From contig NZ_JAGIOI010000001.1 of the NCBI RefSeq assembly GCF_017876675.1, forward strand, positions 1,860,001 through 1,924,000: a DNA stretch of 64,000 bases. The letters run 5' to 3'. Origin of the DNA: Arthrobacter stackebrandtii. GTDB lineage: Bacteria > Actinomycetota > Actinomycetes > Actinomycetales > Micrococcaceae. The position numbers and the translations under genes are program-made. Positions 1-64,000 of this stretch are shown piece after piece. A model generated the notes under the pieces. That model saw nothing but the letters and a program-made list of their open reading frames with translations, was not told where the DNA came from and did not search any database. Position 1 is the first letter of the stretch, and the number at the start of each line of letters is the position of its first letter.

Positions 1-960
1 ATCGCCGTCGGCGTCGTCAAGGGGGCCAATGGCCCCGAGAACGTGGTCGAAGACTACCTGGAAGCCCTTGTTGCAGGTGACGCGGCACGCGCCATGGAGA
101 TTTCCCAGGCCAGCGTTCCCAATGACCAGCGCCTCCTGCTGACGAACGAGATTTACTCCAAGGCCACCAACCGTATCGACGGGTTCACGATCGGGAAGTC
201 CACGGTCAAGGGGAATACGGCAACGGTGGCAGTAGAGGTGACGCAGAACGGGCAGCGCCTGGAAGACAGCGTCATCCTCACCAAGAAGAACCCAACGTTC
301 TTCAATGACAACTGGAGCATGGGCAACGCGCCGACTTCATTTGGCATGGCCGTTCAGGGAACGGGCACGCTGAGATTCTCTGCTGACGAAGGCGCCTCGG
401 CGGTGCTGGTCAACGGTGTGGAGGTTTCCCTCGAAAACGCCACCGGCCGGCTCGACGGCTACTACGAGTTGCCTGCCTATGCCGGAAGCTACGAATTGGA
501 GCTCGCGACCGACTCGAAGTACCTTGGCTCCAACAAGGTGTCGGGACTGGTCTCGATCGACGCGCGCAGCAGCCTTGACATGGCACGGTTGGAACTGGAG
601 CCCAACGAGGTCTTCGATGCAGAGGTGACCAAGCAGGTGGGTGACTACCTGAAGGCTTGTGCGGCCCAAACCGTGGTGAAGCCCGTCGATTGCCCCATGA
701 GCGCATACTCGTACGGGGACACCCGCAACGTGGTCTGGAAGATCACGAAGGAGCCGACGCTGCGCATCTCGTCGTACTACGACGGCGCCTGGCGGTTCAG
801 CTCGGATGAATTCGGCGAAGCAACGGCCACCTTCCAGGAAAAGAGTTCGTTCTCTTCCAAGGGTGAATGGGAGGACGAAAGCTACGATGACCGCTTCTAC
901 CTGTACGGCAACATCGCCATTGACGACGGCGGCAAGCTGGCGGTGACGTTCACGGACTAA
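1..960 (+). CDS. Exported or membrane-anchored hypothetical protein, 5'-truncated
   Basis: The reading frame is open from base 1, and the first residues (IAVGVVKGANGPENVVEDYL) look like the end of a membrane anchor running into a folded domain. The true start is therefore outside the window, and the GTG at 43 is not a convincing start. The stretch VVEDYLEALVAGDAARAM resembles the first helix of NTF2-like/DUF4878 domains of actinobacterial lipoproteins. The rest is rich in beta-type sequence with a few cysteines (KACAAQ, VDCPMS). No catalytic motif is visible. Its stop overlaps that of the convergent gene at 957 by a few bases. I do not recognise a specific function; a cell-surface or extracytoplasmic role is an inference. 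Confidence 0.65.
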   Translation: MAVGVVKGANGPENVVEDYLEALVAGDAARAMEISQASVPNDQRLLLTNEIYSKATNRIDGFTIGKSTVKGNTATVAVEVTQNGQRLEDSVILTKKNPTFFNDNWSMGNAPTSFGMAVQGTGTLRFSADEGASAVLVNGVEVSLENATGRLDGYYELPAYAGSYELELATDSKYLGSNKVSGLVSIDARSSLDMARLELEPNEVFDAEVTKQVGDYLKACAAQTVVKPVDCPMSAYSYGDTRNVVWKITKEPTLRISSYYDGAWRFSSDEFGEATATFQEKSSFSSKGEWEDESYDDRFYLYGNIAIDDGGKLAVTFTD

Positions 961-3900
961 CCGCCGGCACCCGCACATAGGCCGATGAACGCGCCCAATT
1001 CAGCCATTCCCTCCGGCCGCCCGGGCATGAAGTTGCTCAGGCCGGGAGAGCGGATGATGACGGCGCGCCATTGGCCGCGCGAGACCGCAACGTTGATCCG
1101 GTTGCGGTTCAGCAGGAACTCCATGCCGCGCGGGGCCCCCGTGGGCTCCGCGCAGGCCATGGTCACCAGCACCACAGGTGCCTCCTGCCCCTGGAACTTG
1201 TCCACGGTGCCCACACGCACGTCCGGAAGCCCGGCGTCGTCCAGGGCCTCCCGGACCAGGTGCACCTGCGCGTTGTAGGCGGCCACCACCAAAATATCGT
1301 CCTGAACGAGTGCCATGGCAGGCTGGTCCGGGCCCGGCGTCCACCTCAGCCCGAGGTGTTCGCGGGCCTGGGCCACCACCTCGGCCGCTTCCTCCGGGGA
1401 CGACTGCCGGTTGTCGCGCCCACTGGCGGGGTCCGGGCTGACCAGGACAGTTTCCACCCCGGGTGCCTTGCCTTCCAGGTGTCGAAGCGACGCCGCCGGG
1501 GCGGACTGCAGCCTGCCGTCGTAGCTCAGGCGCGACACCGCAGCGCACAGCTCCGGGTGCATGCGCCACGAGTCTGCGAGGAAATAGCCCAGCTCGGACG
1601 GCAGCGTGGCGTGCCCTGCGGACAGCCAGCCCAGCGCAGATTCATCCACGGGTGCCGGGTGCGAACCCTGCGTCACCTGCGGCAGCTGCTGCGGGTCACC
1701 CAAAAGCAGCAGGTTCTTCGCCGCGCGCGACACCGCCAGGGTGTTGGCCAGCGAATACTGCCCGGCCTCGTCAATGACCAGCAGGTCCAGCGAGCCCTCA
1801 GGGACATTGGCGCCCGTCAGGGTCCAGGCCGTTCCGCCAATCAGCGCCCCGCCCTCGCTGTTCAGCAACTTGCCGAACTGCTTGTCGTCGGTGACCTTCC
1901 AAGGTACCTCGTATGCGCCGTTGAGCTTCTTGCCCACGCGATCCGGGTCCACCCCGGCCTTCTCAATGGCGGCACGCAGCATGTTTTCCACCACGGCGTG
2001 CGACTGCCCCACCACGCCGATCTTCCAGCCCTCATCCATGAGGTTTGCGATGACGTGTGACCCCACGTGCGTCTTGCCGGTGCCCGGCGGGCCCTGGGCG
2101 GCCAGGTAGGAACGGTCCAGGTCCAGCACGGCGGCTGTGATGGCGCCAATGTAGTCGTGCTCCTGGGTGCTGTGCCCGTCCCCATGAACGACGGCGGAGG
2201 GCAGGCTTGCGCCGCTTGCCAGCCTTGGCATGGCCTTGCGCAGGATGTCGATTCCCGGGTGCCGGGGCAGCTGTGGCGGCTGGCCGGGGGTGGGCAGGCC
2301 GGCGCCGACGGTTGTGGCCAGCTCGGACAGGGCCGCCCGGATGCTGGTGGTGCGGATCGGCTGGTCGGGCGTCACTGCGATGGGAAGCGAGCCGTAGGGC
2401 TGGACCTTGGTGGTGGACTTTTCCGAGACCAGCAGCGTGGTGGTTTCAGGGGTGGCCGGATCCGAGACGTCCTCCACAACGGTGATGTTGAAGATGCCGC
2501 CGCGCAGGGCAGGGGGCCTGCCGGATTCGGCGGGGTCATCCTCCATGCCGTCCGGCAGCGGGGCATTGTGCATGCCAAACCACGTGCTGCCTGGGCGGAA
2601 GTCCGAGCCCTCCGTGGCCGTTCCGCTGACCCTGAGGGTTCGCTGCTCCGTCCGGGCCCGGGGCTTGTCGGCCGGCGTGGCCCAATCGTCCACCACCTCC
2701 ACGGTTTCGATGCGCAGCATGTTGCGTTCTTCGGTCCAGGCCCCCGGCCCCTTTTCGAGCCGGTCGAAGTGGCCCCACCAGAACTGCTTGTCCTCGCGGC
2801 GGTGGTAACTGGCGGCTGCTGCCACCATGCCCACGGCGTGTTCGTCTGCGGTGACCTCATGGCCCTTGAGTTCCTTCAGGGCCGCCACATATTCGCTGAG
2901 GCACAGTTCTTCCGGGCTTGCTTCCCAGCCGGCCTTCTTCTCCTCGGGGAGGTCCAGCTTTCCGCTGCCCTCGGACCAGCTGTCCACCGTGGTGGCGGCC
3001 TTGATGCGGAGGAGCCAGTCGCGCAGCCTCAGGGTGGAAACGCAGTCGTACTCGTTGTAGTCGCTGATGGACGCCAGGGTCTCCTCAGCCTTAGCGGCCA
3101 TGGCAGCGTCACCCGCCTGTCCGGCGTCGCGCTGTTCACAATAATCCGCATAGGCGACCACGGAGGCGCCGGCGTCCTTGACGTCCCCGGAGCGGACGTT
3201 CTCGCCCATGTAAAACGGCTCGAGCTTCTTGATGGAGTAGGAGCTTTCCGAGATGCGCACGGATTGGCGCACGGTGTCGAGGAGGTCGACGAGGAGGCCG
3301 GTGCGCAGCCAGTTGTCGATGGTGTCCTCGCCCGTGCCGTGGAACACCGAGAGGTTCCGCAGCGCCGACTTTTCGTACGGCGCATAGTGGTAGACATGCA
3401 TGTCCGGCCATGCTTTCCGACGGGCCTGAACATATTCCAGGAAGGCCATGAAGGCTTCGCGCTCTTCCGCGCGTGTGTGTGCCCAGAACGGCTTGAACAC
3501 CAGTTCGCCGTCGGGAATTGTCAGCGGGTCCGTGCCCGCGGGGACTGCCTCAATGGAGCCGAACAGGTACTCGATGCCCCACTTTTCCGTGGCGGGGTCC
3601 TGCCACAGGGGGTCGCCCTCGAAGTCAAAGAAGATGTCGCCCGGGCTGGGCTTTGGCAGGTGGCTGACGGTGGGCAGCACCTTGAAGCTGATCTGGTGGG
3701 CATCTGCGTCCTTGCCCGCGATGGCCGTGCCGGTGGGTGTTTCCAGGCCAAGCTGCATGCGGGCCTGGTCGCGCAGCCGTTCCACGGGGCCGGTGGCTGC
3801 AGAGGCGGGCATGTTTGCCAGGTCCTGGATTGTCCCGATGCCCTCCGCCATGAGCTTGCGGCGCTGCGAGCCCGTCATGCCGTTGACCAGCAGCAGGTCC

Positions 3901-4631
3901 TGGTGGAGTCTCACCTGCTCGGCGCAGTAGTCGCAGCGGCCGCAATACGAGATGCCCTCCTGCAGCCAGGCAACAGGGGCCGGCTGCGCCCGGTGTGCGG
4001 ACGTCAGTGTGAGGAAGCGTTCCCGGTGCTCCCGGAACACGGGCAGCAGGTCCGGCATGGGGTGGTTGCTGTGCGTGCGGTCACCGAGCACGAGCGTGGC
4101 CACCGGGGCCACTGGTATTCCGTACCTTTCGAGCTGGTCCCCGTAGGCAGCCAACTGCAGCAGGGCGCTGACCCGGGCGTGGCGGGCCAGCTTGGTGTCG
4201 TGGACGGCGTAGGAACCGTCCGGCTGCTTCATGAGGAAGTCGGCAAAGCCCACCAGGGATCCGTCGAAGAAGGTGGCCTGGAAGACCACGTCGGCCCCGG
4301 CGCGCAGCGCCTCCAGCGTCTCTTCCCGTTTGGCCTCGAGACCTGCCCAGCTCAGCTTCCCGCGCTCCACGTGCTTAACCCCGGACCCGGTGGCGGAGTC
4401 CCAGTTGCCAAAGTTTTCCTTGTACTCGTCCAGGATTTTGTGTTCAAAGGCGTCGCCTAGCTTGGAGGCCCGCTCCAGCATTTCGTCCCTGGCAAAGTCG
4501 GGCCGCGGCGTCCGGCCCAGTTTCTCGTCGAGGATGCGCAGGGTGCGGTACTGGCACTCGCTGGCCGTCACGAGGTCGGAGGCGGAGAAGATCAGCGGCG
4601 TGCCGCCGTCGGGGGAGTCAAGCAAGAACAT
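957..4631 (-). CDS. TM0106-type RecB-like nuclease fused to superfamily 1 helicase
   Basis: A protein of 1224 residues with three parts. The N-terminus is a RecB-like PD-(D/E)XK nuclease with cysteines of a probable Fe-S cluster (ECQYR near residue 27; CGRCDYC near residue 230). The middle is an RNase-H-like module (FFDFEGDP, YHYAPYEKSAL). The C-terminus is a Dna2/UPF1-type SF1 helicase: Walker A GPPGTGKT near residue 845, Walker B VIDEAGQ, LLLGDPQQLPQV, DSWRMHPELC, VGTVDKFQGQE and NVAVSRGQW. The family is known by the label TM0106 and is presumed to process DNA or RNA; its substrate is unknown. The ATG at 4631 was chosen over the upstream frame because AAGGAAAGG precedes it at good spacing and homology begins there. 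It is transcribed alone. Confidence 0.9.
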   Translation of the reverse strand: MFLLDSPDGGTPLIFSASDLVTASECQYRTLRILDEKLGRTPRPDFARDEMLERASKLGDAFEHKILDEYKENFGNWDSATGSGVKHVERGKLSWAGLEAKREETLEALRAGADVVFQATFFDGSLVGFADFLMKQPDGSYAVHDTKLARHARVSALLQLAAYGDQLERYGIPVAPVATLVLGDRTHSNHPMPDLLPVFREHRERFLTLTSAHRAQPAPVAWLQEGISYCGRCDYCAEQVRLHQDLLLVNGMTGSQRRKLMAEGIGTIQDLANMPASAATGPVERLRDQARMQLGLETPTGTAIAGKDADAHQISFKVLPTVSHLPKPSPGDIFFDFEGDPLWQDPATEKWGIEYLFGSIEAVPAGTDPLTIPDGELVFKPFWAHTRAEEREAFMAFLEYVQARRKAWPDMHVYHYAPYEKSALRNLSVFHGTGEDTIDNWLRTGLLVDLLDTVRQSVRISESSYSIKKLEPFYMGENVRSGDVKDAGASVVAYADYCEQRDAGQAGDAAMAAKAEETLASISDYNEYDCVSTLRLRDWLLRIKAATTVDSWSEGSGKLDLPEEKKAGWEASPEELCLSEYVAALKELKGHEVTADEHAVGMVAAAASYHRREDKQFWWGHFDRLEKGPGAWTEERNMLRIETVEVVDDWATPADKPRARTEQRTLRVSGTATEGSDFRPGSTWFGMHNAPLPDGMEDDPAESGRPPALRGGIFNITVVEDVSDPATPETTTLLVSEKSTTKVQPYGSLPIAVTPDQPIRTTSIRAALSELATTVGAGLPTPGQPPQLPRHPGIDILRKAMPRLASGASLPSAVVHGDGHSTQEHDYIGAITAAVLDLDRSYLAAQGPPGTGKTHVGSHVIANLMDEGWKIGVVGQSHAVVENMLRAAIEKAGVDPDRVGKKLNGAYEVPWKVTDDKQFGKLLNSEGGALIGGTAWTLTGANVPEGSLDLLVIDEAGQYSLANTLAVSRAAKNLLLLGDPQQLPQVTQGSHPAPVDESALGWLSAGHATLPSELGYFLADSWRMHPELCAAVSRLSYDGRLQSAPAASLRHLEGKAPGVETVLVSPDPASGRDNRQSSPEEAAEVVAQAREHLGLRWTPGPDQPAMALVQDDILVVAAYNAQVHLVREALDDAGLPDVRVGTVDKFQGQEAPVVLVTMACAEPTGAPRGMEFLLNRNRINVAVSRGQWRAVIIRSPGLSNFMPGRPEGMAELGAFIGLCAGAGG

Positions 4632-4860
4632 GCAGGAGCCTTTCCTTGCAGCGCCTGGTTCGTGCGCCGTCAACACCATTGAATCTAGCAAGGCGCACCG
4701 ACATGCCGGCCCCGCGTCCGTGGCCGCCAGCGAATGATGCAGCCAAGATGTCCGTGTCGGACTCCAACTGGCCCTCGGATTGAATGCAGTATTTGCTAGG
4801 GTCTAGCCACGGGTGCGGGATGCGGATTCCTGGCCCGCACGTTCATGATCAGGAGAAACG

Positions 4861-5517
4861 GTGGGCAATCGCGCCAATACCGTGACAATCCTCAATGCGC
4901 CGGGCAGGCTGCAAGCCACAGTGGTGGAGGAACTTCGCTTGGTGGCCGAGGACTGCGTGGAACGGGTTGCGGCGGACCTGGAAATCGGTGGCGTCGATGT
5001 GGTACTCACAACGGAATACACCTATGTGCCCATTGAGGAATTGGCCGTCGGGGGATATGCGCCCAGCGCCAGCCTGGTGTTCATCGCCATGGATCCGGAG
5101 AACCCAGCATTCGCACGCTGGCGCGAGAATTTGCCCGGCACCGTGGCCCATGAACTAAACCACGCTGCCCGCTGGCGGTCTGCCGGGTATGGATCCACGT
5201 TGCTGCAGGCACTGGTGTCCGAGGGGCTCGCCACCGTCTACGAAAGCATCATGACCGGGCACACGCCACCCTGTGCAGAAGCCAGGGGTGATTTCCACGA
5301 GGTGTGGACGGAAGCCGCGCCGTTGTTGCACACGACAGGCTACGGCCATGCCACCTGGTTCTTCGGTGAAGGGCACCTGCCCCGCTGGACCGGCTACGGC
5401 CTTGGGTACGAGTTGGTGTCCCGTCACCTGGCTGCCGGAGGGGTGTCGATCCAGGAAGCGACGAAACTCCCAGCCCGTGATTTTCTGCAATATTTGCCGG
5501 AAGCACTGTCCGCATAG
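4861..5517 (+). CDS. Putative zinc-dependent protease with HExxH motif (DUF2268-like)
   Basis: A soluble protein of 218 residues. The central sequence GTVAHELNHAARW carries an HExxH zinc-metalloprotease signature, followed about 20 residues later by VSEGLATVYE, which supplies the expected third ligand (Glu in EGLA). This arrangement is typical of predicted Zn proteases of the DUF2268 type. No signal peptide is visible, so it probably acts in the cytoplasm. The start is GTG, preceded by AGGAG about nine bases upstream. The target is unknown. It is transcribed divergently from the nuclease-helicase and is followed on the same strand by the TIGR01777 protein. Confidence 0.7.
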   Translation: MGNRANTVTILNAPGRLQATVVEELRLVAEDCVERVAADLEIGGVDVVLTTEYTYVPIEELAVGGYAPSASLVFIAMDPENPAFARWRENLPGTVAHELNHAARWRSAGYGSTLLQALVSEGLATVYESIMTGHTPPCAEARGDFHEVWTEAAPLLHTTGYGHATWFFGEGHLPRWTGYGLGYELVSRHLAAGGVSIQEATKLPARDFLQYLPEALSA

Positions 5518-5606
5518 TCAGGCTGCCGCGCCGGTGTCGGCACCTTTTGTCATGCCGTGCCGCCGAGTGGGGGAGGATGGAAGGACCACCCAGCCTTGGA
5601 GGCGAC

Positions 5607-7088
5607 ATGCCCACGTTCCGCCGTGAAACTTTCCTTCCCTTTCCCCGCGCCGACGTCTTCGGGTGGTTTACCCGGCCCGGCGCCCTGGTGAGGCTCACGC
5701 CGTCGTTCTTTGGGACGATCCTGGCCGAGCCCAGCGACGGCATCAATCCCGGCTCGACGGCGGCAATGGGTGTGGGTGCCCCGGGCGGGCTGGGCATGTG
5801 GCTGGGGTCGGCGGCGGGAAGCGTGCGCGGGGTGCTGCCCCAGGCGCTGGCCGGCAGCACATGGGCGCGGCCGGAGGTTCGATGGGACGCGCTGCACACG
5901 GAGCTGGTTCCGGGCGAGAGCTTCACCGATGTCATGGCGAAGGGCCCGCTGGCGTCCAGCAGCCACCGGCACAGCTTCCGCGACGGAGGCGGCGGGACGG
6001 TGATGCTCGACGAGATGCACTACGAGCTGCCTGCGCCGGTGCGAAACAAGTGGACCCACGGGCAGATGGAGGCGGAGCTGGCGCGCATGTTCGCGTTTCG
6101 TGAGCGGCAGCTCCGCGCCGACCTGGCCTTCCATGCCGCGCATGCCGGGCCGCCGCTGACCATTGCCGTGACCGGGGCGCACGGCCTGGTGGGACGCCAG
6201 CTGGGGGCGTTGCTGGGCGGTGGCGGGCACACAGTGCTGCGGCTGGTGCGGTCGGCGCCGCGTGCCGCCGATGAAATCTTTTGGGACCCCGATGCCGGCG
6301 TCGTGGACACCTCCGGGCTGGCGCGGGCGGACGTGGTGGTCAACCTGGCCGGGCACCCCATTGGCGGGCGGTTCACGCCGGCCGTCAAGGAAGCGATCCG
6401 CCGCAGCCGGGTGCGCGGCACGGGGCTGCTGGCCAGGTCTCTGGCCTCCCTGGCGCCCGACGGCGTGCAGCGCACCTTGGTCTGCGGCTCCGCCGTGGGG
6501 TACTACGGGGCGGACCCGCATGCCGGGCTGGGTGGCGGCAATCCGTCGCCGTTGCTGGAATCGGCCCCTTCCGGGGACGACTTTCTCGCGTCGGTGTGCC
6601 GGGATTGGGAGGCGGCCTGCGAACCGGCGGCGGCCGCGGGGGTGCGGGTGGTCAACGTGCGCACGGGCATTGTGCTTTCCGCCGGTGGCGGCGTGCTGCA
6701 GCGCCTGCTTCCGCTCTATCTGGCCGGTGTGGGCGGCCCGCTCGGGGACCGGCAGTGGCAGAGCTGGGTGGGGATTGACGACATCGCGGGGATCTTTGCG
6801 CACGCAGCGCTCACTGATTCGGTGGAAGGCCCCGTCAACGGCGTGGCCCCGCATCCGGTGACGGCTGGTGGCTTTGCCAGGATCCTGGGCCGGGTGCTGC
6901 AGCGGCCCGCCGCCCTGAAGGTCCCTGAGATCGGGCCAAAACTGCTGTTGGGCAGGCAGGGTGCGGCCGAGCTGGCGCTGGCCAGCCAACGTGTGTCGGC
7001 CGCCAAGATTCAGGGCTCGGGCTATGAATTCCGGAATGCAGAGCTGGAGCCGGCGCTGCGGCACATTCTTGGCAAGCCGCAGCCGTAA
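5607..7088 (+). CDS. TIGR01777-family NAD-binding epimerase with N-terminal SRPBCC-like domain
   Basis: Residues 1-170 resemble a START/SRPBCC ligand-binding fold (FRRETFLPFPRADVFGWFTRPG opens the typical first strand). Residues from about 180 are a short-chain dehydrogenase-like domain with the dinucleotide motif GAHGLVGRQLG and VNLAGHPIGGRF, a combination seen in the long actinobacterial TIGR01777 proteins (YfcH/SulA-related). The substrate is unknown. The ATG at 5607 is chosen because GGAGG precedes it at six bases and the SRPBCC domain starts there; the ORF extends 60 bases further upstream without support. The gene is about 90 bp downstream of the protease-like gene and convergent with the MFS gene. 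Confidence 0.88.
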   Translation: MPTFRRETFLPFPRADVFGWFTRPGALVRLTPSFFGTILAEPSDGINPGSTAAMGVGAPGGLGMWLGSAAGSVRGVLPQALAGSTWARPEVRWDALHTELVPGESFTDVMAKGPLASSSHRHSFRDGGGGTVMLDEMHYELPAPVRNKWTHGQMEAELARMFAFRERQLRADLAFHAAHAGPPLTIAVTGAHGLVGRQLGALLGGGGHTVLRLVRSAPRAADEIFWDPDAGVVDTSGLARADVVVNLAGHPIGGRFTPAVKEAIRRSRVRGTGLLARSLASLAPDGVQRTLVCGSAVGYYGADPHAGLGGGNPSPLLESAPSGDDFLASVCRDWEAACEPAAAAGVRVVNVRTGIVLSAGGGVLQRLLPLYLAGVGGPLGDRQWQSWVGIDDIAGIFAHAALTDSVEGPVNGVAPHPVTAGGFARILGRVLQRPAALKVPEIGPKLLLGRQGAAELALASQRVSAAKIQGSGYEFRNAELEPALRHILGKPQP

Positions 7089-7143
7089 AGGCTCGTTGCC
7101 GTGGCCGCAACCAGCCGGTGGCCCGGCGATTGGGCAGCCCGGC

Positions 7144-8493
7144 TCAGCCCACGGCGTCGGTGAGCCGCTCCGCAGCGGAGGGCTCCGGCGTCGACAGGAA
7201 CGCGCGCACGCCCAGCACCACCATGACCACCAGCACGGCCAGGGCCATCATGTTGACCCAGAAGAAGCCGCCCAGCGCCAGGACCGGGCCCGCGAGGGCG
7301 GCCATGCCGGCGGCGCCGAAGTTCATCATCATGTCGTTGGCGCCCTGCAGCGGAACGCGGAGTTCATCCGGCGCGGACTGGTTGAGCAGCGAGGAGCCGC
7401 CGATCAGGCATGCCGACCACCCCAGCCCCAGCAGCGTCAGCGCCACTGACATCAGGACGGGATTGCTGCTGTCGGAGACCACGGCACCGGTCGCTATGGC
7501 TGCGAGGAAAATGGCGCAGCCCAGCAGCACCACGCGCAGCGGCCCCAGCCTGTCCACGAGCCAGCCGAATATGGGGCTTGCGGCATACATGCCCAGGATG
7601 TGCAGGCTGATCACTATTCCGATGATTTCCAGCGAGTGCCCGTGCGCATCCATGGCCACGGGGGTCATGACCATGACGCCGACCATGATGGCGTGCCCGC
7701 CGGTCACGGTGGCGAGTGCGGCCAGGGCGCGCGGGTTATGGCTCGCCAGCCGCAGCGCCCGCCAGGCGCCGTGGCCCTTGGCGGGCTTGGCCGGGGTGCT
7801 TGCGCCTGCCGCGGACAACGCCGGGCCCCTGTCTTCGCCGAACCCGGAAGCTTCGGCGGCTCCGTCGTTGGGGGACGCCGCGGCCTGTGCCGCTGGGGCT
7901 GCTGCAGGCGGCGCCAGGAAGAAGATGGAGATGACCAGGGCTGCCGTCACGAACGCCACGAGGGAAAACACAAACGGCCCCGACAGCGGCACAAGCCCCA
8001 AGCTGATGCCCAGCTGACGGCCGGGTTCGGACAGGTTGGGCCCCGCCACCGAACCCACCGTGGTGGCCCAAATGACGATGGCCATGGCCCGCCCGGCCTT
8101 CTCCGGCGGCGCCCCGTCCACCGCGGCGTAGCGCGCCTGCAGTCCCGCGGCCGTGGCAGAACCAAAGAACAGCATGCCGGCAGCCATGAGCCAGAACTGC
8201 CCCAGCGCGGCAGCCAGCAGCACCGTCGCAGCACCCACGGCGCCCAGGGCAAAGCCGGCGCTCAGCGCCCAGCGCCGCCCGGCCCGCACCGCAAGGTTGG
8301 CCAACGGGACCGCAACCAGCCCCGCACCCAAGGCGGAGGCTGTCTGCACAAAGCCGGATGCCGCCGTCGTGCCTGCCAGCTGGGCAGCCAGAATGCCGCC
8401 CACGGCCACGCCGGAAGCAACGCCCACGCCGGAGAGCAGCTGGCCGATGACCAGCACTGTCTGGTTGCGGCGGCGCAGGGTTGAGGAGCTCAT
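7144..8493 (-). CDS. MFS transporter
   Basis: A membrane protein of 449 residues with about twelve hydrophobic segments. The region GLSWSACLIGG and the loop of the first half show the two-bundle layout of the major facilitator superfamily. The central loop is long, Ala/Pro-rich and acidic (near residues 190-230, APPAAAPAAQAAASPNDG), as in many actinobacterial exporters. The ATG at 8493 is preceded by AAGGA at nine bases, although the same frame stays open far upstream. It is divergent from the MalY/PatB lyase, so the two share an 87-bp promoter region. The cargo cannot be read from sequence. Confidence 0.88.
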   Translation of the reverse strand: MSSSTLRRRNQTVLVIGQLLSGVGVASGVAVGGILAAQLAGTTAASGFVQTASALGAGLVAVPLANLAVRAGRRWALSAGFALGAVGAATVLLAAALGQFWLMAAGMLFFGSATAAGLQARYAAVDGAPPEKAGRAMAIVIWATTVGSVAGPNLSEPGRQLGISLGLVPLSGPFVFSLVAFVTAALVISIFFLAPPAAAPAAQAAASPNDGAAEASGFGEDRGPALSAAGASTPAKPAKGHGAWRALRLASHNPRALAALATVTGGHAIMVGVMVMTPVAMDAHGHSLEIIGIVISLHILGMYAASPIFGWLVDRLGPLRVVLLGCAIFLAAIATGAVVSDSSNPVLMSVALTLLGLGWSACLIGGSSLLNQSAPDELRVPLQGANDMMMNFGAAGMAALAGPVLALGGFFWVNMMALAVLVVMVVLGVRAFLSTPEPSAAERLTDAVG

Positions 8494-8580
8494 GTTATGG
8501 TCCTTCATGCAAAGCGGGGGCTGGTGGCGTGCCCTAAGGTAAAAGCAGACAGAACCAGTGTGACAGAGGAGTGTTGGACC

Positions 8581-9771
8581 ATGACAACCGCCCCGGCAGC
8601 GACTTCCACGGCAACCGCGTTTGATGCGATCACGGAGGAGGTGCTGCGGGCGGTGGGCAGCAAGAAGTGGTCGGAATTCCCCGGCAAGCTGCCCGCGTGG
8701 GTTGCGGAGATGGACTTTGGCCTGGCGGCCCCCATCGCGGGGGCCCTGCACAGTGCCGTGTCGCAGGGCCAGGTGGGGTACCTGCCCGCGGGCCTCGTGG
8801 CACCCATGGCGCAGGCATGCAGCGACTTTATGGCGGACCGCCACGGCTGGAACGTGCCCGCCGAGTGGATCCGGCCCGTGCCGGACGTTCTCACCGCACT
8901 GGAATGCACCGTCCGCTATTTCACGCCGGAGACGGGCCGGATCGTGGTCATGACCCCGGCGTACATGCCGTTCATTTCCCTGCCGGCCACCTACGGCAGG
9001 GAGCTCGTCCAGGTCCCGATGCTCCGCGGCGCATCCTGGGAAATCGACTTTGATGCGATGGAAGGCGCACTGGCCGAGGGCGACCTGCTCGTGCTGTGCA
9101 ACCCGCACAACCCGATCGGCAAGGTCTACGCTCGTGCCGAGTTGGAGCGGCTCAGCGAGATCGTGGAACGCCGCGGTGCCCGGGTTTTCTCCGATGAGAT
9201 CCATGCGCCCCTGGTGTACGACGGCGGCCGGCACGTTCCATACGCATCGGTCAGCGACGCTGCGGCACGCCACACCGTGACGTCCACGTCGGCGTCGAAA
9301 TCGTGGAACCTGGCCGGACTGAAAACGGCGCAGATCATCTTCTCCAACGCCGCCGACCTTGCCGTGTGGCAGGAGAAGGGGACGTTCAAGGAGCACGGGG
9401 CCACGCCGCTGGGCGTTGTGGCGAACACGGTGGCCTACCGCGACTGCTTGCCCTGGCTGGCCGACGTCCTGGGCTACTTGGACGGAAACCGGGTACTGCT
9501 GAGCCAGCTCGCGGTGCAGTACCTGCCCGGCGCGTCCTTTGCCATGCCGGAGGGGACGTACCTGGCGTTCATTGACTGCAATGCCCTGGACCTGGGCGGT
9601 TTTGCGGGCACGCCCACCGAGTTCTTCGCCGAGAGGGCCGGCGTTGTGCTGACCGAGGGCGGGCTGTGTGGCGACGCGGGCACCGGATGGGTGCGGCTGA
9701 ACTTTGCCACGCCGGCGCCTATTTTGAGGCGGATTGTGGCGGCGATGGGTGCGGCGCTTCGGATGCAGTGA
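8581..9771 (+). CDS. MalY/PatB-family PLP-dependent C-S lyase / aminotransferase
   Basis: A protein of 396 residues of aminotransferase fold type I. The start region (WSEFPGKLPAWVAEMDFGLA) is the hallmark of MalY/PatB, whose members cleave cystathionine and other beta-C-S bonds. Further motifs are LLVLCNPHNPIGKVY, FSDEIHAPLVY (Asp contacting the PLP ring), and the Schiff-base lysine in SASKSWNLAGLK. It is probably cytosolic and active in methionine/cysteine metabolism or sulfur salvage. The ATG at 8581 follows GAGGAG at about ten bases; the frame is open for another 84 bases upstream without support. The divergent MFS exporter could share its regulation. Confidence 0.92.
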   Translation: MTTAPAATSTATAFDAITEEVLRAVGSKKWSEFPGKLPAWVAEMDFGLAAPIAGALHSAVSQGQVGYLPAGLVAPMAQACSDFMADRHGWNVPAEWIRPVPDVLTALECTVRYFTPETGRIVVMTPAYMPFISLPATYGRELVQVPMLRGASWEIDFDAMEGALAEGDLLVLCNPHNPIGKVYARAELERLSEIVERRGARVFSDEIHAPLVYDGGRHVPYASVSDAAARHTVTSTSASKSWNLAGLKTAQIIFSNAADLAVWQEKGTFKEHGATPLGVVANTVAYRDCLPWLADVLGYLDGNRVLLSQLAVQYLPGASFAMPEGTYLAFIDCNALDLGGFAGTPTEFFAERAGVVLTEGGLCGDAGTGWVRLNFATPAPILRRIVAAMGAALRMQ

Positions 9772-9777
9772 ACTCAT

Positions 9778-9900
9778 ACGCAGCACTCCTTGTTACTGGC
9801 GCGTCTAGACACCCATACGCAGAGGCGACTTCGAGTGGTGCGCCTGCGTTCGGAGTCCCGCGCTCCTACGCAAAAGTGACGCCGAGTGGTGCGCCTGTGC
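9778..9900. repeat. Three REP-like repeat units in an intergenic gap
   Basis: The 146-bp gap between the C-S lyase and the LysR gene is filled by three related units. Each begins with (C)TACGCA and contains GGTGCGCCTG or TGGCGCGT about 20-25 bases later. The second and third units share the core CGAGTGGTGCGCCTG. Each unit can fold into a short imperfect hairpin. A shorter relative, beginning TACGCAGACG and ending GTGCGT, lies at 20232-20258 at the end of a ter-locus gene. This resembles a dispersed REP-type element. Confidence 0.6.
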
Positions 9901-9917
9901 GGCGGGCCGGCCCATCC

Positions 9918-10799
9918 TCACGCCAGCGCACCGGCGGCTGCGGCCACCACTGCGGCAGTCAGCGTGTCCAGCGCGGCGGAGTCGATCTTCCAGCGTTGCC
10001 AGAACAGCGGCACACCCACCACGCGCCCCGGAACCAGCTCCAGAAGTTCCCCCGACTCCAGCCCGGATCGGCACTGGGCCTCGGGCACCAGCCCCCACCC
10101 CAGCCCGCGGCGGACGGCCTCGGCAAACTGCAGCGTGTCGGGGACAAACCTCTGAACCCCGGATGGCGGCTGCCCCGCCACGGCACGGCAGAAGTTGGCC
10201 TGCAGGGTGTCGCTGCGGTCGAACTGCATCGCGGGCGCGGCGGCAAGCAGGCCGGGGGAGAAGCCGTCGGGGAACCACCTGCGCATGAACGCGGCGGAAG
10301 CCACGGGCCGGTACTCCATGGACCCCAGCGCCACCACGGAGCAGCCCTGCACCGGAACGGCGGAGGCAGTCACGGCCGCCATGACCTCCCCGGAACGCAG
10401 CAGCGCCACCGAGTGGTGTTCGTCCTCACGCACCAATTCCACTGCGAGTTCCTCAGGCAGCAGTTCCAGGGCTTCCATGAACCAGGTGCCCAGCGAATCC
10501 GCGTTGACCACCACGGGCAGCGACCGCGCCGAGGCCCCGGCCAGGCCCAGCTCCGCCGCCGCATCCGCCTCCAGCTGGCCCAGCTGCCGCGCCAACCGGT
10601 GCACCACCAGGCCCGCTGAGGTGGCCTTGACCGGCGTCGAACGCAGCAGCAGCACCTGCCCGGCGGACTGCTCCATCGCCTTGATCCGCTGCGACACGGC
10701 CGAGGCTGTTACATGAAGCGCACCCGCCGCCGCGTCAAAGGTGCCGTGTTCCAGCACCGCAAGGAAGGTGCGCAGTTGCTCCGCCTGAAACATCACCAT
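9918..10799 (-). CDS. lysG: LysR-family regulator of the ArgP/LysG subfamily
   Basis: A protein of 293 residues. An N-terminal winged helix-turn-helix (LRTFLAVLEHGTFDAAAGAL, then SAVSQRIKAMEQ) is followed by a LysR effector domain. The HTH sequence and the adjacent divergent LysE exporter place it in the ArgP/LysG/IciA group, which senses lysine or arginine and activates the exporter gene (known for Corynebacterium LysG-LysE). AAGGA lies about seven bases before the ATG at 10799; a second in-frame ATG at 10793 is possible. The symbol is assigned by family and context only. Confidence 0.88.
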   Translation of the reverse strand: MVMFQAEQLRTFLAVLEHGTFDAAAGALHVTASAVSQRIKAMEQSAGQVLLLRSTPVKATSAGLVVHRLARQLGQLEADAAAELGLAGASARSLPVVVNADSLGTWFMEALELLPEELAVELVREDEHHSVALLRSGEVMAAVTASAVPVQGCSVVALGSMEYRPVASAAFMRRWFPDGFSPGLLAAAPAMQFDRSDTLQANFCRAVAGQPPSGVQRFVPDTLQFAEAVRRGLGWGLVPEAQCRSGLESGELLELVPGRVVGVPLFWQRWKIDSAALDTLTAAVVAAAAGALA

Positions 10800-10863
10800 T
10801 AGATTTCCTTAGGCATCCCAAAAATAATTAGCTGTACTGATCATTTCCAGCCTAGTAGCTTCA
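10800..10863. promoter_or_regulatory. Divergent lysG-lysE promoter region
   Basis: These 64 bases separate two divergent starts and must carry both promoters and the presumed LysG operator. The stretch is AT-rich relative to its surroundings (AAAAATAATTAGCTG). No Shine-Dalgarno is obvious just before the exporter ATG (CCTAGTAGCTTCA), so its transcript may be leaderless. The exact operator cannot be fixed by eye. Confidence 0.6.
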
Positions 10864-11490
10864 ATGCTTGTGACCACACTGGATATTTTCGCCGTCTGGG
10901 CCACCGGCCTCGGCGCCGGCCTCGCCCTCATCATCGCCATCGGCGCGCAAAACGCCTTCGTCCTGCGCCAGGGCATCCGCGGCGAGCACGTCGGACTGGT
11001 CGTCACGGTCTGCGCGCTCAGCGACATCGTGCTCATTGGGGCAGGCATCCTCGGCATCGGTGCGGTGATCACGGCCGTGCCGTCCGTGGTTGTGGTGATC
11101 CGGCTGGCCGGCGCTGCCTTCCTGCTGGGCTACGCGGTCCTCGCCGCAAAGCGCGCCATCCGCCCGGGTTCGCTGCACGAAGGAACACAGAAGGGCACGC
11201 TCTCCTCCAAGGCCGCCCTCGCCACGGTCCTGGCCCTGACCTGGCTCAACCCGCATGTCTATCTCGATACCGTGCTCCTCCTGGGCACCCTCGCCAACGG
11301 GCACGGCAGCCTGCGCTGGTGGTTTGGTGCCGGCGCCGCCGCCGGCAGCCTCCTGTGGTTCAGTGCCCTGGGCTTCGGGGCGAGGCTGCTGCGCCCCGTC
11401 TTCGCCAAGCCCGGGGCCTGGCGTGTGCTCGACGCCCTCATCGCGGCCGTCATGCTCTTCCTCGGCCTGCGGATGGCGTTCGGCTCCTGA
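10864..11490 (+). CDS. lysE: LysE/ArgO-family basic amino acid exporter
   Basis: A membrane protein of 208 residues with about six hydrophobic segments. The motif IAIGAQNAFVLRQG in the first helix and LALTWLNPHVYLDTVLLLG in the middle are diagnostic of LysE/ArgO exporters of lysine and arginine. It acts in the cytoplasmic membrane, probably relieving excess basic amino acids during peptide catabolism. Length and topology are normal for the family. It is divergent from the LysG-like regulator, the classical arrangement. The symbol is by family; preference for Lys or Arg is not readable. Confidence 0.92.
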   Translation: MLVTTLDIFAVWATGLGAGLALIIAIGAQNAFVLRQGIRGEHVGLVVTVCALSDIVLIGAGILGIGAVITAVPSVVVVIRLAGAAFLLGYAVLAAKRAIRPGSLHEGTQKGTLSSKAALATVLALTWLNPHVYLDTVLLLGTLANGHGSLRWWFGAGAAAGSLLWFSALGFGARLLRPVFAKPGAWRVLDALIAAVMLFLGLRMAFGS

Positions 11491-11580
11491 CGAACCCCGG
11501 CTTGCCAGACGTCCCGGGATTGTGTGTGCACAAGGGCGCCCGGGAGACGCTGCCAGCCTGCAAAATGTGCCCGGAGCAGC

Positions 11581-11988
11581 CTAGATGAAGTCCATCTCCA
11601 CCTGGAGGAACGACTCCGCCGACGCGATGGCGCCGGCAAAGGCGTCTTCTTCGGTGGGGGGCTGCTTAGGTGTGCGTGGATACCATTCATGGGTATTCAT
11701 ATGGACTCGGATGACGCCGCCGTCGGCCGGGGCATAAAACAGGCCGAAGCGCTGGACGGGCCATTCGGCGGACGTCTCGATGCCCACCAGCAGGGCCGCA
11801 TTCAGGGCCGGGTTGAACCATTGGGCAATGGGGCGCCGGCGGTCCTCAAAAAACAGTCCACCCGCGTAGCGGGTTGCTGCCGCGGATCCCATTTTCGCGC
11901 ACAGCCGCTCCCGCCACAAGGGGAGGATCTCCGTGTCATGGCGCTGCCAAACGGCCGGAACCAGTGGCTGGTCACTGTGATAGCCCAC
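11581..11988 (-). CDS. Hypothetical protein
   Basis: A soluble protein of 135 residues with balanced composition, no signal peptide and no recognised motif. Conspicuous aromatic/aliphatic blocks are YAGGLFFEDRRRPIAQW and FGLFYAPADGGVIRVHMNTHEWYPR. The start is GTG at 11988 with no strong Shine-Dalgarno. It converges on the exporter and has no obvious functional partner. Coding is supported by length, GC-rich third positions and absence of a competing ORF. I do not recognise the family. Confidence 0.6.
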   Translation of the reverse strand: MGYHSDQPLVPAVWQRHDTEILPLWRERLCAKMGSAAATRYAGGLFFEDRRRPIAQWFNPALNAALLVGIETSAEWPVQRFGLFYAPADGGVIRVHMNTHEWYPRTPKQPPTEEDAFAGAIASAESFLQVEMDFI

Positions 11989-12181
11989 ACTTAAAGTCTA
12001 GTCAGAACTGCCCCGGTTGCCAGAGCTGGTTTCCAGCTCCGCGCGCCGCGGCACAAACACGTCAAGAAATATTTGAAATAATAGGTAAATGGGCTGGCCA
12101 TGCCTCAGATGAATGTTGTAGGTTATTAAACAGTCCCGGTGAATCCTCTCGGGATGTCCGCGTGCAGTGTGAAAGGAGGCC

Positions 12182-12259
12182 ATGATGTTTACCGCAATCA
12201 AGACTGGAGTGCATCAGTTCGACAAGGCCCCTTCCCGGCACGCCACCCGAGCGTCATAA
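12182..12259 (+). CDS. Possible 24-25 residue peptide
   Basis: A very short ORF (ATG ATG TTT ACC, ending at TAA 12257) sits directly behind a near-perfect Shine-Dalgarno, AAAGGAGG. The second ATG at 12185 has better spacing than the first. The product is basic and hydrophilic (KTGVHQFDKAPSRHATR in its middle), with no signal peptide or cysteine. It is the first of three tiny same-strand ORFs with strong ribosome-binding sites before 12774. It may be a leader peptide, a small protein or a chance ORF. Confidence 0.4.
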   Translation: MMFTAIKTGVHQFDKAPSRHATRAS

Positions 12260-12489
12260 CCGACGCACTAAGGACGGTTGGGCGTTGCAGCCCGACGCCA
12301 CCGCCTGAACAGGCCTCCCGCACCCTCCCGGCGTGATCCCGCGCCCGGTCATGCGGGGACTCATGCACAAAACCATTCGCGCACTTTTGTGCTCTTATAT
12401 TGCCCTGTTTCTTATGCAGAGAAAGGCTTTATTTGTTGCGCCAAAAAATCCAGGTTTGTTTGTTCGATGAATAGAAGGGAGGTGTAAAC
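12260..12489 (+). other. AT-rich leader between small ORFs
   Basis: Roughly 12360-12480 is markedly AT-richer than the genome around it (CTTATATTGCCCTG, TTTATTTGTTGCGCC) and carries a small hairpin, GCGCACTTTTGTGC. It ends in GGGAGGTG, the ribosome-binding site of the next small ORF. A 39-codon frame (ATG 12352 to TGA 12470) exists but lacks a Shine-Dalgarno. This is a plausible promoter or small-RNA region; no known riboswitch class is recognised. Confidence 0.4.
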
Positions 12490-12633
12490 ATGACACAGGA
12501 ATCCTCATATCCCGGCCGCCTGTCCGCCGTGAAGAGAGTCTTCTTTTCCCCGGTGGACCAGCAGAAGTTCGACCGCATGCGCGAACGCACGCAGCAGGAC
12601 ATCATGCGCGTTGACTTGTTCAACATCCGCTAA
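12490..12633 (+). CDS. Small 47-residue protein of unknown function
   Basis: An ATG ORF with a strong Shine-Dalgarno (GGGAGGTG, five bases before the start). The product is charged and largely helical in appearance (RVFFSPVDQQKFDRMRERTQ), without signal peptide, membrane segment or cysteine. Codon use is GC-rich at third positions, which supports real coding. It lies between two other tiny ORFs on the same strand; the next starts 27 bases downstream behind another strong Shine-Dalgarno, so the two are probably cotranscribed. The family is not recognised. Confidence 0.55.
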   Translation: MTQESSYPGRLSAVKRVFFSPVDQQKFDRMRERTQQDIMRVDLFNIR

Positions 12634-12660
12634 CCACCGCCAGAGAAAAAGGAGGTGGCG

Positions 12661-12774
12661 ATGATGGCCATTACTCATCGAAGCGACCCCAACCACCCGC
12701 ATGGCCGCGCCGGTTCCGGCGGCCACGCACCATGCGAACAGCCCGTGCTGACCAGCACGGGCTGTTTCATTTAG
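12661..12774 (+). CDS. Possible 37-residue His/Gly-rich peptide
   Basis: An ORF starting ATG ATG GCC right after AAAAAGGAGGTGGCG, one of the strongest ribosome-binding sites in the window. The product is rich in His, Pro and Gly (SDPNHPHGRAGSGGHAP) and has two cysteines near the end (APCEQP and TGCFI). The last 12 codons are formed by the terminator-like hairpin at 12738-12765, so coding and terminator overlap. It may be a small metal-binding or modified peptide; no maturation enzyme is adjacent. Confidence 0.42.
   Translation: MMAITHRSDPNHPHGRAGSGGHAPCEQPVLTSTGCFI
12738..12765. terminator. Perfect 13-bp hairpin, probable bidirectional terminator
   Basis: ACAGCCCGTGCTG and its exact complement CAGCACGGGCTGT are separated by two bases and followed by TTCATTT. 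It sits between the small ORFs and the convergent HNH gene and could terminate both. It also encodes the end of the 37-residue ORF. Confidence 0.75.
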
Positions 12775-12806
12775 TCGTCATTTCTTTTTGCAGGCCGGCA
12801 GTGGGC

Positions 12807-13967
12807 CTATTCGCAGCCCACGCCGTCACCGTCGCGGTCGAACTTTGGCTGGAAACCGGGGTCGCCGACGCGGATGGGCGAGGCGCCGGCGGCACGCACC
12901 GCGTCGCAGTTTTGGTAATAGGCTTCCGGCACGGGGGCCTCGAGGAGCGGGGCCGGTGCGGCAGGCACCTCGGCTGCGGGGGCCTCCACGATCGGTGCGG
13001 GTGGCTCAATGGGCGCCACAGGCTCGATGGGTGCCGGCGGCGGCAGGACCACAGGCTGGTTGGCGGCTTCCCCGCCGTCCGGAGCAGCCGGCGCGGAGGG
13101 CACAACGATGTCGGAGCAGTCGGCAAGGACCCTGGCCATGGCGTCGTGCTCGGCCTGCGTGACCCACAGTGAATAGCCGGCCTTGACCGAGACCTGCCTC
13201 GCCACGTAGTCGCAGCGGTAGGCCTTGTTCGGAGGCAGCCAGGTTGCCGCGTCCCCGGCACCCTTGCTCTGGTTGCTGGGCCCGTCCACGGCCAGCAAGT
13301 TGAGGGGGTCGTTGCCGAACGCCGTGCGCTGCTCGGGGGACAACTGCTGGGCCCCCTTCTGCCAGGCATCGCTCAGGGCCACGACATGGTCTATCTGCAC
13401 CGCGCTGCTGGTAGCGGACCCGCGCACAAAGTTGATGGTGGTGGCTGTGTAGGGGTCTGCCAGCACGCCCGTCAGCACCACGCAGTCGCGTGTGCCGGGT
13501 TTGAAGGTCTTCTCCGCCAGATCCCGGTCCAGGATGTCGTTGCGGGTGTCGCAGCCGTTCCGGTCCACGTCCGCCCACGCCTGCCCGAACTGCTCTCGGC
13601 TGTACCCCGTCTTTGGTGCCCGGCCTTTGACGGGCAGCGTGGCCAGGAGCTCCAGTGCGGAGGTGGCAATGGCCGGCTGTGCACCGTCGTCCGGCGTGGC
13701 GCTGCCGGGGTCGGGTACGGTTTCTGGATCCAGGGGTGCGGTGTCCTCAGCAGTCGGCTCCGGCTCGGGAGCTGTTTCGGGCAGCGGGGTTGCACTGGGT
13801 GAGGATGAGGCCGATGCCGTGGTTTCAGGCGTTGTGGTTGGCACGGGGGCCGCCTCGGCCTGCACAACACCGCCGCACGCGGTGGTCAGGAAAAGGACGG
13901 AGGCGGCGGCAGAGGCCATGAGGAAATCGGTGGCGCCCCAAGAGGGGCTCCGGCGTGGAGCAGGCAA
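12807..13967 (-). CDS. Exported HNH (DUF1524) nuclease-like protein with excalibur domain
   Basis: A protein of 386 residues. The N-terminus reads as a signal peptide (APRRSPSWGATDFLMASAAA, then SVLFLTTACGG); the cysteine could be lipidated, though the lipobox is poor. A Thr/Pro/Glu-rich linker follows. Then comes a DUF1524 HNH-type domain (VQIDHVVALSDAWQKGAQ, GNDPLNLLAVDGPSNQSKG, WLPPNKAYRCDYVARQ), then a second Pro/Ala-rich linker. The C-terminus is an excalibur calcium-binding domain ending FDRDGDGVGCE. Such proteins are extracellular nucleases of actinobacteria. The TTG at 13967 is chosen because GGGAGA precedes it and a full signal peptide follows; ATG 13919 is the alternative. Confidence 0.82.
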   Translation of the reverse strand: MPAPRRSPSWGATDFLMASAAASVLFLTTACGGVVQAEAAPVPTTTPETTASASSSPSATPLPETAPEPEPTAEDTAPLDPETVPDPGSATPDDGAQPAIATSALELLATLPVKGRAPKTGYSREQFGQAWADVDRNGCDTRNDILDRDLAEKTFKPGTRDCVVLTGVLADPYTATTINFVRGSATSSAVQIDHVVALSDAWQKGAQQLSPEQRTAFGNDPLNLLAVDGPSNQSKGAGDAATWLPPNKAYRCDYVARQVSVKAGYSLWVTQAEHDAMARVLADCSDIVVPSAPAAPDGGEAANQPVVLPPPAPIEPVAPIEPPAPIVEAPAAEVPAAPAPLLEAPVPEAYYQNCDAVRAAGASPIRVGDPGFQPKFDRDGDGVGCE

Positions 13968-14104
13968 TCGTGGTTCTCCCTGGGTGGAAAAGATGGTTTC
14001 ATCCAGCCTATCCGCAGGCACCGACACTCCTTCCCCGGCATCTATCCGGGCAAGGAATGGCGGGCTCCAGGAAGTCCCTGCGTTCCAGCGTTTACCAAGA
14101 ATCA

Positions 14105-14157
14105 GCCATTGCTGCGACGGCGTCCACCGGAAACCTGCCATTGCTGCGACAGCGTCC
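14105..14157. repeat. Two 21-bp direct repeats, 32-bp period
   Basis: GCCATTGCTGCGAC followed by G or A and GCGTCC occurs at 14105-14125 and again at 14137-14157, one mismatch in 21. The pair lies in the gap between the HNH gene and the metallophosphoesterase gene (13968-14171), upstream of the HNH start. No ORF is credible in the gap. The repeats might bind a regulator or be a remnant of a dispersed repeat. Confidence 0.6.
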
Positions 14158-14171
14158 GAAGCGTGCCGGGG

Positions 14172-15290
14172 TCAGGGCAGGGGCGGGAGGGAGACCTGGT
14201 GAAGGACGGCGCCGTCGAGCGTGCGCATGGTCAGTGTCAGTTCTCCTTCCGTGGCCACGCCCTGGATCCAGGTGGCTGCCTCCTCGGAGGTGGGTTCGTC
14301 GTCGGGCCCGCCGGCAACGAGCTGGCCATACGGAAACTCCCGCGACGGCGGCAGCCAGGCCGGCAGGTGCGTGTGGCCGGAGACAACAATCTGCGCGCCC
14401 CAGACCACCAGCGCGTCATGCCAGGCATCGCGGCTCATGCGGCTGAACCAGTCATAGCCCTCGGCGTCGTAGTCGGCGGGGGTTTCATCGATCCAGCGCA
14501 GCGGAATGTGGCAAAACACCACCTTGTAGGGGGCGTCGCGGATCGCCGGCCGGGCGGTTGCCCCGCGCAGCCACTCCGCCTGCTCCGCGCGCAGCGGCTC
14601 GAATGCCACCCTGCCCTCAAACGTGGGGTGGCTGTCAGGCTTGTCCTCGCCGGTGTGCAGCACCACCACGGCCACCGGCCCCACGCGGAACGCGGAGAAG
14701 GGGCGGCCCTCGGGGGCTGCAACGTAGTCGTCCAGTTGGAACGCCCAGGTGCCGCGGACGTCGTGGTTGCCCACCACCACGGCCAGCGGCCTGCCCGCGC
14801 TGACATCCTGGCCTGCGGGGCTGAGAATGGTGGAGACAAATTCGCCCGGCTGTTTCCAGTCGTTGCACAGGTCCCCGTTCCACACCAGCAGGTCCACTTC
14901 GGGGGTGGAACGGTGCAGCGCCCGGAGCGTGGCCTCGTTCTGGTGGGTGTCGTTCCAGACGGCAAAGTGGGCGGTCGCGGCCTGCGGGTCAAGGGTCCGC
15001 ACGTTTTTCCACGGGCTCTCGTGGCGCTCGGCGGGGCCCAGCACTGATTCGGTGACTGTCCGAAACTCCCGGGTGTGCCCCGCCTGCCAGCCGGACACCC
15101 GTACCCGAAGCACCTCCGCGTCCTGAGGCACCATGCCAAAGGCGTCCGAACCGGCACGGCCCGTGGCCCCTCCGTCCTCGCGCCACTCAACCCAGCCGCG
15201 GCTGAGGCGGCCCACGCCCCACGCCACTTCAAAGCCATCGGCCCGCGGGGCCATCACAACAGGCGGGCTGGTCACCAGCGGCTCGGCCAC
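14172..15290 (-). CDS. Calcineurin-like metallophosphoesterase, purple-acid-phosphatase type
   Basis: A protein of 372 residues. The N-terminal ~110 residues look like a fibronectin-like beta domain (PVVMAPRADGFEVAWGVG, the usual opening of purple acid phosphatases). The catalytic domain has the five metallophosphoesterase blocks: WNDTHQ, WNGDLCNDW, VVGNHDVRG, VVFCHIPL and VVSGHTHLPAW. These coordinate two metals and hydrolyse phosphomonoesters or diesters. No signal peptide is evident, which is unusual for a secreted phosphatase. The GTG at 15290 is chosen because AAGGAGG lies five bases before it; the frame is open another 138 bases upstream. The physiological substrate is unknown. Confidence 0.88.
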   Translation of the reverse strand: MAEPLVTSPPVVMAPRADGFEVAWGVGRLSRGWVEWREDGGATGRAGSDAFGMVPQDAEVLRVRVSGWQAGHTREFRTVTESVLGPAERHESPWKNVRTLDPQAATAHFAVWNDTHQNEATLRALHRSTPEVDLLVWNGDLCNDWKQPGEFVSTILSPAGQDVSAGRPLAVVVGNHDVRGTWAFQLDDYVAAPEGRPFSAFRVGPVAVVVLHTGEDKPDSHPTFEGRVAFEPLRAEQAEWLRGATARPAIRDAPYKVVFCHIPLRWIDETPADYDAEGYDWFSRMSRDAWHDALVVWGAQIVVSGHTHLPAWLPPSREFPYGQLVAGGPDDEPTSEEAATWIQGVATEGELTLTMRTLDGAVLHQVSLPPLP

Positions 15291-15442
15291 GGTGCCTCCT
15301 TCTTTTGGTTCTCGGGTGTTGGGTTGGGCCAGGGCGTCCAGGCCGCCCGCCACGGCGTACCTTGCCGGCGGCCTGGCGTTGGACGGAGCGATGAGAGCCC
15401 CAGCGGGCCTGGTGCCGCCGCGATCCAACAGGGAGGGCCTTG

Positions 15443-16246
15443 CTATCCCACCTCGGCGAGGATGCGGCGCAGGATCTCCTCCCCGGCGAGGATGCCCCGC
15501 ACGGAGGTGAGCCGCAGGTGCGGGGCCAGCCAGCCGGCGTCGTGCAATTCACCGTGGAGGGGCCGGAAGGCGAGGTCGGCATCGGCCAGCATGTCCTGGT
15601 CCAGCAGGGAGTCGCCAGCGGCAATCACGGTCCCGGCACCCATGCGCCGGGCCACCTCGGCGAGGGCTCCGGACTTGTTGACGGGCAGCGGCACGCAGTA
15701 CAGCTTCCGGCCCTGCACCGACACGCCCCAGCCGGCATCCGCGCACAGCACCGTGAGCTCCTCGAGGAAGGCCCCCGGCATCGCGGCGCGGTCGATGATG
15801 GCGTAGGTGAAAAGGTCCTCGGCCCGCCGCAGGCGCAGGATCCACGGCGCAAAGTCCGGGTTGGACAGGTGTGCCTCAATGTCGCCGATGGGTGCGCACT
15901 CCGCCGCCATGCGGGCCGTCAGCTGAGCATTCCAGTCGGCGTCGGGCACGCCGCGGTGCAGCAGCACGCCGCCGTTGGAGGTGAGTGCGTACTCGGGGAC
16001 GGGGCCGGGCAGCTGCACGCGCTCGTACTGGGCCTGGGTGCGCGTGGTGACGGGGACGAACACGGCCGCCTCCTTCACTGCGTGCAGCAGGTCCTCGGCC
16101 GCGCGGGTCATGAAGGAGAGCGGGGCGCCGTCGTAAACCTCCGCGACCACCATGGCGGGCGCGTCCCTGTCTTCGCCCGTGAGCCAGAGGGCGTTCTTGG
16201 AGTAGATGAGTGTGCGGTCAAGGTCGCAGGCCACAAGGGTGCTCAT
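15443..16246 (-). CDS. HAD-family phosphatase of the ter biosynthetic module
   Basis: A protein of 267 residues with haloacid-dehalogenase motifs: nucleophile CDLDRTLIYS at the N-terminus, PVTTRTQAQY (motif II), and GDSLLDQDMLADADLAF (motif IV, metal-binding aspartates). A cap domain lies between them. It overlaps the StiP gene by four bases (16243-16246), so it is the last gene of the long minus-strand ter operon. In the scheme published by Anantharaman, Iyer and Aravind for Ter systems, a HAD enzyme accompanies phosphoribosyltransferases and a CitE-like lyase, predicted to make a nucleoside-like metabolite. That pathway is a genomic prediction. Confidence 0.88.
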   Translation of the reverse strand: MSTLVACDLDRTLIYSKNALWLTGEDRDAPAMVVAEVYDGAPLSFMTRAAEDLLHAVKEAAVFVPVTTRTQAQYERVQLPGPVPEYALTSNGGVLLHRGVPDADWNAQLTARMAAECAPIGDIEAHLSNPDFAPWILRLRRAEDLFTYAIIDRAAMPGAFLEELTVLCADAGWGVSVQGRKLYCVPLPVNKSGALAEVARRMGAGTVIAAGDSLLDQDMLADADLAFRPLHGELHDAGWLAPHLRLTSVRGILAGEEILRRILAEVG

Positions 16247-17412
16247 GCGTTCGGCACCGCCCGTCCGTCGGCGCCCACGGCGCTCTTGTCGAAGGCCGGG
16301 TGGATCAAGCCGACGCAGCTGTAGGGCAGGTCCGCGACCTCCTCCACGGGCGTGCCGCGCTGCCCCGCCAGGAGCAGGACATGGGCGACGTCGTCCCTCG
16401 CCGCCGGGTTGACGAGCACCTTCCATGGCACCCGCCGCAGCAGCACGCGCGTGGCTTCGCCCACGCCGGGCTTCACCAGGTTGACGTTGTTGATGCCGTA
16501 ATCAGTGCTGATGCGCTCCACCGCCTGCCAGCCGATCCAGCTGGGTTCCGGGGCGGCGGCCAGGTGCTCGGCGGCCAGCCGTTCCACGTCCGGGACGACG
16601 TCCGCGAAGTGGCGGGAAATTGCGTCGAGAAAGTCGTTGGAGACGTCGCTGTCGGACAGTTCGGAGTAGAACTTGGCCCCGTGGAATTCGTGCGGGTCGA
16701 TGTGGTCCGTGTTGAACACGGTCCGCGACACCAGCCCGGACACCGTGGAGTTCAGGCAGGCGGACGGGATGAGGTAGTCCTCCCGCGTGCCGAACATGGA
16801 CACGCAGTGCCCCGGATCCGCCAGCACGGCCAGGTCCGCGGGGAAGCGGGTCCCGGTCTTCTCCGCAAACCCGTCCAGGGCCGCCGACAGCTCCCGCGAA
16901 ATGGCGCCCTTGCCCGTCCAGCCGTCCACAAAGAGGATCCGCTCCGGCGCAAAGTTGGCCGCCAGAAAGCGCAGCGCGGTCTCATCCAGGCCCACGCCGC
17001 GCACAATGCTCATGGTGAAGTGCGGCAGCTCGATCCCGTGCACGGCCATGGCCCAGCGGCGCATCAGGATACCAATCGGCGTGCCCGCGCGGGCCAGCGA
17101 CACCAGCACCGGCCGGCCGTCCCGGGCAGCCAGCGCCTGCTCCGCCACCACGCCCACGGCGGTGGCGATCCGCACCCCGGCGCGCTCCACGGCGTCCTGG
17201 TACAGGGCCTGGTATTCGGCGCTGGGCGTGTACTCCACGGGCAGCGACTCGGCGTAGTTGGCGGCGCCCGACTGGATGGCGCGCTCGCGCTCGGCCGTGG
17301 GCGCCTCCAACTGCAGGTGGCTCAGGTCCTTCAGCAGCCAGCCCACCTCATCGGCCGCGTAGGAACCGAAGCCGGGTCCCGTCAGGGGGGCGGGAAGGGG
17401 AGGGAGGTTCAT
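16243..17412 (-). CDS. StiP-family protein (PRTase-like domain plus PELOTA RNA-binding domain)
   Basis: A protein of 389 residues. Residues 1-270 form the StiP/PRTase_1 domain, with VLVSLARAGTPIGILMRRWA and the PRPP-loop-like FVDGWTGKGAISREL. The last ~100 residues (GINNVNLVKPGVGEATRVLL, then VEEVADLPYSCVGLIHPAF) match the PELOTA/L7Ae-like RNA-binding module that accompanies it. The family is annotated either as a phosphoribosyltransferase or as a cysteine protease (StiP), and the activity is disputed. It overlaps both neighbours by four bases, so it is tightly co-translated with the PRTase-TRSP gene upstream and the HAD gene downstream. Confidence 0.88.
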   Translation of the reverse strand: MNLPPLPAPLTGPGFGSYAADEVGWLLKDLSHLQLEAPTAERERAIQSGAANYAESLPVEYTPSAEYQALYQDAVERAGVRIATAVGVVAEQALAARDGRPVLVSLARAGTPIGILMRRWAMAVHGIELPHFTMSIVRGVGLDETALRFLAANFAPERILFVDGWTGKGAISRELSAALDGFAEKTGTRFPADLAVLADPGHCVSMFGTREDYLIPSACLNSTVSGLVSRTVFNTDHIDPHEFHGAKFYSELSDSDVSNDFLDAISRHFADVVPDVERLAAEHLAAAPEPSWIGWQAVERISTDYGINNVNLVKPGVGEATRVLLRRVPWKVLVNPAARDDVAHVLLLAGQRGTPVEEVADLPYSCVGLIHPAFDKSAVGADGRAVPNA

Positions 17413-18980
17413 GGCAAATCCTCTGTTGGGCTGGATGGGCGGCCCGGGCTGTCCACCGGGAGAAGCACGACGACGACGTCCCCGGCCGCCGCTGCCAGCG
17501 CCTCCGCCAGCGGGGGCAGCCCCGGGACGGAGCTGCGTGAAATGTCGCCGGGCGGGGTGCCCGGTTCGGGGAAGACAACGAGCGTGGCCGGGCGCTGGCC
17601 CGAGCCCGTGAGGTTGTAGGCGAAGCGGATGCCGGGCCCGTCCAGGGTGGCGTCGTGGCTGGCAAAGCTCAGGGCCCCGGCAACGGCGTAGTCGTCGCGG
17701 TCTACGGCGACGATGGGGGAGCGGGTGGTGGTGGAAAAGCGCACGTCCCGTTCCGGCAGCAGCGTGGCAAGTTCCGCCGCCGCGGCGAGCGGCAGGTACA
17801 TGTGCTCCTCGGAACCGAGCACCACAACGGAGCCTGGCGCGTTGGAAGCTGCATTGTCGGAGCCGGCCAGGTGGTCCGCCAGGGCCCGGGCAATCGCGGC
17901 GATGGCCCCAGCCGCCGGCGGTGCGGAGTTGCCGAAGCGGTCGCTGCGCACGGGCGGCACGTCGCCGGCGGACAGTTCCAGGATGCGCACGTGCCCGGCC
18001 GGCTCCGGGGAGGGCGCCGGAACCGGTTGACCGGCGGCTGCGGCCGGAACGGGAGCCGTCCCCGGTGCCGCCGGGGCAGCCTGCGCCGGGGGCAGCTCCC
18101 GGATGAGCGCGGCGGCCCGGTCCAGGATGCCGTCGCCGAGCTCGATCCGGCCCGTTCCCAGCGCCGTCACCGTGATCCGGGCCCCCAGCTCCTCGGCCAG
18201 TGCGTCAAAGCGGGCCCGGTCGGCGGTGCTGCGCAGGTCGATCAGTGCCGCGACCACATATACACGGTGCGGCACGAGTGCGTGCAGCTCCCGGATGGTG
18301 TTGATGACTGTGGCGCCGGTGCTGAACTCGTCATCCACCAGCACCACCGGCCCGTCCCCGTCCAGCCAGGCCGGGTCCGTGGGCACCATGGCATGCGAGG
18401 TGGCGTGCGAGTGTCCCTCCTCAAACCCCGCGACCGCATCAATGCCGGGGGTGGCGTGCCGGGTGGAGTGGATGTACCAGGCGCCCAGGGCGTTGGCCAC
18501 GAGCCGGCCCAGCCCCGTGGCGGTTTCGGCGTAGCCAACCACGACGGCGTCGGGCACCTTGGCCGCCAGGCCCTCCAACGCTTCGTTGAGATGTGAAACA
18601 ACAACGCCGCGCCGGCCGGGTTCGGCCTCGAGGGCGGCGCTGAGCGCGGCAGCCGCCCGGGTGAGCCCGGCGGCAGGCGGGCCGGGCTGCCCGGGGCGGT
18701 GTCCGGCGTCGTGCGCGAAAATTTCATGGGAGACAAAGGCGCCCAGGAGTTCCCCGGCGGCCATGACCAGGGCCGGCTCGGTGGGCACATGCTTGGCCAG
18801 GACCGTGGAGACCAACAGGTGGGCGCGCTTGGGGTTGCGGCGCAGTGCCAGCCCCACGAGGTCCTCCACGGGAACGGCGCTGGCAGGGTCGCTGTGGACC
18901 GAGACGCCCAGCTCCCGGGCCACGAAGCCGCCGCGCCAGGGCGTTCCCGTGTCCTGGGGGGCCACGTTCCGGGCGCTCAC
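17409..18980 (-). CDS. Phosphoribosyltransferase (PRTase_2) with C-terminal TRSP domain
   Basis: A protein of 523 residues. The N-terminal half is an orotate-type phosphoribosyltransferase: the PRPP-binding motif VVLVDDEFSTGATVINTI is intact, preceded by AVVVGYAETATGLGRLVA. A Pro/Ala-rich linker near residues 300-330 leads to the TRSP domain, with VRSDRFGNSAPP and VVLGSEEHMYLPLAAAAELA. This two-domain protein is a fixed partner of StiP in Ter-associated biosynthetic operons, predicted to transfer phosphoribose to an unknown base or peptide. It overlaps its upstream neighbour (CitE-like) and its downstream neighbour (StiP) by four bases each. Confidence 0.9.
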   Translation of the reverse strand: MSARNVAPQDTGTPWRGGFVARELGVSVHSDPASAVPVEDLVGLALRRNPKRAHLLVSTVLAKHVPTEPALVMAAGELLGAFVSHEIFAHDAGHRPGQPGPPAAGLTRAAAALSAALEAEPGRRGVVVSHLNEALEGLAAKVPDAVVVGYAETATGLGRLVANALGAWYIHSTRHATPGIDAVAGFEEGHSHATSHAMVPTDPAWLDGDGPVVLVDDEFSTGATVINTIRELHALVPHRVYVVAALIDLRSTADRARFDALAEELGARITVTALGTGRIELGDGILDRAAALIRELPPAQAAPAAPGTAPVPAAAAGQPVPAPSPEPAGHVRILELSAGDVPPVRSDRFGNSAPPAAGAIAAIARALADHLAGSDNAASNAPGSVVVLGSEEHMYLPLAAAAELATLLPERDVRFSTTTRSPIVAVDRDDYAVAGALSFASHDATLDGPGIRFAYNLTGSGQRPATLVVFPEPGTPPGDISRSSVPGLPPLAEALAAAAGDVVVVLLPVDSPGRPSSPTEDLP

Positions 18981-20155
18981 GCCATGCCCACTTCGAGGAA
19001 GTCGACGAAGGTGACGCCCTCGCCGGCCACGCCAAAGGCGTCGGCGCGCAGGAGTGTGCGGCGGGCCCAGGCCTGGTGCGGCTTCATCTCGTTCATCTTG
19101 TTCCGGTACGGGGAGGCCGCGGCGCCGCCGTTGACGTTGCCGGCAATGGCCACGGCGTCCAGGTATTCCTCGTGGCTGACCACGCTCATGGCGTGCACCA
19201 GGTTCACGTGGGTGGGGTGGATGACTGTCTTGCCGAGCAGGCCGTTGGCCAGGTCCAGCTCAATCTCGCGGATCAGGGTGTCCAGGTTGGCGGTCATGAT
19301 GCGCCGGCGCAGCTCCTCTTCGTGCGGGCCGACGAACGGGGTGGCGCGCAGCTGCGGGCGCAGCACCCGCTCGGTGGCGGCGTAGTGTTCCCAGACGGGG
19401 CCGGAGATGACGAAGCCGCCGTCGGGGCGGCCCAGGATGTTGACGATGTCGCCGATCACGTTGGCCACGACGAAGACGTCGTAGATGCTCAGGTCGCGGG
19501 AGCGGCGCAGGCCGAAGGCGCTGGACATGTCGGTGGCGCCTATCCGCACGGAAAGGATGTCCTCCCGGTTGGCGTCCAGGAGTGTGTAGATGTTGGTCAG
19601 GGCCTCGGCCCGGGTCTCCAGGTGGATGATGGCGGGGGACTCCAGGATGGGCATGATCCGCAGCCGGCGGCCGTCGCCGCGGCCGTCCAGGCCCAGCTCC
19701 GCCTGGACGGTGTGCAGGGCGTTCAGGAAGGCGGCGGCGATGCCGGTTTCATTGTCGAACTTGGGGATGACGAAACCCGTCAGCATCCCCGTGGCGGCAC
19801 CTGCCCGGCGTGCCACCTCAAGCAGCTGCTCCGGCGTGCGGACCCTGACAAACAGCAGCGGGAGGGATTCGGACATGCCGGAGAGCTCGCCCAGGGCGGC
19901 CACCACATTGTCCTCGGCCGCCGCCACGTCGGAGTCGGGGATGGAATCCTCCAGGCACAGCACCATGGACACGGCGCCCAGGTCCCGCTGCCGCAGGACG
20001 TCCTTGACCAGCTGCGGCCTGTTGGCGGGCGTGTACAACGTTCCGCCCAGGGCCACGGCCAGCAGTTCAGGGGCGCTCTGGGCGGACAGTTCCACCGGGA
20101 GCCGGTGGAAAAGTGCCTTGTTCTGGGCTGTGGTCAGGGAGCGGAAATGTCGCAT
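18977..20155 (-). CDS. HpcH/HpaI (CitE-like) aldolase/lyase of the ter module
   Basis: A protein of 392 residues with the TIM-barrel CitE signature: VLCLEDSIPDSDV (metal-binding acidic residues), FVRVRTPEQL, IMPILESPAIIHLETRAEAL and RIGATDMSSAFGLRRSRD. It should act on an acyl-CoA or 2-keto-acid-type substrate. In Ter operons it is predicted to belong to the same pathway as the PRTases and HAD phosphatase. The ATG at 20155 is preceded by GAAAGGG and matches the family N-terminus (MRHFRSLT); the ORF extends 42 bases upstream without support. Its end overlaps the next gene by four bases. Confidence 0.9.
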   Translation of the reverse strand: MRHFRSLTTAQNKALFHRLPVELSAQSAPELLAVALGGTLYTPANRPQLVKDVLRQRDLGAVSMVLCLEDSIPDSDVAAAEDNVVAALGELSGMSESLPLLFVRVRTPEQLLEVARRAGAATGMLTGFVIPKFDNETGIAAAFLNALHTVQAELGLDGRGDGRRLRIMPILESPAIIHLETRAEALTNIYTLLDANREDILSVRIGATDMSSAFGLRRSRDLSIYDVFVVANVIGDIVNILGRPDGGFVISGPVWEHYAATERVLRPQLRATPFVGPHEEELRRRIMTANLDTLIREIELDLANGLLGKTVIHPTHVNLVHAMSVVSHEEYLDAVAIAGNVNGGAAASPYRNKMNEMKPHQAWARRTLLRADAFGVAGEGVTFVDFLEVGMA

Positions 20156-20228
20156 TGGCCCTTTCAGGATTGGCCGTTTGGGAGGTGGCACGCACATGCC
20201 GGTTGGCTGTTCCTGTGGAACCGCCGGT

Positions 20229-21212
20229 TCAACGCCCGTACGCAGACGAAGGCGCGCTGTGCGTCATGGAAAAATCAAACTCCTGCCAGATCTGTACATC
20301 CGGCCAGTTGTGCGGGACAGGTTCGGCCCGCAGTTCAAGCACGTTGCCCACCCGGTGCACCAGCAGCACCATCTGTGTGCCGTCGGCGGCAGGCGGCAGC
20401 GCCACGGTCTGTCCGGAAAACAGGCGCACGCCCATGGCTGAGCTGCTGCGGTTGATGAAGATCGCACGGCGCAGCGTGCGCACATGGCGCAGGGTGATGA
20501 GTGCGTCGCGGCCGTGGTAGCCCACCAGCGGCCGGTTGCCTGAGGTCATGACTGCGGTGCCTGCCTTGTGCCCGTCCACCGTCTGCCCGCCGGCCACGCG
20601 CCGCACGCTCTCCCACGCCACGGCGGTGCTGCCGGAAACAACCAGCGAACCCACCGACGACTGCAGTGGAGTCAGCCGCAGCACCCTGTCTGTCAGGTTC
20701 AGCTCGTAGACGTCCTCGATTCCGGGCGCTGCGAACAGCAGCTGGACCTCGTGGTCCTCGCGCTTGGATTTTTCGCGCTGTTCGGCCAGTTTCCTGGCCC
20801 GCCCGCTGAGGTTCGACGCCGGGGCCGCGCCTCCCAGCACCAGGCCGGCGGAGGGCTGTGCACCGGCTGGGGCGCGTGGTGGTGCCTGGCCCGCCGGCGC
20901 TGCCGGTGGCGGCGAGGGCGACTGGACCGCAGGGGTGCGGCCCAGGCTCAGCGAGGCGCCCTGCGGTGCTGCCGCGGGTGCGGCTGCGCCGGGGCGTCCG
21001 AGCTCCAGGGAGGACGGTGCTGCGGCCGGGGTGTGGCGCAGGCTCAGCGACGCCGGCGGGGGAGCCGCGGTGTCGGCCGAAGGGCGGCCCAGGTTCAGCG
21101 ACGTGCCCTGCTGGGCGGCCGCGGGCGCAGCCGCAGCCGCGGGGGCCTGGCCGGGCCGGATCCGGCGGCGCATCCAGGTGATGTCCGGGCGGGGGTTGGT
21201 GGGAACGCTCAT
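20229..21212 (-). CDS. Ter-locus protein with repeated SLxLGR motifs, function unknown
   Basis: A protein of 327 residues. Residues 1-150 are low-complexity Ala/Pro/Gln sequence punctuated by five short repeats: SLNLGRP, SLSLRHT, SLELGRP, SLSLGRT and GLVLGG, spaced about 20-35 residues. They resemble the SLSL-type first strand of TerD proteins. A short charged helix (RARKLAEQREKSKREDHE) leads to a folded, beta-rich C-terminal domain of about 170 residues (VGYHGRDALITLRHVRTLRR). I do not recognise that domain; position suggests a TerA-like or adaptor role, but this is inference. It ends within a TACGCA-type repeat. It follows the divergent TerD gene by nine bases, in the same operon. Confidence 0.7.
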   Translation of the reverse strand: MSVPTNPRPDITWMRRRIRPGQAPAAAAAPAAAQQGTSLNLGRPSADTAAPPPASLSLRHTPAAAPSSLELGRPGAAAPAAAPQGASLSLGRTPAVQSPSPPPAAPAGQAPPRAPAGAQPSAGLVLGGAAPASNLSGRARKLAEQREKSKREDHEVQLLFAAPGIEDVYELNLTDRVLRLTPLQSSVGSLVVSGSTAVAWESVRRVAGGQTVDGHKAGTAVMTSGNRPLVGYHGRDALITLRHVRTLRRAIFINRSSSAMGVRLFSGQTVALPPAADGTQMVLLVHRVGNVLELRAEPVPHNWPDVQIWQEFDFSMTHSAPSSAYGR

Positions 21213-21221
21213 GCCGCGGCC

Positions 21222-21773
21222 CTACAGTGCAATTCCGAAGTCCTTGGCCACTCCGGCCAAGCCTGTGCTGTAGCCCTGGCCCAGTGCACGGAACTTCCAG
21301 TCGTCACGGTGCCGGTACAGCTCGCCAAAAATCATGGCCGTCACGGAGTCCAGGTGGTCAGTGCCCAGGTTGAAGCGGACCAGTTCGCGGTTCTCCGCCG
21401 TGGCCACGCGGATGTGGGCGCTGCGGACGGAGGCAAAGGTCCCCTGGCCGCGGAATTCGGGGTCGACGTAGGCCAGGAAGATGATCTTGGTGACCTCCGC
21501 CGGAACCAGGCCCAGCTGGACGTCGATCTGTTCCTGGTCGCCGTCGCCCACAAAGGTCATGGACGCGTCGGCGCTGACCAGCTGGTTGAAAAACACCAGG
21601 TGGTCGTTGGAGACGGCCTCGCCGCTGGCGTCGCACATGAGCGCGAACGGGACCAGCTCGGCCTGCGGGCCGTTGCTGGGGATGGTGTCCCATCCCATGC
21701 CGACGACCACGTGGTCGAGGCCGGGATTCTCAGCGGTCAGGGCCGCATTGGCCCCCGCCACTAGTGTTGCCAA
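21222..21773 (-). CDS. Divergent TerD-family protein
   Basis: A protein of 183 residues. The family frame is clear: VVVGMGWDTIP opening, FFNQLVSADAS in the middle, and FRALGQGYSTGLAGVAKDFG at the end. However, the acidic calcium-binding motifs of ordinary TerD (FDLDAS and GDNxTGEGDGDDE) are replaced by LVPFALMCDAS and VGDGDQEQ, so metal binding is probably altered or lost. It overlaps its upstream neighbour at 21761-21773 and is followed closely by the repeat protein. It may act as a structural or regulatory paralogue in a TerD assembly. Confidence 0.85.
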   Translation of the reverse strand: MATLVAGANAALTAENPGLDHVVVGMGWDTIPSNGPQAELVPFALMCDASGEAVSNDHLVFFNQLVSADASMTFVGDGDQEQIDVQLGLVPAEVTKIIFLAYVDPEFRGQGTFASVRSAHIRVATAENRELVRFNLGTDHLDSVTAMIFGELYRHRDDWKFRALGQGYSTGLAGVAKDFGIAL

Positions 21774-22318
21774 GGTTGGCCCTCCAAACGCAATGGGTCC
21801 CTTTCAGATGGTGGTTGATGCAGTTGCAGGGCTTCGTCCTGGGCAGAGAACTTGTCTGCCAGGAAGCGCCCGTGCGTGGAGAGTTCCTCCACGGCGCCGA
21901 TGCGGATCTGGTTCAGCAGGTCCGCAAGGGTCTCTTCAAGCGTGGCCAGCTGCTCCGCGAACATGAACGTGGCCGACGACTCCTCGTCGTGGTGTGCCGG
22001 CGGCAGGGACAGGTACGCCTGCAGCGGGGCTGGCACGTAGCTGCAGATCATCGAGTTCAGCAGCACGCGCTGTTCCGTGGAACAGCCCCGGACGCTGATG
22101 TCCTCCACGGCCTCCCGCATGAGGTCGCCCAGCTGGCGCAGCTGGGAGGTCAGCAGCGGCGGCAGGGTGCTGCCGGAACGGCGCACCGCCGCCCGCAGGC
22201 TGTCCACTGCCCCGCCCATCTGGGCGATCTCTTCCGCGACGGGGTCGACGGCGGGCTGCTGCGGCACCGCCGGTGCCGCGCTTCCGCCAAACCTGCCCCC
22301 CACAAAACGGCCAATCAT
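21761..22318 (-). CDS. Helical protein of the ter locus, function unknown
   Basis: A protein of 185 residues with a short N-terminal Gly/Phe-rich segment (MIGRFVGGRFGG), a proline linker, and then mostly helix-forming sequence (VAEEIAQMGGAVDSLRAAVR; EQLATLEETLADLLNQIRIG). There is no membrane segment, signal or catalytic motif. Its 3' end overlaps the divergent TerD gene by 13 bases, and it lies 66 bases downstream of telA. XpaC-like partners of TelA sit in a similar place in other genomes, but I cannot confirm the relationship from sequence. Confidence 0.7.
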   Translation of the reverse strand: MIGRFVGGRFGGSAAPAVPQQPAVDPVAEEIAQMGGAVDSLRAAVRRSGSTLPPLLTSQLRQLGDLMREAVEDISVRGCSTEQRVLLNSMICSYVPAPLQAYLSLPPAHHDEESSATFMFAEQLATLEETLADLLNQIRIGAVEELSTHGRFLADKFSAQDEALQLHQPPSERDPLRLEGQPWQH

Positions 22319-22384
22319 TGCACTTACCCTGGTTTCGTCGTCGAACTTTTCATTTTACCCGTGCGGGCCGCGGCCTCGTGGGGA

Positions 22385-23578
22385 TTACTCGCGCTCGGAC
22401 TGGCGTGAGCGCTCCAGGTACGGCTTGGCCTTGGCCAGGCCATCCTCGAGGGCCAGCACGGTGCCTTCCATGTTCTTGGCCGCGGTGGACCGGAAGGTGT
22501 CGATTGCGTCCATGGTCTGGAAGACGTTGTCGAAGGCCTTCTGCAGCGTCTCCACGCTGACGCCGGAGCTGGCAGCCTGCTGGTGGATGCGCACCGTCTG
22601 GTCCTTGAGCATCTCCGAAGTCTTCAGGATCATGTTGTTCGTGGTGGTGTTGATGGCGTCGATCTGGTCCAGGACCATCTTCTGGTTGGCCAGTGCCTGG
22701 GCCACGATGACGGCAGTGCGCAGCGCCGAAATGGTGGTGGTGCGGGCCCGGTCCACGCCCTTGATGAGTTCAAGGTTGTTCTTGCGGATCAGGTCCATGG
22801 CCAGGTAGCCCTGCACCGAGACCGCCAGCTGGGTCAGGATGTCCTGGTGGCGCTGGCGGATGGGGAAGAGGACGTCAGCTTCCAGCTTCTGGGCCTGCTC
22901 GATCTGGCCGGCCGCACGCTCGGCATCAATCTTTTCAACGCAGGCGGTGTCCAGGGCCTTGGCGAACACGGCGTATTCGCTCAGGCTCTGCATGGTCTCC
23001 CACAGCTTGACCTTTTCCCCGGCCAGCGAGGCGTTGTCCTTGAGCAGTTCGTCCTGTCCGGCCATGAGGGACTTGATGATGGCATCGAGCTGGGTCTGTG
23101 CGGACTCGTACCTCTGGAAGTACTTGGCCAGCTTGTTGCCGCCCGGGATGAAACCGAGGATCTTGCGGCCCGTGCCGAGGTCGGCATTGTTGGGGGTCAG
23201 GTCCTCCACCGTTGAGCGCAGGTCGTTGAGCGTGCCGGCCACGTGGGCCTGGGCGCTGTTGCCGGAGCGCTTGGCACCGGCCATGGAAGTGGTGGAGCGT
23301 TCCAGCATGCGGCTGGAGGCGTCCGAGGAGGTGGTCATCTCCTGCCCGGCCAGCTTGGAGATGCCGTCCACCTTGCTCGTGAACTCGGGGCTGCGGGCAT
23401 CGAACGTGGCGATCTCCGCGATGAACTCCTTGGCCTGGCGGCTGATCTCCGTCTGGCGTTCCACGGGAACGGGCACCATGCCCGGGGCTTCCTCCGCCTT
23501 GACGATGTCAGGTGCGTCGGGGGCCTGGAGGACGAGGGACGTTTCGGCTGCGGTGGGAGGGGTCAACGGTGAAGACAT
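22385..23578 (-). CDS. telA: Toxic anion resistance protein TelA
   Basis: A protein of 397 residues, almost entirely helical and coiled-coil-prone, with no membrane segment. Sequences such as LGTGRKILGFIPGGNKLAKYFQRYESAQTQL and RTTTISALRTAVIVAQALANQKMVLDQI match the TelA family (PF05816) found with tellurite and stress loci; only the overall match is claimed. The biochemical role is unknown; TelA proteins are thought to work with TerD and TerC at the membrane. The ATG at 23578 lies 57 bases downstream of the TerD gene stop. Length is normal for the family. Confidence 0.9.
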   Translation of the reverse strand: MSSPLTPPTAAETSLVLQAPDAPDIVKAEEAPGMVPVPVERQTEISRQAKEFIAEIATFDARSPEFTSKVDGISKLAGQEMTTSSDASSRMLERSTTSMAGAKRSGNSAQAHVAGTLNDLRSTVEDLTPNNADLGTGRKILGFIPGGNKLAKYFQRYESAQTQLDAIIKSLMAGQDELLKDNASLAGEKVKLWETMQSLSEYAVFAKALDTACVEKIDAERAAGQIEQAQKLEADVLFPIRQRHQDILTQLAVSVQGYLAMDLIRKNNLELIKGVDRARTTTISALRTAVIVAQALANQKMVLDQIDAINTTTNNMILKTSEMLKDQTVRIHQQAASSGVSVETLQKAFDNVFQTMDAIDTFRSTAAKNMEGTVLALEDGLAKAKPYLERSRQSERE

Positions 23579-23635
23579 GGTGGCTCCAAGATTTCTATCG
23601 GTTGGGTGTGCGTGGAGGGCGGGAGGGCGTGGGGA

Positions 23636-24217
23636 TCAGCCCAGCTGGACGCCAAAGTCGGTGACGACCCCGGACAGGCCCGAGGCGTAGCCCTGGCCGA
23701 CAGCCTTGAATTTCCATTCTGCGCCGTTGCGGTAGATTTCCGCGAACAGCATGGACGTCTCCGGTGCGGCGTCTTCGCTCAGGTCAAAGCGGACGATTTC
23801 CTGGTCGTTGCCCTGGTTGACCACGCGGCAGTAGGCGCCGCGCACCTGGCCGAAGTTCTGCCGGCGCTCATCCGCCTGGTCGATGGAGACCACGATGACG
23901 ACGCGTTCCACATCGGCTGCGACGAGGGACAGGTCGATCAGGATCTGTTCGTCGTCGCCGGCACCTTCGCCGGAACGGTTGTCGCCCAGGTGGGTGACCG
24001 AGCCGTCCTTGGCTGTGGGCTGGTTGTAGAAAATGAAGTCGTCGCTGGAACGGACCTTGCCGTTGGCGGCAACCAGGAGCGCGGACGCGTCGAGGTCGAA
24101 TGCCTCACCGGTGGTGGTGCGGGGATCCCAGCCCAGGCCAACCAATGCCTTCTGCAGGCCGGGGTCGGTCTTGGTCAAAGAGAGGTTGTTGCCTTTTGCA
24201 AGTGTCAATCCAGCCAT
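23636..24217 (-). CDS. terD: TerD-family calcium-binding stress protein (copy 1)
   Basis: A protein of 193 residues with all TerD hallmarks: N-terminal LTLAKGNNLSLTK, VGLGWDPRTTTGEAFDLDAS, DDFIFYNQ, the calcium-binding loop GDNRSGEGAGDDEQ, and WKFKAVGQGYASGL near the end. TerD binds calcium and forms membrane-associated assemblies with TerC under oxidative or envelope stress and tellurite. It is closely similar along its whole length to the copy at 24304, which suggests a tandem duplication. The ATG at 24217 follows a purine-rich stretch (AAGGAC). Confidence 0.95.
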   Translation of the reverse strand: MAGLTLAKGNNLSLTKTDPGLQKALVGLGWDPRTTTGEAFDLDASALLVAANGKVRSSDDFIFYNQPTAKDGSVTHLGDNRSGEGAGDDEQILIDLSLVAADVERVVIVVSIDQADERRQNFGQVRGAYCRVVNQGNDQEIVRFDLSEDAAPETSMLFAEIYRNGAEWKFKAVGQGYASGLSGVVTDFGVQLG

Positions 24218-24303
24218 GATTTCTTGTCCTTACAGATGGAGGGTTTGGGTGGGTGTGCGGCGCGGGCCGCACACCCGTGGGTGGTGGAGGCGGTGCGCCC
24301 CTG

Positions 24304-24885
24304 CTAGTCCAGCACGATGCCGTAGTCGGTGGCAATGCCATGCAGGCCGCTGGCGTAGCCCTGGCCAACGGCGCGGAACTTCCACTCCGCGCCGTGGCGG
24401 TAAATCTCGGCAAACACCATGGTGGTCTCCGATGCCGCATCCTCGGAGAGGTCGTAGCGGACGACTTCCTGGTCCGTCTCCTGGTTTACCACGCGGCAGA
24501 ACGCGTCGCGGACCTGGCCGAAGTTCTGGCGGCGGGCGTCGGCCTGGTCGATGGAGACCACGATGACAATCCGCTCAATGTCGGCGGAAACGGTGGTGAG
24601 GTTGATGAGAACCTGCTCGTCGTCGCCGTCTCCTTCACCCGTGCGGTTGTCGCCCTGGTGGACGACGGAGCCGTCCTTGGATGCCAACTGGTTGTAGAAG
24701 ATGAAGTCGTCGTTGTTGCGCACCTTGCCGTTGGCGGTGACCAGGATGGCCGAGGCGTCCAGGTCGAACTGGTCGCCGCTGGTGGTGCGGGGGTCCCAGC
24801 CGAGGCCGATCATGGCCATTTGCAGGCCCGGATCTGCCTTGGTCAGGGAAAGGTTGCTGCCCTTGGACAGTGTCAAAGATGCCAT
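24304..24885 (-). CDS. terD: TerD-family calcium-binding stress protein (copy 2)
   Basis: A protein of 193 residues, nearly collinear with the neighbouring copy at 23636. It has LTLSKGSNLSLTK, IGLGWDPRTTSGDQFDLDAS, the intact acidic loop GDNRTGEGDGDDEQ and VGQGYASGLHGIATDYG. The calcium ligands are complete. It is the middle of three consecutive TerD genes, separated by about 90-105 bases from each neighbour. AGGAGT precedes the ATG at 24885. The role is as for other TerD proteins: a calcium-dependent stress scaffold near the membrane. Confidence 0.95.
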   Translation of the reverse strand: MASLTLSKGSNLSLTKADPGLQMAMIGLGWDPRTTSGDQFDLDASAILVTANGKVRNNDDFIFYNQLASKDGSVVHQGDNRTGEGDGDDEQVLINLTTVSADIERIVIVVSIDQADARRQNFGQVRDAFCRVVNQETDQEVVRYDLSEDAASETTMVFAEIYRHGAEWKFRAVGQGYASGLHGIATDYGIVLD

Positions 24886-24990
24886 GAAAACTAAACTCCT
24901 ATATGTACGAAGCGAGCCAACTGTTGAATCTCAAGTGCCAAGCCGGGCGTCCGGGCCAAACTCTTAGCCCAAACGCTACATCGCCAAACG

Positions 24991-25584
24991 CTAAAGCGCG
25001 TTGGCCGCCGGCTGGATCAGGTCCATTGCGGTGCGGCCGTTGGCGCGTTCGCCAATGGCGGTGAACTTCCAGCCTGCGCCTTCGCGCGACACCTTGGCCA
25101 TGATCATGGCGGTGTGCGTGCCGGAGTCGGTCAGCTGGAAACGGGCAACCTCGGGGGACCCCGGGGTCGAGTCGTCAACGAGGCGGCAGAACGCATTCTC
25201 CACCAGGTCGAAGGTCTGGCGGCTGTAGCTGCTGATCACAAAGACAATCTGGGCCACGGCCGGGGACACGGTGGGCAGGTTGACCATGATGGTCTCGTCG
25301 TCGCCGTCGCCCTCGCCGGTCAGGTTGTCGCCCGTGTGCCGGGTGGAGCCGTCCTTGCTCTGAAGCTGGTTGAAGAACACGGTGTCAACAGCCTTGCCGC
25401 TGGCATCAAAGAAGATGGCCGAGGCGTCCAGGTCGATCTCCGCGCCCTTCTTGAGGCCGCCGAAGAGGCCGCGCTTGACCGGGGCTGCGGAATCCCAGCC
25501 GAGGCCCATCCGCACCTGGGTGAGGGCGGCGCCGTCGTTCTTCTTCAGTGAAAGGGCCTGGCCCTTTTGCAAACTAAGTCCCAT
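24991..25584 (-). CDS. TerD-family protein (copy 3, distinct subtype)
   Basis: A protein of 197 residues. LSLQKGQALSLKK opens the protein. MGLGWD is followed by an insertion (KRGLFGGLKKGAEIDLDAS) typical of the TerZ/YceD-like subtype. The acidic loop GDNLTGEGDGDDET is intact. The C-terminus (FTAIGERANGRTAMDLIQ) differs from the VGQGYASGL ending of the other copies. The calcium-binding residues are therefore present, but it is a separate paralogue rather than a recent duplicate. It lies 47 bases downstream of the DUF475 membrane gene, with AAGGAG before the ATG. Confidence 0.93.
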   Translation of the reverse strand: MGLSLQKGQALSLKKNDGAALTQVRMGLGWDSAAPVKRGLFGGLKKGAEIDLDASAIFFDASGKAVDTVFFNQLQSKDGSTRHTGDNLTGEGDGDDETIMVNLPTVSPAVAQIVFVISSYSRQTFDLVENAFCRLVDDSTPGSPEVARFQLTDSGTHTAMIMAKVSREGAGWKFTAIGERANGRTAMDLIQPAANAL

Positions 25585-25631
25585 AACGTGTAGCTCCTTG
25601 TTTTCTTTGGTGTGGATGGCGGCGCCGGCAC

Positions 25632-26726
25632 CTAGCCGACTAGCTGGTTTTCCCTGGCAGCGGCGGCCGCGCGCTTGTTGCGGACAATGGAGGACAGGAA
25701 TGAGGCGCCGATGAAGACCACGCCGATCAAGCCTGTGATGATCTCGCTGACCTCGAAGCTGATGGTCAGCAGGAGGATGATGGCGAGGGCGCCGATGGCC
25801 CAGTGGGCGCCGTGGTCGAGGTATTCGTAGTCGTCCAGCGTGCCTTCGCGGACCAGGAACACGGTCAGCGAACGGACGAAGATGGCGCCGATCAGGCCCA
25901 GGCCCAGGGCGATGATGATGGGGTCGGAGGTGATGGCGAAGGCGCCGATCACGCCGTCGAATGAGAAGGAGGCGTCGATGACCTCAAGATAGAGGAACAG
26001 CATGAACGCGGCCTTGCCCACAGCCTTGCCAACACCCTTGTTGTTCTTCTTCGCGGCGGCCGCGGCGAGCTCTTCCTCTTCGTCCGCCTCGACGTGGAAG
26101 AGGTCGCCCAGGCCGTTGACGAGCAGGTAGGTGACCATGCCGAGGATGCCGGCGATGAGGACGTCGACTTCCTTCCCGGGACGGACCATGGCGGCCGAGG
26201 CCACGAGGATCACCAGGGCAATGGCCATGGAGGCCCCGTGCAGGCGGCCGATGACGGCAAGCGGCTTCTCCAGCCACGTCAGCCAGTGCAGCTCCCGCTC
26301 TTCAAACATGAAGTCCAGGAACAGCATGAGCAGAAAGACGCCGCCAAACGCGGCAATCTGCGGGTGCGCGTCGTGGAGCAGGTAGGCGTAGGAGCCGGGG
26401 TCGTCGATGCTGCCCTTTTCCAGGGCCAGCTGGACGGCCTGAATGGGGTTGAGGTTGGCGGTGACGCCAACAATCAGCAGAGGGAAGGCGACGCGCATGC
26501 CGACGACGGCGATCAGGATGCCCACGGTGAGGAAGATCGTCTGCCAGAACGCGCTCATCTTTTCCAGGATGCGGGCGTTCACCACGGCGTTGTCGAAGCT
26601 CAGGCTGACTTCCAGGACGCCGAGGATGGCGCAAAGGATCAGCGCTTCAACGCCGCCGTAGAAGAAAGCAACAACGAGCGCAGCGGCGGTGATCCCAAAG
26701 GACCAACCAAATGTCTTCATGAACAC
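25632..26726 (-). CDS. TerC-like DUF475 integral membrane protein
   Basis: A protein of 364 residues with about nine hydrophobic segments. The duplicated motifs VLEVSLSFDNAVVNA (first half) and YLEVIDASFSFDGVIGAFA (second half) carry paired acidic residues within membrane helices, the defining feature of the TerC/DUF475 superfamily, which is linked to metal export or membrane anchoring of TerD complexes. A charged cytoplasmic loop (EADEEEELAAAAAKKNNKG) separates the halves. It is first in the minus-strand ter operon. The start is GTG at 26726 or ATG at 26720; AGGAG lies 13 bases before the GTG, so neither is well resolved. Confidence 0.9.
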   Translation of the reverse strand: MFMKTFGWSFGITAAALVVAFFYGGVEALILCAILGVLEVSLSFDNAVVNARILEKMSAFWQTIFLTVGILIAVVGMRVAFPLLIVGVTANLNPIQAVQLALEKGSIDDPGSYAYLLHDAHPQIAAFGGVFLLMLFLDFMFEERELHWLTWLEKPLAVIGRLHGASMAIALVILVASAAMVRPGKEVDVLIAGILGMVTYLLVNGLGDLFHVEADEEEELAAAAAKKNNKGVGKAVGKAAFMLFLYLEVIDASFSFDGVIGAFAITSDPIIIALGLGLIGAIFVRSLTVFLVREGTLDDYEYLDHGAHWAIGALAIILLLTISFEVSEIITGLIGVVFIGASFLSSIVRNKRAAAAARENQLVG

Positions 26727-27148
26727 GCGCTGACAAGCTCCTCAGTAGACCCCCGGGCATCGGTGCCAGGGGCCAATGGTCGATGCAGCCGCGGCATCCC
26801 GCAGCCTGGGGATCTCACAGGACCCCCAAATTCCAATTATCTCCATTCACGATACATAGTCCTAATGGTTGGGACACAAAAAAAGTTCCCCGTTCTCTCA
26901 AAGCGTTGCACCAGGGACTGACATTCTGTGTGGTGCTGTCCGGCGGGCAAGTTTTTGTCGAGGCAGGTGCTGGCCGTGCCGGTGGAGCCGGCGGTTCGCC
27001 GAATTGGCAACTGGCTGAAGTGTCCACACCAGGAAAACGTGACTTGGGTCATATGGTTGATGAAAGGTGCCGGCGGGACAAAATGCACCTTTCACCTGCC
27101 TTGCATGCCCCGCCGGCCGTGCAAGCACCGAACGGGGAGCCTGAGACC
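26727..27148. promoter_or_regulatory. Divergent promoter region between ter operon and HsdR_N gene
   Basis: A 422-bp gap between divergent genes. On the minus side, GC-rich self-complementary sequence lies at 26745-26820 (GACCCCCGGGCATCGGTGCC), suggesting a structured leader before the TerC-like gene; I could not match it to the yybP-ykoY manganese riboswitch. An AT-rich segment with CGATACATAGTCC lies near 26847 and is a candidate promoter core. On the plus side, a 10-bp inverted repeat lies at 27061-27094. A frame reading into the HsdR_N gene is open across the gap but lacks coding character. Confidence 0.5.
27061..27094. promoter_or_regulatory. Inverted repeat upstream of the HsdR_N gene
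   Basis: TGAAAGGTGC and its exact complement GCACCTTTCA are separated by 14 bases, ending 54 bases before the ATG at 27149. This could be an operator or a 5' leader hairpin. TCATATGGT, just upstream, may be part of the promoter. Confidence 0.45.
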
Positions 27149-28303
27149 ATGACCGCAGAAGTGCTGGACGCCAAGGGGCAAAAGAGGTTCCAGGTGTTGT
27201 TGGAATGGTCCCGTCATGCGGCTGCGGCCGGGCATGCGGTGCCTGACGACGCGACCCTGGAAGCCATTGCGCACACCAGGGTGGTCGTGGCGGAGGGTTC
27301 CGGCGGGGCGTTGGCCGCACGGTGGGAGGAAACCATCGTCTGGCTGCTCAAGCAGGCGGCCTTCGGCGTCAATGCACCCCACTTGCAGCTGCCGGATGAG
27401 CTGGGTGCGCCGGCGGCCGCGGAGCCGGCAGGGATTTCCGCCGGGGTGGTGCAAGCGGAGGAGCCCGAGGCTGCCGCCGAGGTGCCGGCTGAAGTGCCCG
27501 CTGCGGCGCCCGTCAAGGAAGCCGCCTCGGAAGCTGCTGCGGCGCCGGCGCCGGCACCAGGGGCCGCGGCGGCATCCAAGGCCAAGGCGAACCCGCCGCC
27601 GGCGTCGCGCCTGCCCAAGTGGGAACTTGCCGCGATCGAGCAGGTCCGCGAGGCGATCCAAAGGTACGTGAAGCCCCTGGAGGCGCTGCGTGCCCGTGAC
27701 GCCAATGAAGGCGACACCCGCATGGTGGTGACCGACATGCTGTGTGAAGGCCTGGACTTCGACAAGTTCAAGGACTTGACCACGGAGTACATGGTCAAGC
27801 AGGACTTCGCAGACTATGGCGTCCGGATCGACAAGCAGATGGTTGCCTTCATAGAGGTCAAGCGGATCAGCCAGAAACTCAATGAACGGCACCTGCGCCA
27901 GGTGCTGATGTACGCCGTCAACGAGGGCGTGGAATGGATGGTCCTGACCAACGGGGCCGTGTGGCAGGCCTACCACCTGACGGGCGGGCTGCCCGTGGTG
28001 GTGGACATGGCCTTTGAAATTGACCTGCTGGGACCCGCGACGCTGGCCGAGAAAACCGACTCGATGTTCCTCTTGCACAAGGAGGCGTTGAAGCGCCGCC
28101 GCATCGACGAAGTGTGGCGGCACCGTGCCGCCACGGAGCCCGGGGCCCTGTTGGACGTCATGCTCTCCGAACCGATGCTCGACGAGCTGCGCAAGGAAGT
28201 CCGGCGCAGGACGGGGATAGCCACCACGGCGCAGGCGCTGAGCGAGGTGATCCGGACGGAAATTGTGGACCCCAAGCTCATTGCGAAGCTGTTCAAGGCG
28301 TAG
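27149..28303 (+). CDS. Orphan HsdR N-terminal-domain (PD-(D/E)XK) protein with long linker
   Basis: A protein of 384 residues in three parts. The N-terminal ~80 residues are helical. Residues 85-150 are a low-complexity Ala/Pro/Glu linker (AAEVPAEVPAAAPVKEAASE). The C-terminal ~230 residues match the HSDR_N_2 restriction-like fold: EGDTRMVVTDMLCEGLDFDK, DYGVRIDKQMVAFIEVKR (the D...(E)xK catalytic core is present) and WMVLTNGAVWQAYHL. No methylase or specificity gene is nearby, so this is not a classical type I restriction system; such stand-alone proteins are common in actinobacteria. ATG 27149 follows GGGGAG. It may be a nuclease or a non-catalytic scaffold. Confidence 0.8.
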   Translation: MTAEVLDAKGQKRFQVLLEWSRHAAAAGHAVPDDATLEAIAHTRVVVAEGSGGALAARWEETIVWLLKQAAFGVNAPHLQLPDELGAPAAAEPAGISAGVVQAEEPEAAAEVPAEVPAAAPVKEAASEAAAAPAPAPGAAAASKAKANPPPASRLPKWELAAIEQVREAIQRYVKPLEALRARDANEGDTRMVVTDMLCEGLDFDKFKDLTTEYMVKQDFADYGVRIDKQMVAFIEVKRISQKLNERHLRQVLMYAVNEGVEWMVLTNGAVWQAYHLTGGLPVVVDMAFEIDLLGPATLAEKTDSMFLLHKEALKRRRIDEVWRHRAATEPGALLDVMLSEPMLDELRKEVRRRTGIATTAQALSEVIRTEIVDPKLIAKLFKA

Positions 28304-28339
28304 CCTGCCGGCATCCGACCCGTTCCGCCGCGCCTTCCG

Positions 28340-28351
28340 TAGACTGGCCCC
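28340..28351 (+). promoter_or_regulatory. Leaderless promoter of the adenine deaminase gene
   Basis: TAGACT, a good actinobacterial -10 element, lies six bases before the ATG at 28352, and there is no Shine-Dalgarno. Transcription should begin at or next to the start codon. Confidence 0.6.
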
Positions 28352-29425
28352 ATGAGCCACACATCCGAGCCGACCGTTCACCCCGCCGCCCTGCTTTCGC
28401 TGCCCAAGGCCGAGCTGCACCTGCACATTGAAGGCACGCTGGAGCCGGAGTTGATCCTGGAGCTCGCGGCCCGCAATGGCATCACGCTGCCGCATCCCAC
28501 ACTGGAGGTGTTGCGCGAGCAGTATGAGTTCAGCGACCTGCAATCTTTCCTGGACCTTTACTACGCCAACATGGCGGTGCTCATCACCGAGGCCGACTTC
28601 GCCGACATGACCCGCGCCTACCTCGCCCGGGCCCGGGATTCCGGCGTGCGGCACGCGGAAATCATGTTTGACCCCCAGGCGCATGCGGCCCGCGGCATTG
28701 AACTGTCGACGGCGGTCAACGGCATTGCGGCGGCGCTCGCTTCCAGCGAGGCTGAGTTTGGGATATCCACCGTGCTGATTGCCGCCTTCCTGCGTGACGA
28801 GACCGAGGAATCGGCGCTGGAGGTCCTCGAGGCGCTGCTCGCCATGCGGGCGCCCATCACCGGAATTGGGCTGGACTCCGCGGAGGTGGGCCATCCGCCG
28901 TCGAAATTCATCCGGCTGTACAAGCGCGCGGCCGAGGCCGGGCTGCGGCTCACCGCGCATGCCGGCGAGGAGGGGCCGCCCAGCTATGTGGAGGACGCCC
29001 TGAACCTGCTGGGGGTGGAGCGGATCGACCACGGCATCCGGGCCGTCGAGGACCGGATCCTGGTCAAGCGGCTGGTGCGCGAGCAGGTGCCGCTGACGGT
29101 GTGCCCGCTGTCGAACGTGCGGCTGCGCGCCGTTGACACGCTGGCCGCGCACCCGCTGCCGCAGATGATCTCGGCGGGGCTGAACGTGTGCATCAACTCC
29201 GACGACCCCGCCTATTTTGGCGGATATGTTGGCGCGAACTTTGACGCCATGGCGGCTGAATTCGCCTGGGACGCGGCGACGGCGGAGCTGCTGGCCGGAA
29301 ACTCGATCAGGTCCTCATTCGCCCCGGATGCGCGCAAGGACGCGTTGCTGGCCGAGCTTGCGGAATGGAGCACTGCCCACGGCACGGACCTGGACCCAGG
29401 CCAAGGCGCCGCCCGGGAGTCCTGA
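28352..29425 (+). CDS. Adenine deaminase (adenosine-deaminase-like family)
   Basis: A protein of 357 residues of the amidohydrolase superfamily. The metal-binding start KAELHLHIEGTLEPEL is the form found in adenine deaminases (EC 3.5.4.2), rather than the HxDG form of adenosine deaminases. Further conserved blocks are TAHAGEEGPPSYVEDAL, ERIDHGIRAVED and INSDDPAYFGGYVG, supplying the remaining metal ligand and catalytic residues. It converts adenine to hypoxanthine in purine salvage in the cytosol. It converges with the LysE-family gene. The assignment of adenine over adenosine rests on the N-terminal motif and is fairly secure. Confidence 0.88.
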   Translation: MSHTSEPTVHPAALLSLPKAELHLHIEGTLEPELILELAARNGITLPHPTLEVLREQYEFSDLQSFLDLYYANMAVLITEADFADMTRAYLARARDSGVRHAEIMFDPQAHAARGIELSTAVNGIAAALASSEAEFGISTVLIAAFLRDETEESALEVLEALLAMRAPITGIGLDSAEVGHPPSKFIRLYKRAAEAGLRLTAHAGEEGPPSYVEDALNLLGVERIDHGIRAVEDRILVKRLVREQVPLTVCPLSNVRLRAVDTLAAHPLPQMISAGLNVCINSDDPAYFGGYVGANFDAMAAEFAWDAATAELLAGNSIRSSFAPDARKDALLAELAEWSTAHGTDLDPGQGAARES

Positions 29426-29480
29426 CGCCCAGGCCGGCTGTCGGACGGTGGCCGCCGCCGCTGTGCAGGCCGGGTTTGGT

Positions 29481-30200
29481 TCAGGCGCCGGCTAGCAGGT
29501 GCCCGGCGGCCTCGGCGACGGGCCCGATTTGTTCGACCATAAGTAGGGCGCCCAGGGCGCACATGATGATGCCGCTGGAGAGTGTCACGCCGCGGGCGGC
29601 GCCGGGCCGCGAACGCAGGAGGCGCCGCGCGCCGGCCGCGACAAGCGTGTAGATGACAGCAGTGGAGAGCACGAACGACAGGCCCAGCACAGCCGACTGG
29701 GTCGGCACCGACCATGCCGCGCCGGTGCTGATGAACTGGGGTGTCAGGGCAAGGAAGAGCAGCATTCCCTTGGGGTTGATCGCGCTGGTGCCAAAGCCCT
29801 GCAGCCAGGAGCCCCAGGCCGAGCCCGGCAGTTCCGGCGGCGCCGCCTGAGCCATGGCCGGCGCGGCGAGCCCGCCCCGCGGCCCCAGATCTGCAGTGCC
29901 GGGAGTGCTGAAGCCGGCGCCACGCCAGGACCGGGTGGTCTTCACGCCAAGCCACAGCAGGTAGGCGGCGCCCGCCACCGTCAGCCAGAGCAGGAGCGCC
30001 GGGATGGCGGCCATGAGCGCGGCAATCCCGGCGGCCAGCAATATGGTGTGCAGGATGTAGCCGCTGCACAATCCGGCGACGGCGGGCGCGAAGCTGCGCC
30101 GGCCCAGGCCGGCGGCAATGGCAAGGGCCCAGTCGGGCCCCGGGGTGCACGTGAGTGTGACGGCAACAATCAGGAAGCCGATGAGTGCCTGCGGTTCCAT
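29481..30200 (-). CDS. LysE/RhtB-family amino acid exporter
   Basis: A membrane protein of 239 residues with about six hydrophobic segments and the RhtB-type opening VTLTCTPGPDWALAIAAGLG. SAINPKGMLLFLALTPQF contains the family's conserved Asn-Pro-Lys helix. A longer-than-usual Ala/Pro/Gly loop near residues 100-130 separates the halves. It should export neutral or homoserine-like amino acids. It is divergent from an Lrp-type regulator (108-bp gap), the usual amino-acid-responsive pairing. It is distinct in sequence and subtype from the LysE at 10864. Confidence 0.9.
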   Translation of the reverse strand: MEPQALIGFLIVAVTLTCTPGPDWALAIAAGLGRRSFAPAVAGLCSGYILHTILLAAGIAALMAAIPALLLWLTVAGAAYLLWLGVKTTRSWRGAGFSTPGTADLGPRGGLAAPAMAQAAPPELPGSAWGSWLQGFGTSAINPKGMLLFLALTPQFISTGAAWSVPTQSAVLGLSFVLSTAVIYTLVAAGARRLLRSRPGAARGVTLSSGIIMCALGALLMVEQIGPVAEAAGHLLAGA

Positions 30201-30307
30201 GGCTTCTCCTGCCGTTGAATGGTGATAGTGGCAAGTTTATGGAATTGAGGCGCAAATGTGCTTGTCTTTTTTGCCCCTGCGCGCGGCTTTCGCGATAAGG
30301 TATTGCT

Positions 30308-30763
30308 GTGATTGATGCCATTGACAGAGAAATTTTGCGCACGCTGCAGGACGACGGCCGGATGAGCGCCACCGCGCTGGCTGCCGAGGTTGGCCTGACG
30401 GTGGCTCCATGCCACCGCCGGCTGAAGGACCTGGAGGCGTCCGGGGCCATTGTGGGGTACCGGGCAGTCATCGACCCGGCCGCCGTGGACCTGGGGTTCC
30501 AGGCCCTGGTGTTCGTGACCCTGGACCGCGTTGACCGGGCAACGGTGGACGAGTTTGAGGCGAAGGTTGCCGAAAACGTCCACATCACCTCGGCCCAGCG
30601 GCTGTTTGGGGACCCCGACTACATCCTCAAGGTCCTGGCCCGCGATCTGGAGGACTACCAGCAGTACTTCGACAACGAGCTGACCAGCCTGCCGGGCGTG
30701 CTTCGCCTGCGCTCCACCCTGGTCATGAAGAACCTCAAGCCCAAGGCGGGCCTGCCGCTGTAG
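30308..30763 (+). CDS. Lrp/AsnC-family transcriptional regulator
   Basis: A protein of 151 residues. The N-terminal helix-turn-helix (IDAIDREILRTLQDDGRMSA, then TVAPCHRRLKDLEASG) is followed by an AsnC/RAM ligand-binding domain ending with GDPDYILKVLARDLEDYQQY. Length and layout are normal for Lrp. The GTG start at 30308 lies six bases after TAAGGT, a -10-like element, with no Shine-Dalgarno, so the mRNA is probably leaderless. The divergent exporter gene is the likely target. Confidence 0.9.
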   Translation: MIDAIDREILRTLQDDGRMSATALAAEVGLTVAPCHRRLKDLEASGAIVGYRAVIDPAAVDLGFQALVFVTLDRVDRATVDEFEAKVAENVHITSAQRLFGDPDYILKVLARDLEDYQQYFDNELTSLPGVLRLRSTLVMKNLKPKAGLPL

Positions 30764-30778
30764 GTGGCAGGCCGGCGT

Positions 30779-30813
30779 CGTCCGCCCCTTGCTGCCGGAG
30801 CCGGGGGCGGACG
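30779..30813. terminator. Bidirectional terminator
   Basis: CGTCCGCCCC and its complement GGGGCGGACG form a 10-bp GC stem with a 15-base loop, between the convergent Lrp and PL8 genes. No U-tract follows on the plus side. Confidence 0.65.
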
Positions 30814-30821
30814 GCCTCGTG

Positions 30822-33263
30822 CTACCGGGCCAGGGTGATCGACTTTTGGTGCCCGCGGGTGCCGCCCACGGCGAACTCCACGGTCAGCGGACTGGTGGAA
30901 ATGACGGTGCAGCCGTCGTCCGCAGCCGCCACTGAATTCCATCCCGCCGCGGTGGGCGGCAGTGTCAGCCGGACAACTGCCTGCGTCCTGGAGGGATCGG
31001 CCAACGTGAGGGTCAATTGCGTCCCAACCTCGTGGACCGCCACGGTGCACGGGCCGGATGCCGAGTAGCCGGAAGCCTCCGCGGCACTGAAGAAGTTGCC
31101 TGCAATGAGGGACTCGTCCGCCACCTTGATGAGCTGGGCGCCGGCTTTGTTCGCGAGCACCTCGATGCCGGGCCGGGCCGCCTTCTTGAAGGTGTCCGAG
31201 TGGTCGGCGGCGGGCAGGACCATGTACGCGTAGCCCGCGTTCTCCGGATCGGCTCCGTGGGACTGGACGATGGTGACGTAGTCGCGGCTGACCGGAACAT
31301 CGGTGCCGCCGGTGTCTGCCCCTGAGTTGATGGCCTTCCACGTGCCGGTGCGGGCGACGACGGCCACGCTCGCCGAAGCGGCTGCGTTCTCGGCCTTGAG
31401 GAACACGAATCCGGCATATCCGTCAATGTGCACCGATCCGTTGGCCGTGCGCACCTGGCCAGCGGCCAGTGCCACCTTGGCATGGTCGATGCGCAGGGGC
31501 GGCGTCCCGCCGGGGGCGTAGGAACGGTTGTCAACCGTGGTGAGCACTTCGGCCCCGCCCGTCCCGTTGATGCCGGCGCCCAGGCACACCATAGCGCCGT
31601 CGAGGAAGAACCATGACTTCTTCGCAGCGAGGGACTTGTTGTGGTTGAGGTGGTCCATGCCCACCACGCCCAGCCGCCCGTCAAGCTGGATGCCGCCGGC
31701 AAAGGCCTGGAATGCCCCGGGAATTCCGGTGCCGGCCCCGGATGAACCGGAGGGCCGCGGCTCCAGGTTTACGGTGGTCCCGGGCAGGCGGTAGGGGTCC
31801 ACGGTGGGCCAGAAGTCGCTGCTGAACTGTGCCTGGTCCGTGCGGGTGTACACGTAGCTCATGCCGTCGCCCTGGTACCAGCCGTGGTTGTTCTCGTCGT
31901 TGCCCCACTCGTAGCGGCCAACGCGCTTGGAGGAGGTGCTGACGGTGGCACCCCAGGCCGGCCGGTGGTGGACCAGCCGGTCCTGGTCGGCAAACATGCG
32001 GGTGTACACGGGCGCCGGGGAGGCTTGCACGGCTGCGTTGTTCAGGACGTCCAGCGCCAACAGTGAACGGGCCAGGCGCTGGGTGGGGTGGCCCACCATG
32101 TTCTGGTCTGCGCAGCGCTCCAGCCAGCCCTTGGCGAGGGCCAGGAACCGGGAGGTGTACGGCTCGCCGGCGCCGGGGGCGAGCAGCAGGACGGCGCCGA
32201 TGAGGGCGAAGCCGTCGGTGTAGTCAGGGGCGTTCTGGCGCGACACGGCACGGCCGCGGATGGTGTCCATGACGCGGCCGTCCCAGACAAACGGGGCGAA
32301 CGTGTTCTCCACACTGTCCAGCAGCGTGGTGCGTTCCGGGTCGACAACTTCCCATTCGCTGCCGCCGAGCATGTTGATCAGTTCCGCCACGCCGGCCATC
32401 GCCACCACGCCGTACGTCCCCGCGTAGGGGAGCTTGCCGTGCTGGATGAAGGAGCCGTCCGGGTAGAATCCGTCGCCGGCGGTGACCTGCTTGAACAGGC
32501 TGTTCCGGCCGTCGCCGACCACATCGCTGAGGGCGTCGCGGCTCATGGCGATCTCGTCCGGATCCTCAGCCAGAATGCCGCGCATGGCACAGGAAACGGC
32601 CTTGTCCACGCGGTTGGCGCCGGTCTCTGCGAAGCTGGCAGCGCGGCCGCGCCAGTTCGGGTTCGGTGCAAACCAGCGAACAGCGGCAAGGAGGGCTGAG
32701 CGCAAGGGTGCCGGGACGACGTCGTGCATGAGGATGAGGATGTCCGCGACCTTCCGCGGGTTGCCGATTTCCCAGAACCACCAGTTGCCGGCGGCCTTCA
32801 TGCCGGGTTTGTAGGCGGTGTCGGAGAGCAATTGCAGGCCGTCGATGATGTCCGCTGCCAGTTGCGCGTTGCCAGTCTGGGCGGTGCCGGGGACGGCGTG
32901 GCCCATGGCCAGGTCAAAGAGCCGGTTGAAGGCCAGCGCCATGTTGCTGGTGGCTGTGGCGGTGGACCCGATGCCGCTCAGTGGCAGGTCGGCCCAGGGG
33001 CTGGTGCGGCCGGCAGACTTGTCCATGGATTCCCAGGTGGACGATGTCTTTGCCACGATCTGGGCCAGCTGAGCGGCCAGCTCAGGCACGGCAGAGGCAT
33101 CCAGTCCGCCGGTCAGGACGGCTCGACGGCGGGCAATGAGGTCCGAGTACGTTGCGGGGGCAGCAGCGAAACCGGGGGCGGCTGTGCCCAGGAGAAGCCC
33201 GGCCACTGCTGCGGAACCGGCTGCTCGAAAGAGGGTGCGTCGGGAAATGTTGGAGATCGTCAC
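30822..33263 (-). CDS. Secreted polysaccharide lyase family 8 (hyaluronate/chondroitin/xanthan lyase type)
   Basis: A protein of 813 residues with a signal peptide of Tat type (NISRRTLFRAAGSAAVAGLL, then GTAAPGFAAAP). The (alpha/alpha) toroid follows with the PL8 landmarks NWWFWEIGNPRKVADIL, DGFYPDGSFIQHGKLPYAGT (catalytic His and Tyr) and RGRAVSRQN. The beta-sandwich domains begin near NENNHGWYQGDGMSYVY. PL8 enzymes cleave uronic-acid-containing polymers by beta-elimination outside the cell. The gene closes an operon-like run with a sugar ABC importer and regulator, which suggests uptake of the products. GAAAGG precedes the ATG. The exact polymer is not readable. Confidence 0.92.
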   Translation of the reverse strand: MTISNISRRTLFRAAGSAAVAGLLLGTAAPGFAAAPATYSDLIARRRAVLTGGLDASAVPELAAQLAQIVAKTSSTWESMDKSAGRTSPWADLPLSGIGSTATATSNMALAFNRLFDLAMGHAVPGTAQTGNAQLAADIIDGLQLLSDTAYKPGMKAAGNWWFWEIGNPRKVADILILMHDVVPAPLRSALLAAVRWFAPNPNWRGRAASFAETGANRVDKAVSCAMRGILAEDPDEIAMSRDALSDVVGDGRNSLFKQVTAGDGFYPDGSFIQHGKLPYAGTYGVVAMAGVAELINMLGGSEWEVVDPERTTLLDSVENTFAPFVWDGRVMDTIRGRAVSRQNAPDYTDGFALIGAVLLLAPGAGEPYTSRFLALAKGWLERCADQNMVGHPTQRLARSLLALDVLNNAAVQASPAPVYTRMFADQDRLVHHRPAWGATVSTSSKRVGRYEWGNDENNHGWYQGDGMSYVYTRTDQAQFSSDFWPTVDPYRLPGTTVNLEPRPSGSSGAGTGIPGAFQAFAGGIQLDGRLGVVGMDHLNHNKSLAAKKSWFFLDGAMVCLGAGINGTGGAEVLTTVDNRSYAPGGTPPLRIDHAKVALAAGQVRTANGSVHIDGYAGFVFLKAENAAASASVAVVARTGTWKAINSGADTGGTDVPVSRDYVTIVQSHGADPENAGYAYMVLPAADHSDTFKKAARPGIEVLANKAGAQLIKVADESLIAGNFFSAAEASGYSASGPCTVAVHEVGTQLTLTLADPSRTQAVVRLTLPPTAAGWNSVAAADDGCTVISTSPLTVEFAVGGTRGHQKSITLAR

Positions 33264-33305
33264 TGCATTGTGCCTTTCGTCGTTGGGAACTGCATGGAAC
33301 GTTTC

Positions 33306-34310
33306 TTAGGCCGTAAAAGCCAAGGCTTCCTGGCGGACAACATGCATCAGGGGCTGCCCGGCCACCAGCCGTTCAATCTCGCGGACCGCAGAATCACCCA
33401 GCCGGAACATTTCATTTCCCTGGGATCCGGCGATGTGGGGCGTCAGGGTCAAGTTGGGGGCGTGAAACCAGGGTGAGCCCGGTGGCAGCACATCCGGTTC
33501 CGTGACATCGACGACAGCGTGCAGCCGCCGGGCATGAAGTTCCGCCAACAGGGCAGGTTCGTCCACAAGGCTGCCGCGGGCGGTGTTGATCAACGTTGCG
33601 CCGTCTTGCATCAGCGCGAGCGTTTCGGCGTTCAGCATGTGGCGGGTCTCCGGCAATTCGGGTGCGTGGATGCTGACAACGTCGCTATTGGCCAGCAAGT
33701 GCTCCAGCGAGACATTCTGGACGCCGGGGAGTTGGTGGAAGGGGTCGTAAAGCAGCACCTCCACATCAAACGGAGCCAGCAGTTCAATGACGCGGCGGCC
33801 AATGAGCGACGCGCTGACAATCCCCACTGTGAGCCCGTAATTGCCCCAGCGCCCGGACTTTGTTGAGGCCGGCCGGTAATTTCCGGTCGTGCGGTATTCC
33901 GCGTCGATCTCGAAGATCCGCTTGCCGGCCAGCAGGATGGCTGCCAACGTAAATTCGGCAACCGGCTGGGCATTCGTCGCTGCACCTGAACTGACCTGGA
34001 TGCCACGGGCAAAGAGTTCATCCGTGACGAACCCCTTGACGGTTCCGGCCGTGTAAACCACTGTATGCAGTCGCGGCATGCGGTCCAGCACGCCCGCGTC
34101 GAGGACGGGGCAGCCCCAACCGCCCAGCAAAATTTCGGTTGTGGAAAGGTCGACGCCGGTCATGTCCAGGTTGGTGATGGCACGGTCCTGGAGGGAGACG
34201 TTGGATGCCAGGCGGTTCAGCGCCGCCGGTGTGAAGAGTCGGTCGCGCAGGCCCGGTTCCATGGCGAGGGTTGCCTGGGGGAGTCCGGCGGCGGGGTGTT
34301 TGGCAGGCAT
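33306..34310 (-). CDS. D-isomer-specific 2-hydroxyacid dehydrogenase family protein
   Basis: A protein of 334 residues. The catalytic residues of the family are present: Arg in INTARGSLVDEPALL, Glu in VDVTEPDVLPPGSPW and His in LTPHIAGSQGNE. The dinucleotide-binding loop, normally GxGxxG, reads GIVSASLIGRRV, with both leading glycines replaced by serine. NAD binding may therefore be modified. It overlaps the ABC permease stop by one base and precedes the PL8 lyase by 42 bases, so it is in the polysaccharide operon. It probably reduces or oxidises a keto-acid from uronate breakdown (inference). Confidence 0.85.
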   Translation of the reverse strand: MPAKHPAAGLPQATLAMEPGLRDRLFTPAALNRLASNVSLQDRAITNLDMTGVDLSTTEILLGGWGCPVLDAGVLDRMPRLHTVVYTAGTVKGFVTDELFARGIQVSSGAATNAQPVAEFTLAAILLAGKRIFEIDAEYRTTGNYRPASTKSGRWGNYGLTVGIVSASLIGRRVIELLAPFDVEVLLYDPFHQLPGVQNVSLEHLLANSDVVSIHAPELPETRHMLNAETLALMQDGATLINTARGSLVDEPALLAELHARRLHAVVDVTEPDVLPPGSPWFHAPNLTLTPHIAGSQGNEMFRLGDSAVREIERLVAGQPLMHVVRQEALAFTA

Positions 34311-35227
34311 TACTTGATGGCTCCTGATCCTAGGCCGGCTTTCCAGAAGCGCTGCAGGGACATGAACATGACAATGACGGGGATGATGGCGATGAGCGAA
34401 CCGATGATGGTCAGCTGCGCGAATTCCGGTTCGACGTCCGAGCGGCCGTTCCAGGAGTACAGGCCAAGGGCGATCGGGAACAGCTGGTTGTCGGTGAGCA
34501 TGACCAGGGGCAGGAAGATGTTGTTCCAGGCGGCGCTGAAAGACATCAGCAGCAGCGTCACGATGCCGGGCTTCATGAGCGGGGCGACGATGGTGGTGAA
34601 GATCCGCATCTCGCCGGCGCCGTCGAGCCGGGCGGCTTCAATCAGTTCGGCGGGGACATATCCGTTGGAGAACACGCGGGCCAAATAGACCCCGAAGGGG
34701 CTCGCAATGCTGGGCAGGAAGACACCCCAGAAGGTGTTGACCAGCCCAATATTTGCTGCCAGGAGGTACAGCGGCATGGTGGTGACGGCGGCGGGAATCA
34801 GCACGCCGACCAGGATGAAGGCGAACCAGCGTTCCTTGCCGGGGAAGTCGAACTTGTCGAAGGCGTATCCGGCCAGGAATGAAACGAAGACCGAGAATAC
34901 AGAGCCGACGCCGGCGTACGCCACCGTGTTGAGCAGCCACCGCAGATAGGTGCCGTTCTCCCACGTAAACAAGGTGACCAGGTTCGGAATGAAGTTCATG
35001 TCCCCGAAGGCAAAGCCGGGAGTTCCATAAAGATCTGCCGTGCTTTTGGTGGAGGCCACGACGAGCCACGTCAGCGGCAGCAGGGTGTAGAGGCAGAACA
35101 ACACAAGCATGAGGTTTACTGCTGCCTTGGACGACCAGGCCGGTGCTGACCTCTTGGTGCGGACCTTGACGGGGGCGGCTGGTGCCGCACCGTTCACGGA
35201 GCTGCGGGTGATGGTTGGAGTGCTCAT
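34310..35227 (-). CDS. Carbohydrate ABC transporter permease (MalG type)
   Basis: A membrane protein of 305 residues with six hydrophobic segments. The EAA loop is clear (EAARLDGAGEMRIFTTIVAP, Gly at the expected place), which docks the ATPase, and the C-terminal VIVMFMSLQRFWKAGLGSGAIK ending is typical of MalG-type permeases. It overlaps the MalF-type gene by four bases upstream and the dehydrogenase by one base downstream. No ATPase gene is present, so the importer probably uses a shared MsiK-like ATPase, as known for many actinobacterial sugar importers. Confidence 0.92.
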   Translation of the reverse strand: MSTPTITRSSVNGAAPAAPVKVRTKRSAPAWSSKAAVNLMLVLFCLYTLLPLTWLVVASTKSTADLYGTPGFAFGDMNFIPNLVTLFTWENGTYLRWLLNTVAYAGVGSVFSVFVSFLAGYAFDKFDFPGKERWFAFILVGVLIPAAVTTMPLYLLAANIGLVNTFWGVFLPSIASPFGVYLARVFSNGYVPAELIEAARLDGAGEMRIFTTIVAPLMKPGIVTLLLMSFSAAWNNIFLPLVMLTDNQLFPIALGLYSWNGRSDVEPEFAQLTIIGSLIAIIPVIVMFMSLQRFWKAGLGSGAIK

Positions 35228-36150
35228 GCCTGTGCCTTGTTTCCGATCTTTGTAACCACCCAGGAAAGCAGGCCGATGAGAGAGGCAAAGATGATGGCCG
35301 TCGCTGCCGCATAGCCGAAGTCGTGCTTCTCAAAAGCCGTCTGGTAAATGAACATGTTGGGCGTCCAGGTGCTGTTGATGGAGGTCGCCTTGCCTTGCAG
35401 CAGCAGCGGTTCGGCGAACAGCTGCATGGCACCGACCACCGTGAACAGGACAGCCAGGCCAACCGCACCGGAAATCATGCGCGCCTTGATGGCAATCGCC
35501 GTGCGGAACGGCCCGGCACCATCGACCTTGGCCGCCTCAAGGACCTCGCGGGGAACCGCCTGGAGGGCGGCAAAGAACAGGATCACGTTGTATCCGGTGT
35601 GCAGCCAGATGGCGATGTTGGACAGCGAGAATAGCGCCGCGAGCTGCCCTCCCATGTTCCAGGTGGCCCCTGTCATTTCGAAAAGGTCGACGACGGGGCT
35701 GACCCCGGGCGTGTAAAGGTACGTCCAGATGATGGCGGCAATGAGACCCGGAACGATTGTCGGCAGGTAGAAGGCCAGCCGGAAGAAGGATTTGGCGCGT
35801 GCCACTGCACTGTCCAAAAGAAGCGCTATGGCAAGTGCCAGCGCAATCATGATGGGAATGTAGATCAGGCAGTACGTCGCGACGTTGAGAAAGCCGGTGA
35901 GGAACACCGAATCCTGGAAGGCCCGAATGTAGTTTTCAAGCCCAATGAACGTTTTCTTGACGCCGCCGAAGCCCAAACCACTGGATTTCTCCGCGAAGAG
36001 GCTCAAATAGGCCGAGTAAATGATGGGGGCAATCGTGAAGCCGAGAAACAGCACGAAGAATGGTGCAATGAATGCCGCCGCAATTCGGGTTTGCCGTTTG
36101 CTGTGGGCGGGTCTGGATGGTGTTCTGGTCTTCGCGATCGCGCCAACCAT
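35224..36150 (-). CDS. Carbohydrate ABC transporter permease (MalF type)
   Basis: A membrane protein of 308 residues with six hydrophobic segments. It has a charged N-terminus, the opening RIAAAFIAPFFVLFLGFTIA, and the EAA-loop sequence EAAKVDGAGPFRTAIAIKAR. It pairs with the MalG-type protein to form the membrane channel of the sugar importer, and their genes overlap by four bases. It lies 90 bases downstream of the substrate-binding protein gene. Confidence 0.92.
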   Translation of the reverse strand: MVGAIAKTRTPSRPAHSKRQTRIAAAFIAPFFVLFLGFTIAPIIYSAYLSLFAEKSSGLGFGGVKKTFIGLENYIRAFQDSVFLTGFLNVATYCLIYIPIMIALALAIALLLDSAVARAKSFFRLAFYLPTIVPGLIAAIIWTYLYTPGVSPVVDLFEMTGATWNMGGQLAALFSLSNIAIWLHTGYNVILFFAALQAVPREVLEAAKVDGAGPFRTAIAIKARMISGAVGLAVLFTVVGAMQLFAEPLLLQGKATSINSTWTPNMFIYQTAFEKHDFGYAAATAIIFASLIGLLSWVVTKIGNKAQA

Positions 36151-36240
36151 GGGCTTTCCCTTCGATAGACGGCACGGGGATGTTGCATCCGTGCCAAGGG
36201 CTGCCGCCGGGGATGCCGGCGGCAGCCGGTTGCTTCCGTG

Positions 36241-37536
36241 CTACTTGACTGCGATGCCGCGGTTCTTAAGGTCCTCAACGGTGGCCGTCTGGGCTGCGGG
36301 GAGGCCGTCGGCGATCGTGGCAGTGCCCTCCTTGACCTTTGTCGCGGAATCGACTAGCGACGTGAAGGTGGTGACGGTGGCCGGTCCCCAGACCCAGCCT
36401 TCCGGGATGGACTCCAGGCCTTCGCCCGCCACTTCGTAGATGTCCTGGCCGCCGAAGAACGACGGGTCAAAAGCCTTGAATGCGGCGGCACGGGCGGTCT
36501 CATTGACCGGGAAGACGGATGACTTCCCGGACAGGCGGGCTTCCATGCCGGCCTCCGTCGTTGTCATCCACTGGATGAACTTGACCCCTGCTTCGGCCTT
36601 GTCGCTGGTGCTCGAAATGCCAAAGGTGGAACCGCCATACATGGCGGATGCCGGCTTGTCGGAGTTGGAGGGCAGCGGGGCAACCCGCCACTTGCCGGCC
36701 TGGTCGCCGAAGCTGCTCATCAGGGCGCCGCCGTACCAGGCGCCGCTGATGACGGAGAGCAGCTGGCCGTCCGTCTGCTTCTGCTGCAGCACGGGGGCAT
36801 CTTCGGTCCAGAGCAGCTTGGCGCCCAGGAGTTCCTGCTGCACGTTCATGGCCTCAACGGTTGCCTCGTCGTCGATGCTGACTGTCCAGGCGTCACCGTC
36901 AAGGCTGCTCCATTGGGCGCCGTGCTGCCAGGCAAATCCGGCAAGCAATGCGGGATCCGCGGCGGGGCTGGACGCCAGGCGCACCTTGGGATCGGCAGCG
37001 GCGACCTTGGCTGCAGCTGCGGAATATTCGTCCCAGGTCGTGGGCACTTCAATGCCGTATTTCTCAAAGAGGTCGGCACGGTAATACATCTGGAGCACGC
37101 CGGCATCCAGCGGCACGCCCCAGGTGGCGCCGCCAAAGTTCACGAGCGACTGGATGGACGGGGAGAACTCCTTCGAGACCAGGCCGCCGGCTTCCTTGGT
37201 GATGTCCTTCAGCACGCCCTGCGTCGCCATCTCGGCAACGCGCGGGTACTCCACGGTGATGACGTCGGGGGCCGTCTTGGCCTTGACCTGGTTGCTCAGC
37301 TGCGGGTAGTTGTCAGCGGAAGTGGGCACTTCCTGGAAGGTCACATGGACTTCGTCCTGGGCCGCATTGTAGGCCTCGACCACATCGGCGGAACCCTTGA
37401 GCCACGAGGAGAAGGTGATCTCAACCGGACCGTCCGGGGCGGCTGCCGGAGCCGTGCCGCCGCAGCCGCTCAGGACGGCGATGGCGAGGGCGCCGGCGGC
37501 TGCCGACAGGAAACTGGACCTACGAATATTGCGCAT
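36241..37536 (-). CDS. Sugar-binding lipoprotein of the ABC importer
   Basis: A protein of 431 residues. The N-terminus is a lipoprotein signal (hydrophobic SFLSAAAGALAIAVLSGCGG with cysteine in a good lipobox LSGC). The rest is an extracellular solute-binding protein family 1 fold: VEITFSSWLKGSADVVEAYN, VITVEYPRVAEMA and LPSNSDKPASAMYGGSTFGI. It is anchored to the outer face of the membrane and delivers oligosaccharides to the MalF/MalG permeases. The neighbouring PL8 lyase predicts unsaturated uronate oligosaccharides as ligands, an inference. Confidence 0.92.
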   Translation of the reverse strand: MRNIRRSSFLSAAAGALAIAVLSGCGGTAPAAAPDGPVEITFSSWLKGSADVVEAYNAAQDEVHVTFQEVPTSADNYPQLSNQVKAKTAPDVITVEYPRVAEMATQGVLKDITKEAGGLVSKEFSPSIQSLVNFGGATWGVPLDAGVLQMYYRADLFEKYGIEVPTTWDEYSAAAAKVAAADPKVRLASSPAADPALLAGFAWQHGAQWSSLDGDAWTVSIDDEATVEAMNVQQELLGAKLLWTEDAPVLQQKQTDGQLLSVISGAWYGGALMSSFGDQAGKWRVAPLPSNSDKPASAMYGGSTFGISSTSDKAEAGVKFIQWMTTTEAGMEARLSGKSSVFPVNETARAAAFKAFDPSFFGGQDIYEVAGEGLESIPEGWVWGPATVTTFTSLVDSATKVKEGTATIADGLPAAQTATVEDLKNRGIAVK

Positions 37537-37581
37537 GGACGACTGCCTTTCATTGTGTGTCAGTCATCACAGCTTGGTGCA

Positions 37582-37612
37582 GCAAGCGAAAGTCAGTCAA
37601 GGCAAGTGAAAG
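37582..37612. promoter_or_regulatory. 20-bp-spaced direct repeats upstream of the binding-protein gene
   Basis: GCAAGCGAAAG (37582) and GCAAGTGAAAG (37602) are exactly 20 bp apart, two helical turns, 46 bp and 66 bp upstream of the binding-protein start at 37536. This suits binding of a dimeric regulator such as the adjacent DeoR/LacI chimera. Confidence 0.5.
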
Positions 37613-37651
37613 AAAAGGGCCTTAAATCAAAGGAGATGAAAGATCCGTAAG

Positions 37652-38719
37652 CTATTTTCGTGGTCGGGTCGACTCGCGTTCCACGAGCTGCGGCACGAGG
37701 TAGATGTGTTCTGCGGCCTCGAACGGCGATTCGCCCGGCGTGGCGGCCTGCTGAATTCGGTCCAGGAGCAGGCGGACGGCGCGGTGCCCCACGTGGGCCC
37801 GAAATGGTGAGATGGAGGTGAGCGGAACGGAAGCGTAGGCGGCGATGACGTCGTCGTACCCGACGATGGACACATCCCGGGGGACCTGCGTTCCGGCATC
37901 CTGCAGCCAGGTCAATGCACGTGTGGCGAGTTGGTCGTTGTGAATAAAGAGGGCGGTGGCTCCGTCCTTGATGAGCTGGTGGAGGGCGGGTGCGGCATCG
38001 ACGGAGCCCTGCCGGCCTTCGGAAACCACGCCCAGGGATGTGAGCCCGAGGATTGCGACGGCTTCTTCATACCCGGCCTGAATGGGGGCTGAGTTGGGGC
38101 CCTGGATCAACAGGCAGGCAATGCGTTCATGCCCAAGTTCGGCAAGGTGGCGGACGGCGGCGGCCGCACCCGCCGCGTGTGCGGAGGTGACCGAATCCAG
38201 CTTGGCTGCCGGGCCGGCGTTGGACGGAGGGCGCTCCATGAGCACTGTTGGCACGGTCAGGGAGCCCAGCCAGCTTTCCTGCTTTTCGCTCAGCAATCCG
38301 GTCTCGGGGTTGGGCGTCGGGGCGATGACGATCCCATCAACTCCGTTGGCCACCAGCCGCCTTCCCTGCTGCATTTCTGTGAGCTGGTCATATGCGGAGA
38401 CGCCGAGGATGAGTCTGGCGCCAGCCTCTGCACAGGCGCGTTTGGCGCCGGAAATAATGCCGTCGTAGTAGTAGTCGCTGTGGGGCACGACGAGGCCGAC
38501 TGTCGGTTGCTTGCGGGGTGCGGGGGCCTCGGCTGACAGGGGATGGGCCATGCCATGTTTGCGCACCAGGGTCCCCTGGTTGGCGAGGTCCTCGATGTCC
38601 CTGCGCAGGGTGACGGCCGAGACGCCAAGTTCATCGGCAAGTTCACGCACCTTTCGGGGGCCCGATTGATTGAGGGATTCAAGGATGGCGGCCCGCCGTT
38701 CGGCGACGCTTCGGGACAT
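37652..38719 (-). CDS. Regulator with DeoR-type HTH fused to LacI-type sugar-binding domain
   Basis: A protein of 355 residues. The N-terminus is a DeoR-type winged helix (RSVAERRAAILESLNQSG, then LADELGVSAVTLRRDIEDL), not the LacI three-helix hinge. From about residue 70 it is a periplasmic-binding-protein-like LacI effector domain (PTVGLVVPHSDYYYDGIISG; IVGYDDVIAAYASVPLTSIS). This chimera should sense a sugar product and control the operon downstream. The ATG at 38719 fits the family start; an in-frame GTG at 38728 is possible. It is the first gene of the minus-strand polysaccharide locus, 115 bases before the binding-protein gene. Confidence 0.88.
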   Translation of the reverse strand: MSRSVAERRAAILESLNQSGPRKVRELADELGVSAVTLRRDIEDLANQGTLVRKHGMAHPLSAEAPAPRKQPTVGLVVPHSDYYYDGIISGAKRACAEAGARLILGVSAYDQLTEMQQGRRLVANGVDGIVIAPTPNPETGLLSEKQESWLGSLTVPTVLMERPPSNAGPAAKLDSVTSAHAAGAAAAVRHLAELGHERIACLLIQGPNSAPIQAGYEEAVAILGLTSLGVVSEGRQGSVDAAPALHQLIKDGATALFIHNDQLATRALTWLQDAGTQVPRDVSIVGYDDVIAAYASVPLTSISPFRAHVGHRAVRLLLDRIQQAATPGESPFEAAEHIYLVPQLVERESTRPRK

Positions 38720-38744
38720 GGTCTGCACTCATTCGTAGTTGGGC

Positions 38745-38779
38745 TGAGCAAATGCGCTCAATGATGATCATATGATCAT
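38745..38779. promoter_or_regulatory. Two adjacent palindromes in the regulator promoter
   Basis: TGAGCAAATGCGCTCA (5-bp arms, 38745-38760) is directly followed by the perfect 16-bp palindrome ATGATCATATGATCAT (38764-38779), 26-60 bases upstream of the regulator ATG. The second palindrome is a strong candidate operator for autoregulation. It is symmetric and AT-rich in a GC-rich genome. Confidence 0.65.
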
Positions 38780-38924
38780 GTACGCGATCGTTGCAGTGGG
38801 ATTGCTCGAATCTGGTGGGGCGCACCGGTGCGGGGGGTGCAAAGGCTGCTTGCTGCGTGGCCACTGTCGGGACAATTGGGCCGTTATTGGGAGCAGTCAT
38901 TGGTCGGGTCTTTCTCCGGAATTG

Positions 38925-38962
38925 TGTGGTCAGTCCACATCCGCCGGATTTTGCCCTACAGT
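38925..38962 (+). promoter_or_regulatory. lutABC promoter with palindromic operator
   Basis: TGTGGTCAGTCCACA (5-bp perfect arms around TCAGT, 38925-38939) overlaps the expected -35 position. TACAGT at 38957-38962 is a -10-like element seven bases before the lutA ATG. The palindrome resembles GntR-type operators, and the lut operon in other bacteria is often controlled by a GntR-family LldR/LutR; no such gene is in this window. Confidence 0.55.
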
Positions 38963-38969
38963 GGAGAGC

Positions 38970-39773
38970 ATGAAAATTGCGCTCTTTGCCACCTGCATCG
39001 TCGATGCCATGTATCCGCGCACGGCACAGGCCACGGTGGCCATCCTGGAACGGCTGGGACACGAGGTGGTGTTCCCCGAGGGCCAGGCCTGCTGCGGCCA
39101 GATGCACGTGAACTCGGGCTACTTCAAGGAAGCCCGTACGGTGGTGGCGAACCATGTGGAGGCCTTCGACACGGACGACTACGACGTCGCCGTTGCGCCG
39201 TCGGGCTCCTGCGTGGCCAGCGTCAAGCACCAGCACGAACTCGTGGCGCGCCGCTGCGGAGACACGGCGCTGGAAGCCCGTGCCGCCGTTGTGGGCGCAA
39301 AGACATATGAACTCTCCCAGCTGCTGACCGACGTCCTGGGCATTACGAACGCCGCAGAACAGCTCGGTTCATACTTCCCCCACAAGGTTACATACCACCC
39401 CAGCTGCCACGGGATGCGCCTGCTGCGCCTGGAAGACCGCCAGCTGAACCTGCTGGCGAGCGTGGGCGGCATCGAGATGGTGGAGCTGCCCGAGGCCGAC
39501 CAGTGCTGCGGCTTTGGCGGCACCTTCTCCATGAAGAACGCCGACGTCTCCAGCGCCATGAACGCCGACAAGGCGGCGAACATCTGCGGCACCGGCGCCG
39601 AGCTGTGTTCCGGCGGCGATGCCAGCTGCCTCCTGCACATCGGTGGCGGGCTGTCCCGCCAGGGCAGCGACGTGGGCACCCTCCACTTCGCGGAGATCCT
39701 GGCCAGCACGCTGGAAAACCCCGTCTCAGTCACGGGTGAAGTCAAGGTCAAGTTGGCAGGGAGCAAGCGATGA
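38970..39773 (+). CDS. lutA: LutA lactate-oxidation Fe-S protein
   Basis: A protein of 267 residues with two CCG-type cysteine clusters, FPEGQACCGQMHVNSGY and EADQCCGFGGTFSMK, each paired with an upstream cysteine (LFATCIVDAMYP; TYHPSCHGMRLL). This is the heterodisulfide-reductase-like LutA/YkgE pattern that binds iron-sulfur clusters. It is part of the cytoplasmic LutABC complex that oxidises L-lactate to pyruvate. The start at 38970 is chosen because homology begins there, although the frame is open far upstream; GGAG lies about five bases before it. It overlaps lutB by four bases. Confidence 0.92.
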   Translation: MKIALFATCIVDAMYPRTAQATVAILERLGHEVVFPEGQACCGQMHVNSGYFKEARTVVANHVEAFDTDDYDVAVAPSGSCVASVKHQHELVARRCGDTALEARAAVVGAKTYELSQLLTDVLGITNAAEQLGSYFPHKVTYHPSCHGMRLLRLEDRQLNLLASVGGIEMVELPEADQCCGFGGTFSMKNADVSSAMNADKAANICGTGAELCSGGDASCLLHIGGGLSRQGSDVGTLHFAEILASTLENPVSVTGEVKVKLAGSKR

Positions 39774-41302
39774 GCAGCAACACTTTTCTGGGCATGCCCT
39801 CACTGCCCGTCTTCGGCCACGGCAACCTCAACGCCACCGAGGCGTTCCCCAAGGCGGCGCACCGCGAGCTCGGGAACGAGCAGCTGCGCGCGAACCTGGG
39901 CCACGCCACCCACACCATCCGGGACAAGCGCCTGAAGGTGGTGGCCGAGCTTCCCGACTGGGAGGACATGCGCAACGCCGGCGCCGCGATCAAGGACGCC
40001 ACCATGGCGAACCTGCCCGCCCTGCTGGAGCAGTTCGAGGCCAACTTCACAGCCCGCGGAGGCGTCATCCACTGGGCCCGCGACGCCCAGGAAGCCAATG
40101 AGATCGTCACGGCCCTCATCCGGGAAACCGGCGAGACCGAGGTGGTCAAGGTCAAGTCCATGGCCACGCAGGAAATCGGGCTCAACGAATACCTTGAAGA
40201 GCAGGGCATTGCCGCCTACGAGACGGACCTGGCCGAGCTGATCGTGCAGCTGGACCACGACAAGCCCAGCCACATCCTGGTCCCGGCCATCCACAAGAAC
40301 CGCAGCCAGGTCCGCGAAATCTTTCTGCGCGAAATGCCCGTGGTGGACCCGAACCTCACGGACGAGCCGGCCAAGCTGGCCGAGGCTGCCCGCAAACACC
40401 TGCGCAAGAAGTTCCTCTCCGCCAAGGTGGCCGTCTCCGGAGCCAACTTCGGACTGGCGGACACCGGCACCCTGACCGTGGTGGAATCCGAAGGCAACGG
40501 GCGCATGTGCCTGACCCTGCCGGAAACCCTCATCACCGTCATGGGCATTGAAAAGCTCCTGCCCACGTGGGAGGACCTGGAGGTGTTCATGCAGCTGCTG
40601 CCGCGCTCCTCCACGGGGGAGCGGATGAACCCGTACACCTCGCTGTGGACCGGCGTCACCCCCGGTGATGGCCCACAGAACGTGCACCTGGTCATGCTGG
40701 ACAACGGGCGCACGGCCGCCCTTGCCGACGAGATGGGCCGCACCGCGCTGAACTGCATCCGCTGCTCCGCCTGCATGAACGTCTGCCCGGTCTACGAACG
40801 CACCGGCGGCCATGCCTACGGCTCCACCTACCCTGGCCCCATCGGAGCCATCCTGTCCCCGCTGCTGACAGGCATCAAGAGCGAGGAAAACAACTCCCTC
40901 CCCTATGCCTCCTCCCTGTGCGGAGCCTGCTACGACGCCTGCCCCGTCAAGATCAACATCCCGGAAATCCTCGTCCACCTGCGCGGCGAGGACGTCGACT
41001 CCAAGCGCGCCAAGGTCAAGGTCCCCACCCAGATGGACCTGATGATGAAGGGCGCCGAGTGGGCGTTCGCGAAGGGCTCGCACCTGAGCCTGCTGGAAAA
41101 GGGCCTGCCCCTGGGCACGCTCGCCGCCGGGCGCGACAAGGTCATCAAAAAGCTCCCGGGCATCGCCGGCGGCTGGACGCAAAGCCGGGACATCCCCGCA
41201 CCGCCCACCCAGTCGTTCCGCCAATGGTGGGCCAAAGAGCACAAGCCGGGTGCCGCCGTCGTGCCCGGCTCCACAAACAGCCCGGAAGGGGAGCAGGCAT
41301 GA
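39770..41302 (+). CDS. lutB: LutB lactate-oxidation Fe-S protein
   Basis: A protein of 510 residues. Residues ~50-290 form a LUD domain (GVIHWARDAQEANEIV; VSGANFGLADTGTLTVVESEGN). They are followed by two 4Fe-4S ferredoxin clusters, NCIRCSACMNVCPVYE and SLCGACYDACPVKINIPE. This is the standard LutB/LldF layout and length. It passes electrons from lactate oxidation within LutABC. Both ends overlap neighbouring genes by four bases, so the three subunits are translationally coupled. Confidence 0.95.
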   Translation: MSSNTFLGMPSLPVFGHGNLNATEAFPKAAHRELGNEQLRANLGHATHTIRDKRLKVVAELPDWEDMRNAGAAIKDATMANLPALLEQFEANFTARGGVIHWARDAQEANEIVTALIRETGETEVVKVKSMATQEIGLNEYLEEQGIAAYETDLAELIVQLDHDKPSHILVPAIHKNRSQVREIFLREMPVVDPNLTDEPAKLAEAARKHLRKKFLSAKVAVSGANFGLADTGTLTVVESEGNGRMCLTLPETLITVMGIEKLLPTWEDLEVFMQLLPRSSTGERMNPYTSLWTGVTPGDGPQNVHLVMLDNGRTAALADEMGRTALNCIRCSACMNVCPVYERTGGHAYGSTYPGPIGAILSPLLTGIKSEENNSLPYASSLCGACYDACPVKINIPEILVHLRGEDVDSKRAKVKVPTQMDLMMKGAEWAFAKGSHLSLLEKGLPLGTLAAGRDKVIKKLPGIAGGWTQSRDIPAPPTQSFRQWWAKEHKPGAAVVPGSTNSPEGEQA

Positions 41303-41946
41303 GCGCCCGCGAGGACATCATGAACCGCATCAAGTCGGCCCTGCGGGATGCGCCGGCGACGCCCGTGGTGCCGCGCGAGTACCGCCGCAGCTCGGACATG
41401 ACTGCGGAGCAGCGCCTCGAGCAGCTCGTGGACCGGCTGGTGGACTACAAGGCGAATGTGTTCCTCACGCCCGCCGGCGACGCCCCCGCCAAGCTGGCCG
41501 AACTGCTCACGGGAAGCACCTCGATTGTGGTGCCGCACGGCCTGCCGGAGTCCTGGCTTGCCGCGCTGCCGTCCGCGGGGAAGGACGACGGCGGGACGCC
41601 GGCTGTGCATGTCGACTCGCCGGAGCGCCGCCTCACCACCGCCGAGCTGGACGCTGTTGACGCCGTGGTGACGGCGGCCGCGGTGGCCGTTTCAGAGACC
41701 GGCACCATCATGCTCGACGGCGGCGGCGACCAGGGCCGGCGCATCATCTCGCTGGTTCCCGACCGGCACATTTGCATCCTGAACGTCGACCAGATTGTGG
41801 AGGTGCTGCCGGAAGCCATTGCGCGCCTGGAGGCGAGCCGCCCGCAGACCTGGATCAGCGGCCCCAGCGCCACGAGCGACATTGAGCTGGAGCGTGTTGA
41901 AGGCGTCCATGGCCCGCGGACGCTGGATGTCATCATCCTGACGTAG
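41299..41946 (+). CDS. lutC: LutC LUD-domain lactate-utilisation protein
   Basis: A protein of 215 residues consisting of one LUD domain: VVTAAAVAVSETGTIMLDGG and GRRIISLVPDRHICILNVDQIVE are the conserved blocks. It completes LutABC, which allows growth on L-lactate. The ATG at 41299 overlaps the LutB stop by four bases (ATGA), with GGGGAG upstream. The operon ends in a very long hairpin starting 13 bases downstream. Confidence 0.93.
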   Translation: MSAREDIMNRIKSALRDAPATPVVPREYRRSSDMTAEQRLEQLVDRLVDYKANVFLTPAGDAPAKLAELLTGSTSIVVPHGLPESWLAALPSAGKDDGGTPAVHVDSPERRLTTAELDAVDAVVTAAAVAVSETGTIMLDGGGDQGRRIISLVPDRHICILNVDQIVEVLPEAIARLEASRPQTWISGPSATSDIELERVEGVHGPRTLDVIILT

Positions 41947-41958
41947 ACGGTTTTCGCG

Positions 41959-42026
41959 AAAAGGACGGCGATTGCGGATAAAGACGGCCGTATAGCACCG
42001 TCTTTATCCGCAATCGCCGTCCTTTT
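41959..42026 (+). terminator. Perfect 29-bp hairpin after lutABC
   Basis: Arms 41959-41987 and 41998-42026 are exact complements (for example AAAAGGACGGCGATTGCGG against CCGCAATCGCCGTCCTTTT) around a 10-base loop. The right arm ends in a run of T, so it works as an intrinsic terminator for the plus strand. The stem is far longer than a terminator needs. Confidence 0.85.
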
Positions 42027-42090
42027 TTGGTGCGGGGGCCGATGCCCCGACTCGCCGGGAGTGTCGACAGGCCCGGACGGCGGTGGCAGC

Positions 42091-42609
42091 ATGGCCCGTA
42101 TGGAAACCTCGGAGCTGCTGGTGGATGCGTTTGGCCGGATCGACGGAATTGTCTCCGGTGTGCTGGACGGGCTGACGTCCGCGAAGGCGAACTGGCGCCC
42201 CGGCGGCACGGGCAATTCGATCACGTGGCTGCTGTGGCACCTGAACCGCGCACAGGACGAGCAGGTTGCCCAGCTTGCGGGGCATGCGTCCGTGTGGTCC
42301 GGCGGCGGGTACGCGGCGAAGTTCGGCTTTGACCTGGGCACTTCCGACCACGGCTACGGACATACGTCGGCCCAGGTGGATGCGGTGCGCGTGGATTCGT
42401 TTGAGCTGCTGCGCGAATACCATGACGCCGTGCTGGCCCAGAGCCTGGACTATGTGCGCGGGCTGTCCTCCGCCGACTTGGACCGGGTCGTGGACCGGCG
42501 ATGGAACCCGCCAGTCACGACGGGCGTGCGCCTGGTCAGCATCTTGGACGACTGCGTGCAGCACGGCGGCCAGGCGGCCTACGTCAAGGGCCTGCCACAC
42601 GCCGTTTGA
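42091..42609 (+). CDS. DinB/DUF664-family protein, mycothiol-transferase-like
   Basis: A four-helix-bundle protein of 172 residues. The conserved residues ITWLLWHLNRAQDEQVAQL and DDCVQHGGQAAYVKG place histidines at the metal site of DinB-like proteins, among them the mycothiol-dependent S-transferases of actinobacteria. The substrate is unknown. ATG 42091 follows GGTGG; ATG 42100 is an alternative. It converges on the MFS gene, with a shared hairpin at 42612-42666. Confidence 0.8.
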   Translation: MARMETSELLVDAFGRIDGIVSGVLDGLTSAKANWRPGGTGNSITWLLWHLNRAQDEQVAQLAGHASVWSGGGYAAKFGFDLGTSDHGYGHTSAQVDAVRVDSFELLREYHDAVLAQSLDYVRGLSSADLDRVVDRRWNPPVTTGVRLVSILDDCVQHGGQAAYVKGLPHAV

Positions 42610-42611
42610 CG

Positions 42612-42666
42612 GGCGAAGCGGGCCGGTGCCGGGATCGCTGACGGAATGCCCATACCGGCCCTCGCC
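42612..42666. terminator. Bulged GC hairpin between convergent genes
   Basis: GGCGA and GGGCCGGT on the left pair with ACCGGCCC and TCGCC on the right, a 13-bp stem with a three-base bulge and a 26-base loop. It lies between the DinB-like gene and the MFS gene and is probably bidirectional. Confidence 0.55.
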
Positions 42667-44120
42667 TAAGTGGCGGGTGCTGTCTGTTTGGCAGGCCGCA
42701 TGCTTGGATCGGAGCCGCCCGGCGCTGCTGTCCGCGGAATGAATGCGGCTAGCACGGCGGACAGGACCGCGGCGCCGACGGCGATCGTGAACGTGACCCG
42801 GAACGCGCCCAGCGTGGGCAGCGAGAGCGGGCCCACGGACATGGTCATGGACGCGAGCACGACGCTCATGACCGCGGCCGAGGTGGAGGTGCCGATGGCG
42901 CGCATGAGCGAGTTCAGCCCGTTCGCGGCACCGGTTTCGGTGACCGGAACGGCGCCCATGATGAGGGCGGGCATCGCCGCAAAGGCCAGCCCGACGCCGG
43001 CGCTGATGACCATCGAGGAGACAATGACCTGCCACATCTCGGCGTTCAGGAACAGCGCCACGGCGTAGCCTGCGGCGATGACCAGGGCGCCGAGAATCAG
43101 CGTGGTCTTGGGCCCGCGGCGGGCGGAGAGCCGCGCGGACACGGGGGAGAGCGCCATCATGACCAGTCCGCCCGGGGCCAGCGCCAGGCCGGTCATGAGC
43201 ATCGACTGCCCCAGCCCGTAACCCGTGGCGGCGGGCGCCATGAGAAGCTGCGGGAAGATCAGCGACGTCCCGTACATGGCAAAGCCGATCATGATGGATG
43301 CCAGGTTGGTGAACAGCACCTGCGGCCGGGCGCTGACGCGCAAATCAACCAGCGGCGCCGGAATCCGCAACTCGTAGAATCCCCACGCGAGCAGCGCCAC
43401 GGCGGCGAAGGCGAACATCCCCAGGGTGGGCAGGGAGCCCCACCCCCACCCGCCGCCCTTGGTGACGGGAACCAGCAGGGCGAGCAGGCCAACAGCGAGA
43501 CCCAGCGAACCGACGCCGTCGAACTTGGCAGGGGTGCGCACGGCGGATTCCGGCAGCACCAGCCAGACCGCGGCCAGGCAGCTGAGCCCCAGCGCCGCGG
43601 CAGCCCAGAACAGCACCTGCCAGTTGGCGCTCTGCGCGATGAAGGCGGCCAGCGGCAGGCCGACCGCACCGCCCACCCCCATCGTGGCGCTCATGGTGGC
43701 GATCGCCGGGCCCACCCGCGCCGGGGGCAGGAGGTCGCGCATGATGCTGATCCCCAGCGGAATGGCGCCCATGGCCAGGCCCTGCAGGGCGCGGCCGGCC
43801 ACCACGATCGTGAGCGAATCCGTCAGCGCACACAGCACCGAGCCCGCCACCATCGCGGCCAGGCTCAGCAGCAGGATCCGGCGCTTGCCGAACATGTCGC
43901 CCAGGCGGCCGCCAATCGGGGTCACCACGGCGCCCGCCAAAAGGGTGGCCGTGATGGCCCAGGAGGCGTTCGCGGCGGTGGTGTTGAGCATGCCGGGCAG
44001 GCCGGGGATCAACGGGATGATCAAGGTCTGCATGAGCGAGACCACGATCCCGCAGAATGCCAAGGTGGTGACGACTGCCCGCGGGGAAGGGGTGCGTGCT
44101 GCGGTCTTGCTGGTGGTCAC
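42666..44120 (-). CDS. MFS multidrug transporter (DHA2-like)
   Basis: A membrane protein of 484 residues with about fourteen hydrophobic segments. The family signatures GGRLGDMFGKRRILLLSLA (motif A loop) and GRALQGLAMGAIPLGISI (motif B/C region) indicate a drug:H+ antiporter of the 14-TM type. It exports a hydrophobic compound. It is divergent from a MarR-type repressor, with a 35-bp palindrome between them, which strongly suggests that the repressor controls it. The start at 44120 has CCTGAGGAA-like purines near the promoter but no clear Shine-Dalgarno. Confidence 0.92.
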   Translation of the reverse strand: MTTSKTAARTPSPRAVVTTLAFCGIVVSLMQTLIIPLIPGLPGMLNTTAANASWAITATLLAGAVVTPIGGRLGDMFGKRRILLLSLAAMVAGSVLCALTDSLTIVVAGRALQGLAMGAIPLGISIMRDLLPPARVGPAIATMSATMGVGGAVGLPLAAFIAQSANWQVLFWAAAALGLSCLAAVWLVLPESAVRTPAKFDGVGSLGLAVGLLALLVPVTKGGGWGWGSLPTLGMFAFAAVALLAWGFYELRIPAPLVDLRVSARPQVLFTNLASIMIGFAMYGTSLIFPQLLMAPAATGYGLGQSMLMTGLALAPGGLVMMALSPVSARLSARRGPKTTLILGALVIAAGYAVALFLNAEMWQVIVSSMVISAGVGLAFAAMPALIMGAVPVTETGAANGLNSLMRAIGTSTSAAVMSVVLASMTMSVGPLSLPTLGAFRVTFTIAVGAAVLSAVLAAFIPRTAAPGGSDPSMRPAKQTAPAT

Positions 44121-44141
44121 GTGGCTCCTGAGGAATTATGC

Positions 44142-44176
44142 TTATGTATGATGCAAACGGTTTGTATTCTACATAA
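44142..44176. promoter_or_regulatory. 35-bp imperfect palindrome, probable MarR operator
   Basis: TTATGTATGATGCAAAC and GTTTGTATTCTACATAA are inverted around a central G, with 14 of 17 positions matching. It lies between the divergent MFS and MarR genes and is AT-rich in a GC-rich setting, which fits a MarR-dimer site controlling both promoters. Confidence 0.75.
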
Positions 44177-44195
44177 GGATGGGGTCGTCGGTTTC

Positions 44196-44672
44196 ATGGA
44201 ACGCAACGCACCGGTATTGCAGGGGCTGGAATACGAGCTCATGCTGTTCTCCCGCTACTACCTACGCCCGCACCACAACGGCGACAAGGTTCTGGACCGC
44301 TCGGCCTCGGTCCTGCTTAGCCGGCTCGAAAATGCGCCGTCCATGACGCTGAAGGAACTTGCCGGCGCCCTGCGCCTGGACATCTCCACCGTGCACCGGC
44401 AGGTGGCCGCGCTACTGCGCCAAGAGCTGCTGTGCTATGCCCAAAACGACGGCGGTGAGCTCGCCCGCCGCGTCCAGCCCACGCCGGCCGGGCTGGCGGC
44501 TTTGGCTCAAACTCGAGGTGTTTATCAAGAAGGTATTGGGCGGGTGATTGAAGCGTGGCCCAGTGAAAAACGGGCACAGTTCTTGGCTTTGCTACGGGAC
44601 TTTAACGAGGGTGTTGAGGTTCTTGAGGGCGGCTCCTGGCCGCGATCGTCAAATGGAGAATGTCAGATATAG
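44196..44672 (+). CDS. MarR-family transcriptional regulator
   Basis: A protein of 158 residues with a winged helix-turn-helix core: SMTLKELAGALRLDISTVHR (recognition region), AALLRQELLCYAQND and ARRVQPTPAGLAALA (wing). The length fits MarR. ATG 44196 is preferred because the frame upstream passes through the operator palindrome; ATG 44148 and 44151 would give an N-terminal extension with no homology. It is the likely repressor of the divergent MFS exporter. Confidence 0.88.
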   Translation: MERNAPVLQGLEYELMLFSRYYLRPHHNGDKVLDRSASVLLSRLENAPSMTLKELAGALRLDISTVHRQVAALLRQELLCYAQNDGGELARRVQPTPAGLAALAQTRGVYQEGIGRVIEAWPSEKRAQFLALLRDFNEGVEVLEGGSWPRSSNGECQI

Positions 44673-44864
44673 GATAATTTGCTGCTTGCCCTTACATATT
44701 CTCAACGGCCAGTTTAGACTGGCTGGAACCCCGCCACTGGATGCCTCTCCCGCCGCAGTCATGTGTTTGGATTCGCGCCAAAATTCGTGACCGGGGCTGT
44801 TTTCTCGTTGCACTAGGGGGCGTCAACAGATGCTTCCTGAACTAACTAGGAAGGAGCAATATCC

Positions 44865-46076
44865 ATGTCAGGAAACAAGGCCGTTGCCTACAAGGGGCCG
44901 GGCGTCGTCGAGGTCATCGACATCGACTACCCAACGTTTGAACTCAAGGACGGACCGGGCGTCAACCCGGCCAATGTGGGGCGAAAGGTTCCCCACGGCG
45001 TCATCCTGCGCACTGTGGCCACCAACATTTGCGGCTCCGACCAGCACATGGTGCGAGGACGCACCACGGCTCCCACCGACCTGGTCCTCGGCCACGAGAT
45101 CACCGGTGAAGTGGTTGAAGTTGGCCCGGATGTTGAATTCATCAAGGTCGGCGACATCTGCTCCGTCCCCTTCAACATCTCCTGCGGACGCTGCCGCAAC
45201 TGCAAGGAGCGCAAGACCGGCATCTGCCTGAACGTGAACCCCGACCGGCCGGGCAGCGCCTACGGTTACGTCGACATGGGCGGCTGGGTCGGTGGTCAGG
45301 CCGAATATGTTCTGGTTCCCTACGCTGACTGGAACCTGCTCAAGTTCCCGGACCGGGATCAGGCCCTTGAGAAGATGCTGGATCTGACCATGCTCTCGGA
45401 TATCTTCCCGACTGGCTTCCACGGCGCAGTGTCGGCCGGGGTTGGCGTCGGGTCCACCGTCTACGTTGCCGGTGCCGGACCTGTGGGCCTCGCAGCGGCG
45501 ACCAGCGCGCACCTGCTGGGCGCCGCCGTCGTGATTGTCGGTGACATGAACGCGGACAGGCTCGCCCAGGCCCGCACCTTTGGTTGTGAAACCATCGACC
45601 TGACCCAAGGCGACCCCGGCGCCCAGATCGAGCAGCTGCTCGGGGTGCCCGAGGTTGACTGCGCGGTCGACGCCGTCGGTTTCGAGGCAAGGGGCCACGG
45701 CCACGGTGCGGGAGAGGCGCCGGCCACGGTGCTGAACTCGCTCATGGACATCACCGCCGCCGGCGGGTCCCTGGGCATTCCGGGCCTGTACGTGACGGGT
45801 GATCCGGGTGGCATTGACGCTGCCGCGCAAAAAGGGGCGCTGAGCCTGAGCCTTGGCACGGGCTGGGCGAAGTCGCTGTCCTTCACCACAGGCCAGTGCC
45901 CGGTCATGAAGTACAACCGCGGCCTGATGATGGCGATCCTGCACGACAAGGTCTCCATCGCCAGAAACGTCAACGCGCAGGCCATCTCCCTGACCGATGC
46001 GCCGCGCGGCTATGCCGAGTTCGACGCCGGTGCAGCCACCAAATACGTCCTGAACCCGAACGGGTACCTGAACTAG
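44865..46076 (+). CDS. fdhA: Glutathione-independent formaldehyde dehydrogenase (zinc-dependent MDR family)
   Basis: A protein of 403 residues. The zinc-site motifs are NICGSDQHMVRG and GHEITGEVVEVG, with structural-zinc cysteines in SCGRCRNCKERKTGICLN. Nucleotide binding is at VYVAGAGPVGLAAATSAHLL. The insertion MLSDIFPTGFHGAVSAGV and overall length match the Pseudomonas putida-type formaldehyde dehydrogenase, which oxidises formaldehyde to formate with tightly bound NAD. AAGGAGC lies before the ATG. The gene is transcribed alone and ends in a long hairpin. Confidence 0.93.
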   Translation: MSGNKAVAYKGPGVVEVIDIDYPTFELKDGPGVNPANVGRKVPHGVILRTVATNICGSDQHMVRGRTTAPTDLVLGHEITGEVVEVGPDVEFIKVGDICSVPFNISCGRCRNCKERKTGICLNVNPDRPGSAYGYVDMGGWVGGQAEYVLVPYADWNLLKFPDRDQALEKMLDLTMLSDIFPTGFHGAVSAGVGVGSTVYVAGAGPVGLAAATSAHLLGAAVVIVGDMNADRLAQARTFGCETIDLTQGDPGAQIEQLLGVPEVDCAVDAVGFEARGHGHGAGEAPATVLNSLMDITAAGGSLGIPGLYVTGDPGGIDAAAQKGALSLSLGTGWAKSLSFTTGQCPVMKYNRGLMMAILHDKVSIARNVNAQAISLTDAPRGYAEFDAGAATKYVLNPNGYLN

Positions 46077-46090
46077 GCAGGGCAGGAAAC

Positions 46091-46160
46091 GGCGCGGAGG
46101 CCGTCGTTAAGGTTGGAGGCCCGTCAACAGGCCTCCAACCTTAACGACTGCCTCCGTGCC
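46091..46160. terminator. 31-bp near-perfect hairpin after the formaldehyde dehydrogenase
   Basis: Arms 46091-46121 and 46130-46160 pair over 31 bases with two mismatches (inner 19 perfect: GTCGTTAAGGTTGGAGGCC with its complement) around an 8-base loop. It lies between the convergent dehydrogenase and Stealth genes. There is no strong U-tract. Confidence 0.75.
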
Positions 46161-46177
46161 CTACTGTGCCGCACCGG

Positions 46178-47731
46178 CTATTTTTCCCAGGGTGCCTTGA
46201 ACGGGAAGTACTTTTCCAGGAATTCGGTCAAGAGTTCCCGCCTCACCTCCGCCGGGGCGTCGCCGAAGCTGCCGTCGTTGAGGCAGAGGAAATCCGACTG
46301 CCGGTCCTTCAGGATGCGCGGCAGTCCGCCCAGCCCCGCCATGTTGGCCGTGTCCACATAGATGCCCGTGCCGTCGTGGTGCATGACGGCACGCCCCGTG
46401 AGCATGGCGTAGTAGTGGTACAGCGAGTTCGTCACCGAGATGTTGTCCGCGGCCCGGAAGGTGCTGGCCGCGGTGGCCTTGAACTCGTCCGGGAATTCGC
46501 GTTCCAGTTCGGCCATGACCGAGCGCCGCAGCGGCGCGGCGCTGTGTTCGAGGTGGTGTGTCGTAAACGCGCCGAACCTGTCCCAGAGCAGCCGCCGGTT
46601 GACCCTCGCCGAGTTCTCAAAGCCGCTGCGCTCAACGTCGCTTTCTCCCAGGCCGATGCGGTTGGGGGAGAGCATGAAGCGAGTGATGCCCCCGGGCGTG
46701 AAGAACAGTTCCGGTGAGAGCGGCCGGCCAAAAAACATGTCGTCGTTGGAATATAAAAAGTGTTCGGACAGGCCCTTGATGTGGTGCAGCTGGGACTCCA
46801 CGGCCATGGAATTGTGTGTGGGCAGCACCGACGGGTCGGCAAAATGCTCGACGCTGCGGACCAGTGCGACCTTTGGGTGCTCGGCCAGCCAGGCCGGGGC
46901 GGGGGAGTCCGTGGCAATGAAGATGCGCCGCACCCACGGTGCGAAGAGGTGCACGGAGCGGAGCGCGTACTTCAGCTCGTCCACCTGCCGGAACCGTGAT
47001 TCGTGGCCGTCGCCCTCGCCGAGCACGGCGTCCGCCTCCAGTTGCAGCCGGGCCTGACGGTAGGCGGGCGCGCTGCCGTCCACCCAGGAAAACACCATGT
47101 CGATGTCGAAGCGGACGTCAAAGGCGTGGTCGATGAACATGTTCTCAATGGTCGGCCAGGCCATGCCGTGGCGGTCCACCGTGCTGCGCCGGGTGTCGCG
47201 GGGATCGATGCTGCGCCGGGTCAGCGAGTTCTCCAGCGGCAGGTCGATCCGATCTTCCGAGAAGGCCCAGAATTCCAGCTGTACGGCCCAGGCTGCCCCG
47301 TAGTAGAGGCCGCCCGCAGGTTCCACGCGCGGGCGGAACACCCTGACGATCCGGGTGGCGGGGTCCCCCGCCAGCGATCCGTCCGCCAGCAGAACCGTTG
47401 ACTTTGCCGTGTCCACGCTGCGTGCATAAAACGGTTCGTCCGCAAACGCCGCAGCCAAGGCCTGCGCAACCCCGGCCCGGGCGGAGGAGGCGACGGCCAG
47501 CACCGGGCGCTCGTCGTTTCCGCGGACCAAAAGGTACTCAATGCCGCTGGCATCCAGCACGCCGCGCACCGCCAGCAGGTCCGCCACCATGGCCTGCTGC
47601 GGCGTCAGCCCGCCCGTGTTGGCCAGGGCCAGGCGTCCGCGGTGCATGAGCACGTCGGGGCGGGCGTCCAGGATGGCGGCGGCACGTGAAGGGTCTGTGC
47701 GTGGATGGTTGCTGGCGGGCGGCGTGGACAA
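46178..47731 (-). CDS. Stealth-family sugar-phosphotransferase (capsular hexose-1-phosphate transferase)
   Basis: A protein of 517 residues. The four conserved regions of Stealth proteins are visible in order: DIDMVFSWVDGSAPAYRQAR (CR1), SRFRQVDELKYALRSVHLFAPWV (CR2, with RRIFIATD), FLYSNDDMFFGRPL and FFTPGG (CR3), and TNSLYHYYAMLTGRA (CR4). These enzymes add hexose-1-phosphate units to surface polysaccharides and are also proposed to help hide bacteria from the host immune system. The TTG at 47731 is chosen because AGGAG precedes it at about nine bases, and the upstream frame is unsupported. No other capsule gene adjoins it, so it stands alone. Confidence 0.88.
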   Translation of the reverse strand: MSTPPASNHPRTDPSRAAAILDARPDVLMHRGRLALANTGGLTPQQAMVADLLAVRGVLDASGIEYLLVRGNDERPVLAVASSARAGVAQALAAAFADEPFYARSVDTAKSTVLLADGSLAGDPATRIVRVFRPRVEPAGGLYYGAAWAVQLEFWAFSEDRIDLPLENSLTRRSIDPRDTRRSTVDRHGMAWPTIENMFIDHAFDVRFDIDMVFSWVDGSAPAYRQARLQLEADAVLGEGDGHESRFRQVDELKYALRSVHLFAPWVRRIFIATDSPAPAWLAEHPKVALVRSVEHFADPSVLPTHNSMAVESQLHHIKGLSEHFLYSNDDMFFGRPLSPELFFTPGGITRFMLSPNRIGLGESDVERSGFENSARVNRRLLWDRFGAFTTHHLEHSAAPLRRSVMAELEREFPDEFKATAASTFRAADNISVTNSLYHYYAMLTGRAVMHHDGTGIYVDTANMAGLGGLPRILKDRQSDFLCLNDGSFGDAPAEVRRELLTEFLEKYFPFKAPWEK

Positions 47732-47774
47732 GGAAGGGTCTCCTGAAGGCTGGAGCGGGGTGGCCTGTCCGAGC

Positions 47775-49157
47775 CTACCGCGTCGGAACCTGGCCCAGCC
47801 TGAACACGTTGTCCGGGTCAAAGTGCCGTGCCAGTGAGGACAGTCGGTCCAGAACTGGGGCGGTGTAGTTGGCGGCAAAGCCCCCGGCGCCGCTGCCCGA
47901 AGAGAAGTTCGGCAGTGTGCCATCATATGCCGACGCGGACATGTGTTGCTGCAGTGCCACGGACGCGTCGGCAATGGCGGGAAGTTCCGGCGGGGCACCA
48001 ACGCCCACTGTGTACAGCCCGTACCCGGCCTGGCGGTGGCAGAGTGCGCTGGGAACCTCGGGCTCCTCCGCCAGCGCCCCGCCGAATTGGCGGATCTCCA
48101 CCATGAGCTGGGGCGAGCCGCTGTCCGGCCCGGCCGCGTCCAGCAGCGTGTCGGCGGCCCCGGCCGTAAAGTCCGAGAGCAGCATGGAGCCTTCGGCCGC
48201 GGGAAGCGCATCCTCGGGGTCGGAGTGCACCAGCCCGATCATCGAGGACGGAATGAGGCCCACCATGTCCATGATCGGCACCCCGGCCGAGCGCATCGGC
48301 GCAAGCCAGGTTGCGCCGTCGTCGGCATTTCCCGTGTAGACATAGCGGACGGACACCGTGAACCTGCCGGCGAGGGGCTCCGGCACGCCGGGCATGGGAG
48401 GCAGGTGCATGAGCGCCACGGAGGTGGTGGCCTCGGGCGGCAGGGGTGGGCACCATTGCGCCCAGGTGCGCAGGACGTGCGGGATGTCGTCGGTGCCGAA
48501 GAAGAGCGCGCCCGCGTAGATGTGCGCAAGCGGCAGCAACTCGAATTCCATGCCGGTGATGATGCCCAGTGAGCCCTTGCCGCCGCGCAGGCCCCAGAAA
48601 AGTTCGGGCTCCGTTGCGGCGGTGGCGTGGCGGAGCAACCCGTCGCCGGTCACGACGTCAAAGGAGAGGACCCGGTCCGATGCGGCGCCGAACGTCCGGG
48701 CCATGGGCCCGATCCCGCCACCGGAAGTGTAGCCGGCCACGCTGACGCCAGGCGCCGAGCCGCACAGGCCCACCAGGCCGGGATCGTGGCCGGCACCCAG
48801 CACCGTTTTCCAGGTGACCCCGGCGCCCGTGGCGGCCGTGCGGGCGTCCGTGTCGATGATGCAAGTGTCGAGCGAGCGCGTGTGGACCAGGAGTGCCCCG
48901 TCCATGGTGCTGGCGACGCCGTGGCCCGTGGCCTGGACCGCCACCGGCATCCCGTTGGCTGCAGCGAAGCCGACCGCCTCAGCCACGTCCTGCGCGCCGG
49001 CGGCCTCCACCACCGCTGCCGGGCTCGTGGCGACGGCCCTGTTCCAGGGCGTGGCGAGTTCGGCGTAGCCGGGGCCGCCGGGTTCAAGAAGGCTGCCGGC
49101 GAGTTTGCGGCGCAGCGCGTCAAATGAGGGGGCAGGGCTGTCGGGTTGAGCTTCCAT
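47775..49157 (-). CDS. FAD-dependent oxidoreductase, berberine-bridge-enzyme-like
   Basis: A protein of 460 residues. The N-terminal FAD-binding domain includes VAEAVGFAAANGMPVAVQAT, a typical PCMH FAD loop (GVSVAGYTSGGGIGPMARTFG) and WGLRGGKGSLGIITGMEF. The C-terminal BBE segment (FAANYTAPVLDRLSSLARHFDPDNVF) closes the protein. A His in the usual covalent-flavin position is replaced by the TGHGV motif region, so flavin attachment should be verified. It oxidises an unknown alcohol or sugar. GGAGG precedes the ATG. It is divergent from nothing nearby and follows the DoxX-like gene on the same strand. Confidence 0.88.
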   Translation of the reverse strand: MEAQPDSPAPSFDALRRKLAGSLLEPGGPGYAELATPWNRAVATSPAAVVEAAGAQDVAEAVGFAAANGMPVAVQATGHGVASTMDGALLVHTRSLDTCIIDTDARTAATGAGVTWKTVLGAGHDPGLVGLCGSAPGVSVAGYTSGGGIGPMARTFGAASDRVLSFDVVTGDGLLRHATAATEPELFWGLRGGKGSLGIITGMEFELLPLAHIYAGALFFGTDDIPHVLRTWAQWCPPLPPEATTSVALMHLPPMPGVPEPLAGRFTVSVRYVYTGNADDGATWLAPMRSAGVPIMDMVGLIPSSMIGLVHSDPEDALPAAEGSMLLSDFTAGAADTLLDAAGPDSGSPQLMVEIRQFGGALAEEPEVPSALCHRQAGYGLYTVGVGAPPELPAIADASVALQQHMSASAYDGTLPNFSSGSGAGGFAANYTAPVLDRLSSLARHFDPDNVFRLGQVPTR

Positions 49158-49285
49158 GGTGTCCTCCGCGGGAAAAGTGCTGTGTGAAAGACCCCCAGCC
49201 TTATCCCTAGGGTGCCACCGGCCGGGCGCTGTGGCTAGGGCCGCGGAGCAGATTTTTCCCCTGGCGCCCGACGGCGGAACCCTGC

Positions 49286-49708
49286 TTATTCTGCCGGCGC
49301 CGCCTTCTTGCGGTTGAAGATGAGCGCAACGGCAATCCCTGCAAGCCAGAAGTCCTTGGCCATGGCGGTGCCTGCGGGCGTGGGGCGAATCTTGTCGGCC
49401 TCCGTCATGCCCGGGGTCTTGAGGTAGGCGGCCACGAGGGCGCCGGAGAATCCGGCCAGGGCCAGCCCGGCCAGGCGGCTCGGGACGAACGGGGCAAGCA
49501 CGAACGCGCCCAGCCCAATTTCCGAATAGCTGAGGTACTTCCCGAAGGTCTCCGGGGCCAGTTGCCCGGCCTGGGGGATGACGCGCTGCGCGGCTTCCTG
49601 CAGCCCGGCCGCGTGTTCGGCCGGCAGGTTGCGCTTGCCGATCCCGGCGTTGAGGATGAAGGCCCCGGAAACGAGGCGGAGTGCTGCGTTGCTGATGCTG
49701 AATCCCAT
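49286..49708 (-). CDS. DoxX-like small membrane protein
   Basis: A protein of 140 residues with about four hydrophobic segments (FSISNAALRLVSGAFILNAG; IGLGAFVLAPFVPSRLAGLA; GTAMAKDFWLAGIAVALIFN) separated by short charged loops. The layout resembles DoxX/MauE-type quinone-related membrane proteins. The function is unknown. It has its own start with a purine-rich upstream stretch. The 273-bp gap to the divergent M28 peptidase gene shows no ORF, only probable promoters (CGTATCCTCGTATGTGCGG). Confidence 0.7.
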   Translation of the reverse strand: MGFSISNAALRLVSGAFILNAGIGKRNLPAEHAAGLQEAAQRVIPQAGQLAPETFGKYLSYSEIGLGAFVLAPFVPSRLAGLALAGFSGALVAAYLKTPGMTEADKIRPTPAGTAMAKDFWLAGIAVALIFNRKKAAPAE

Positions 49709-49981
49709 GGTGGCTCCCGCTGTCTGTGCTCGGTTGGTGCTGTTGCTTCAGCCTAAGGTTGCCTGCCCGCATTGGCTAGGCGCCGTGCGGGCGCGCCGCG
49801 GGGAACATCCATTCCGGGGGTGGAATGTGTCTGCGAGAGTGCAGCACCGCTGTCCAAAGGTCTCGTATCCTCGTATGTGCGGTAACGATTCCTTGTTTGC
49901 CCTATCGCGGGCCTTGGTGCCAGTGGAACATGTCTCGGGTCAGGAACAGCTCCCAACCCGGGAGCCACCCGAGGAGGAAAC

Positions 49982-51523
49982 ATGCAAGGAAGAGCATTGC
50001 TTGTAGCCGGGGTCATGGTTGCAGCCATGACTGTCCCGGTTTCGGCGGCATCTGCCGTGGATGACGTCAACACGGACAAGCTGCGCCAGGCCGTGACGGT
50101 GGGAGGCATCATGACCCACGAACGCGTGCTGCAGCGGATCGCCAACAGCAACGGCGGGACGCGGGCCTCAGGAACGCCGGGGTATGCGGCGTCCGCGGAC
50201 TACGTGAAAACAACCCTGAAGAAGGCCGGATACCGGGTCTCCGAGCAGGAGTTTGAGTTCCCCTTCTACCAGGAGGTGACCCCGGCGACGCTCAGCGAGC
50301 TGTCCCCAGTTGCCACGCCCATTGAGACGGAATCCATGCAGTACTCGGGCAGCGGGAACGTGACCGGCACCCTGGTTGCCACCACTAACGTGGTGATCCC
50401 GGCGACGCCGGAGCCCAGCTCGGCATCGGGCTGCGCGCCGTCGGACTTTGTGCCGGCATCCGCAACGGAACCGCAGGTGGCCCTCATCCAGCGCGGGACC
50501 TGCACCTTCGGTGAAAAGGTGGCCAACGCCGCCGCCGCCGGCTACGACGCCGCGGTGATCTTCAACGAAGGCAACCCCGGGCGGACGGAACTGCTCAGCA
50601 ACGTCACGCTCGGCGCCCCGGCCCCGTTCCCGGTGGTGGGCATCAGTTACGCCGACGGCGTCGCACTGTACAACGCCACCGCCTCCGGCCCCGTCAGTGT
50701 TGCCGTGGCCACGGACATCATTAATGAAACCCGCACTACGACGAACATCATCGCCGATTCCAAGAAGGGCAACCCCGACAAGACCGTCGTGGTCGGAGCC
50801 CACCTGGACTCGGTGCTGGAGGGTGCGGGCATCAACGACAACGGCAGCGGCACGAGTGTGCTGCTGGAGACCGCCGTCCAGATGGCCAAGGGGAAGGCCA
50901 AGGTCAAGCCTCGACAGATGGTCCGCTTCGCATTCTGGGGTGCGGAGGAATCCGGGCTTCTGGGTTCCGAGCACTACGTGGCCAGCCTGAGCAATGCGCA
51001 GCTGTCCACCATCTACGCAAACCTGAACTTCGACATGCTCGGCTCAACCAACTACGTGCGGTTCGTGTATGACGGCGACGGCTCGGCCGATCCCGACGGC
51101 GCAGGGGGCCCTCCGGGGTCCGCCCAGATCGAGTCGGTTTTCACCGACTATTTTGCCGGGCAGAACCTGGCCAGCGCACCCACGGCCTTTGACGGCCGCT
51201 CGGACTACGGCCCCTTCATTGAGGCCGGCATCCCCGCCGGTGGTTTGTTCAGCGGCGCGGAGGGCATCAAGACCGCGGACGAGGCAGCCGTCTACGGCGG
51301 GACCGCGGGGGAGCCGTACGACCCCTGCTACCACCAGGCCTGCGACTCCGTGAACAACCTGAGCACTGCGGCGTTGAATGAGCTGGGCGATGCCACAGCC
51401 CATGCCGTCATGACGCTGGCCATGTCCAAGACCGGCTTCTTCGAGGACGGCAGCAGGATGGCCCAGCGCAGGGAAGTGCCCGTCAGGGACTTTGACTACA
51501 GCGGCAGCCACATGGTGCGCTGA
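49982..51523 (+). CDS. Secreted M28-family aminopeptidase with PA domain
   Basis: A protein of 513 residues. The signal peptide is GRALLVAGVMVAAMTVPVSA, cleaved near AASA. A protease-associated (PA) domain follows (VALIQRGTCTFGEKVANAAA). The M28 catalytic core shows zinc ligands in VVVGAHLDSV (His, Asp), INDNGSGTSVLLE (Asp), WGAEESGLLGSEHYVAS (Glu-Glu), NFDMLGS (Asp) and CYHQACDSVNN (His). It is extracellular and removes N-terminal residues from peptides, as in Streptomyces aminopeptidase S-like enzymes. GAGGAAAC lies before the ATG. It is transcribed alone and ends in a hairpin. Confidence 0.93.
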   Translation: MQGRALLVAGVMVAAMTVPVSAASAVDDVNTDKLRQAVTVGGIMTHERVLQRIANSNGGTRASGTPGYAASADYVKTTLKKAGYRVSEQEFEFPFYQEVTPATLSELSPVATPIETESMQYSGSGNVTGTLVATTNVVIPATPEPSSASGCAPSDFVPASATEPQVALIQRGTCTFGEKVANAAAAGYDAAVIFNEGNPGRTELLSNVTLGAPAPFPVVGISYADGVALYNATASGPVSVAVATDIINETRTTTNIIADSKKGNPDKTVVVGAHLDSVLEGAGINDNGSGTSVLLETAVQMAKGKAKVKPRQMVRFAFWGAEESGLLGSEHYVASLSNAQLSTIYANLNFDMLGSTNYVRFVYDGDGSADPDGAGGPPGSAQIESVFTDYFAGQNLASAPTAFDGRSDYGPFIEAGIPAGGLFSGAEGIKTADEAAVYGGTAGEPYDPCYHQACDSVNNLSTAALNELGDATAHAVMTLAMSKTGFFEDGSRMAQRREVPVRDFDYSGSHMVR

Positions 51524-51533
51524 CGGCAGGAAG

Positions 51534-51594
51534 TGCCGCCGGTTGAAGCGAATGCCACAGTCATATCCGTGGCAAAAGCGTCAAACGGCGGCAT
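51534..51594. terminator. Probable bidirectional terminator
   Basis: TGCCGCCGGTT (51534) pairs with AACGGCGGCA (51584-51593), followed by TTTTT on the plus strand. The right arm overlaps the last codons of the convergent TetR gene. Confidence 0.6.
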
Positions 51595-52285
51595 TTTTCT
51601 GTCCCAATGTGGCTGCGAGGCCCGCCACCATGGCGTTCAGGCCCAGTGTGAAGGCGGCGTCGGCGTCGTGGCGGGCCCGCACGGCCGGGTCGGTTGCGCC
51701 GCTGCCGCGCCGGGCCACCGCCGCGCTGAAGCTGGGCGCGTCGGGTGCCAAGTCCCCGGCATCGAAGATGTCCGCCGGGGCGTTGGCGTCGTAGGCGGAG
51801 CCGTAGATGAACGACTCCAGTGCCACCACGGCGTCAATGACGGTCTCGGGCGCCCATCCGGCATCCAGGAATCCGCGCGTGACGGCCTCGTACATGGTGA
51901 TCGTGGCCGGCGCGTTCGTCACCGGAAGCAGGGCGATCACGGGGATCAGCGGCAGGTGCCCGGCAAAAACGTCGCGGTACGAATGTGCCCAGACACAGAC
52001 GGCCTCGGCCCACGGCTGCGCGCCAAAGGCGGAGACGTCCACGCGGCCCATGAGGTGGTCCTCCACCAGCAGCAGCACATCCTGCTTGGAGCTCACATGG
52101 TTGTACAGCGCGGAGGGGGCCACGTGCAGGGACCTGGCCAGGGCTGCCATGGTGAGCCCCTTGTAGCCGTCCCGGCCCACCAGCTTCAGTGCCGCCTGGG
52201 TGATGCGTGCGGAACTGAGCAGTGCCTGCGGGGGGCGGCCTGCCCGGCGTCGTGCTTGTTTGGGCGCGTCAGCAGGTAGGGGCAA
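51581..52285 (-). CDS. TetR-family regulator of the putrescine oxidase operon
   Basis: A protein of 234 residues. The helix-turn-helix is in RITQAALKLVGRDGYKGLTM, then ALARSLHVAPSALYNHVSSKQDVL. The C-terminal ligand domain is large and helical (ETVIDAVVALESFIYGSAYD). The TTG at 52285 is chosen because AAGGAG precedes it at nine bases; a GTG at 52339 would add 18 residues without homology. It is divergent from the putrescine oxidase gene, and a 23-bp palindrome lies in the space between them, so it most likely represses that operon. Confidence 0.88.
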   Translation of the reverse strand: MPLPADAPKQARRRAGRPPQALLSSARITQAALKLVGRDGYKGLTMAALARSLHVAPSALYNHVSSKQDVLLLVEDHLMGRVDVSAFGAQPWAEAVCVWAHSYRDVFAGHLPLIPVIALLPVTNAPATITMYEAVTRGFLDAGWAPETVIDAVVALESFIYGSAYDANAPADIFDAGDLAPDAPSFSAAVARRGSGATDPAVRARHDADAAFTLGLNAMVAGLAATLGQKNAAV

Positions 52286-52373
52286 TGCCTGGCTCTCCTT
52301 ACTGGGGCCCGTTCGGGCGCAAGACTTTCCGCGAACCACTTTACGAATGTGGTGATGTCAGTTACAGTCTAAT

Positions 52374-52396
52374 CTAAATGAACGGCATTCATTTAG
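52374..52396. promoter_or_regulatory. 23-bp palindromic operator of the putrescine oxidase gene
   Basis: CTAAATGAA and its exact complement TTCATTTAG flank CGGCA, giving 9-bp perfect arms. It lies 39 bp upstream of the oxidase ATG and directly after TAATCT, a possible -10. This is a typical TetR-dimer site and an AT-rich island in GC-rich DNA. Confidence 0.78.
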
Positions 52397-52434
52397 TGAA
52401 GTGCACCACAGCCCGCTTTGCAGGAGAGGCAAAC

Positions 52435-53817
52435 ATGACATCCCCAGAAAACCCCACGATTGACCGCGACGTCGTCATCATCGGCGCCGGTCCCTCGGGC
52501 CTGACGGCAGCCCGCGAGCTGAAGAAGGCGGGCCTGAGCGTGGCCGTCGTCGAGGCGCGCGACCGCGTGGGCGGGCGCACCTGGTCCAACACGGTCGACG
52601 GCGCCTGGCTGGAAATCGGCGGCCAGTGGGTCTCCCCGGACCAGACGGCCCTCATCGGCCTGCTCGGGGATCTCGGCCTGGAAACCTACTCGCGCTACCG
52701 CGACGGCGACTCCGTTTACATCGCCCCCGACGGCACCCGCACCCGCTACACCGGCGAAATGTTCCCCGTGGACGCGGACACGGAGGCCGAGATGAACAAG
52801 CTCATCGACACCCTCGACTCACTCGCCGCCACCATGGACCCCGCCAGGCCGTGGGAACACCCGCAGGCCCGCGAACTCGACATCATCTCCTTCCACCACT
52901 GGCTGCGCGCCCAAAGCGGCAACGAGGAGGCCTGCAACAACATCGGCCTGTTCATCGCCGGCGGCATGCTCACCAAGCCCGCCCACGCCTTCTCCGCGTT
53001 GCAGGCCGTGCTCATGGCCGCCTCGGCCGGATCCTTCAGCAACCTCGTGGATGACAACTTCATCCTTGACAAGCGCGTCATCGGCGGCATGCAGGGCGTC
53101 TCCCTCGCCATGGCCTCGGAGCTGGGCGGGGACGTCTTCCTGAACTCCCCGGCCCGCACCGTCCGCTGGGAAAAGAACGACGGCGGCTACCTCGCCACCG
53201 TGATTGCCGACGGCGTCACCGTGAGCGCCAAGCGAGTCGTCATGGCCGTTCCGCCGAACCTGTACAGCCGCGTCTCCTTCGACCCACCGCTGCCGCGCCG
53301 CCAGCACCAGATGCACCAGCACCAGTCGCTGGGCTTCGTCATCAAGGTCCACGCCGTATATGAGACCCCGTTTTGGCGTGAGGACGGCCTCTCCGGCACC
53401 GGCTTCAGCGCCTCCTCGCTCGTGCAGGAGGTGTACGACAACACGAACCACGATGATCCCCGCGGCACCCTGGTGGGCTTCGTCTCCGACGAAAAGGCCG
53501 ACTACGCCTTCACCCTCACCGCCGAGCAGCGCAGGAAGGAAATCACGGCAGCCCTGGCCGAATTCCTTGGCGACGAAGCGGCTGAGCCGGTGGCCTACTA
53601 CGAATCCGACTGGGGCTCGGAGGAGTGGACGCGCGGCGCCTACGCCTCCAGCTACGACCTCGGCGGCCTGCACCGCTACTCGGCCGACCAGCTCACCCCC
53701 GTGGGCCCCATCCACTGGTCCTGTTCCGACCTCGCGGCCGAGGGCTACCAACACGTCGACGGCGCGGTCCGCATGGGCCAGGACACCGCCGCGAAGCTCA
53801 TCGCAGAACTGGCATAA
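52435..53817 (+). CDS. puo: Putrescine oxidase (flavin monoamine oxidase family)
   Basis: A protein of 460 residues. The FAD fingerprint VVIIGAGPSGLTAARELKKA, VVEARDRVGGRTWSNTVDGA, the substrate-pocket block GLFIAGGMLTKPAHAFSALQ and the SAGSFSNLVDDNFILDKRVI region match the actinobacterial putrescine oxidase of Rhodococcus and Kocuria. It oxidises putrescine to 4-aminobutanal, ammonia and hydrogen peroxide, in the cytosol. The ATG at 52435 follows AGGAGAGGC; the upstream in-frame ATG at 52378 lies inside the operator. It is followed by a terminator, a universal stress protein and an APC permease. Confidence 0.93.
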   Translation: MTSPENPTIDRDVVIIGAGPSGLTAARELKKAGLSVAVVEARDRVGGRTWSNTVDGAWLEIGGQWVSPDQTALIGLLGDLGLETYSRYRDGDSVYIAPDGTRTRYTGEMFPVDADTEAEMNKLIDTLDSLAATMDPARPWEHPQARELDIISFHHWLRAQSGNEEACNNIGLFIAGGMLTKPAHAFSALQAVLMAASAGSFSNLVDDNFILDKRVIGGMQGVSLAMASELGGDVFLNSPARTVRWEKNDGGYLATVIADGVTVSAKRVVMAVPPNLYSRVSFDPPLPRRQHQMHQHQSLGFVIKVHAVYETPFWREDGLSGTGFSASSLVQEVYDNTNHDDPRGTLVGFVSDEKADYAFTLTAEQRRKEITAALAEFLGDEAAEPVAYYESDWGSEEWTRGAYASSYDLGGLHRYSADQLTPVGPIHWSCSDLAAEGYQHVDGAVRMGQDTAAKLIAELA

Positions 53818-53830
53818 CAACCCGTCCGGA

Positions 53831-53864
53831 ATCCGCCGGAAGCTGGCACCAGCTCCCGGCGGAT
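53831..53864 (+). terminator. Terminator after the putrescine oxidase gene
   Basis: ATCCGCCGG and CCGGCGGAT form a 9-bp perfect stem enclosing a second small stem (AGCTGG/CCAGCT), followed by CCACCTTTTGGTTTT. It may stop or attenuate transcription before the stress protein and permease genes. Confidence 0.65.
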
Positions 53865-53910
53865 CCACCTTTTGGTTTTCTTAGACAATGACGTCCCCAG
53901 GAGGACACAC

Positions 53911-54840
53911 ATGCGGTATGTAGTTGGATACTCAGCCAACGCGCGCGGCGGCGACGCCGTCAACCTGGCCGTGGCACTGGCCCGCAGGCAGGGCGCCGCC
54001 TTGGACCTTGTCATGGTGATGCCGCAGGACTCGCCCTACAACGGGGTGTACCCTCCGGTAGCCGGCTTCGGCGACATCCTGGCCAAACAGGTGTCGGACT
54101 GGCTCGATGAAGGCTTGGCCCTGGTCCCGAATGACGTTCCGGCCCAAGCACACATCCGCCGCGGTGAGTCGGAGGCCGAGGCACTGATCGCCGCCGCCGA
54201 GGAACTCGGCGCCGTCCTCCTGGTCATCGGTGCCAGCAGCACCGGCCTGTTCCGGCGCTTCACTGTCGGGTCGGTGGCCAGCGCGCTGTTGCACGCCTCC
54301 ACCGTCCCTGTGGTCCTGGCGCCGTCGGGCTACAGCCGCACAAAGCCGATCACGCGCCTGACCTGCGCGCTGGGCAGCCGGGCCGGCGCCGAGGACGTGC
54401 TGCGCACCGGCATCGCCATGGCCCGCCGCCGGGAACTGCCCCTGCGGCTCGTCTCCCTCGTCGCCCTGGGTCCGGGTGACTCCGACGCCACCATCGCCGA
54501 CGCCGAGGCGCACCTGCGCGCCGTTGCCGAAGCCAGCCAGGGTGTCGACCCGGACGACCTCACGAACCTCGACATCGACGTCGTGGTGGGCCACGGCCGC
54601 ACCATTGAGGACGCCGTGGACGCGCTCAGCTGGAAGAAGGGCGAGATCCTGCTCATCGGATCCAGCCGGCTGGCCCAGAACAACTCGATCTTCCTCGGCG
54701 CCACCGCCAACCGCATCCTGCGCGCCCTGCCGGTGCCCATGATCGTGGTGCCGCGCAACTACGTGCCGCTCTCCGATGCACTCTTCCAGACCACCGCGCT
54801 GCCCGTCGTGGCGCCCAAGACCCCCGAGGCGCCCCAATGA
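53911..54840 (+). CDS. Universal stress protein with tandem USP domains
   Basis: A protein of 309 residues made of two USP domains: residues 1-145 (RYVVGYSANARGGDAVNLAV; ATP-loop-like VIGASSTGLFRRFTVGSVAS) and residues 150-300 (LLIGSSRLAQNNSIFLGATA). The G-2x-G-9x-G(S/T)-type nucleotide-binding pattern is present in both. It probably supports the amine-oxidation/transport pair under stress. AGGAGG precedes the ATG. It overlaps the permease gene by four bases and is therefore translated with it. Confidence 0.9.
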   Translation: MRYVVGYSANARGGDAVNLAVALARRQGAALDLVMVMPQDSPYNGVYPPVAGFGDILAKQVSDWLDEGLALVPNDVPAQAHIRRGESEAEALIAAAEELGAVLLVIGASSTGLFRRFTVGSVASALLHASTVPVVLAPSGYSRTKPITRLTCALGSRAGAEDVLRTGIAMARRRELPLRLVSLVALGPGDSDATIADAEAHLRAVAEASQGVDPDDLTNLDIDVVVGHGRTIEDAVDALSWKKGEILLIGSSRLAQNNSIFLGATANRILRALPVPMIVVPRNYVPLSDALFQTTALPVVAPKTPEAPQ

Positions 54841-56354
54841 GCACCGCCAAGACAACCGAGCACGGACTCAGCGAGAAGGGCCTGAAGGCAGGCTCCGTCG
54901 GGCTGATCGGCGCCGTCGTGATCGGCATTTCCTGCATCGCGCCGGCCTACACCCTCACCGCCGCCCTGGGCCCCACGGTCTCCGAGGTGGGCGTGCACCT
55001 GCCGGCCATCTTCCTCGTGGGGTTCATTCCCATGCTGCTCGTGGCGCTGGGCTACCGTGAGCTGAACAATGCCATGCCCGACGCCGGGACCTCCTTCACG
55101 TGGGCAACGCGCGCCTTTGGCCCGTGGCTGGGCTGGATGGGCGGTTGGGGCCTGATTGCGGCCACCATCATCGTGCTCTCCAACCTGGCGGCGGTGGCCG
55201 TGGACTTCTTCTACCTGATGCTCGCGCAGATATTCGGGAACCCTTCACTCGCGGAGCTGACACGGAACCTGCCGCTGAACATTGCCACCACGCTGGTGTT
55301 CATTGCGGCGGCGTGCTGGATTTCCTACCGCGGCATGGAAACCACCAAGTCGTTCCAGTACGTGCTGGTGGGCTTCCAGCTGCTGGTGCTGGGCTGGTTT
55401 GCCGTGGCGGCCTTCGCCCACGTGGCCAATGGCACCGCCTTTGACGCCACGGCCATCCAGGCGGACTGGTTCAACCCCTTCGCCGTGGAGTCGTTCTCAC
55501 AATTCGCGGCCGGCGTGTCCCTGTCCATCTTCATTTTCTGGGGCTGGGATGTCACCTTGACCATGAACGAGGAAACCAAGAACCCGAAGAAGACGCCCGG
55601 ACGGGCCGCCACCGTCACCATCATCGTGATTGTGCTGATCTACATGACGGTCTCCCTCGCCACGCTGTCCTACGCCGGCATTGGCACCACGGGCCTGGGT
55701 GCCGGAAACCCCGAGAACCAGAACAGCATCTTCGCAGTGCTGGCCGGACCGGTCATGGGCCCGTTTGCGATCCTCATGTCGCTGGCCATCCTCAGCTCCT
55801 CCGCGGCGTCGCTGCAGTCAACGTTTGTCTCGCCGGCACGGACGCTGCTGTCCATGGGCCACTACCGCGCCCTGCCCAAGAGCTTCGGGCGGATCAGCCC
55901 CACGCACAAGTCGCCGGGCTACGCCACGGTGGCGGCCGCCATTGCCGCCGCCGGCTTTTACATCATCACCCGGACCCTGTCCGAGAACGCCCTCTGGGAC
56001 ACCATCACGGCCCTGGGCATGATGATCTGCTTCTATTACGGCATCACAGCCCTCGCCTGCGTCTGGTACTTCCGGGCCGAGGCATTCCACGGGGCCAGGA
56101 ACTTCTTCTTCAAGTTCCTGGCGCCCCTGCTGGGCGGGGTGATCTTGCTGGTCATGTTCTTCAAGACCGCCTACGACTCCATGGACCCGTCCTACGGATC
56201 CGGCTCCAACATTGGCGGGCTGGGCCTGGTGTTCATCCTTGGCTGCGGCGTCATTGCCCTCGGTGCCGTACTGATGTTCTTCATGTACCGCCGCCACCCG
56301 GAATTCTTCAAGGGTGAGGTCCTCAGCCGGGCGCAGCAGCCGTACAACCCGTGA
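54837..56354 (+). CDS. APC-family amino acid/polyamine permease
   Basis: A membrane protein of 505 residues with about twelve hydrophobic segments. The APC fingerprint GSVGLIGAVVIGISCIAPAY and MPDAGTSFTWATRAFGPWLG open the protein, and FWGWDVTLTMNEETKNPKKTPG is the conserved mid-loop. It is co-translated with the stress protein and lies downstream of putrescine oxidase, so a putrescine or amine substrate is likely, but this rests on context. The C-terminus is cytoplasmic and charged (FMYRRHPEFFKGEVLSRAQQ). Confidence 0.9.
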   Translation: MSTAKTTEHGLSEKGLKAGSVGLIGAVVIGISCIAPAYTLTAALGPTVSEVGVHLPAIFLVGFIPMLLVALGYRELNNAMPDAGTSFTWATRAFGPWLGWMGGWGLIAATIIVLSNLAAVAVDFFYLMLAQIFGNPSLAELTRNLPLNIATTLVFIAAACWISYRGMETTKSFQYVLVGFQLLVLGWFAVAAFAHVANGTAFDATAIQADWFNPFAVESFSQFAAGVSLSIFIFWGWDVTLTMNEETKNPKKTPGRAATVTIIVIVLIYMTVSLATLSYAGIGTTGLGAGNPENQNSIFAVLAGPVMGPFAILMSLAILSSSAASLQSTFVSPARTLLSMGHYRALPKSFGRISPTHKSPGYATVAAAIAAAGFYIITRTLSENALWDTITALGMMICFYYGITALACVWYFRAEAFHGARNFFFKFLAPLLGGVILLVMFFKTAYDSMDPSYGSGSNIGGLGLVFILGCGVIALGAVLMFFMYRRHPEFFKGEVLSRAQQPYNP

Positions 56355-56374
56355 CCTGCGGGCGTTGAAACACT

Positions 56375-56440
56375 GACGGCGTGGCATGCTGGCGAGGGAG
56401 GGGGAAATTTTACCCACTCTCGCCAGCATGCCACGCCGTC
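56375..56440. terminator. Perfect 22-bp hairpin after the permease gene
   Basis: Arms 56375-56396 and 56419-56440 are exact complements (inner part GCGTGGCATGCTGGCGAG with its partner) around a 22-base loop that itself contains a partial GGGGAAATTTTACCC hairpin. It lies between the convergent permease and DUF5997 genes. There is no T-tract after the right arm. Confidence 0.75.
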
Positions 56441-56498
56441 GGCGTTGCTGTGGCCGTGCAAAAGGCCGGAATTCAGTCAGAACTCAGCCAGCCGGAAT

Positions 56499-56888
56499 TC
56501 AGCTCTTCGGGCGGCGGGCCGCCTCGCGCTCCTTCGCCAGCTTCGCCTCGGCGCGGGCCTGGGCGAACACTGCGCGTTCCTCAACCAGCCACGCCGGGGG
56601 AGCCTGCAGCAGCGCGGTGATCTCCGCCGTCGTGAGTGCCTCGGTGATGTCCGAGCGGTTCAGGCCGCCGATGGAGATGTTCAGCTTCTGTGCAATGACG
56701 GGGCGCGGGTGCGGGCCGTTGCGGCGCAGCTCGGCCAGCCATTCCGGGGGAGTGTCCTGCAAAACCTTGAAGTCCTCCCGGCTCACGGCGTTCTCTTGGA
56801 ATTCCGCAGGGGCAGCGGACAGCAGGATGCCCAGCTTCTTGGCCGCTGTGGCGGATTTCATGGCTTGGGGGGAAGGAATGATGCTCAT
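56499..56888 (-). CDS. DUF5997 family protein
   Basis: A protein of 129 residues, soluble, with the block TAAKKLGILLSAAPAEFQEN at the start, EWLAELRRNGPHPRPVIAQK in the middle, and a charged helical tail (RAVFAQARAEAKLAKERE). This matches the actinobacterial DUF5997 family, whose function is unknown. It is divergent from the LysR-type effector protein with only a 45-bp gap, a pairing seen in several actinobacteria. Confidence 0.85.
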   Translation of the reverse strand: MSIIPSPQAMKSATAAKKLGILLSAAPAEFQENAVSREDFKVLQDTPPEWLAELRRNGPHPRPVIAQKLNISIGGLNRSDITEALTTAEITALLQAPPAWLVEERAVFAQARAEAKLAKEREAARRPKS

Positions 56889-56933
56889 GTATCAAGGGTA
56901 CCGGTGCGCGGGCGGTAGTTTAGCGGCAAAGCT

Positions 56934-57749
56934 GTGCTGTACGGTAAACAGGTGTCTGAATCCCGCGAATTAAACGTGACCTTTGTGCCGGGAGTGACTC
57001 CCGGGAAGTGGCTCCACCGCTGGCAGGAGCGCATGCCGGACGTGCCCCTCGCCGCCAAGCCGGTCCCTGAGGAGCGCCAGCTCGACGCCGTCCGCGCCGG
57101 GAAGGCTGACATGGCGTTCGTGCGCCTGCCCGTGGACAAGGCCGGGCTCAACGTCATCACGCTCTACAGCGAACTCTCCGTCGTGGTGGCTCCCAAGGAC
57201 CACCCCATCGCTGCCTTCGAGGAGCTGGACGTTGCGGACCTCGCTGACGAGTACCTCCTCGCGGACCCCGACGACTTCCCCGACTGGCGCGATATCTCCA
57301 CCGAAATCGCCGCCGGCACCCGCAAGCCGCTGCCGCCCATGGCCACCATCGACGAGGCCCTTGACCTGGTCGAGGCCGGGCTCGGCATCCTGATCCTGCC
57401 CATGTCCGTGGCCCGCCTGCTCAGCCGCAAGACCCTGCGCTCCCGCCTGCTGCACGGCGTCCCGGACAGCAGCATCGGCCTCGCCTGGCTGTACTCCGAC
57501 CCGCCCAGCGACCGCGAGGAAACCTTCCAGGAATTCATCGGCGTGGTCCGCGGGCGCAGCGCCCAAAGCTCCCGCCAGCCCTCCGTCCAGGCCAAGCAGG
57601 ATGCCGCCCCCAAGAAGGGCGCCAAGACAGGTAAAGGCACGACGGCGTCGCGCACCCCCGCAGCCAAGGGCAAGTCCGCTTCGGCGAACCTGCGCGGCGG
57701 CGGCCGGCCGGGCGGCAAGGCTCGCGCCCAAAAGCGCGGCCGGCGGTAG
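56934..57749 (+). CDS. LysR-type substrate-binding protein without DNA-binding domain, basic C-terminal tail
   Basis: A protein of 271 residues. Residues 10-200 are the LysR effector fold (LNVTFVPGVTPGKWLHRWQE; VRAGKADMAFVRLPVDKAGL; LDLVEAGLGILILPMSVARL). The usual N-terminal helix-turn-helix is absent. The last ~65 residues are Lys/Arg/Ala/Gly-rich, with LRGGGRPGGKARAQKRGRR, which contains a GRP core like an AT-hook. The tail could bind nucleic acid in place of the lost HTH. The start is GTG at 56934 (or GTG 56952); no strong Shine-Dalgarno. It is divergent from DUF5997. Confidence 0.85.
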   Translation: MLYGKQVSESRELNVTFVPGVTPGKWLHRWQERMPDVPLAAKPVPEERQLDAVRAGKADMAFVRLPVDKAGLNVITLYSELSVVVAPKDHPIAAFEELDVADLADEYLLADPDDFPDWRDISTEIAAGTRKPLPPMATIDEALDLVEAGLGILILPMSVARLLSRKTLRSRLLHGVPDSSIGLAWLYSDPPSDREETFQEFIGVVRGRSAQSSRQPSVQAKQDAAPKKGAKTGKGTTASRTPAAKGKSASANLRGGGRPGGKARAQKRGRR

Positions 57750-57765
57750 TCCCCAGCTCTTCCCA

Positions 57766-57793
57766 AAGCCCGGCCCGGCGGCGGTCCGGGCTT
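57766..57793. terminator. GC hairpin between convergent genes
   Basis: AAGCCCGG pairs with CCGGGCTT, extended by imperfect CCC/GGG, between the LysR-like gene and the convergent membrane-protein gene. It is probably bidirectional. Confidence 0.6.
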
Positions 57794-57830
57794 GGGGTTC
57801 CACGGAGTTGCGGACACATTCGAGGGGCGT

Positions 57831-59321
57831 CTAGCTGGCGCCCTCCCGCATTTTTCCGAAGAAGCTGGGGAACCTGATTTGGTTTCCTGCGCGGACCAGC
57901 GACTCAAGCTCGCTTTCAAACCAGATGGCATCGGCCAGTTTTGACCTGAACTGCTGGGCAATCTCCGCCACGGCGGTGTTCGCAGCAGCCAGCAGTGTTT
58001 CCCCTGGGTCCCCTGGTGGCCCCAGCGCCAGGAAGGTGTCCTGCAACGCTTGGTGGTCACGGAGCCAGCTGGTGGCCAGCTGTTCGTAGCTGGCGATGTC
58101 CACATCGCGAAGTTCCCTGTGCCAAACACCGAGGTCGCCGGCCGGGGGCTTCCACAGCCTGAAGAGGACAAGCCGGGCGCTGAAAGGCGCAATGGTGTGG
58201 ATGTCGCCTTCCAGCCTGCCGGTCCTGCCCAGGGCTTCATACGTTGCCGAGATCGAGTCCAGGTCGCCCCGCAATTGGGACAACTGGGCAGCCAGGGCGT
58301 TGTTGCTGGACCAGCCCCACGACGACCCGGCCGGCACAACCGGGGACCCGCCCGGGCCTCGGGTTCCGTTGGGGTTGTTGCCGCGAGGCTGCAGGGAGCC
58401 GGTGCTGGAATTCCACACACAGCGGCCGGCCGTCAGGGCGCCGCCCATGTCACGGGTGGCTGTCGTGGCAAGGAAATGCCCCAGCCCATCTACGGCCCTC
58501 TGCAGTGACGCGGCGCTTTTCCGGGCTTCTTCGCTCAAGATATCGAAGGCGGCGTGTGCCTCGTCAAAGCGGCGTGTCCGCCACGACCGCCGGCCCCGCA
58601 GCTGGGCCGACGAAAACAGGGCGGCCAGGATGGCCAGTCCCGGGATCCAGGCAACCAGCACCGTGCCCATGTTCGCTTGCGCGAAATCGCGCGTGGTTTC
58701 CAGCAGCGGCGACCATGCGTCCGCGCCGGGTCGCCACACCGCCCACGCCGCAACGGTGGAAACGGCCAGTGCAAATTTCCACGACTGGAAACTTGCCGCC
58801 GCAGCGGACACGGAGCCCGCGGCCGCTCCCACACCGGAAACAACGCCCTGCAGCGTCCTAGCCAACAGTGCGTGGAAGCGCTTGGCCGTGGGAAATTTAT
58901 TGAACCTGTCAGGCGCGTCAGGGTTTCCGTAGTAGAAACGTACGCCCACCATGGCCCGAAGCCGCAGAACCAACTGGTGGAGGGAGTGAAGGCCCTGTGT
59001 GGACTGCCTGATCCTGGCCAGGCCGCCATGCCCCGCCATGACCTTCACCATGGGTGTCCTGATGGCCCATGCCAGGCCGCGGAGCAGCATCGAGAGAAGG
59101 ACAGCCGCCACCGACAAGAACAATGCGGTCACAATGAACGCCAGGATGAAGTCCACGGCGGCCGATTCCGGACCCACCCGGTCCAGGAACGTGGTCGCCG
59201 GTCCTGCCAGGACGTCCAGGGCGGCGCCGCAGAACCCCGCCACGGCCTCGAAGAAGGCGCTGAACATGGTGATGAAATTCCCCCACAAGTCTGGCAGTGT
59301 GCAAGCGACGCGAACTACCAT
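57831..59321 (-). CDS. Membrane protein of unknown function
   Basis: A protein of about 496 residues. The N-terminal part holds several hydrophobic segments (VDFILAFIVTALFLSVAAVL; then WIPGLAILAALFSS near residue 240), with a soluble, partly low-complexity Asn/Gly stretch (LQPRGNNPNGTRGPGGSPVV) before a helical C-terminal domain (LGPPGDPGETLLAAANTAVA). No catalytic motif is recognised. Starts at 59321 (ATG) and 59267 (ATG) are both possible and neither has a strong Shine-Dalgarno. It is divergent from the proline-racemase-family gene. I do not recognise the family. Confidence 0.6.
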   Translation of the reverse strand: MVVRVACTLPDLWGNFITMFSAFFEAVAGFCGAALDVLAGPATTFLDRVGPESAAVDFILAFIVTALFLSVAAVLLSMLLRGLAWAIRTPMVKVMAGHGGLARIRQSTQGLHSLHQLVLRLRAMVGVRFYYGNPDAPDRFNKFPTAKRFHALLARTLQGVVSGVGAAAGSVSAAAASFQSWKFALAVSTVAAWAVWRPGADAWSPLLETTRDFAQANMGTVLVAWIPGLAILAALFSSAQLRGRRSWRTRRFDEAHAAFDILSEEARKSAASLQRAVDGLGHFLATTATRDMGGALTAGRCVWNSSTGSLQPRGNNPNGTRGPGGSPVVPAGSSWGWSSNNALAAQLSQLRGDLDSISATYEALGRTGRLEGDIHTIAPFSARLVLFRLWKPPAGDLGVWHRELRDVDIASYEQLATSWLRDHQALQDTFLALGPPGDPGETLLAAANTAVAEIAQQFRSKLADAIWFESELESLVRAGNQIRFPSFFGKMREGAS

Positions 59322-59443
59322 CGTGCCAGCCGGGAGCCGGCAACTGTGAATCCCGCCGCCATTGACAGCCCCCGGCCACCGTGCCATATTGACGGCACTG
59401 GCCCGGGAATTCCGGCGCTTGCGTTTGTCAGCTCGAAGGAGAG

Positions 59444-60460
59444 ATGAAACGTGAAAGCGGCATTGTGGGAAATCGAAACCTTGACTATCACACGGCCGGT
59501 GAACCCTTCCGGATCGTGCCAGCCCTGCCCTTCCAGATTGAGGGCACCACGGCCCTCGAACGGCGGGAATACGCCATGACCGGCGACGCCGACAAGATCC
59601 GCCGGCTCCTCGTCAACGAACCCCGCGGCCACGCGGACATGTACGGCGGCTTCGTGGTACCCCCGGATGACCCCGGCGCGCACTTCGGCGCCCTGTTCTG
59701 GCACCGTGAAGGCTTCTCCACCGTCTGCGGCCACGGCACCATGGCGCTGGGGACCTGGGCCGTGCGCAGCGGGCTGGTTCGGGCCCCGGACGACGGCGAC
59801 ACCGACGTGGTGATCGACATTCCCTCCGGCCGGGTCACCGCCCGCATCACCATGCTGGACAGCAAGGTGTCCGAGGTGGCCTTCCACAACGTCCCGTCCT
59901 ACGTGGTGGACCGGGACATTGAGGTCAAGACCGCCGACTTTGGCCGGCTCCGGGTGGACCTGGCCTGGAGTGGCGCACTGTACGCATCGCTTCCTGCCGC
60001 AACAGCGGGACTTGAGGTCACGCCGTCGAACTTGGCAAAACTGGTGGCCGCAGGGCACCAGGTGGCGGCGGCACTCGCCGGCACAGCCGCCGCCCACCAC
60101 CCGTCGGACACGCGGCTGGAAGGCGTCTTTGGCACCATTTTCCACGAACCCATGGGCAGTTCCGGCCCCGGGCTGAGGCAGCGCAACGTCAGCATTTTCG
60201 CCGACGGCCAGGTGGACAGGTCGCCCAGCGGGTCCGGCACGGCGGCCCGGGTGGCGCTGCTGACCGATTCCGGCGAGCTCGCGGAAGGCGAGGTGCTGGA
60301 GCACTACTCCATGATTGATTCGCGATTTGCCGCGCAGGTGGTGGAACGGGCGCCGAAGGGGCTGGTGGTGGAGGTCAGCGGGCGTGCCTTCCCGGTGGGG
60401 GAGGGCAAGTTCACGCTGGATGCCGACGACGAACTCGGCCTGGGATTCGTCCTGAGGTGA
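59444..60460 (+). CDS. Proline racemase / hydroxyproline epimerase superfamily enzyme with Cys/Ser active site
   Basis: A protein of 338 residues. DYHTAGEPFRIVPALPF opens the fold, STVCGHGTMALGTWAV carries the first catalytic cysteine, and DRSPSGSGTAARVALL carries the second site, which is Ser instead of the Cys of racemases (Cys/Cys) or the Thr of trans-3-hydroxyproline dehydratases (Cys/Thr). It acts on proline-like amino acids, but the altered second residue makes racemisation or epimerisation uncertain and points to a dehydratase. AAGGAG precedes the ATG only two bases away. It is divergent from the unknown membrane gene. Confidence 0.85.
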   Translation: MKRESGIVGNRNLDYHTAGEPFRIVPALPFQIEGTTALERREYAMTGDADKIRRLLVNEPRGHADMYGGFVVPPDDPGAHFGALFWHREGFSTVCGHGTMALGTWAVRSGLVRAPDDGDTDVVIDIPSGRVTARITMLDSKVSEVAFHNVPSYVVDRDIEVKTADFGRLRVDLAWSGALYASLPAATAGLEVTPSNLAKLVAAGHQVAAALAGTAAAHHPSDTRLEGVFGTIFHEPMGSSGPGLRQRNVSIFADGQVDRSPSGSGTAARVALLTDSGELAEGEVLEHYSMIDSRFAAQVVERAPKGLVVEVSGRAFPVGEGKFTLDADDELGLGFVLR

Positions 60461-60560
60461 GGGCCGGGCCGGGCCTCGTCGTGCAACGGTGTGAAAACTG
60501 GCACGATTGGCACATGATCATTGTCTTCCGGCCCGGCCCTTCCGACGTGGCGGTCCTGCC

Positions 60561-61787
60561 TTGAAAATCAAGACGCCGCTGGGTACGCGGGACGTCACGT
60601 TGGCGCAAGTGCTGAAGATCGGGCCGTCGCCGTTGCCATTGTGGCTGTCCTTTGTGGCGGCCGTATTTGTTACGGTCTCCGCGTTCGACGACGTTCGGCT
60701 GCTGTGGGAGGGTGACTCCGCCGGCAACATCTACTGGCTCGGGATTGCCGGGACCGTGGGGTACTGGGCCGTATGGATGGCGTTGGCTTTCGTGCCGAAG
60801 TATGTTGCCCCGGCGTTCGTGCTGATGCTTGCCATCATGCTGCCGCAGTCCTCCGTCGGCGGTCCGCTGCTGCTCGCCTTTGGCGCGGTCGCTGTGGCGT
60901 CCTACCGCGTTTCCGTACGCAGCCTGGTGGTCATGGTCGGAGGTTTCCTGACGTGGCAGATTGTGTGGGTCCTTGGGGTTGCCCACCTGGGGTCCTCCAC
61001 ATTGTGGGCCAATTTCCTTGTCATTCCGCTCCTGACTGCGCCAGGCCTCGCCATAAAGATGCTCCGGGAGAAATCTGTCCGGGCGGAGCAAACACGGCGG
61101 GAAGCCGAGATAACGGCTGCGCGCGCCGCACTTGAGGAGCGCACCGCACTGGCCCGCGAGTTGCATGACGTGGTCACACACGGGCTGACCATGATTGCCG
61201 TGCAGGCGAACCTTGGCACGCTGTCCAAGGACGGGACAGAGCAACATGAGGCGCTTGTCGAGATTGGCGGCATGGCCCGCCGTTCGCTCGATGATCTCCG
61301 CCGGCTGCTGCAGACCATGCGCGAGGAGGAACCGCGGGCGGCCGGCACTCCGGAGGCGGATTTCAGCGTCCTGACCAATCCGGCCCTCATCGATTTGTCG
61401 GAGAGCCTGGCCGAGGCGCAGCAGCGGCTCAACAACCTGGGCTTTCCCACCCGGGTCACCACGTCCGGAGACCTCGATGGCACACCCAACGGCCTGCGCT
61501 CGACAGTCCTGAGCATCTTGCAGGAGTGCACCACAAATGCCGTCAAGCATGCGGGCGTTGGCAGTGAATGCCGCATCACAGTGGCGGTGCAGGGCCAGTG
61601 GCTGGAAATGGTGATCGACAACAAGATGACTCGCGGCAAGCCGCGCCTTCCCATCTCGGGGACAGGGCTGGTGGGGCTGCGTGAGAGGGTTGCCAGGCTG
61701 GACGGGACCATCGACGCCGGGCCCGCCGACGGCTGGTGGAGCGTGCGTGCCGTGCTGCCGTTGGCCGGGCGCCACACCATCCATTAA
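60561..61787 (+). CDS. NarL-type sensor histidine kinase, multi-membrane-segment
   Basis: A protein of 408 residues. Residues 30-165 hold about five or six hydrophobic segments with hardly any extracellular loop (LPLWLSFVAAVFVTVSAF; APAFVLMLAIMLPQSS; LVVMVGGFLTWQIVWVLG), so the ligand is probably sensed in or at the membrane. A coiled linker leads to the HisKA_3 dimerisation helix with phospho-accepting His in LARELHDVVTHGLTMIAVQ. The HATPase domain has ECTTNAVKHAGVG (N box) and GTGLVGLRERVARLDG (G box). The start codon is uncertain: TTG 60561 or TTG 60507, both with weak ribosome-binding sites. It is followed by a 34-residue peptide gene and its response regulator. Confidence 0.9.
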   Translation: MKIKTPLGTRDVTLAQVLKIGPSPLPLWLSFVAAVFVTVSAFDDVRLLWEGDSAGNIYWLGIAGTVGYWAVWMALAFVPKYVAPAFVLMLAIMLPQSSVGGPLLLAFGAVAVASYRVSVRSLVVMVGGFLTWQIVWVLGVAHLGSSTLWANFLVIPLLTAPGLAIKMLREKSVRAEQTRREAEITAARAALEERTALARELHDVVTHGLTMIAVQANLGTLSKDGTEQHEALVEIGGMARRSLDDLRRLLQTMREEEPRAAGTPEADFSVLTNPALIDLSESLAEAQQRLNNLGFPTRVTTSGDLDGTPNGLRSTVLSILQECTTNAVKHAGVGSECRITVAVQGQWLEMVIDNKMTRGKPRLPISGTGLVGLRERVARLDGTIDAGPADGWWSVRAVLPLAGRHTIH

Positions 61788-61831
61788 GGCGTTTCAGGGT
61801 TGGATGGGGGCCGCAAAGCGGCAATATATGT

Positions 61832-61878
61832 TGTCCGTTTGGACAGTCTTTGCCGTTTTCGGTGTGTTTCGACTGTCC
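61832..61878. promoter_or_regulatory. Operator candidates upstream of the 34-residue peptide gene
   Basis: On the minus strand, 61832-61852 reads as a 21-base element with core CAAAGACTGTCCAAA; a second core, GACTGTCCATTTGG, lies at 61871 on the plus strand. The first also contains the palindrome GTCCGTTTGGAC (61833-61844). The same 21-base element recurs at 62903 with 19 of 21 positions identical. These are the most likely binding sites of the response regulator. Confidence 0.65.
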
Positions 61879-62021
61879 ATTTGGCTCGATTTGGCCAGAC
61901 TGGATTGTAGGTGGATGCACCAGACCGTAGCGTCAATTACGCGATGTGGTGGTTGGGGGTTCATCGAAAGCATCACACATTGGTCCACCCGCCCACGCAC
62001 CAAGGAACAAGGAGCAAGACC

Positions 62022-62126
62022 ATGAATATCACCCCAGTGTTGGTCAGCAGCCCCGCAGTCACGCAGCTCCGCAGCAAGCCCACCGGTATTTGGCCGTCGG
62101 GATCCTTCCCCACCAACGACCGCTAA
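62022..62126 (+). CDS. 34-residue peptide encoded between histidine kinase and response regulator
   Basis: A short ORF with ATG at 62022, preceded by AAGGAGC-type sequence about nine bases upstream, ending TAA at 62124. The N-terminus is Thr/Val/Ser-rich (NITPVLVSSPAVTQLRSK) and the C-terminus is distinctive: GIWPSGSFPTNDR, with one Trp and two Pro. There is no signal peptide or cysteine, so export would need a dedicated or leaderless route. It lies between a kinase with membrane-embedded sensing and its regulator, the classical place of a peptide signal precursor. No homologue is known to me, and the role is inference. Confidence 0.65.
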   Translation: MNITPVLVSSPAVTQLRSKPTGIWPSGSFPTNDR

Positions 62127-62200
62127 GACTTGCCTGTTCCGGGATGCTCGGCGCCTGCACCGCCTGGCGTCCCGGGGCAGGCATGGTGAGCTGCGTTACG

Positions 62201-62212
62201 TAGACTGTCACC
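62201..62212 (+). promoter_or_regulatory. Leaderless promoter of the response regulator gene, with partial operator core
   Basis: TAGACT, a -10 element, lies six bases before the ATG at 62213, and there is no Shine-Dalgarno, as at 28340. The promoter sequence includes GACTGTC (62203-62209), seven of the eight bases of the repeated operator core, so autoregulation is possible. Confidence 0.55.
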
Positions 62213-62881
62213 ATGAGCTCGAATGTGGCAGAAGTCCCGTCCATTGACGTAGTCATTGTTGACGATGAAAAATTTGTTCGCGGCGCCTTGCGCACGTACC
62301 TGTCCCAAGCGCCGGACGTTGCTGTCGTCGCAGAAGGTGTCAACGGTGCCGAGGCCGTAACGCTGGCACATGAGCACCAGCCCGATGTCATGATCATAGA
62401 CATCCAGATGCCTGTCATGGACGGCATCGCGGCAATCCGCCGCATCGTGGCGGAACTTCCCGAAATTCGGATTCTTGTGGTCACGGGCCACATTTCCGAC
62501 AGGTACCTCAAGGCTGCCCTCATTGCGGGTGCCAGCGGCTACGTGGTCAAGGATGCCGAACCCGAGCGCATCATCTCCGCCGTGCGCCAGGTCAACGCCG
62601 GCGACTGCCCCATCGATGCCGCTGTCACGCACCTGCTGGTTGCCGACGTCCGCAACAGCCTTCCCGGCACGGCGGTCCGGCCCGACCTTGACCTGTCTGC
62701 CCGGGAGGAAGACGTCTTGCGGCTGCTGTGCGAGGGGTTGAGCAACAGCGAAATTGCTGCCACATTGTTCCTCTCCGAGTCAACAGTTAAATATCATTTG
62801 GTCCGTTTGGGCAGGAAGTTTAACGCGCGAGACAGGCTGCAACTTGTTGTAACGGCGCTGCGCACCGGGGCTGTACTGTAG
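62213..62881 (+). CDS. NarL/LuxR-family response regulator
   Basis: A protein of 222 residues. The receiver domain has VVIVDDEKFVRGAL (acidic pocket), DVMIIDIQMPVMDGIAAIRR (phosphorylated Asp) and VKDAEPERIISA (Lys). The C-terminal LuxR-type helix-turn-helix is LSAREEDVLRLLCEGLSNSE, then AATLFLSESTVKYHLVRLGR. The length is normal. It is the partner of the histidine kinase at 60561, with the peptide gene between them. Its start is leaderless. Targets are probably the GACTGTCC-type elements upstream of both peptide genes. Confidence 0.95.
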   Translation: MSSNVAEVPSIDVVIVDDEKFVRGALRTYLSQAPDVAVVAEGVNGAEAVTLAHEHQPDVMIIDIQMPVMDGIAAIRRIVAELPEIRILVVTGHISDRYLKAALIAGASGYVVKDAEPERIISAVRQVNAGDCPIDAAVTHLLVADVRNSLPGTAVRPDLDLSAREEDVLRLLCEGLSNSEIAATLFLSESTVKYHLVRLGRKFNARDRLQLVVTALRTGAVL

Positions 62882-62902
62882 GGACTCATCAGGGCCTGCC
62901 AG

Positions 62903-62923
62903 CAAAGACTGTCCAAAAGGATA
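62903..62923 (+). promoter_or_regulatory. Operator candidate upstream of the secreted peptide gene
   Basis: The 21-base element with core CAAAGACTGTCCAAAAGG matches the one at 61832-61852 (minus strand) at 19 of 21 positions. It lies 107-127 bases upstream of the ATG at 63030 and 22 bases after the response regulator stop. It is the second main copy of the element in the window. Confidence 0.65.
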
Positions 62924-63029
62924 GGTGCAGGACCGGCTTTTAAGGTGTCGCTCCGGCCAACCCGGACGTATGCTGGGAAGCCAGCCATGCCTTGGTGATC
63001 CACATCATAACTTCTTGAAAGGCACCGCC

Positions 63030-63278
63030 ATGAAATCCCGTTTCACAAAAGCCAGTGTTGCCGCCGCCCTCGCAGCCGGCCTGATCCTCGCCCCCGGACT
63101 GTCCCCCGCCCAGGCCGCCACGTCCGATCTGGGCACTGCCGGCACCAGCATCTCAGGCACCTCGGTGAAGCCGCCGCTGTCGCTGGGCAACGGTCCCGTC
63201 AACGGCGGCGGTGGAACGGCCACCACGTACGGACTGTGGTTCGTTCCCTGTGACTGGATGGGCTTCCGCCTCTGCTAG
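63030..63278 (+). CDS. Secreted 82-residue peptide with two-cysteine C-terminal tail
   Basis: A protein of 82 residues with a clear signal peptide (KSRFTKASVAAALAAGLILA, then PGLSPAQA, cleaved before ATSDLG). The mature part is Gly/Ser/Thr-rich and unstructured (SLGNGPVNGGGGTATTYG) and ends in the striking GLWFVPCDWMGFRLC. Its two cysteines, eight residues apart, could form a disulfide loop enclosing DWMGFRL. GAAAGG precedes the ATG. The element shared with the 34-residue peptide gene lies upstream. It may be a pheromone precursor, bacteriocin or ligand of the kinase; none is proven. Confidence 0.75.
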   Translation: MKSRFTKASVAAALAAGLILAPGLSPAQAATSDLGTAGTSISGTSVKPPLSLGNGPVNGGGGTATTYGLWFVPCDWMGFRLC

Positions 63279-63289
63279 AACATTCCCTT

Positions 63290-63320
63290 GGCGCCCGGTT
63301 GCAGGCTGCCCGGGCGCCAT
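63290..63320 (+). terminator. Intrinsic terminator after the secreted peptide gene
   Basis: TGGCGCCCGG and CCGGGCGCCA form a 10-bp perfect stem with an 11-base loop, followed by TTGTTGT. It closes the kinase/peptide/regulator/peptide cluster. Confidence 0.75.
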
Positions 63321-63441
63321 TGTTGTGCCCATGGGCACGCTAAGATGCCGGCGGGTGCACCTACGTTGTGACGGTGCGCAACTGGCTTAATGTGGCAACT
63401 TGCAGCGGTTGCTGACTAGTCCACAATGTGGCCGCGGCCGG

Positions 63442-64000
63442 CTAAAAGCCCTGCGACTTGCGGTAGCGCTGCATCTGCTGGTGCCTGCGGACCAGGCTGT
63501 CGCGGCGCGGGGTCTGGTCTGAGCCGGCCTCCTCGGCCGTCAGCTCTATGTGGTTCTGGCCAAACTGCCACAGCAGCAGGTCGTCCAGCAGCCGGTCCGG
63601 GCCGGGGGAGTAGCGGTGGTCCAGGGCCTTGCGCACATTGGAGATGATCTCCGGCTGCAGCAGCGCGGCAAGGTCCATGGTTTTGGCCAGCCCGTGGGCG
63701 GCGACCAGCTCGGCAGCCCAGCCCCAGTCGTCGTCGGCCTTTCTGTCAACGTGGGGGAGCAGGGTCTGCCACACCGCCTTGATCCGGTTGGGGGTCAGGG
63801 AAATGTTGCCCTCGCCGTCCTCATCCCAATAGCTGGTGACCGTCTCATACCTGTCATGCAGCTCCGAAAACGCCGACTCCACCGTCTCCAGCATGGCCGC
63901 AGTGGCCGTGAACTGCCGGTCAAAGTACGGGCTCCAGGCGCGGGGGTCCTGTGACTTGAAGCGGATGTCGTGTTCAATCTCGCTCCAGGCGTGCGCGAAG
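63442..64000 (-). CDS. RelA/SpoT-domain protein (ppGpp synthetase-like), 5'-truncated
   Basis: The frame is open to the window end. The first readable residues, FAHAWSEIEHDIRFKSQDP, match the AWxEIEHDIRFK block of RelA/SpoT nucleotidyltransferase domains, which make (p)ppGpp. It continues into a helical region (MLETVESAFSELHDRYETVT) and a C-terminal part with a charged tail (RRDSLVRRHQQMQRYRKSQG). The catalytic core lies beyond the window. The ATG at 63894 is internal to the frame and is not the real start. It probably produces the alarmone as a small or mid-sized synthetase. It converges with the peptide cluster. Confidence 0.72.
   Translation of the reverse strand, partial: FAHAWSEIEHDIRFKSQDPRAWSPYFDRQFTATAAMLETVESAFSELHDRYETVTSYWDEDGEGNISLTPNRIKAVWQTLLPHVDRKADDDWGWAAELVAAHGLAKTMDLAALLQPEIISNVRKALDHRYSPGPDRLLDDLLLWQFGQNHIELTAEEAGSDQTPRRDSLVRRHQQMQRYRKSQGF

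Follow-up and report, generated by a model that had tools for sequence, protein, structure and literature searches.

Within a 64,000-nt window from Arthrobacter stackebrandtii (G000, contig C1, positions 1860001-1924000, from a 4.43-Mb genome) a soil-type bacterium, lies a two-component system interleaved with two small peptide genes. One of these peptides resembles a new type of chemical signal in bacteria, one that would do without dedicated export machinery. The plus strand carries, in order, a sensor histidine kinase, a 34-aa ORF, a response regulator and, last, an 82-aa ORF whose N-terminus is of Sec type, and all four ORFs lie at the positions and in the order that an initial annotation of this DNA had described for them on one strand. 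The best reading of this gene set, which we favor with moderate confidence, is an autoinducing-peptide loop in which the peptide is exported by Sec and probably closed by a disulfide, the exported Cys-loop peptide being the probable ligand of the kinase.

A Conserved Chromosomal Locus

The kinase (60561..61787, plus strand; its TTG start is uncertain) scores above the Pfam cut-off for HisKA_3, and the NarL/LuxR-type response regulator (62213..62881, plus strand) comprises Response_reg and GerE domains. An AlphaFold model of the kinase (mean pLDDT 77, about 62-82 across the membrane part, underlain by an alignment of 31 sequences of which the majority are without this sensor) places six helices of membrane type, two of which are short, from residue 27 to about residue 168 and shows no outside domain of any size, in agreement with the earlier description of a kinase without a sizeable extracellular domain. 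Among solved structures DesK is the nearest to the catalytic half in both sequence and fold, and the matches listed span the cytoplasmic part of the kinase. DesK is a membrane thermosensor, and this likeness counts against a peptide loop. A conserved short ORF was also looked for upstream of the kinase and found no support.

The four genes occur in identical order in 14 of 23 genomes of the genus. The kinase, regulator and exported peptide are all-or-none across these genomes, being missing together in the other nine. Kinase orthologs (E < 1e-200) are confined to the same 14 genomes among 395 genomes of the family, and regulator orthologs of at least 71-72% identity (two measures) occur in 14/23 genus genomes, all further regulator matches having at most 46% identity. 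The kinase of one of the 14 (L025, genome G004) was omitted from alignment A1, its sequence containing N, and is included in the 14-genome comparisons. A plasmid search with the kinase gave no match at E 1e-40. A proline racemase-family gene flanks the system upstream in 14/14 genomes, and the downstream neighbor is present in 11/14 genomic stretches (G006, G002 and G013 are the exceptions); this conservation of the flanks indicates that the locus is an old chromosomal one.

The initial annotation had named lack of conservation of the peptide ORFs, or lack of selection on them, as findings that would speak against its reading. They are instead conserved, as above, and in five genome pairs the 34-mer has a dN/dS of 0.24-0.31, the exported peptide 0.14-0.28, the regulator 0.02-0.07 and the kinase 0.08-0.18. 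The four genes are therefore real, conserved and under purifying selection.

A Probably Exported Cys-Loop Peptide Accompanies the Sensor

The 82-aa ORF (63030..63278, plus strand) is a likely signal precursor that falls below every curated cut-off in Pfam and NCBIfam. Its conserved C-terminus, TYGLWFVPCDWMGFRLC (63225..63275, plus strand), contains Cys74 and Cys82 and is the likely mature part. Members of the family (n=14) are 63-83 aa long. A spacer that differs in length links their conserved signal-like region to a C-terminus of the form TYG-x5-C-x7-C (alignment A2), in which the terminal cysteine pair is invariant (14/14). In the same alignment the signal-peptide-like N-terminus ends in AQA in most members, and no double-glycine leader is found in the precursor. 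The loops of the exported peptides are hydrophobic and aromatic. The exported 82-residue peptide of the initial annotation thus stands as a conserved and selected ORF; that it is probably exported is judged from reading its N-terminus.

In the family, a profile of the exported peptide recovers 14 real matches at E <= 7.7e-25, further ones having E 4.5e-5 or worse, and a search of 38 genomes gave matches in 15. Of these, 14 were accepted, and the match in G017, which has 35% identity and falls within a 1318-aa frame, was taken as chance. The further weak matches, including those in G017 and in the other system-less genus-mates G003, G008, G015 and G021, were likewise set aside as chance, because they are signal-like parts of long frames or have stops inside.

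A profile of the membrane sensor alone (E 1e-4) matched 24 of 390 family genomes at 26 places, comprising the 14 genomes with the four-gene set, nine of a second genus (a pair of which carry the sensor twice) and a single genome of a third. When 396 genomes of the order were searched, two more came to light in other families, and the distant sensor loci, those in other genera and families, total 14. A class-wide search of 241 genomes matched solely the genome of the window, so that either the sensor family is rare or the search insensitive. At all 14 distant loci the kinase is preceded by a small ORF whose product has C-x(5-7)-C at its C-terminal end or close to it. Their loops include CSFLFLRWC, CGFLFLRWC, CSFLLLRWC, CGGWYFWC, CKLLRSC, CKLFRSC and CYYVPFWC (two loci), together with CRYFPQLCGGW, CRYVPQLCGGW, CKLAGWLCPK, CGWFPVFCR, CDLIPELCPPHLR and CQLYPQLCGR.

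The Cys-loop ORFs at the 14 distant loci were found under changing filters. A uniform filter (a hydrophobic N-terminus after positive charge, a ribosome site and a terminal cysteine pair) recovered the expected ORF at 25 of 28 sensor loci (all except G278, G327b and G285), whereas 80 loci of HisKA_3 kinases of other kinds from actinobacteria gave 2 hits. At two of the 28 loci there were three additional hits that look like chance, and the ORF of G747 passes the filter at a length of only 32 aa, which makes a full signal peptide doubtful. Of the two control hits, one is encoded on the reverse strand at a long distance from its kinase. The other, at locus L114 of [Pseudopropionibacterium] massiliense, is an ORF ending CGYFLYLFCR directly before a kinase whose match, among those listed, spans the sensor (query 23-404), and on these grounds we count it as a further member. 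The regulator was located at eight of the 14 distant loci, always on the opposite strand, indicating that gene order has changed while the pairing of peptide and sensor has stayed. The constant partner of the kinase is the exported peptide and not the 34-mer.

Likely Promoters and Operator-Like Sites

Upstream of the exported peptide lie a likely -10 element, TATGCT (62969..62974, plus strand), and a likely operator, TGTCCAAAAGGATA (62910..62923). The corresponding palindrome, TGTCC-N4-GGACA with no more than one mismatch, precedes the exported peptide in 13/14 genomes with its center 51-53 nt upstream of TATGCT; no operator was found at this place in G006. The promoter of the 34-mer has a likely distal operator, TGTCCGTTTGGACA (61832..61845), a likely proximal and degenerate one, TGTCCATTTGGCTC, 42 nt after it (61874..61887), and the conserved element TAGCGT (61928..61933, plus strand) as likely -10. 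This -10 is recognized in 12 genomes and in neither G002 nor G020, and sites with up to three mismatches stand at 89-90 nt in 10/12 and at 47 nt in 11/12. Across the 23 genomes, exact matches to GACTGTCCNNNNGGACAG all fall at this locus, in four genomes, and TGTCCAAANGGACA gives 23 hits, found in 10/14 genomes with the system and 0/9 without it (reversed control, 0/23). At the distant loci, perfect TCC-N4-GGA palindromes precede 3/15 peptides (the 14 loci and L114), compared with 49/6000 random windows.

The regulator is preceded by TAGACT (62201..62206, plus strand), the likely -10 of a leaderless transcript. The motif TACGTAGACTG stands just before its ATG in 13/14 genomes, with the one-base variant TACGTAGAATG in G002, and this position fits a leaderless transcript. 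A strong hairpin, folded in the window's sequence only, lies between the 34-mer and the regulator (62124..62200, plus strand; -45.7 kcal/mol, z -4.7). Given this hairpin and the regulator's own leaderless-type motif, the genes probably form several transcription units and not one. The terminator said to close the set corresponds to a real hairpin (about 63289..63319, plus strand), one whose z is only -2.4 against shuffles and which is absent from the terminator-scan list.

Proposed Signaling Loop and Alternatives

We propose that a Sec-type precursor of the exported peptide would lose its signal peptide, and that a further cut, probably before TYG, would free the conserved C-terminus, whose two cysteines, separated by 5-7 residues, would probably form a ring. 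The kinase would bind this peptide at its six-helix membrane sensor and would phosphorylate the NarL-type regulator. The regulator in turn would bind the TGTCC-N4-GGACA sites and activate the exported peptide, giving positive feedback, as well as the 34-mer; a role in reporting cell density may follow. The lack of an ABC exporter or processing protease nearby presents no obstacle if export is by Sec, and the disulfide could be formed by the general oxidative folding enzymes of Actinobacteria. The new peptide-signaling circuit suggested by the initial annotation is still the best reading, with the change that the exported Cys-loop peptide is singled out and not the 34-mer, because it stays with the sensor across genera whereas frame scans of the 14 distant loci showed no ORF of the 34-mer type.

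Sequence variation among the 14 genomes points to the same partner. The last 17 residues of the peptide follow the sensor when the regulator is controlled for (r 0.36, p 0.004) and show no relation to the catalytic domain (r -0.005, p 0.51). The signal peptide does not follow the sensor (p 0.16), and for the nine-residue loop alone the relation to the sensor given the regulator is not significant (p 0.10). Together with the linkage seen across loci, this indicates that the peptide gene evolves in step with the sensor of its kinase, the effect being modest and drawn from 14 genomes. The G000 and G012 types differ at three loop residues, and synonymous divergence between these genomes is 0.89 for the sensor and 0.82 for the peptide C-terminus (13 sites), compared with 0.41 for the regulator and 0.28 for the rest of the peptide; it is 0.87 for the coil plus HisKA, so the rise is not confined to the sensor. 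Between G001 and G022 it is 0.05 for the sensor, 0 for the coil plus HisKA, 0 for the peptide C-terminus (11 sites) and 0.32 for the regulator. Exchange of linked specificity segments would produce both patterns, which involve few sites.

The co-variation also bears on an alternative that we regard as unlikely, in which the exported peptide is an antimicrobial or envelope-active effector that the regulator switches on, and the kinase responds to something else, for example the state of the membrane. This would suit the DesK-like catalytic half, the likely regulator sites before the peptide gene and the hydrophobic, aromatic loops. However, sensor and peptide type remain together from genus to genus, the C-terminus of the peptide varies in concert with the sensor and not with the catalytic domain, and no immunity or export gene was noticed among the neighbors annotated at some of the loci. 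Linkage and co-variation would be the same as for a signal if the peptide bound the kinase as a feedback inhibitor or accessory subunit and did not pass between cells. We consider this improbable, as a small ring peptide that is probably released would be more in keeping with a diffusible signal.

The 34-residue peptide (62022..62126, plus strand; C-terminal core GIWPSGSFPT) reaches no curated cut-off in Pfam or NCBIfam. GGAG precedes its start in 14/14 genomes, and GIWP is invariant in all 14 while its codons vary synonymously; the family spans 20-35 aa with a variable N-terminal half. It is probably a regulated, genus-level product. A circuit with this peptide as the signal and the exported one as its output would accord with the conserved core, the two operator-like sites and the fact that the 34-mer also follows the sensor to some degree (r 0.27, p 0.02, 14 genomes). 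We think it very improbable, since the 34-mer has neither a signal sequence nor an exporter, and frame scans revealed no small GIWP ORF at the 14 distant loci that keep the kinase and the Cys-loop peptide. With its own operator-like sites, the 34-mer is better read as an output or intracellular modulator of the loop driven by the exported peptide. That the small ORFs are untranslated or unconnected with the kinase is scarcely credible given their protein-level selection, ribosome sites, invariant residues and linkage in several genera.

Relation to Known Systems

In the agr systems (AgrBDCA, Fsr), a leader processed by AgrB yields a thiolactone or lactone ring that is read by an AgrC-type kinase with a LytTR regulator. 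As in agr, a peptide precursor, a membrane-only kinase and a regulator are encoded together here, the peptide gene is likely autoregulated and a short C-terminal ring is likely. The present system differs in its Sec-type N-terminus, in having two cysteines in place of the thiolactone or lactone, and in its HisKA_3 kinase and GerE regulator, and reading the ORF list revealed no AgrB-type gene in the window segment. ComQXPA of Bacillus employs the isoprenyl transferase ComQ and a ComX-type peptide without a signal sequence. It shares with our system a HisKA_3-class kinase and GerE-domain regulator, classes common to many other systems, and a multi-helix sensor, whereas the exported peptide described here has a Sec-type N-terminus and a cysteine pair, and no isoprenyl-transferase partner was noticed on inspection by eye. 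Double-glycine pheromone systems (ComCDE, Blp), with their double-glycine leaders and ABC exporters, similarly link peptide, kinase and regulator; neither leader nor exporter is seen here, and the kinase and regulator classes differ. Kinases of the DesK family respond to the state of the membrane and regulate a desaturase. DesK/DesR resembles our system in its catalytic domains and membrane-only sensor, but DesK is not known to have a linked peptide, whereas a peptide accompanies the sensor at all of the distant loci found here.

Peptide quorum sensing is known mainly from the Firmicutes, and no paper on these peptides was found in the open-licence literature. The wider proposal, on which we are evenly divided, is that these loci represent an undescribed actinobacterial family of autoinducing peptides that would be exported by Sec, receive their disulfide from the general oxidative folding machinery with no dedicated cyclase, and be read by a six-helix sensor on a DesK/NarL-class kinase, in lineage-specific peptide-sensor pairs with sometimes two parallel channels per genome. 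If true, this would be a ring-type signal made without a dedicated exporter or modifying enzyme. A 2016 review of quorum sensing in Actinobacteria lists Arthrobacter and Kocuria by their LuxR-type domains (PMC4748050), and another paper deals with LuxR-related genes of an Arthrobacter strain (PMC9659744). A recognizable peptide-receptor pair with an operator motif would make peptide signaling in these bacteria directly testable.

Operator-Like Sites Elsewhere in the Genomes

Seven of the 23 exact TGTCCAAANGGACA hits lie at the locus, three before a transglycosylase/LysM gene (G001, G022 and G019) and 13 elsewhere. The three were dropped since a GCCC..GGGC-type hairpin, as judged by eye, occupies that place in the remaining genomes inspected, whether or not they have the system; in G022 a weak match to the lysM-Actino RNA, below the Rfam gathering score, lies beside the hairpin, and nothing reaches gathering. 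A one-mismatch pattern gave counts near those of the control in several genomes and hits in the system-less G003, G005 and G008, and a secretome regulon is accordingly not established. Single hits occur between two lyase genes in G016, before an exported-looking ORF in G006 and before disA in G014. G000 has four before genes with exported-looking products, which Pfam assigns to phospholipase A2, an adhesin-like domain and subtilase S8, one being without a family. The rest of the 13 are inside or near other ORFs. A site with no more than one mismatch precedes the S8 gene in 4/11 genomes with the system and 0/6 without, a result that is no more than suggestive.

Sites resembling the likely regulator site of the system, the palindromic operator TGTCC-N4-GGACA, also lie upstream of some of the genes for a secreted subtilase with an S8 domain and an I9 propeptide (loci L200 and L258-L274). 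Such a site precedes the S8 subtilase gene in 4 of the 11 genomes that carry the system, compared with none of the 6 that lack it, and the secreted enzyme is a candidate protease for cleaving the peptide precursor. An exact operator-like site (L197, G000:C1:1926221) is found in the A. stackebrandtii genome ~2.9 kb beyond the exported peptide, upstream of an ORF that looks exported and belongs to no Pfam family.

The operator is mimicked by a hairpin located ~174 nt upstream of the start of a transglycosylase/LysM gene (L208, L209, and L223 in genomes G001, G022, and G019, respectively). Both arms of this hairpin co-vary among genomes, GCCC..GGGC being replaced by GTCC..GGAC, and a weak match to the lysM-Actino RNA lies directly downstream.

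Two genomes, G231 (L279, L317) and G327 (L313, L314), each encode two sensor-type kinases with one Cys-loop peptide per kinase, and these kinase-peptide pairs possibly represent parallel channels. At L278 (G309), a second regulator-like ORF is present 3' of the kinase on the same strand, in addition to the upstream divergent regulator.

Several genomes have a GGCACGATTGG-type element preceding the kinase. This region of the window (60497-60562) also holds a 16-codon ORF, the stop of which overlaps the putative TTG kinase start.
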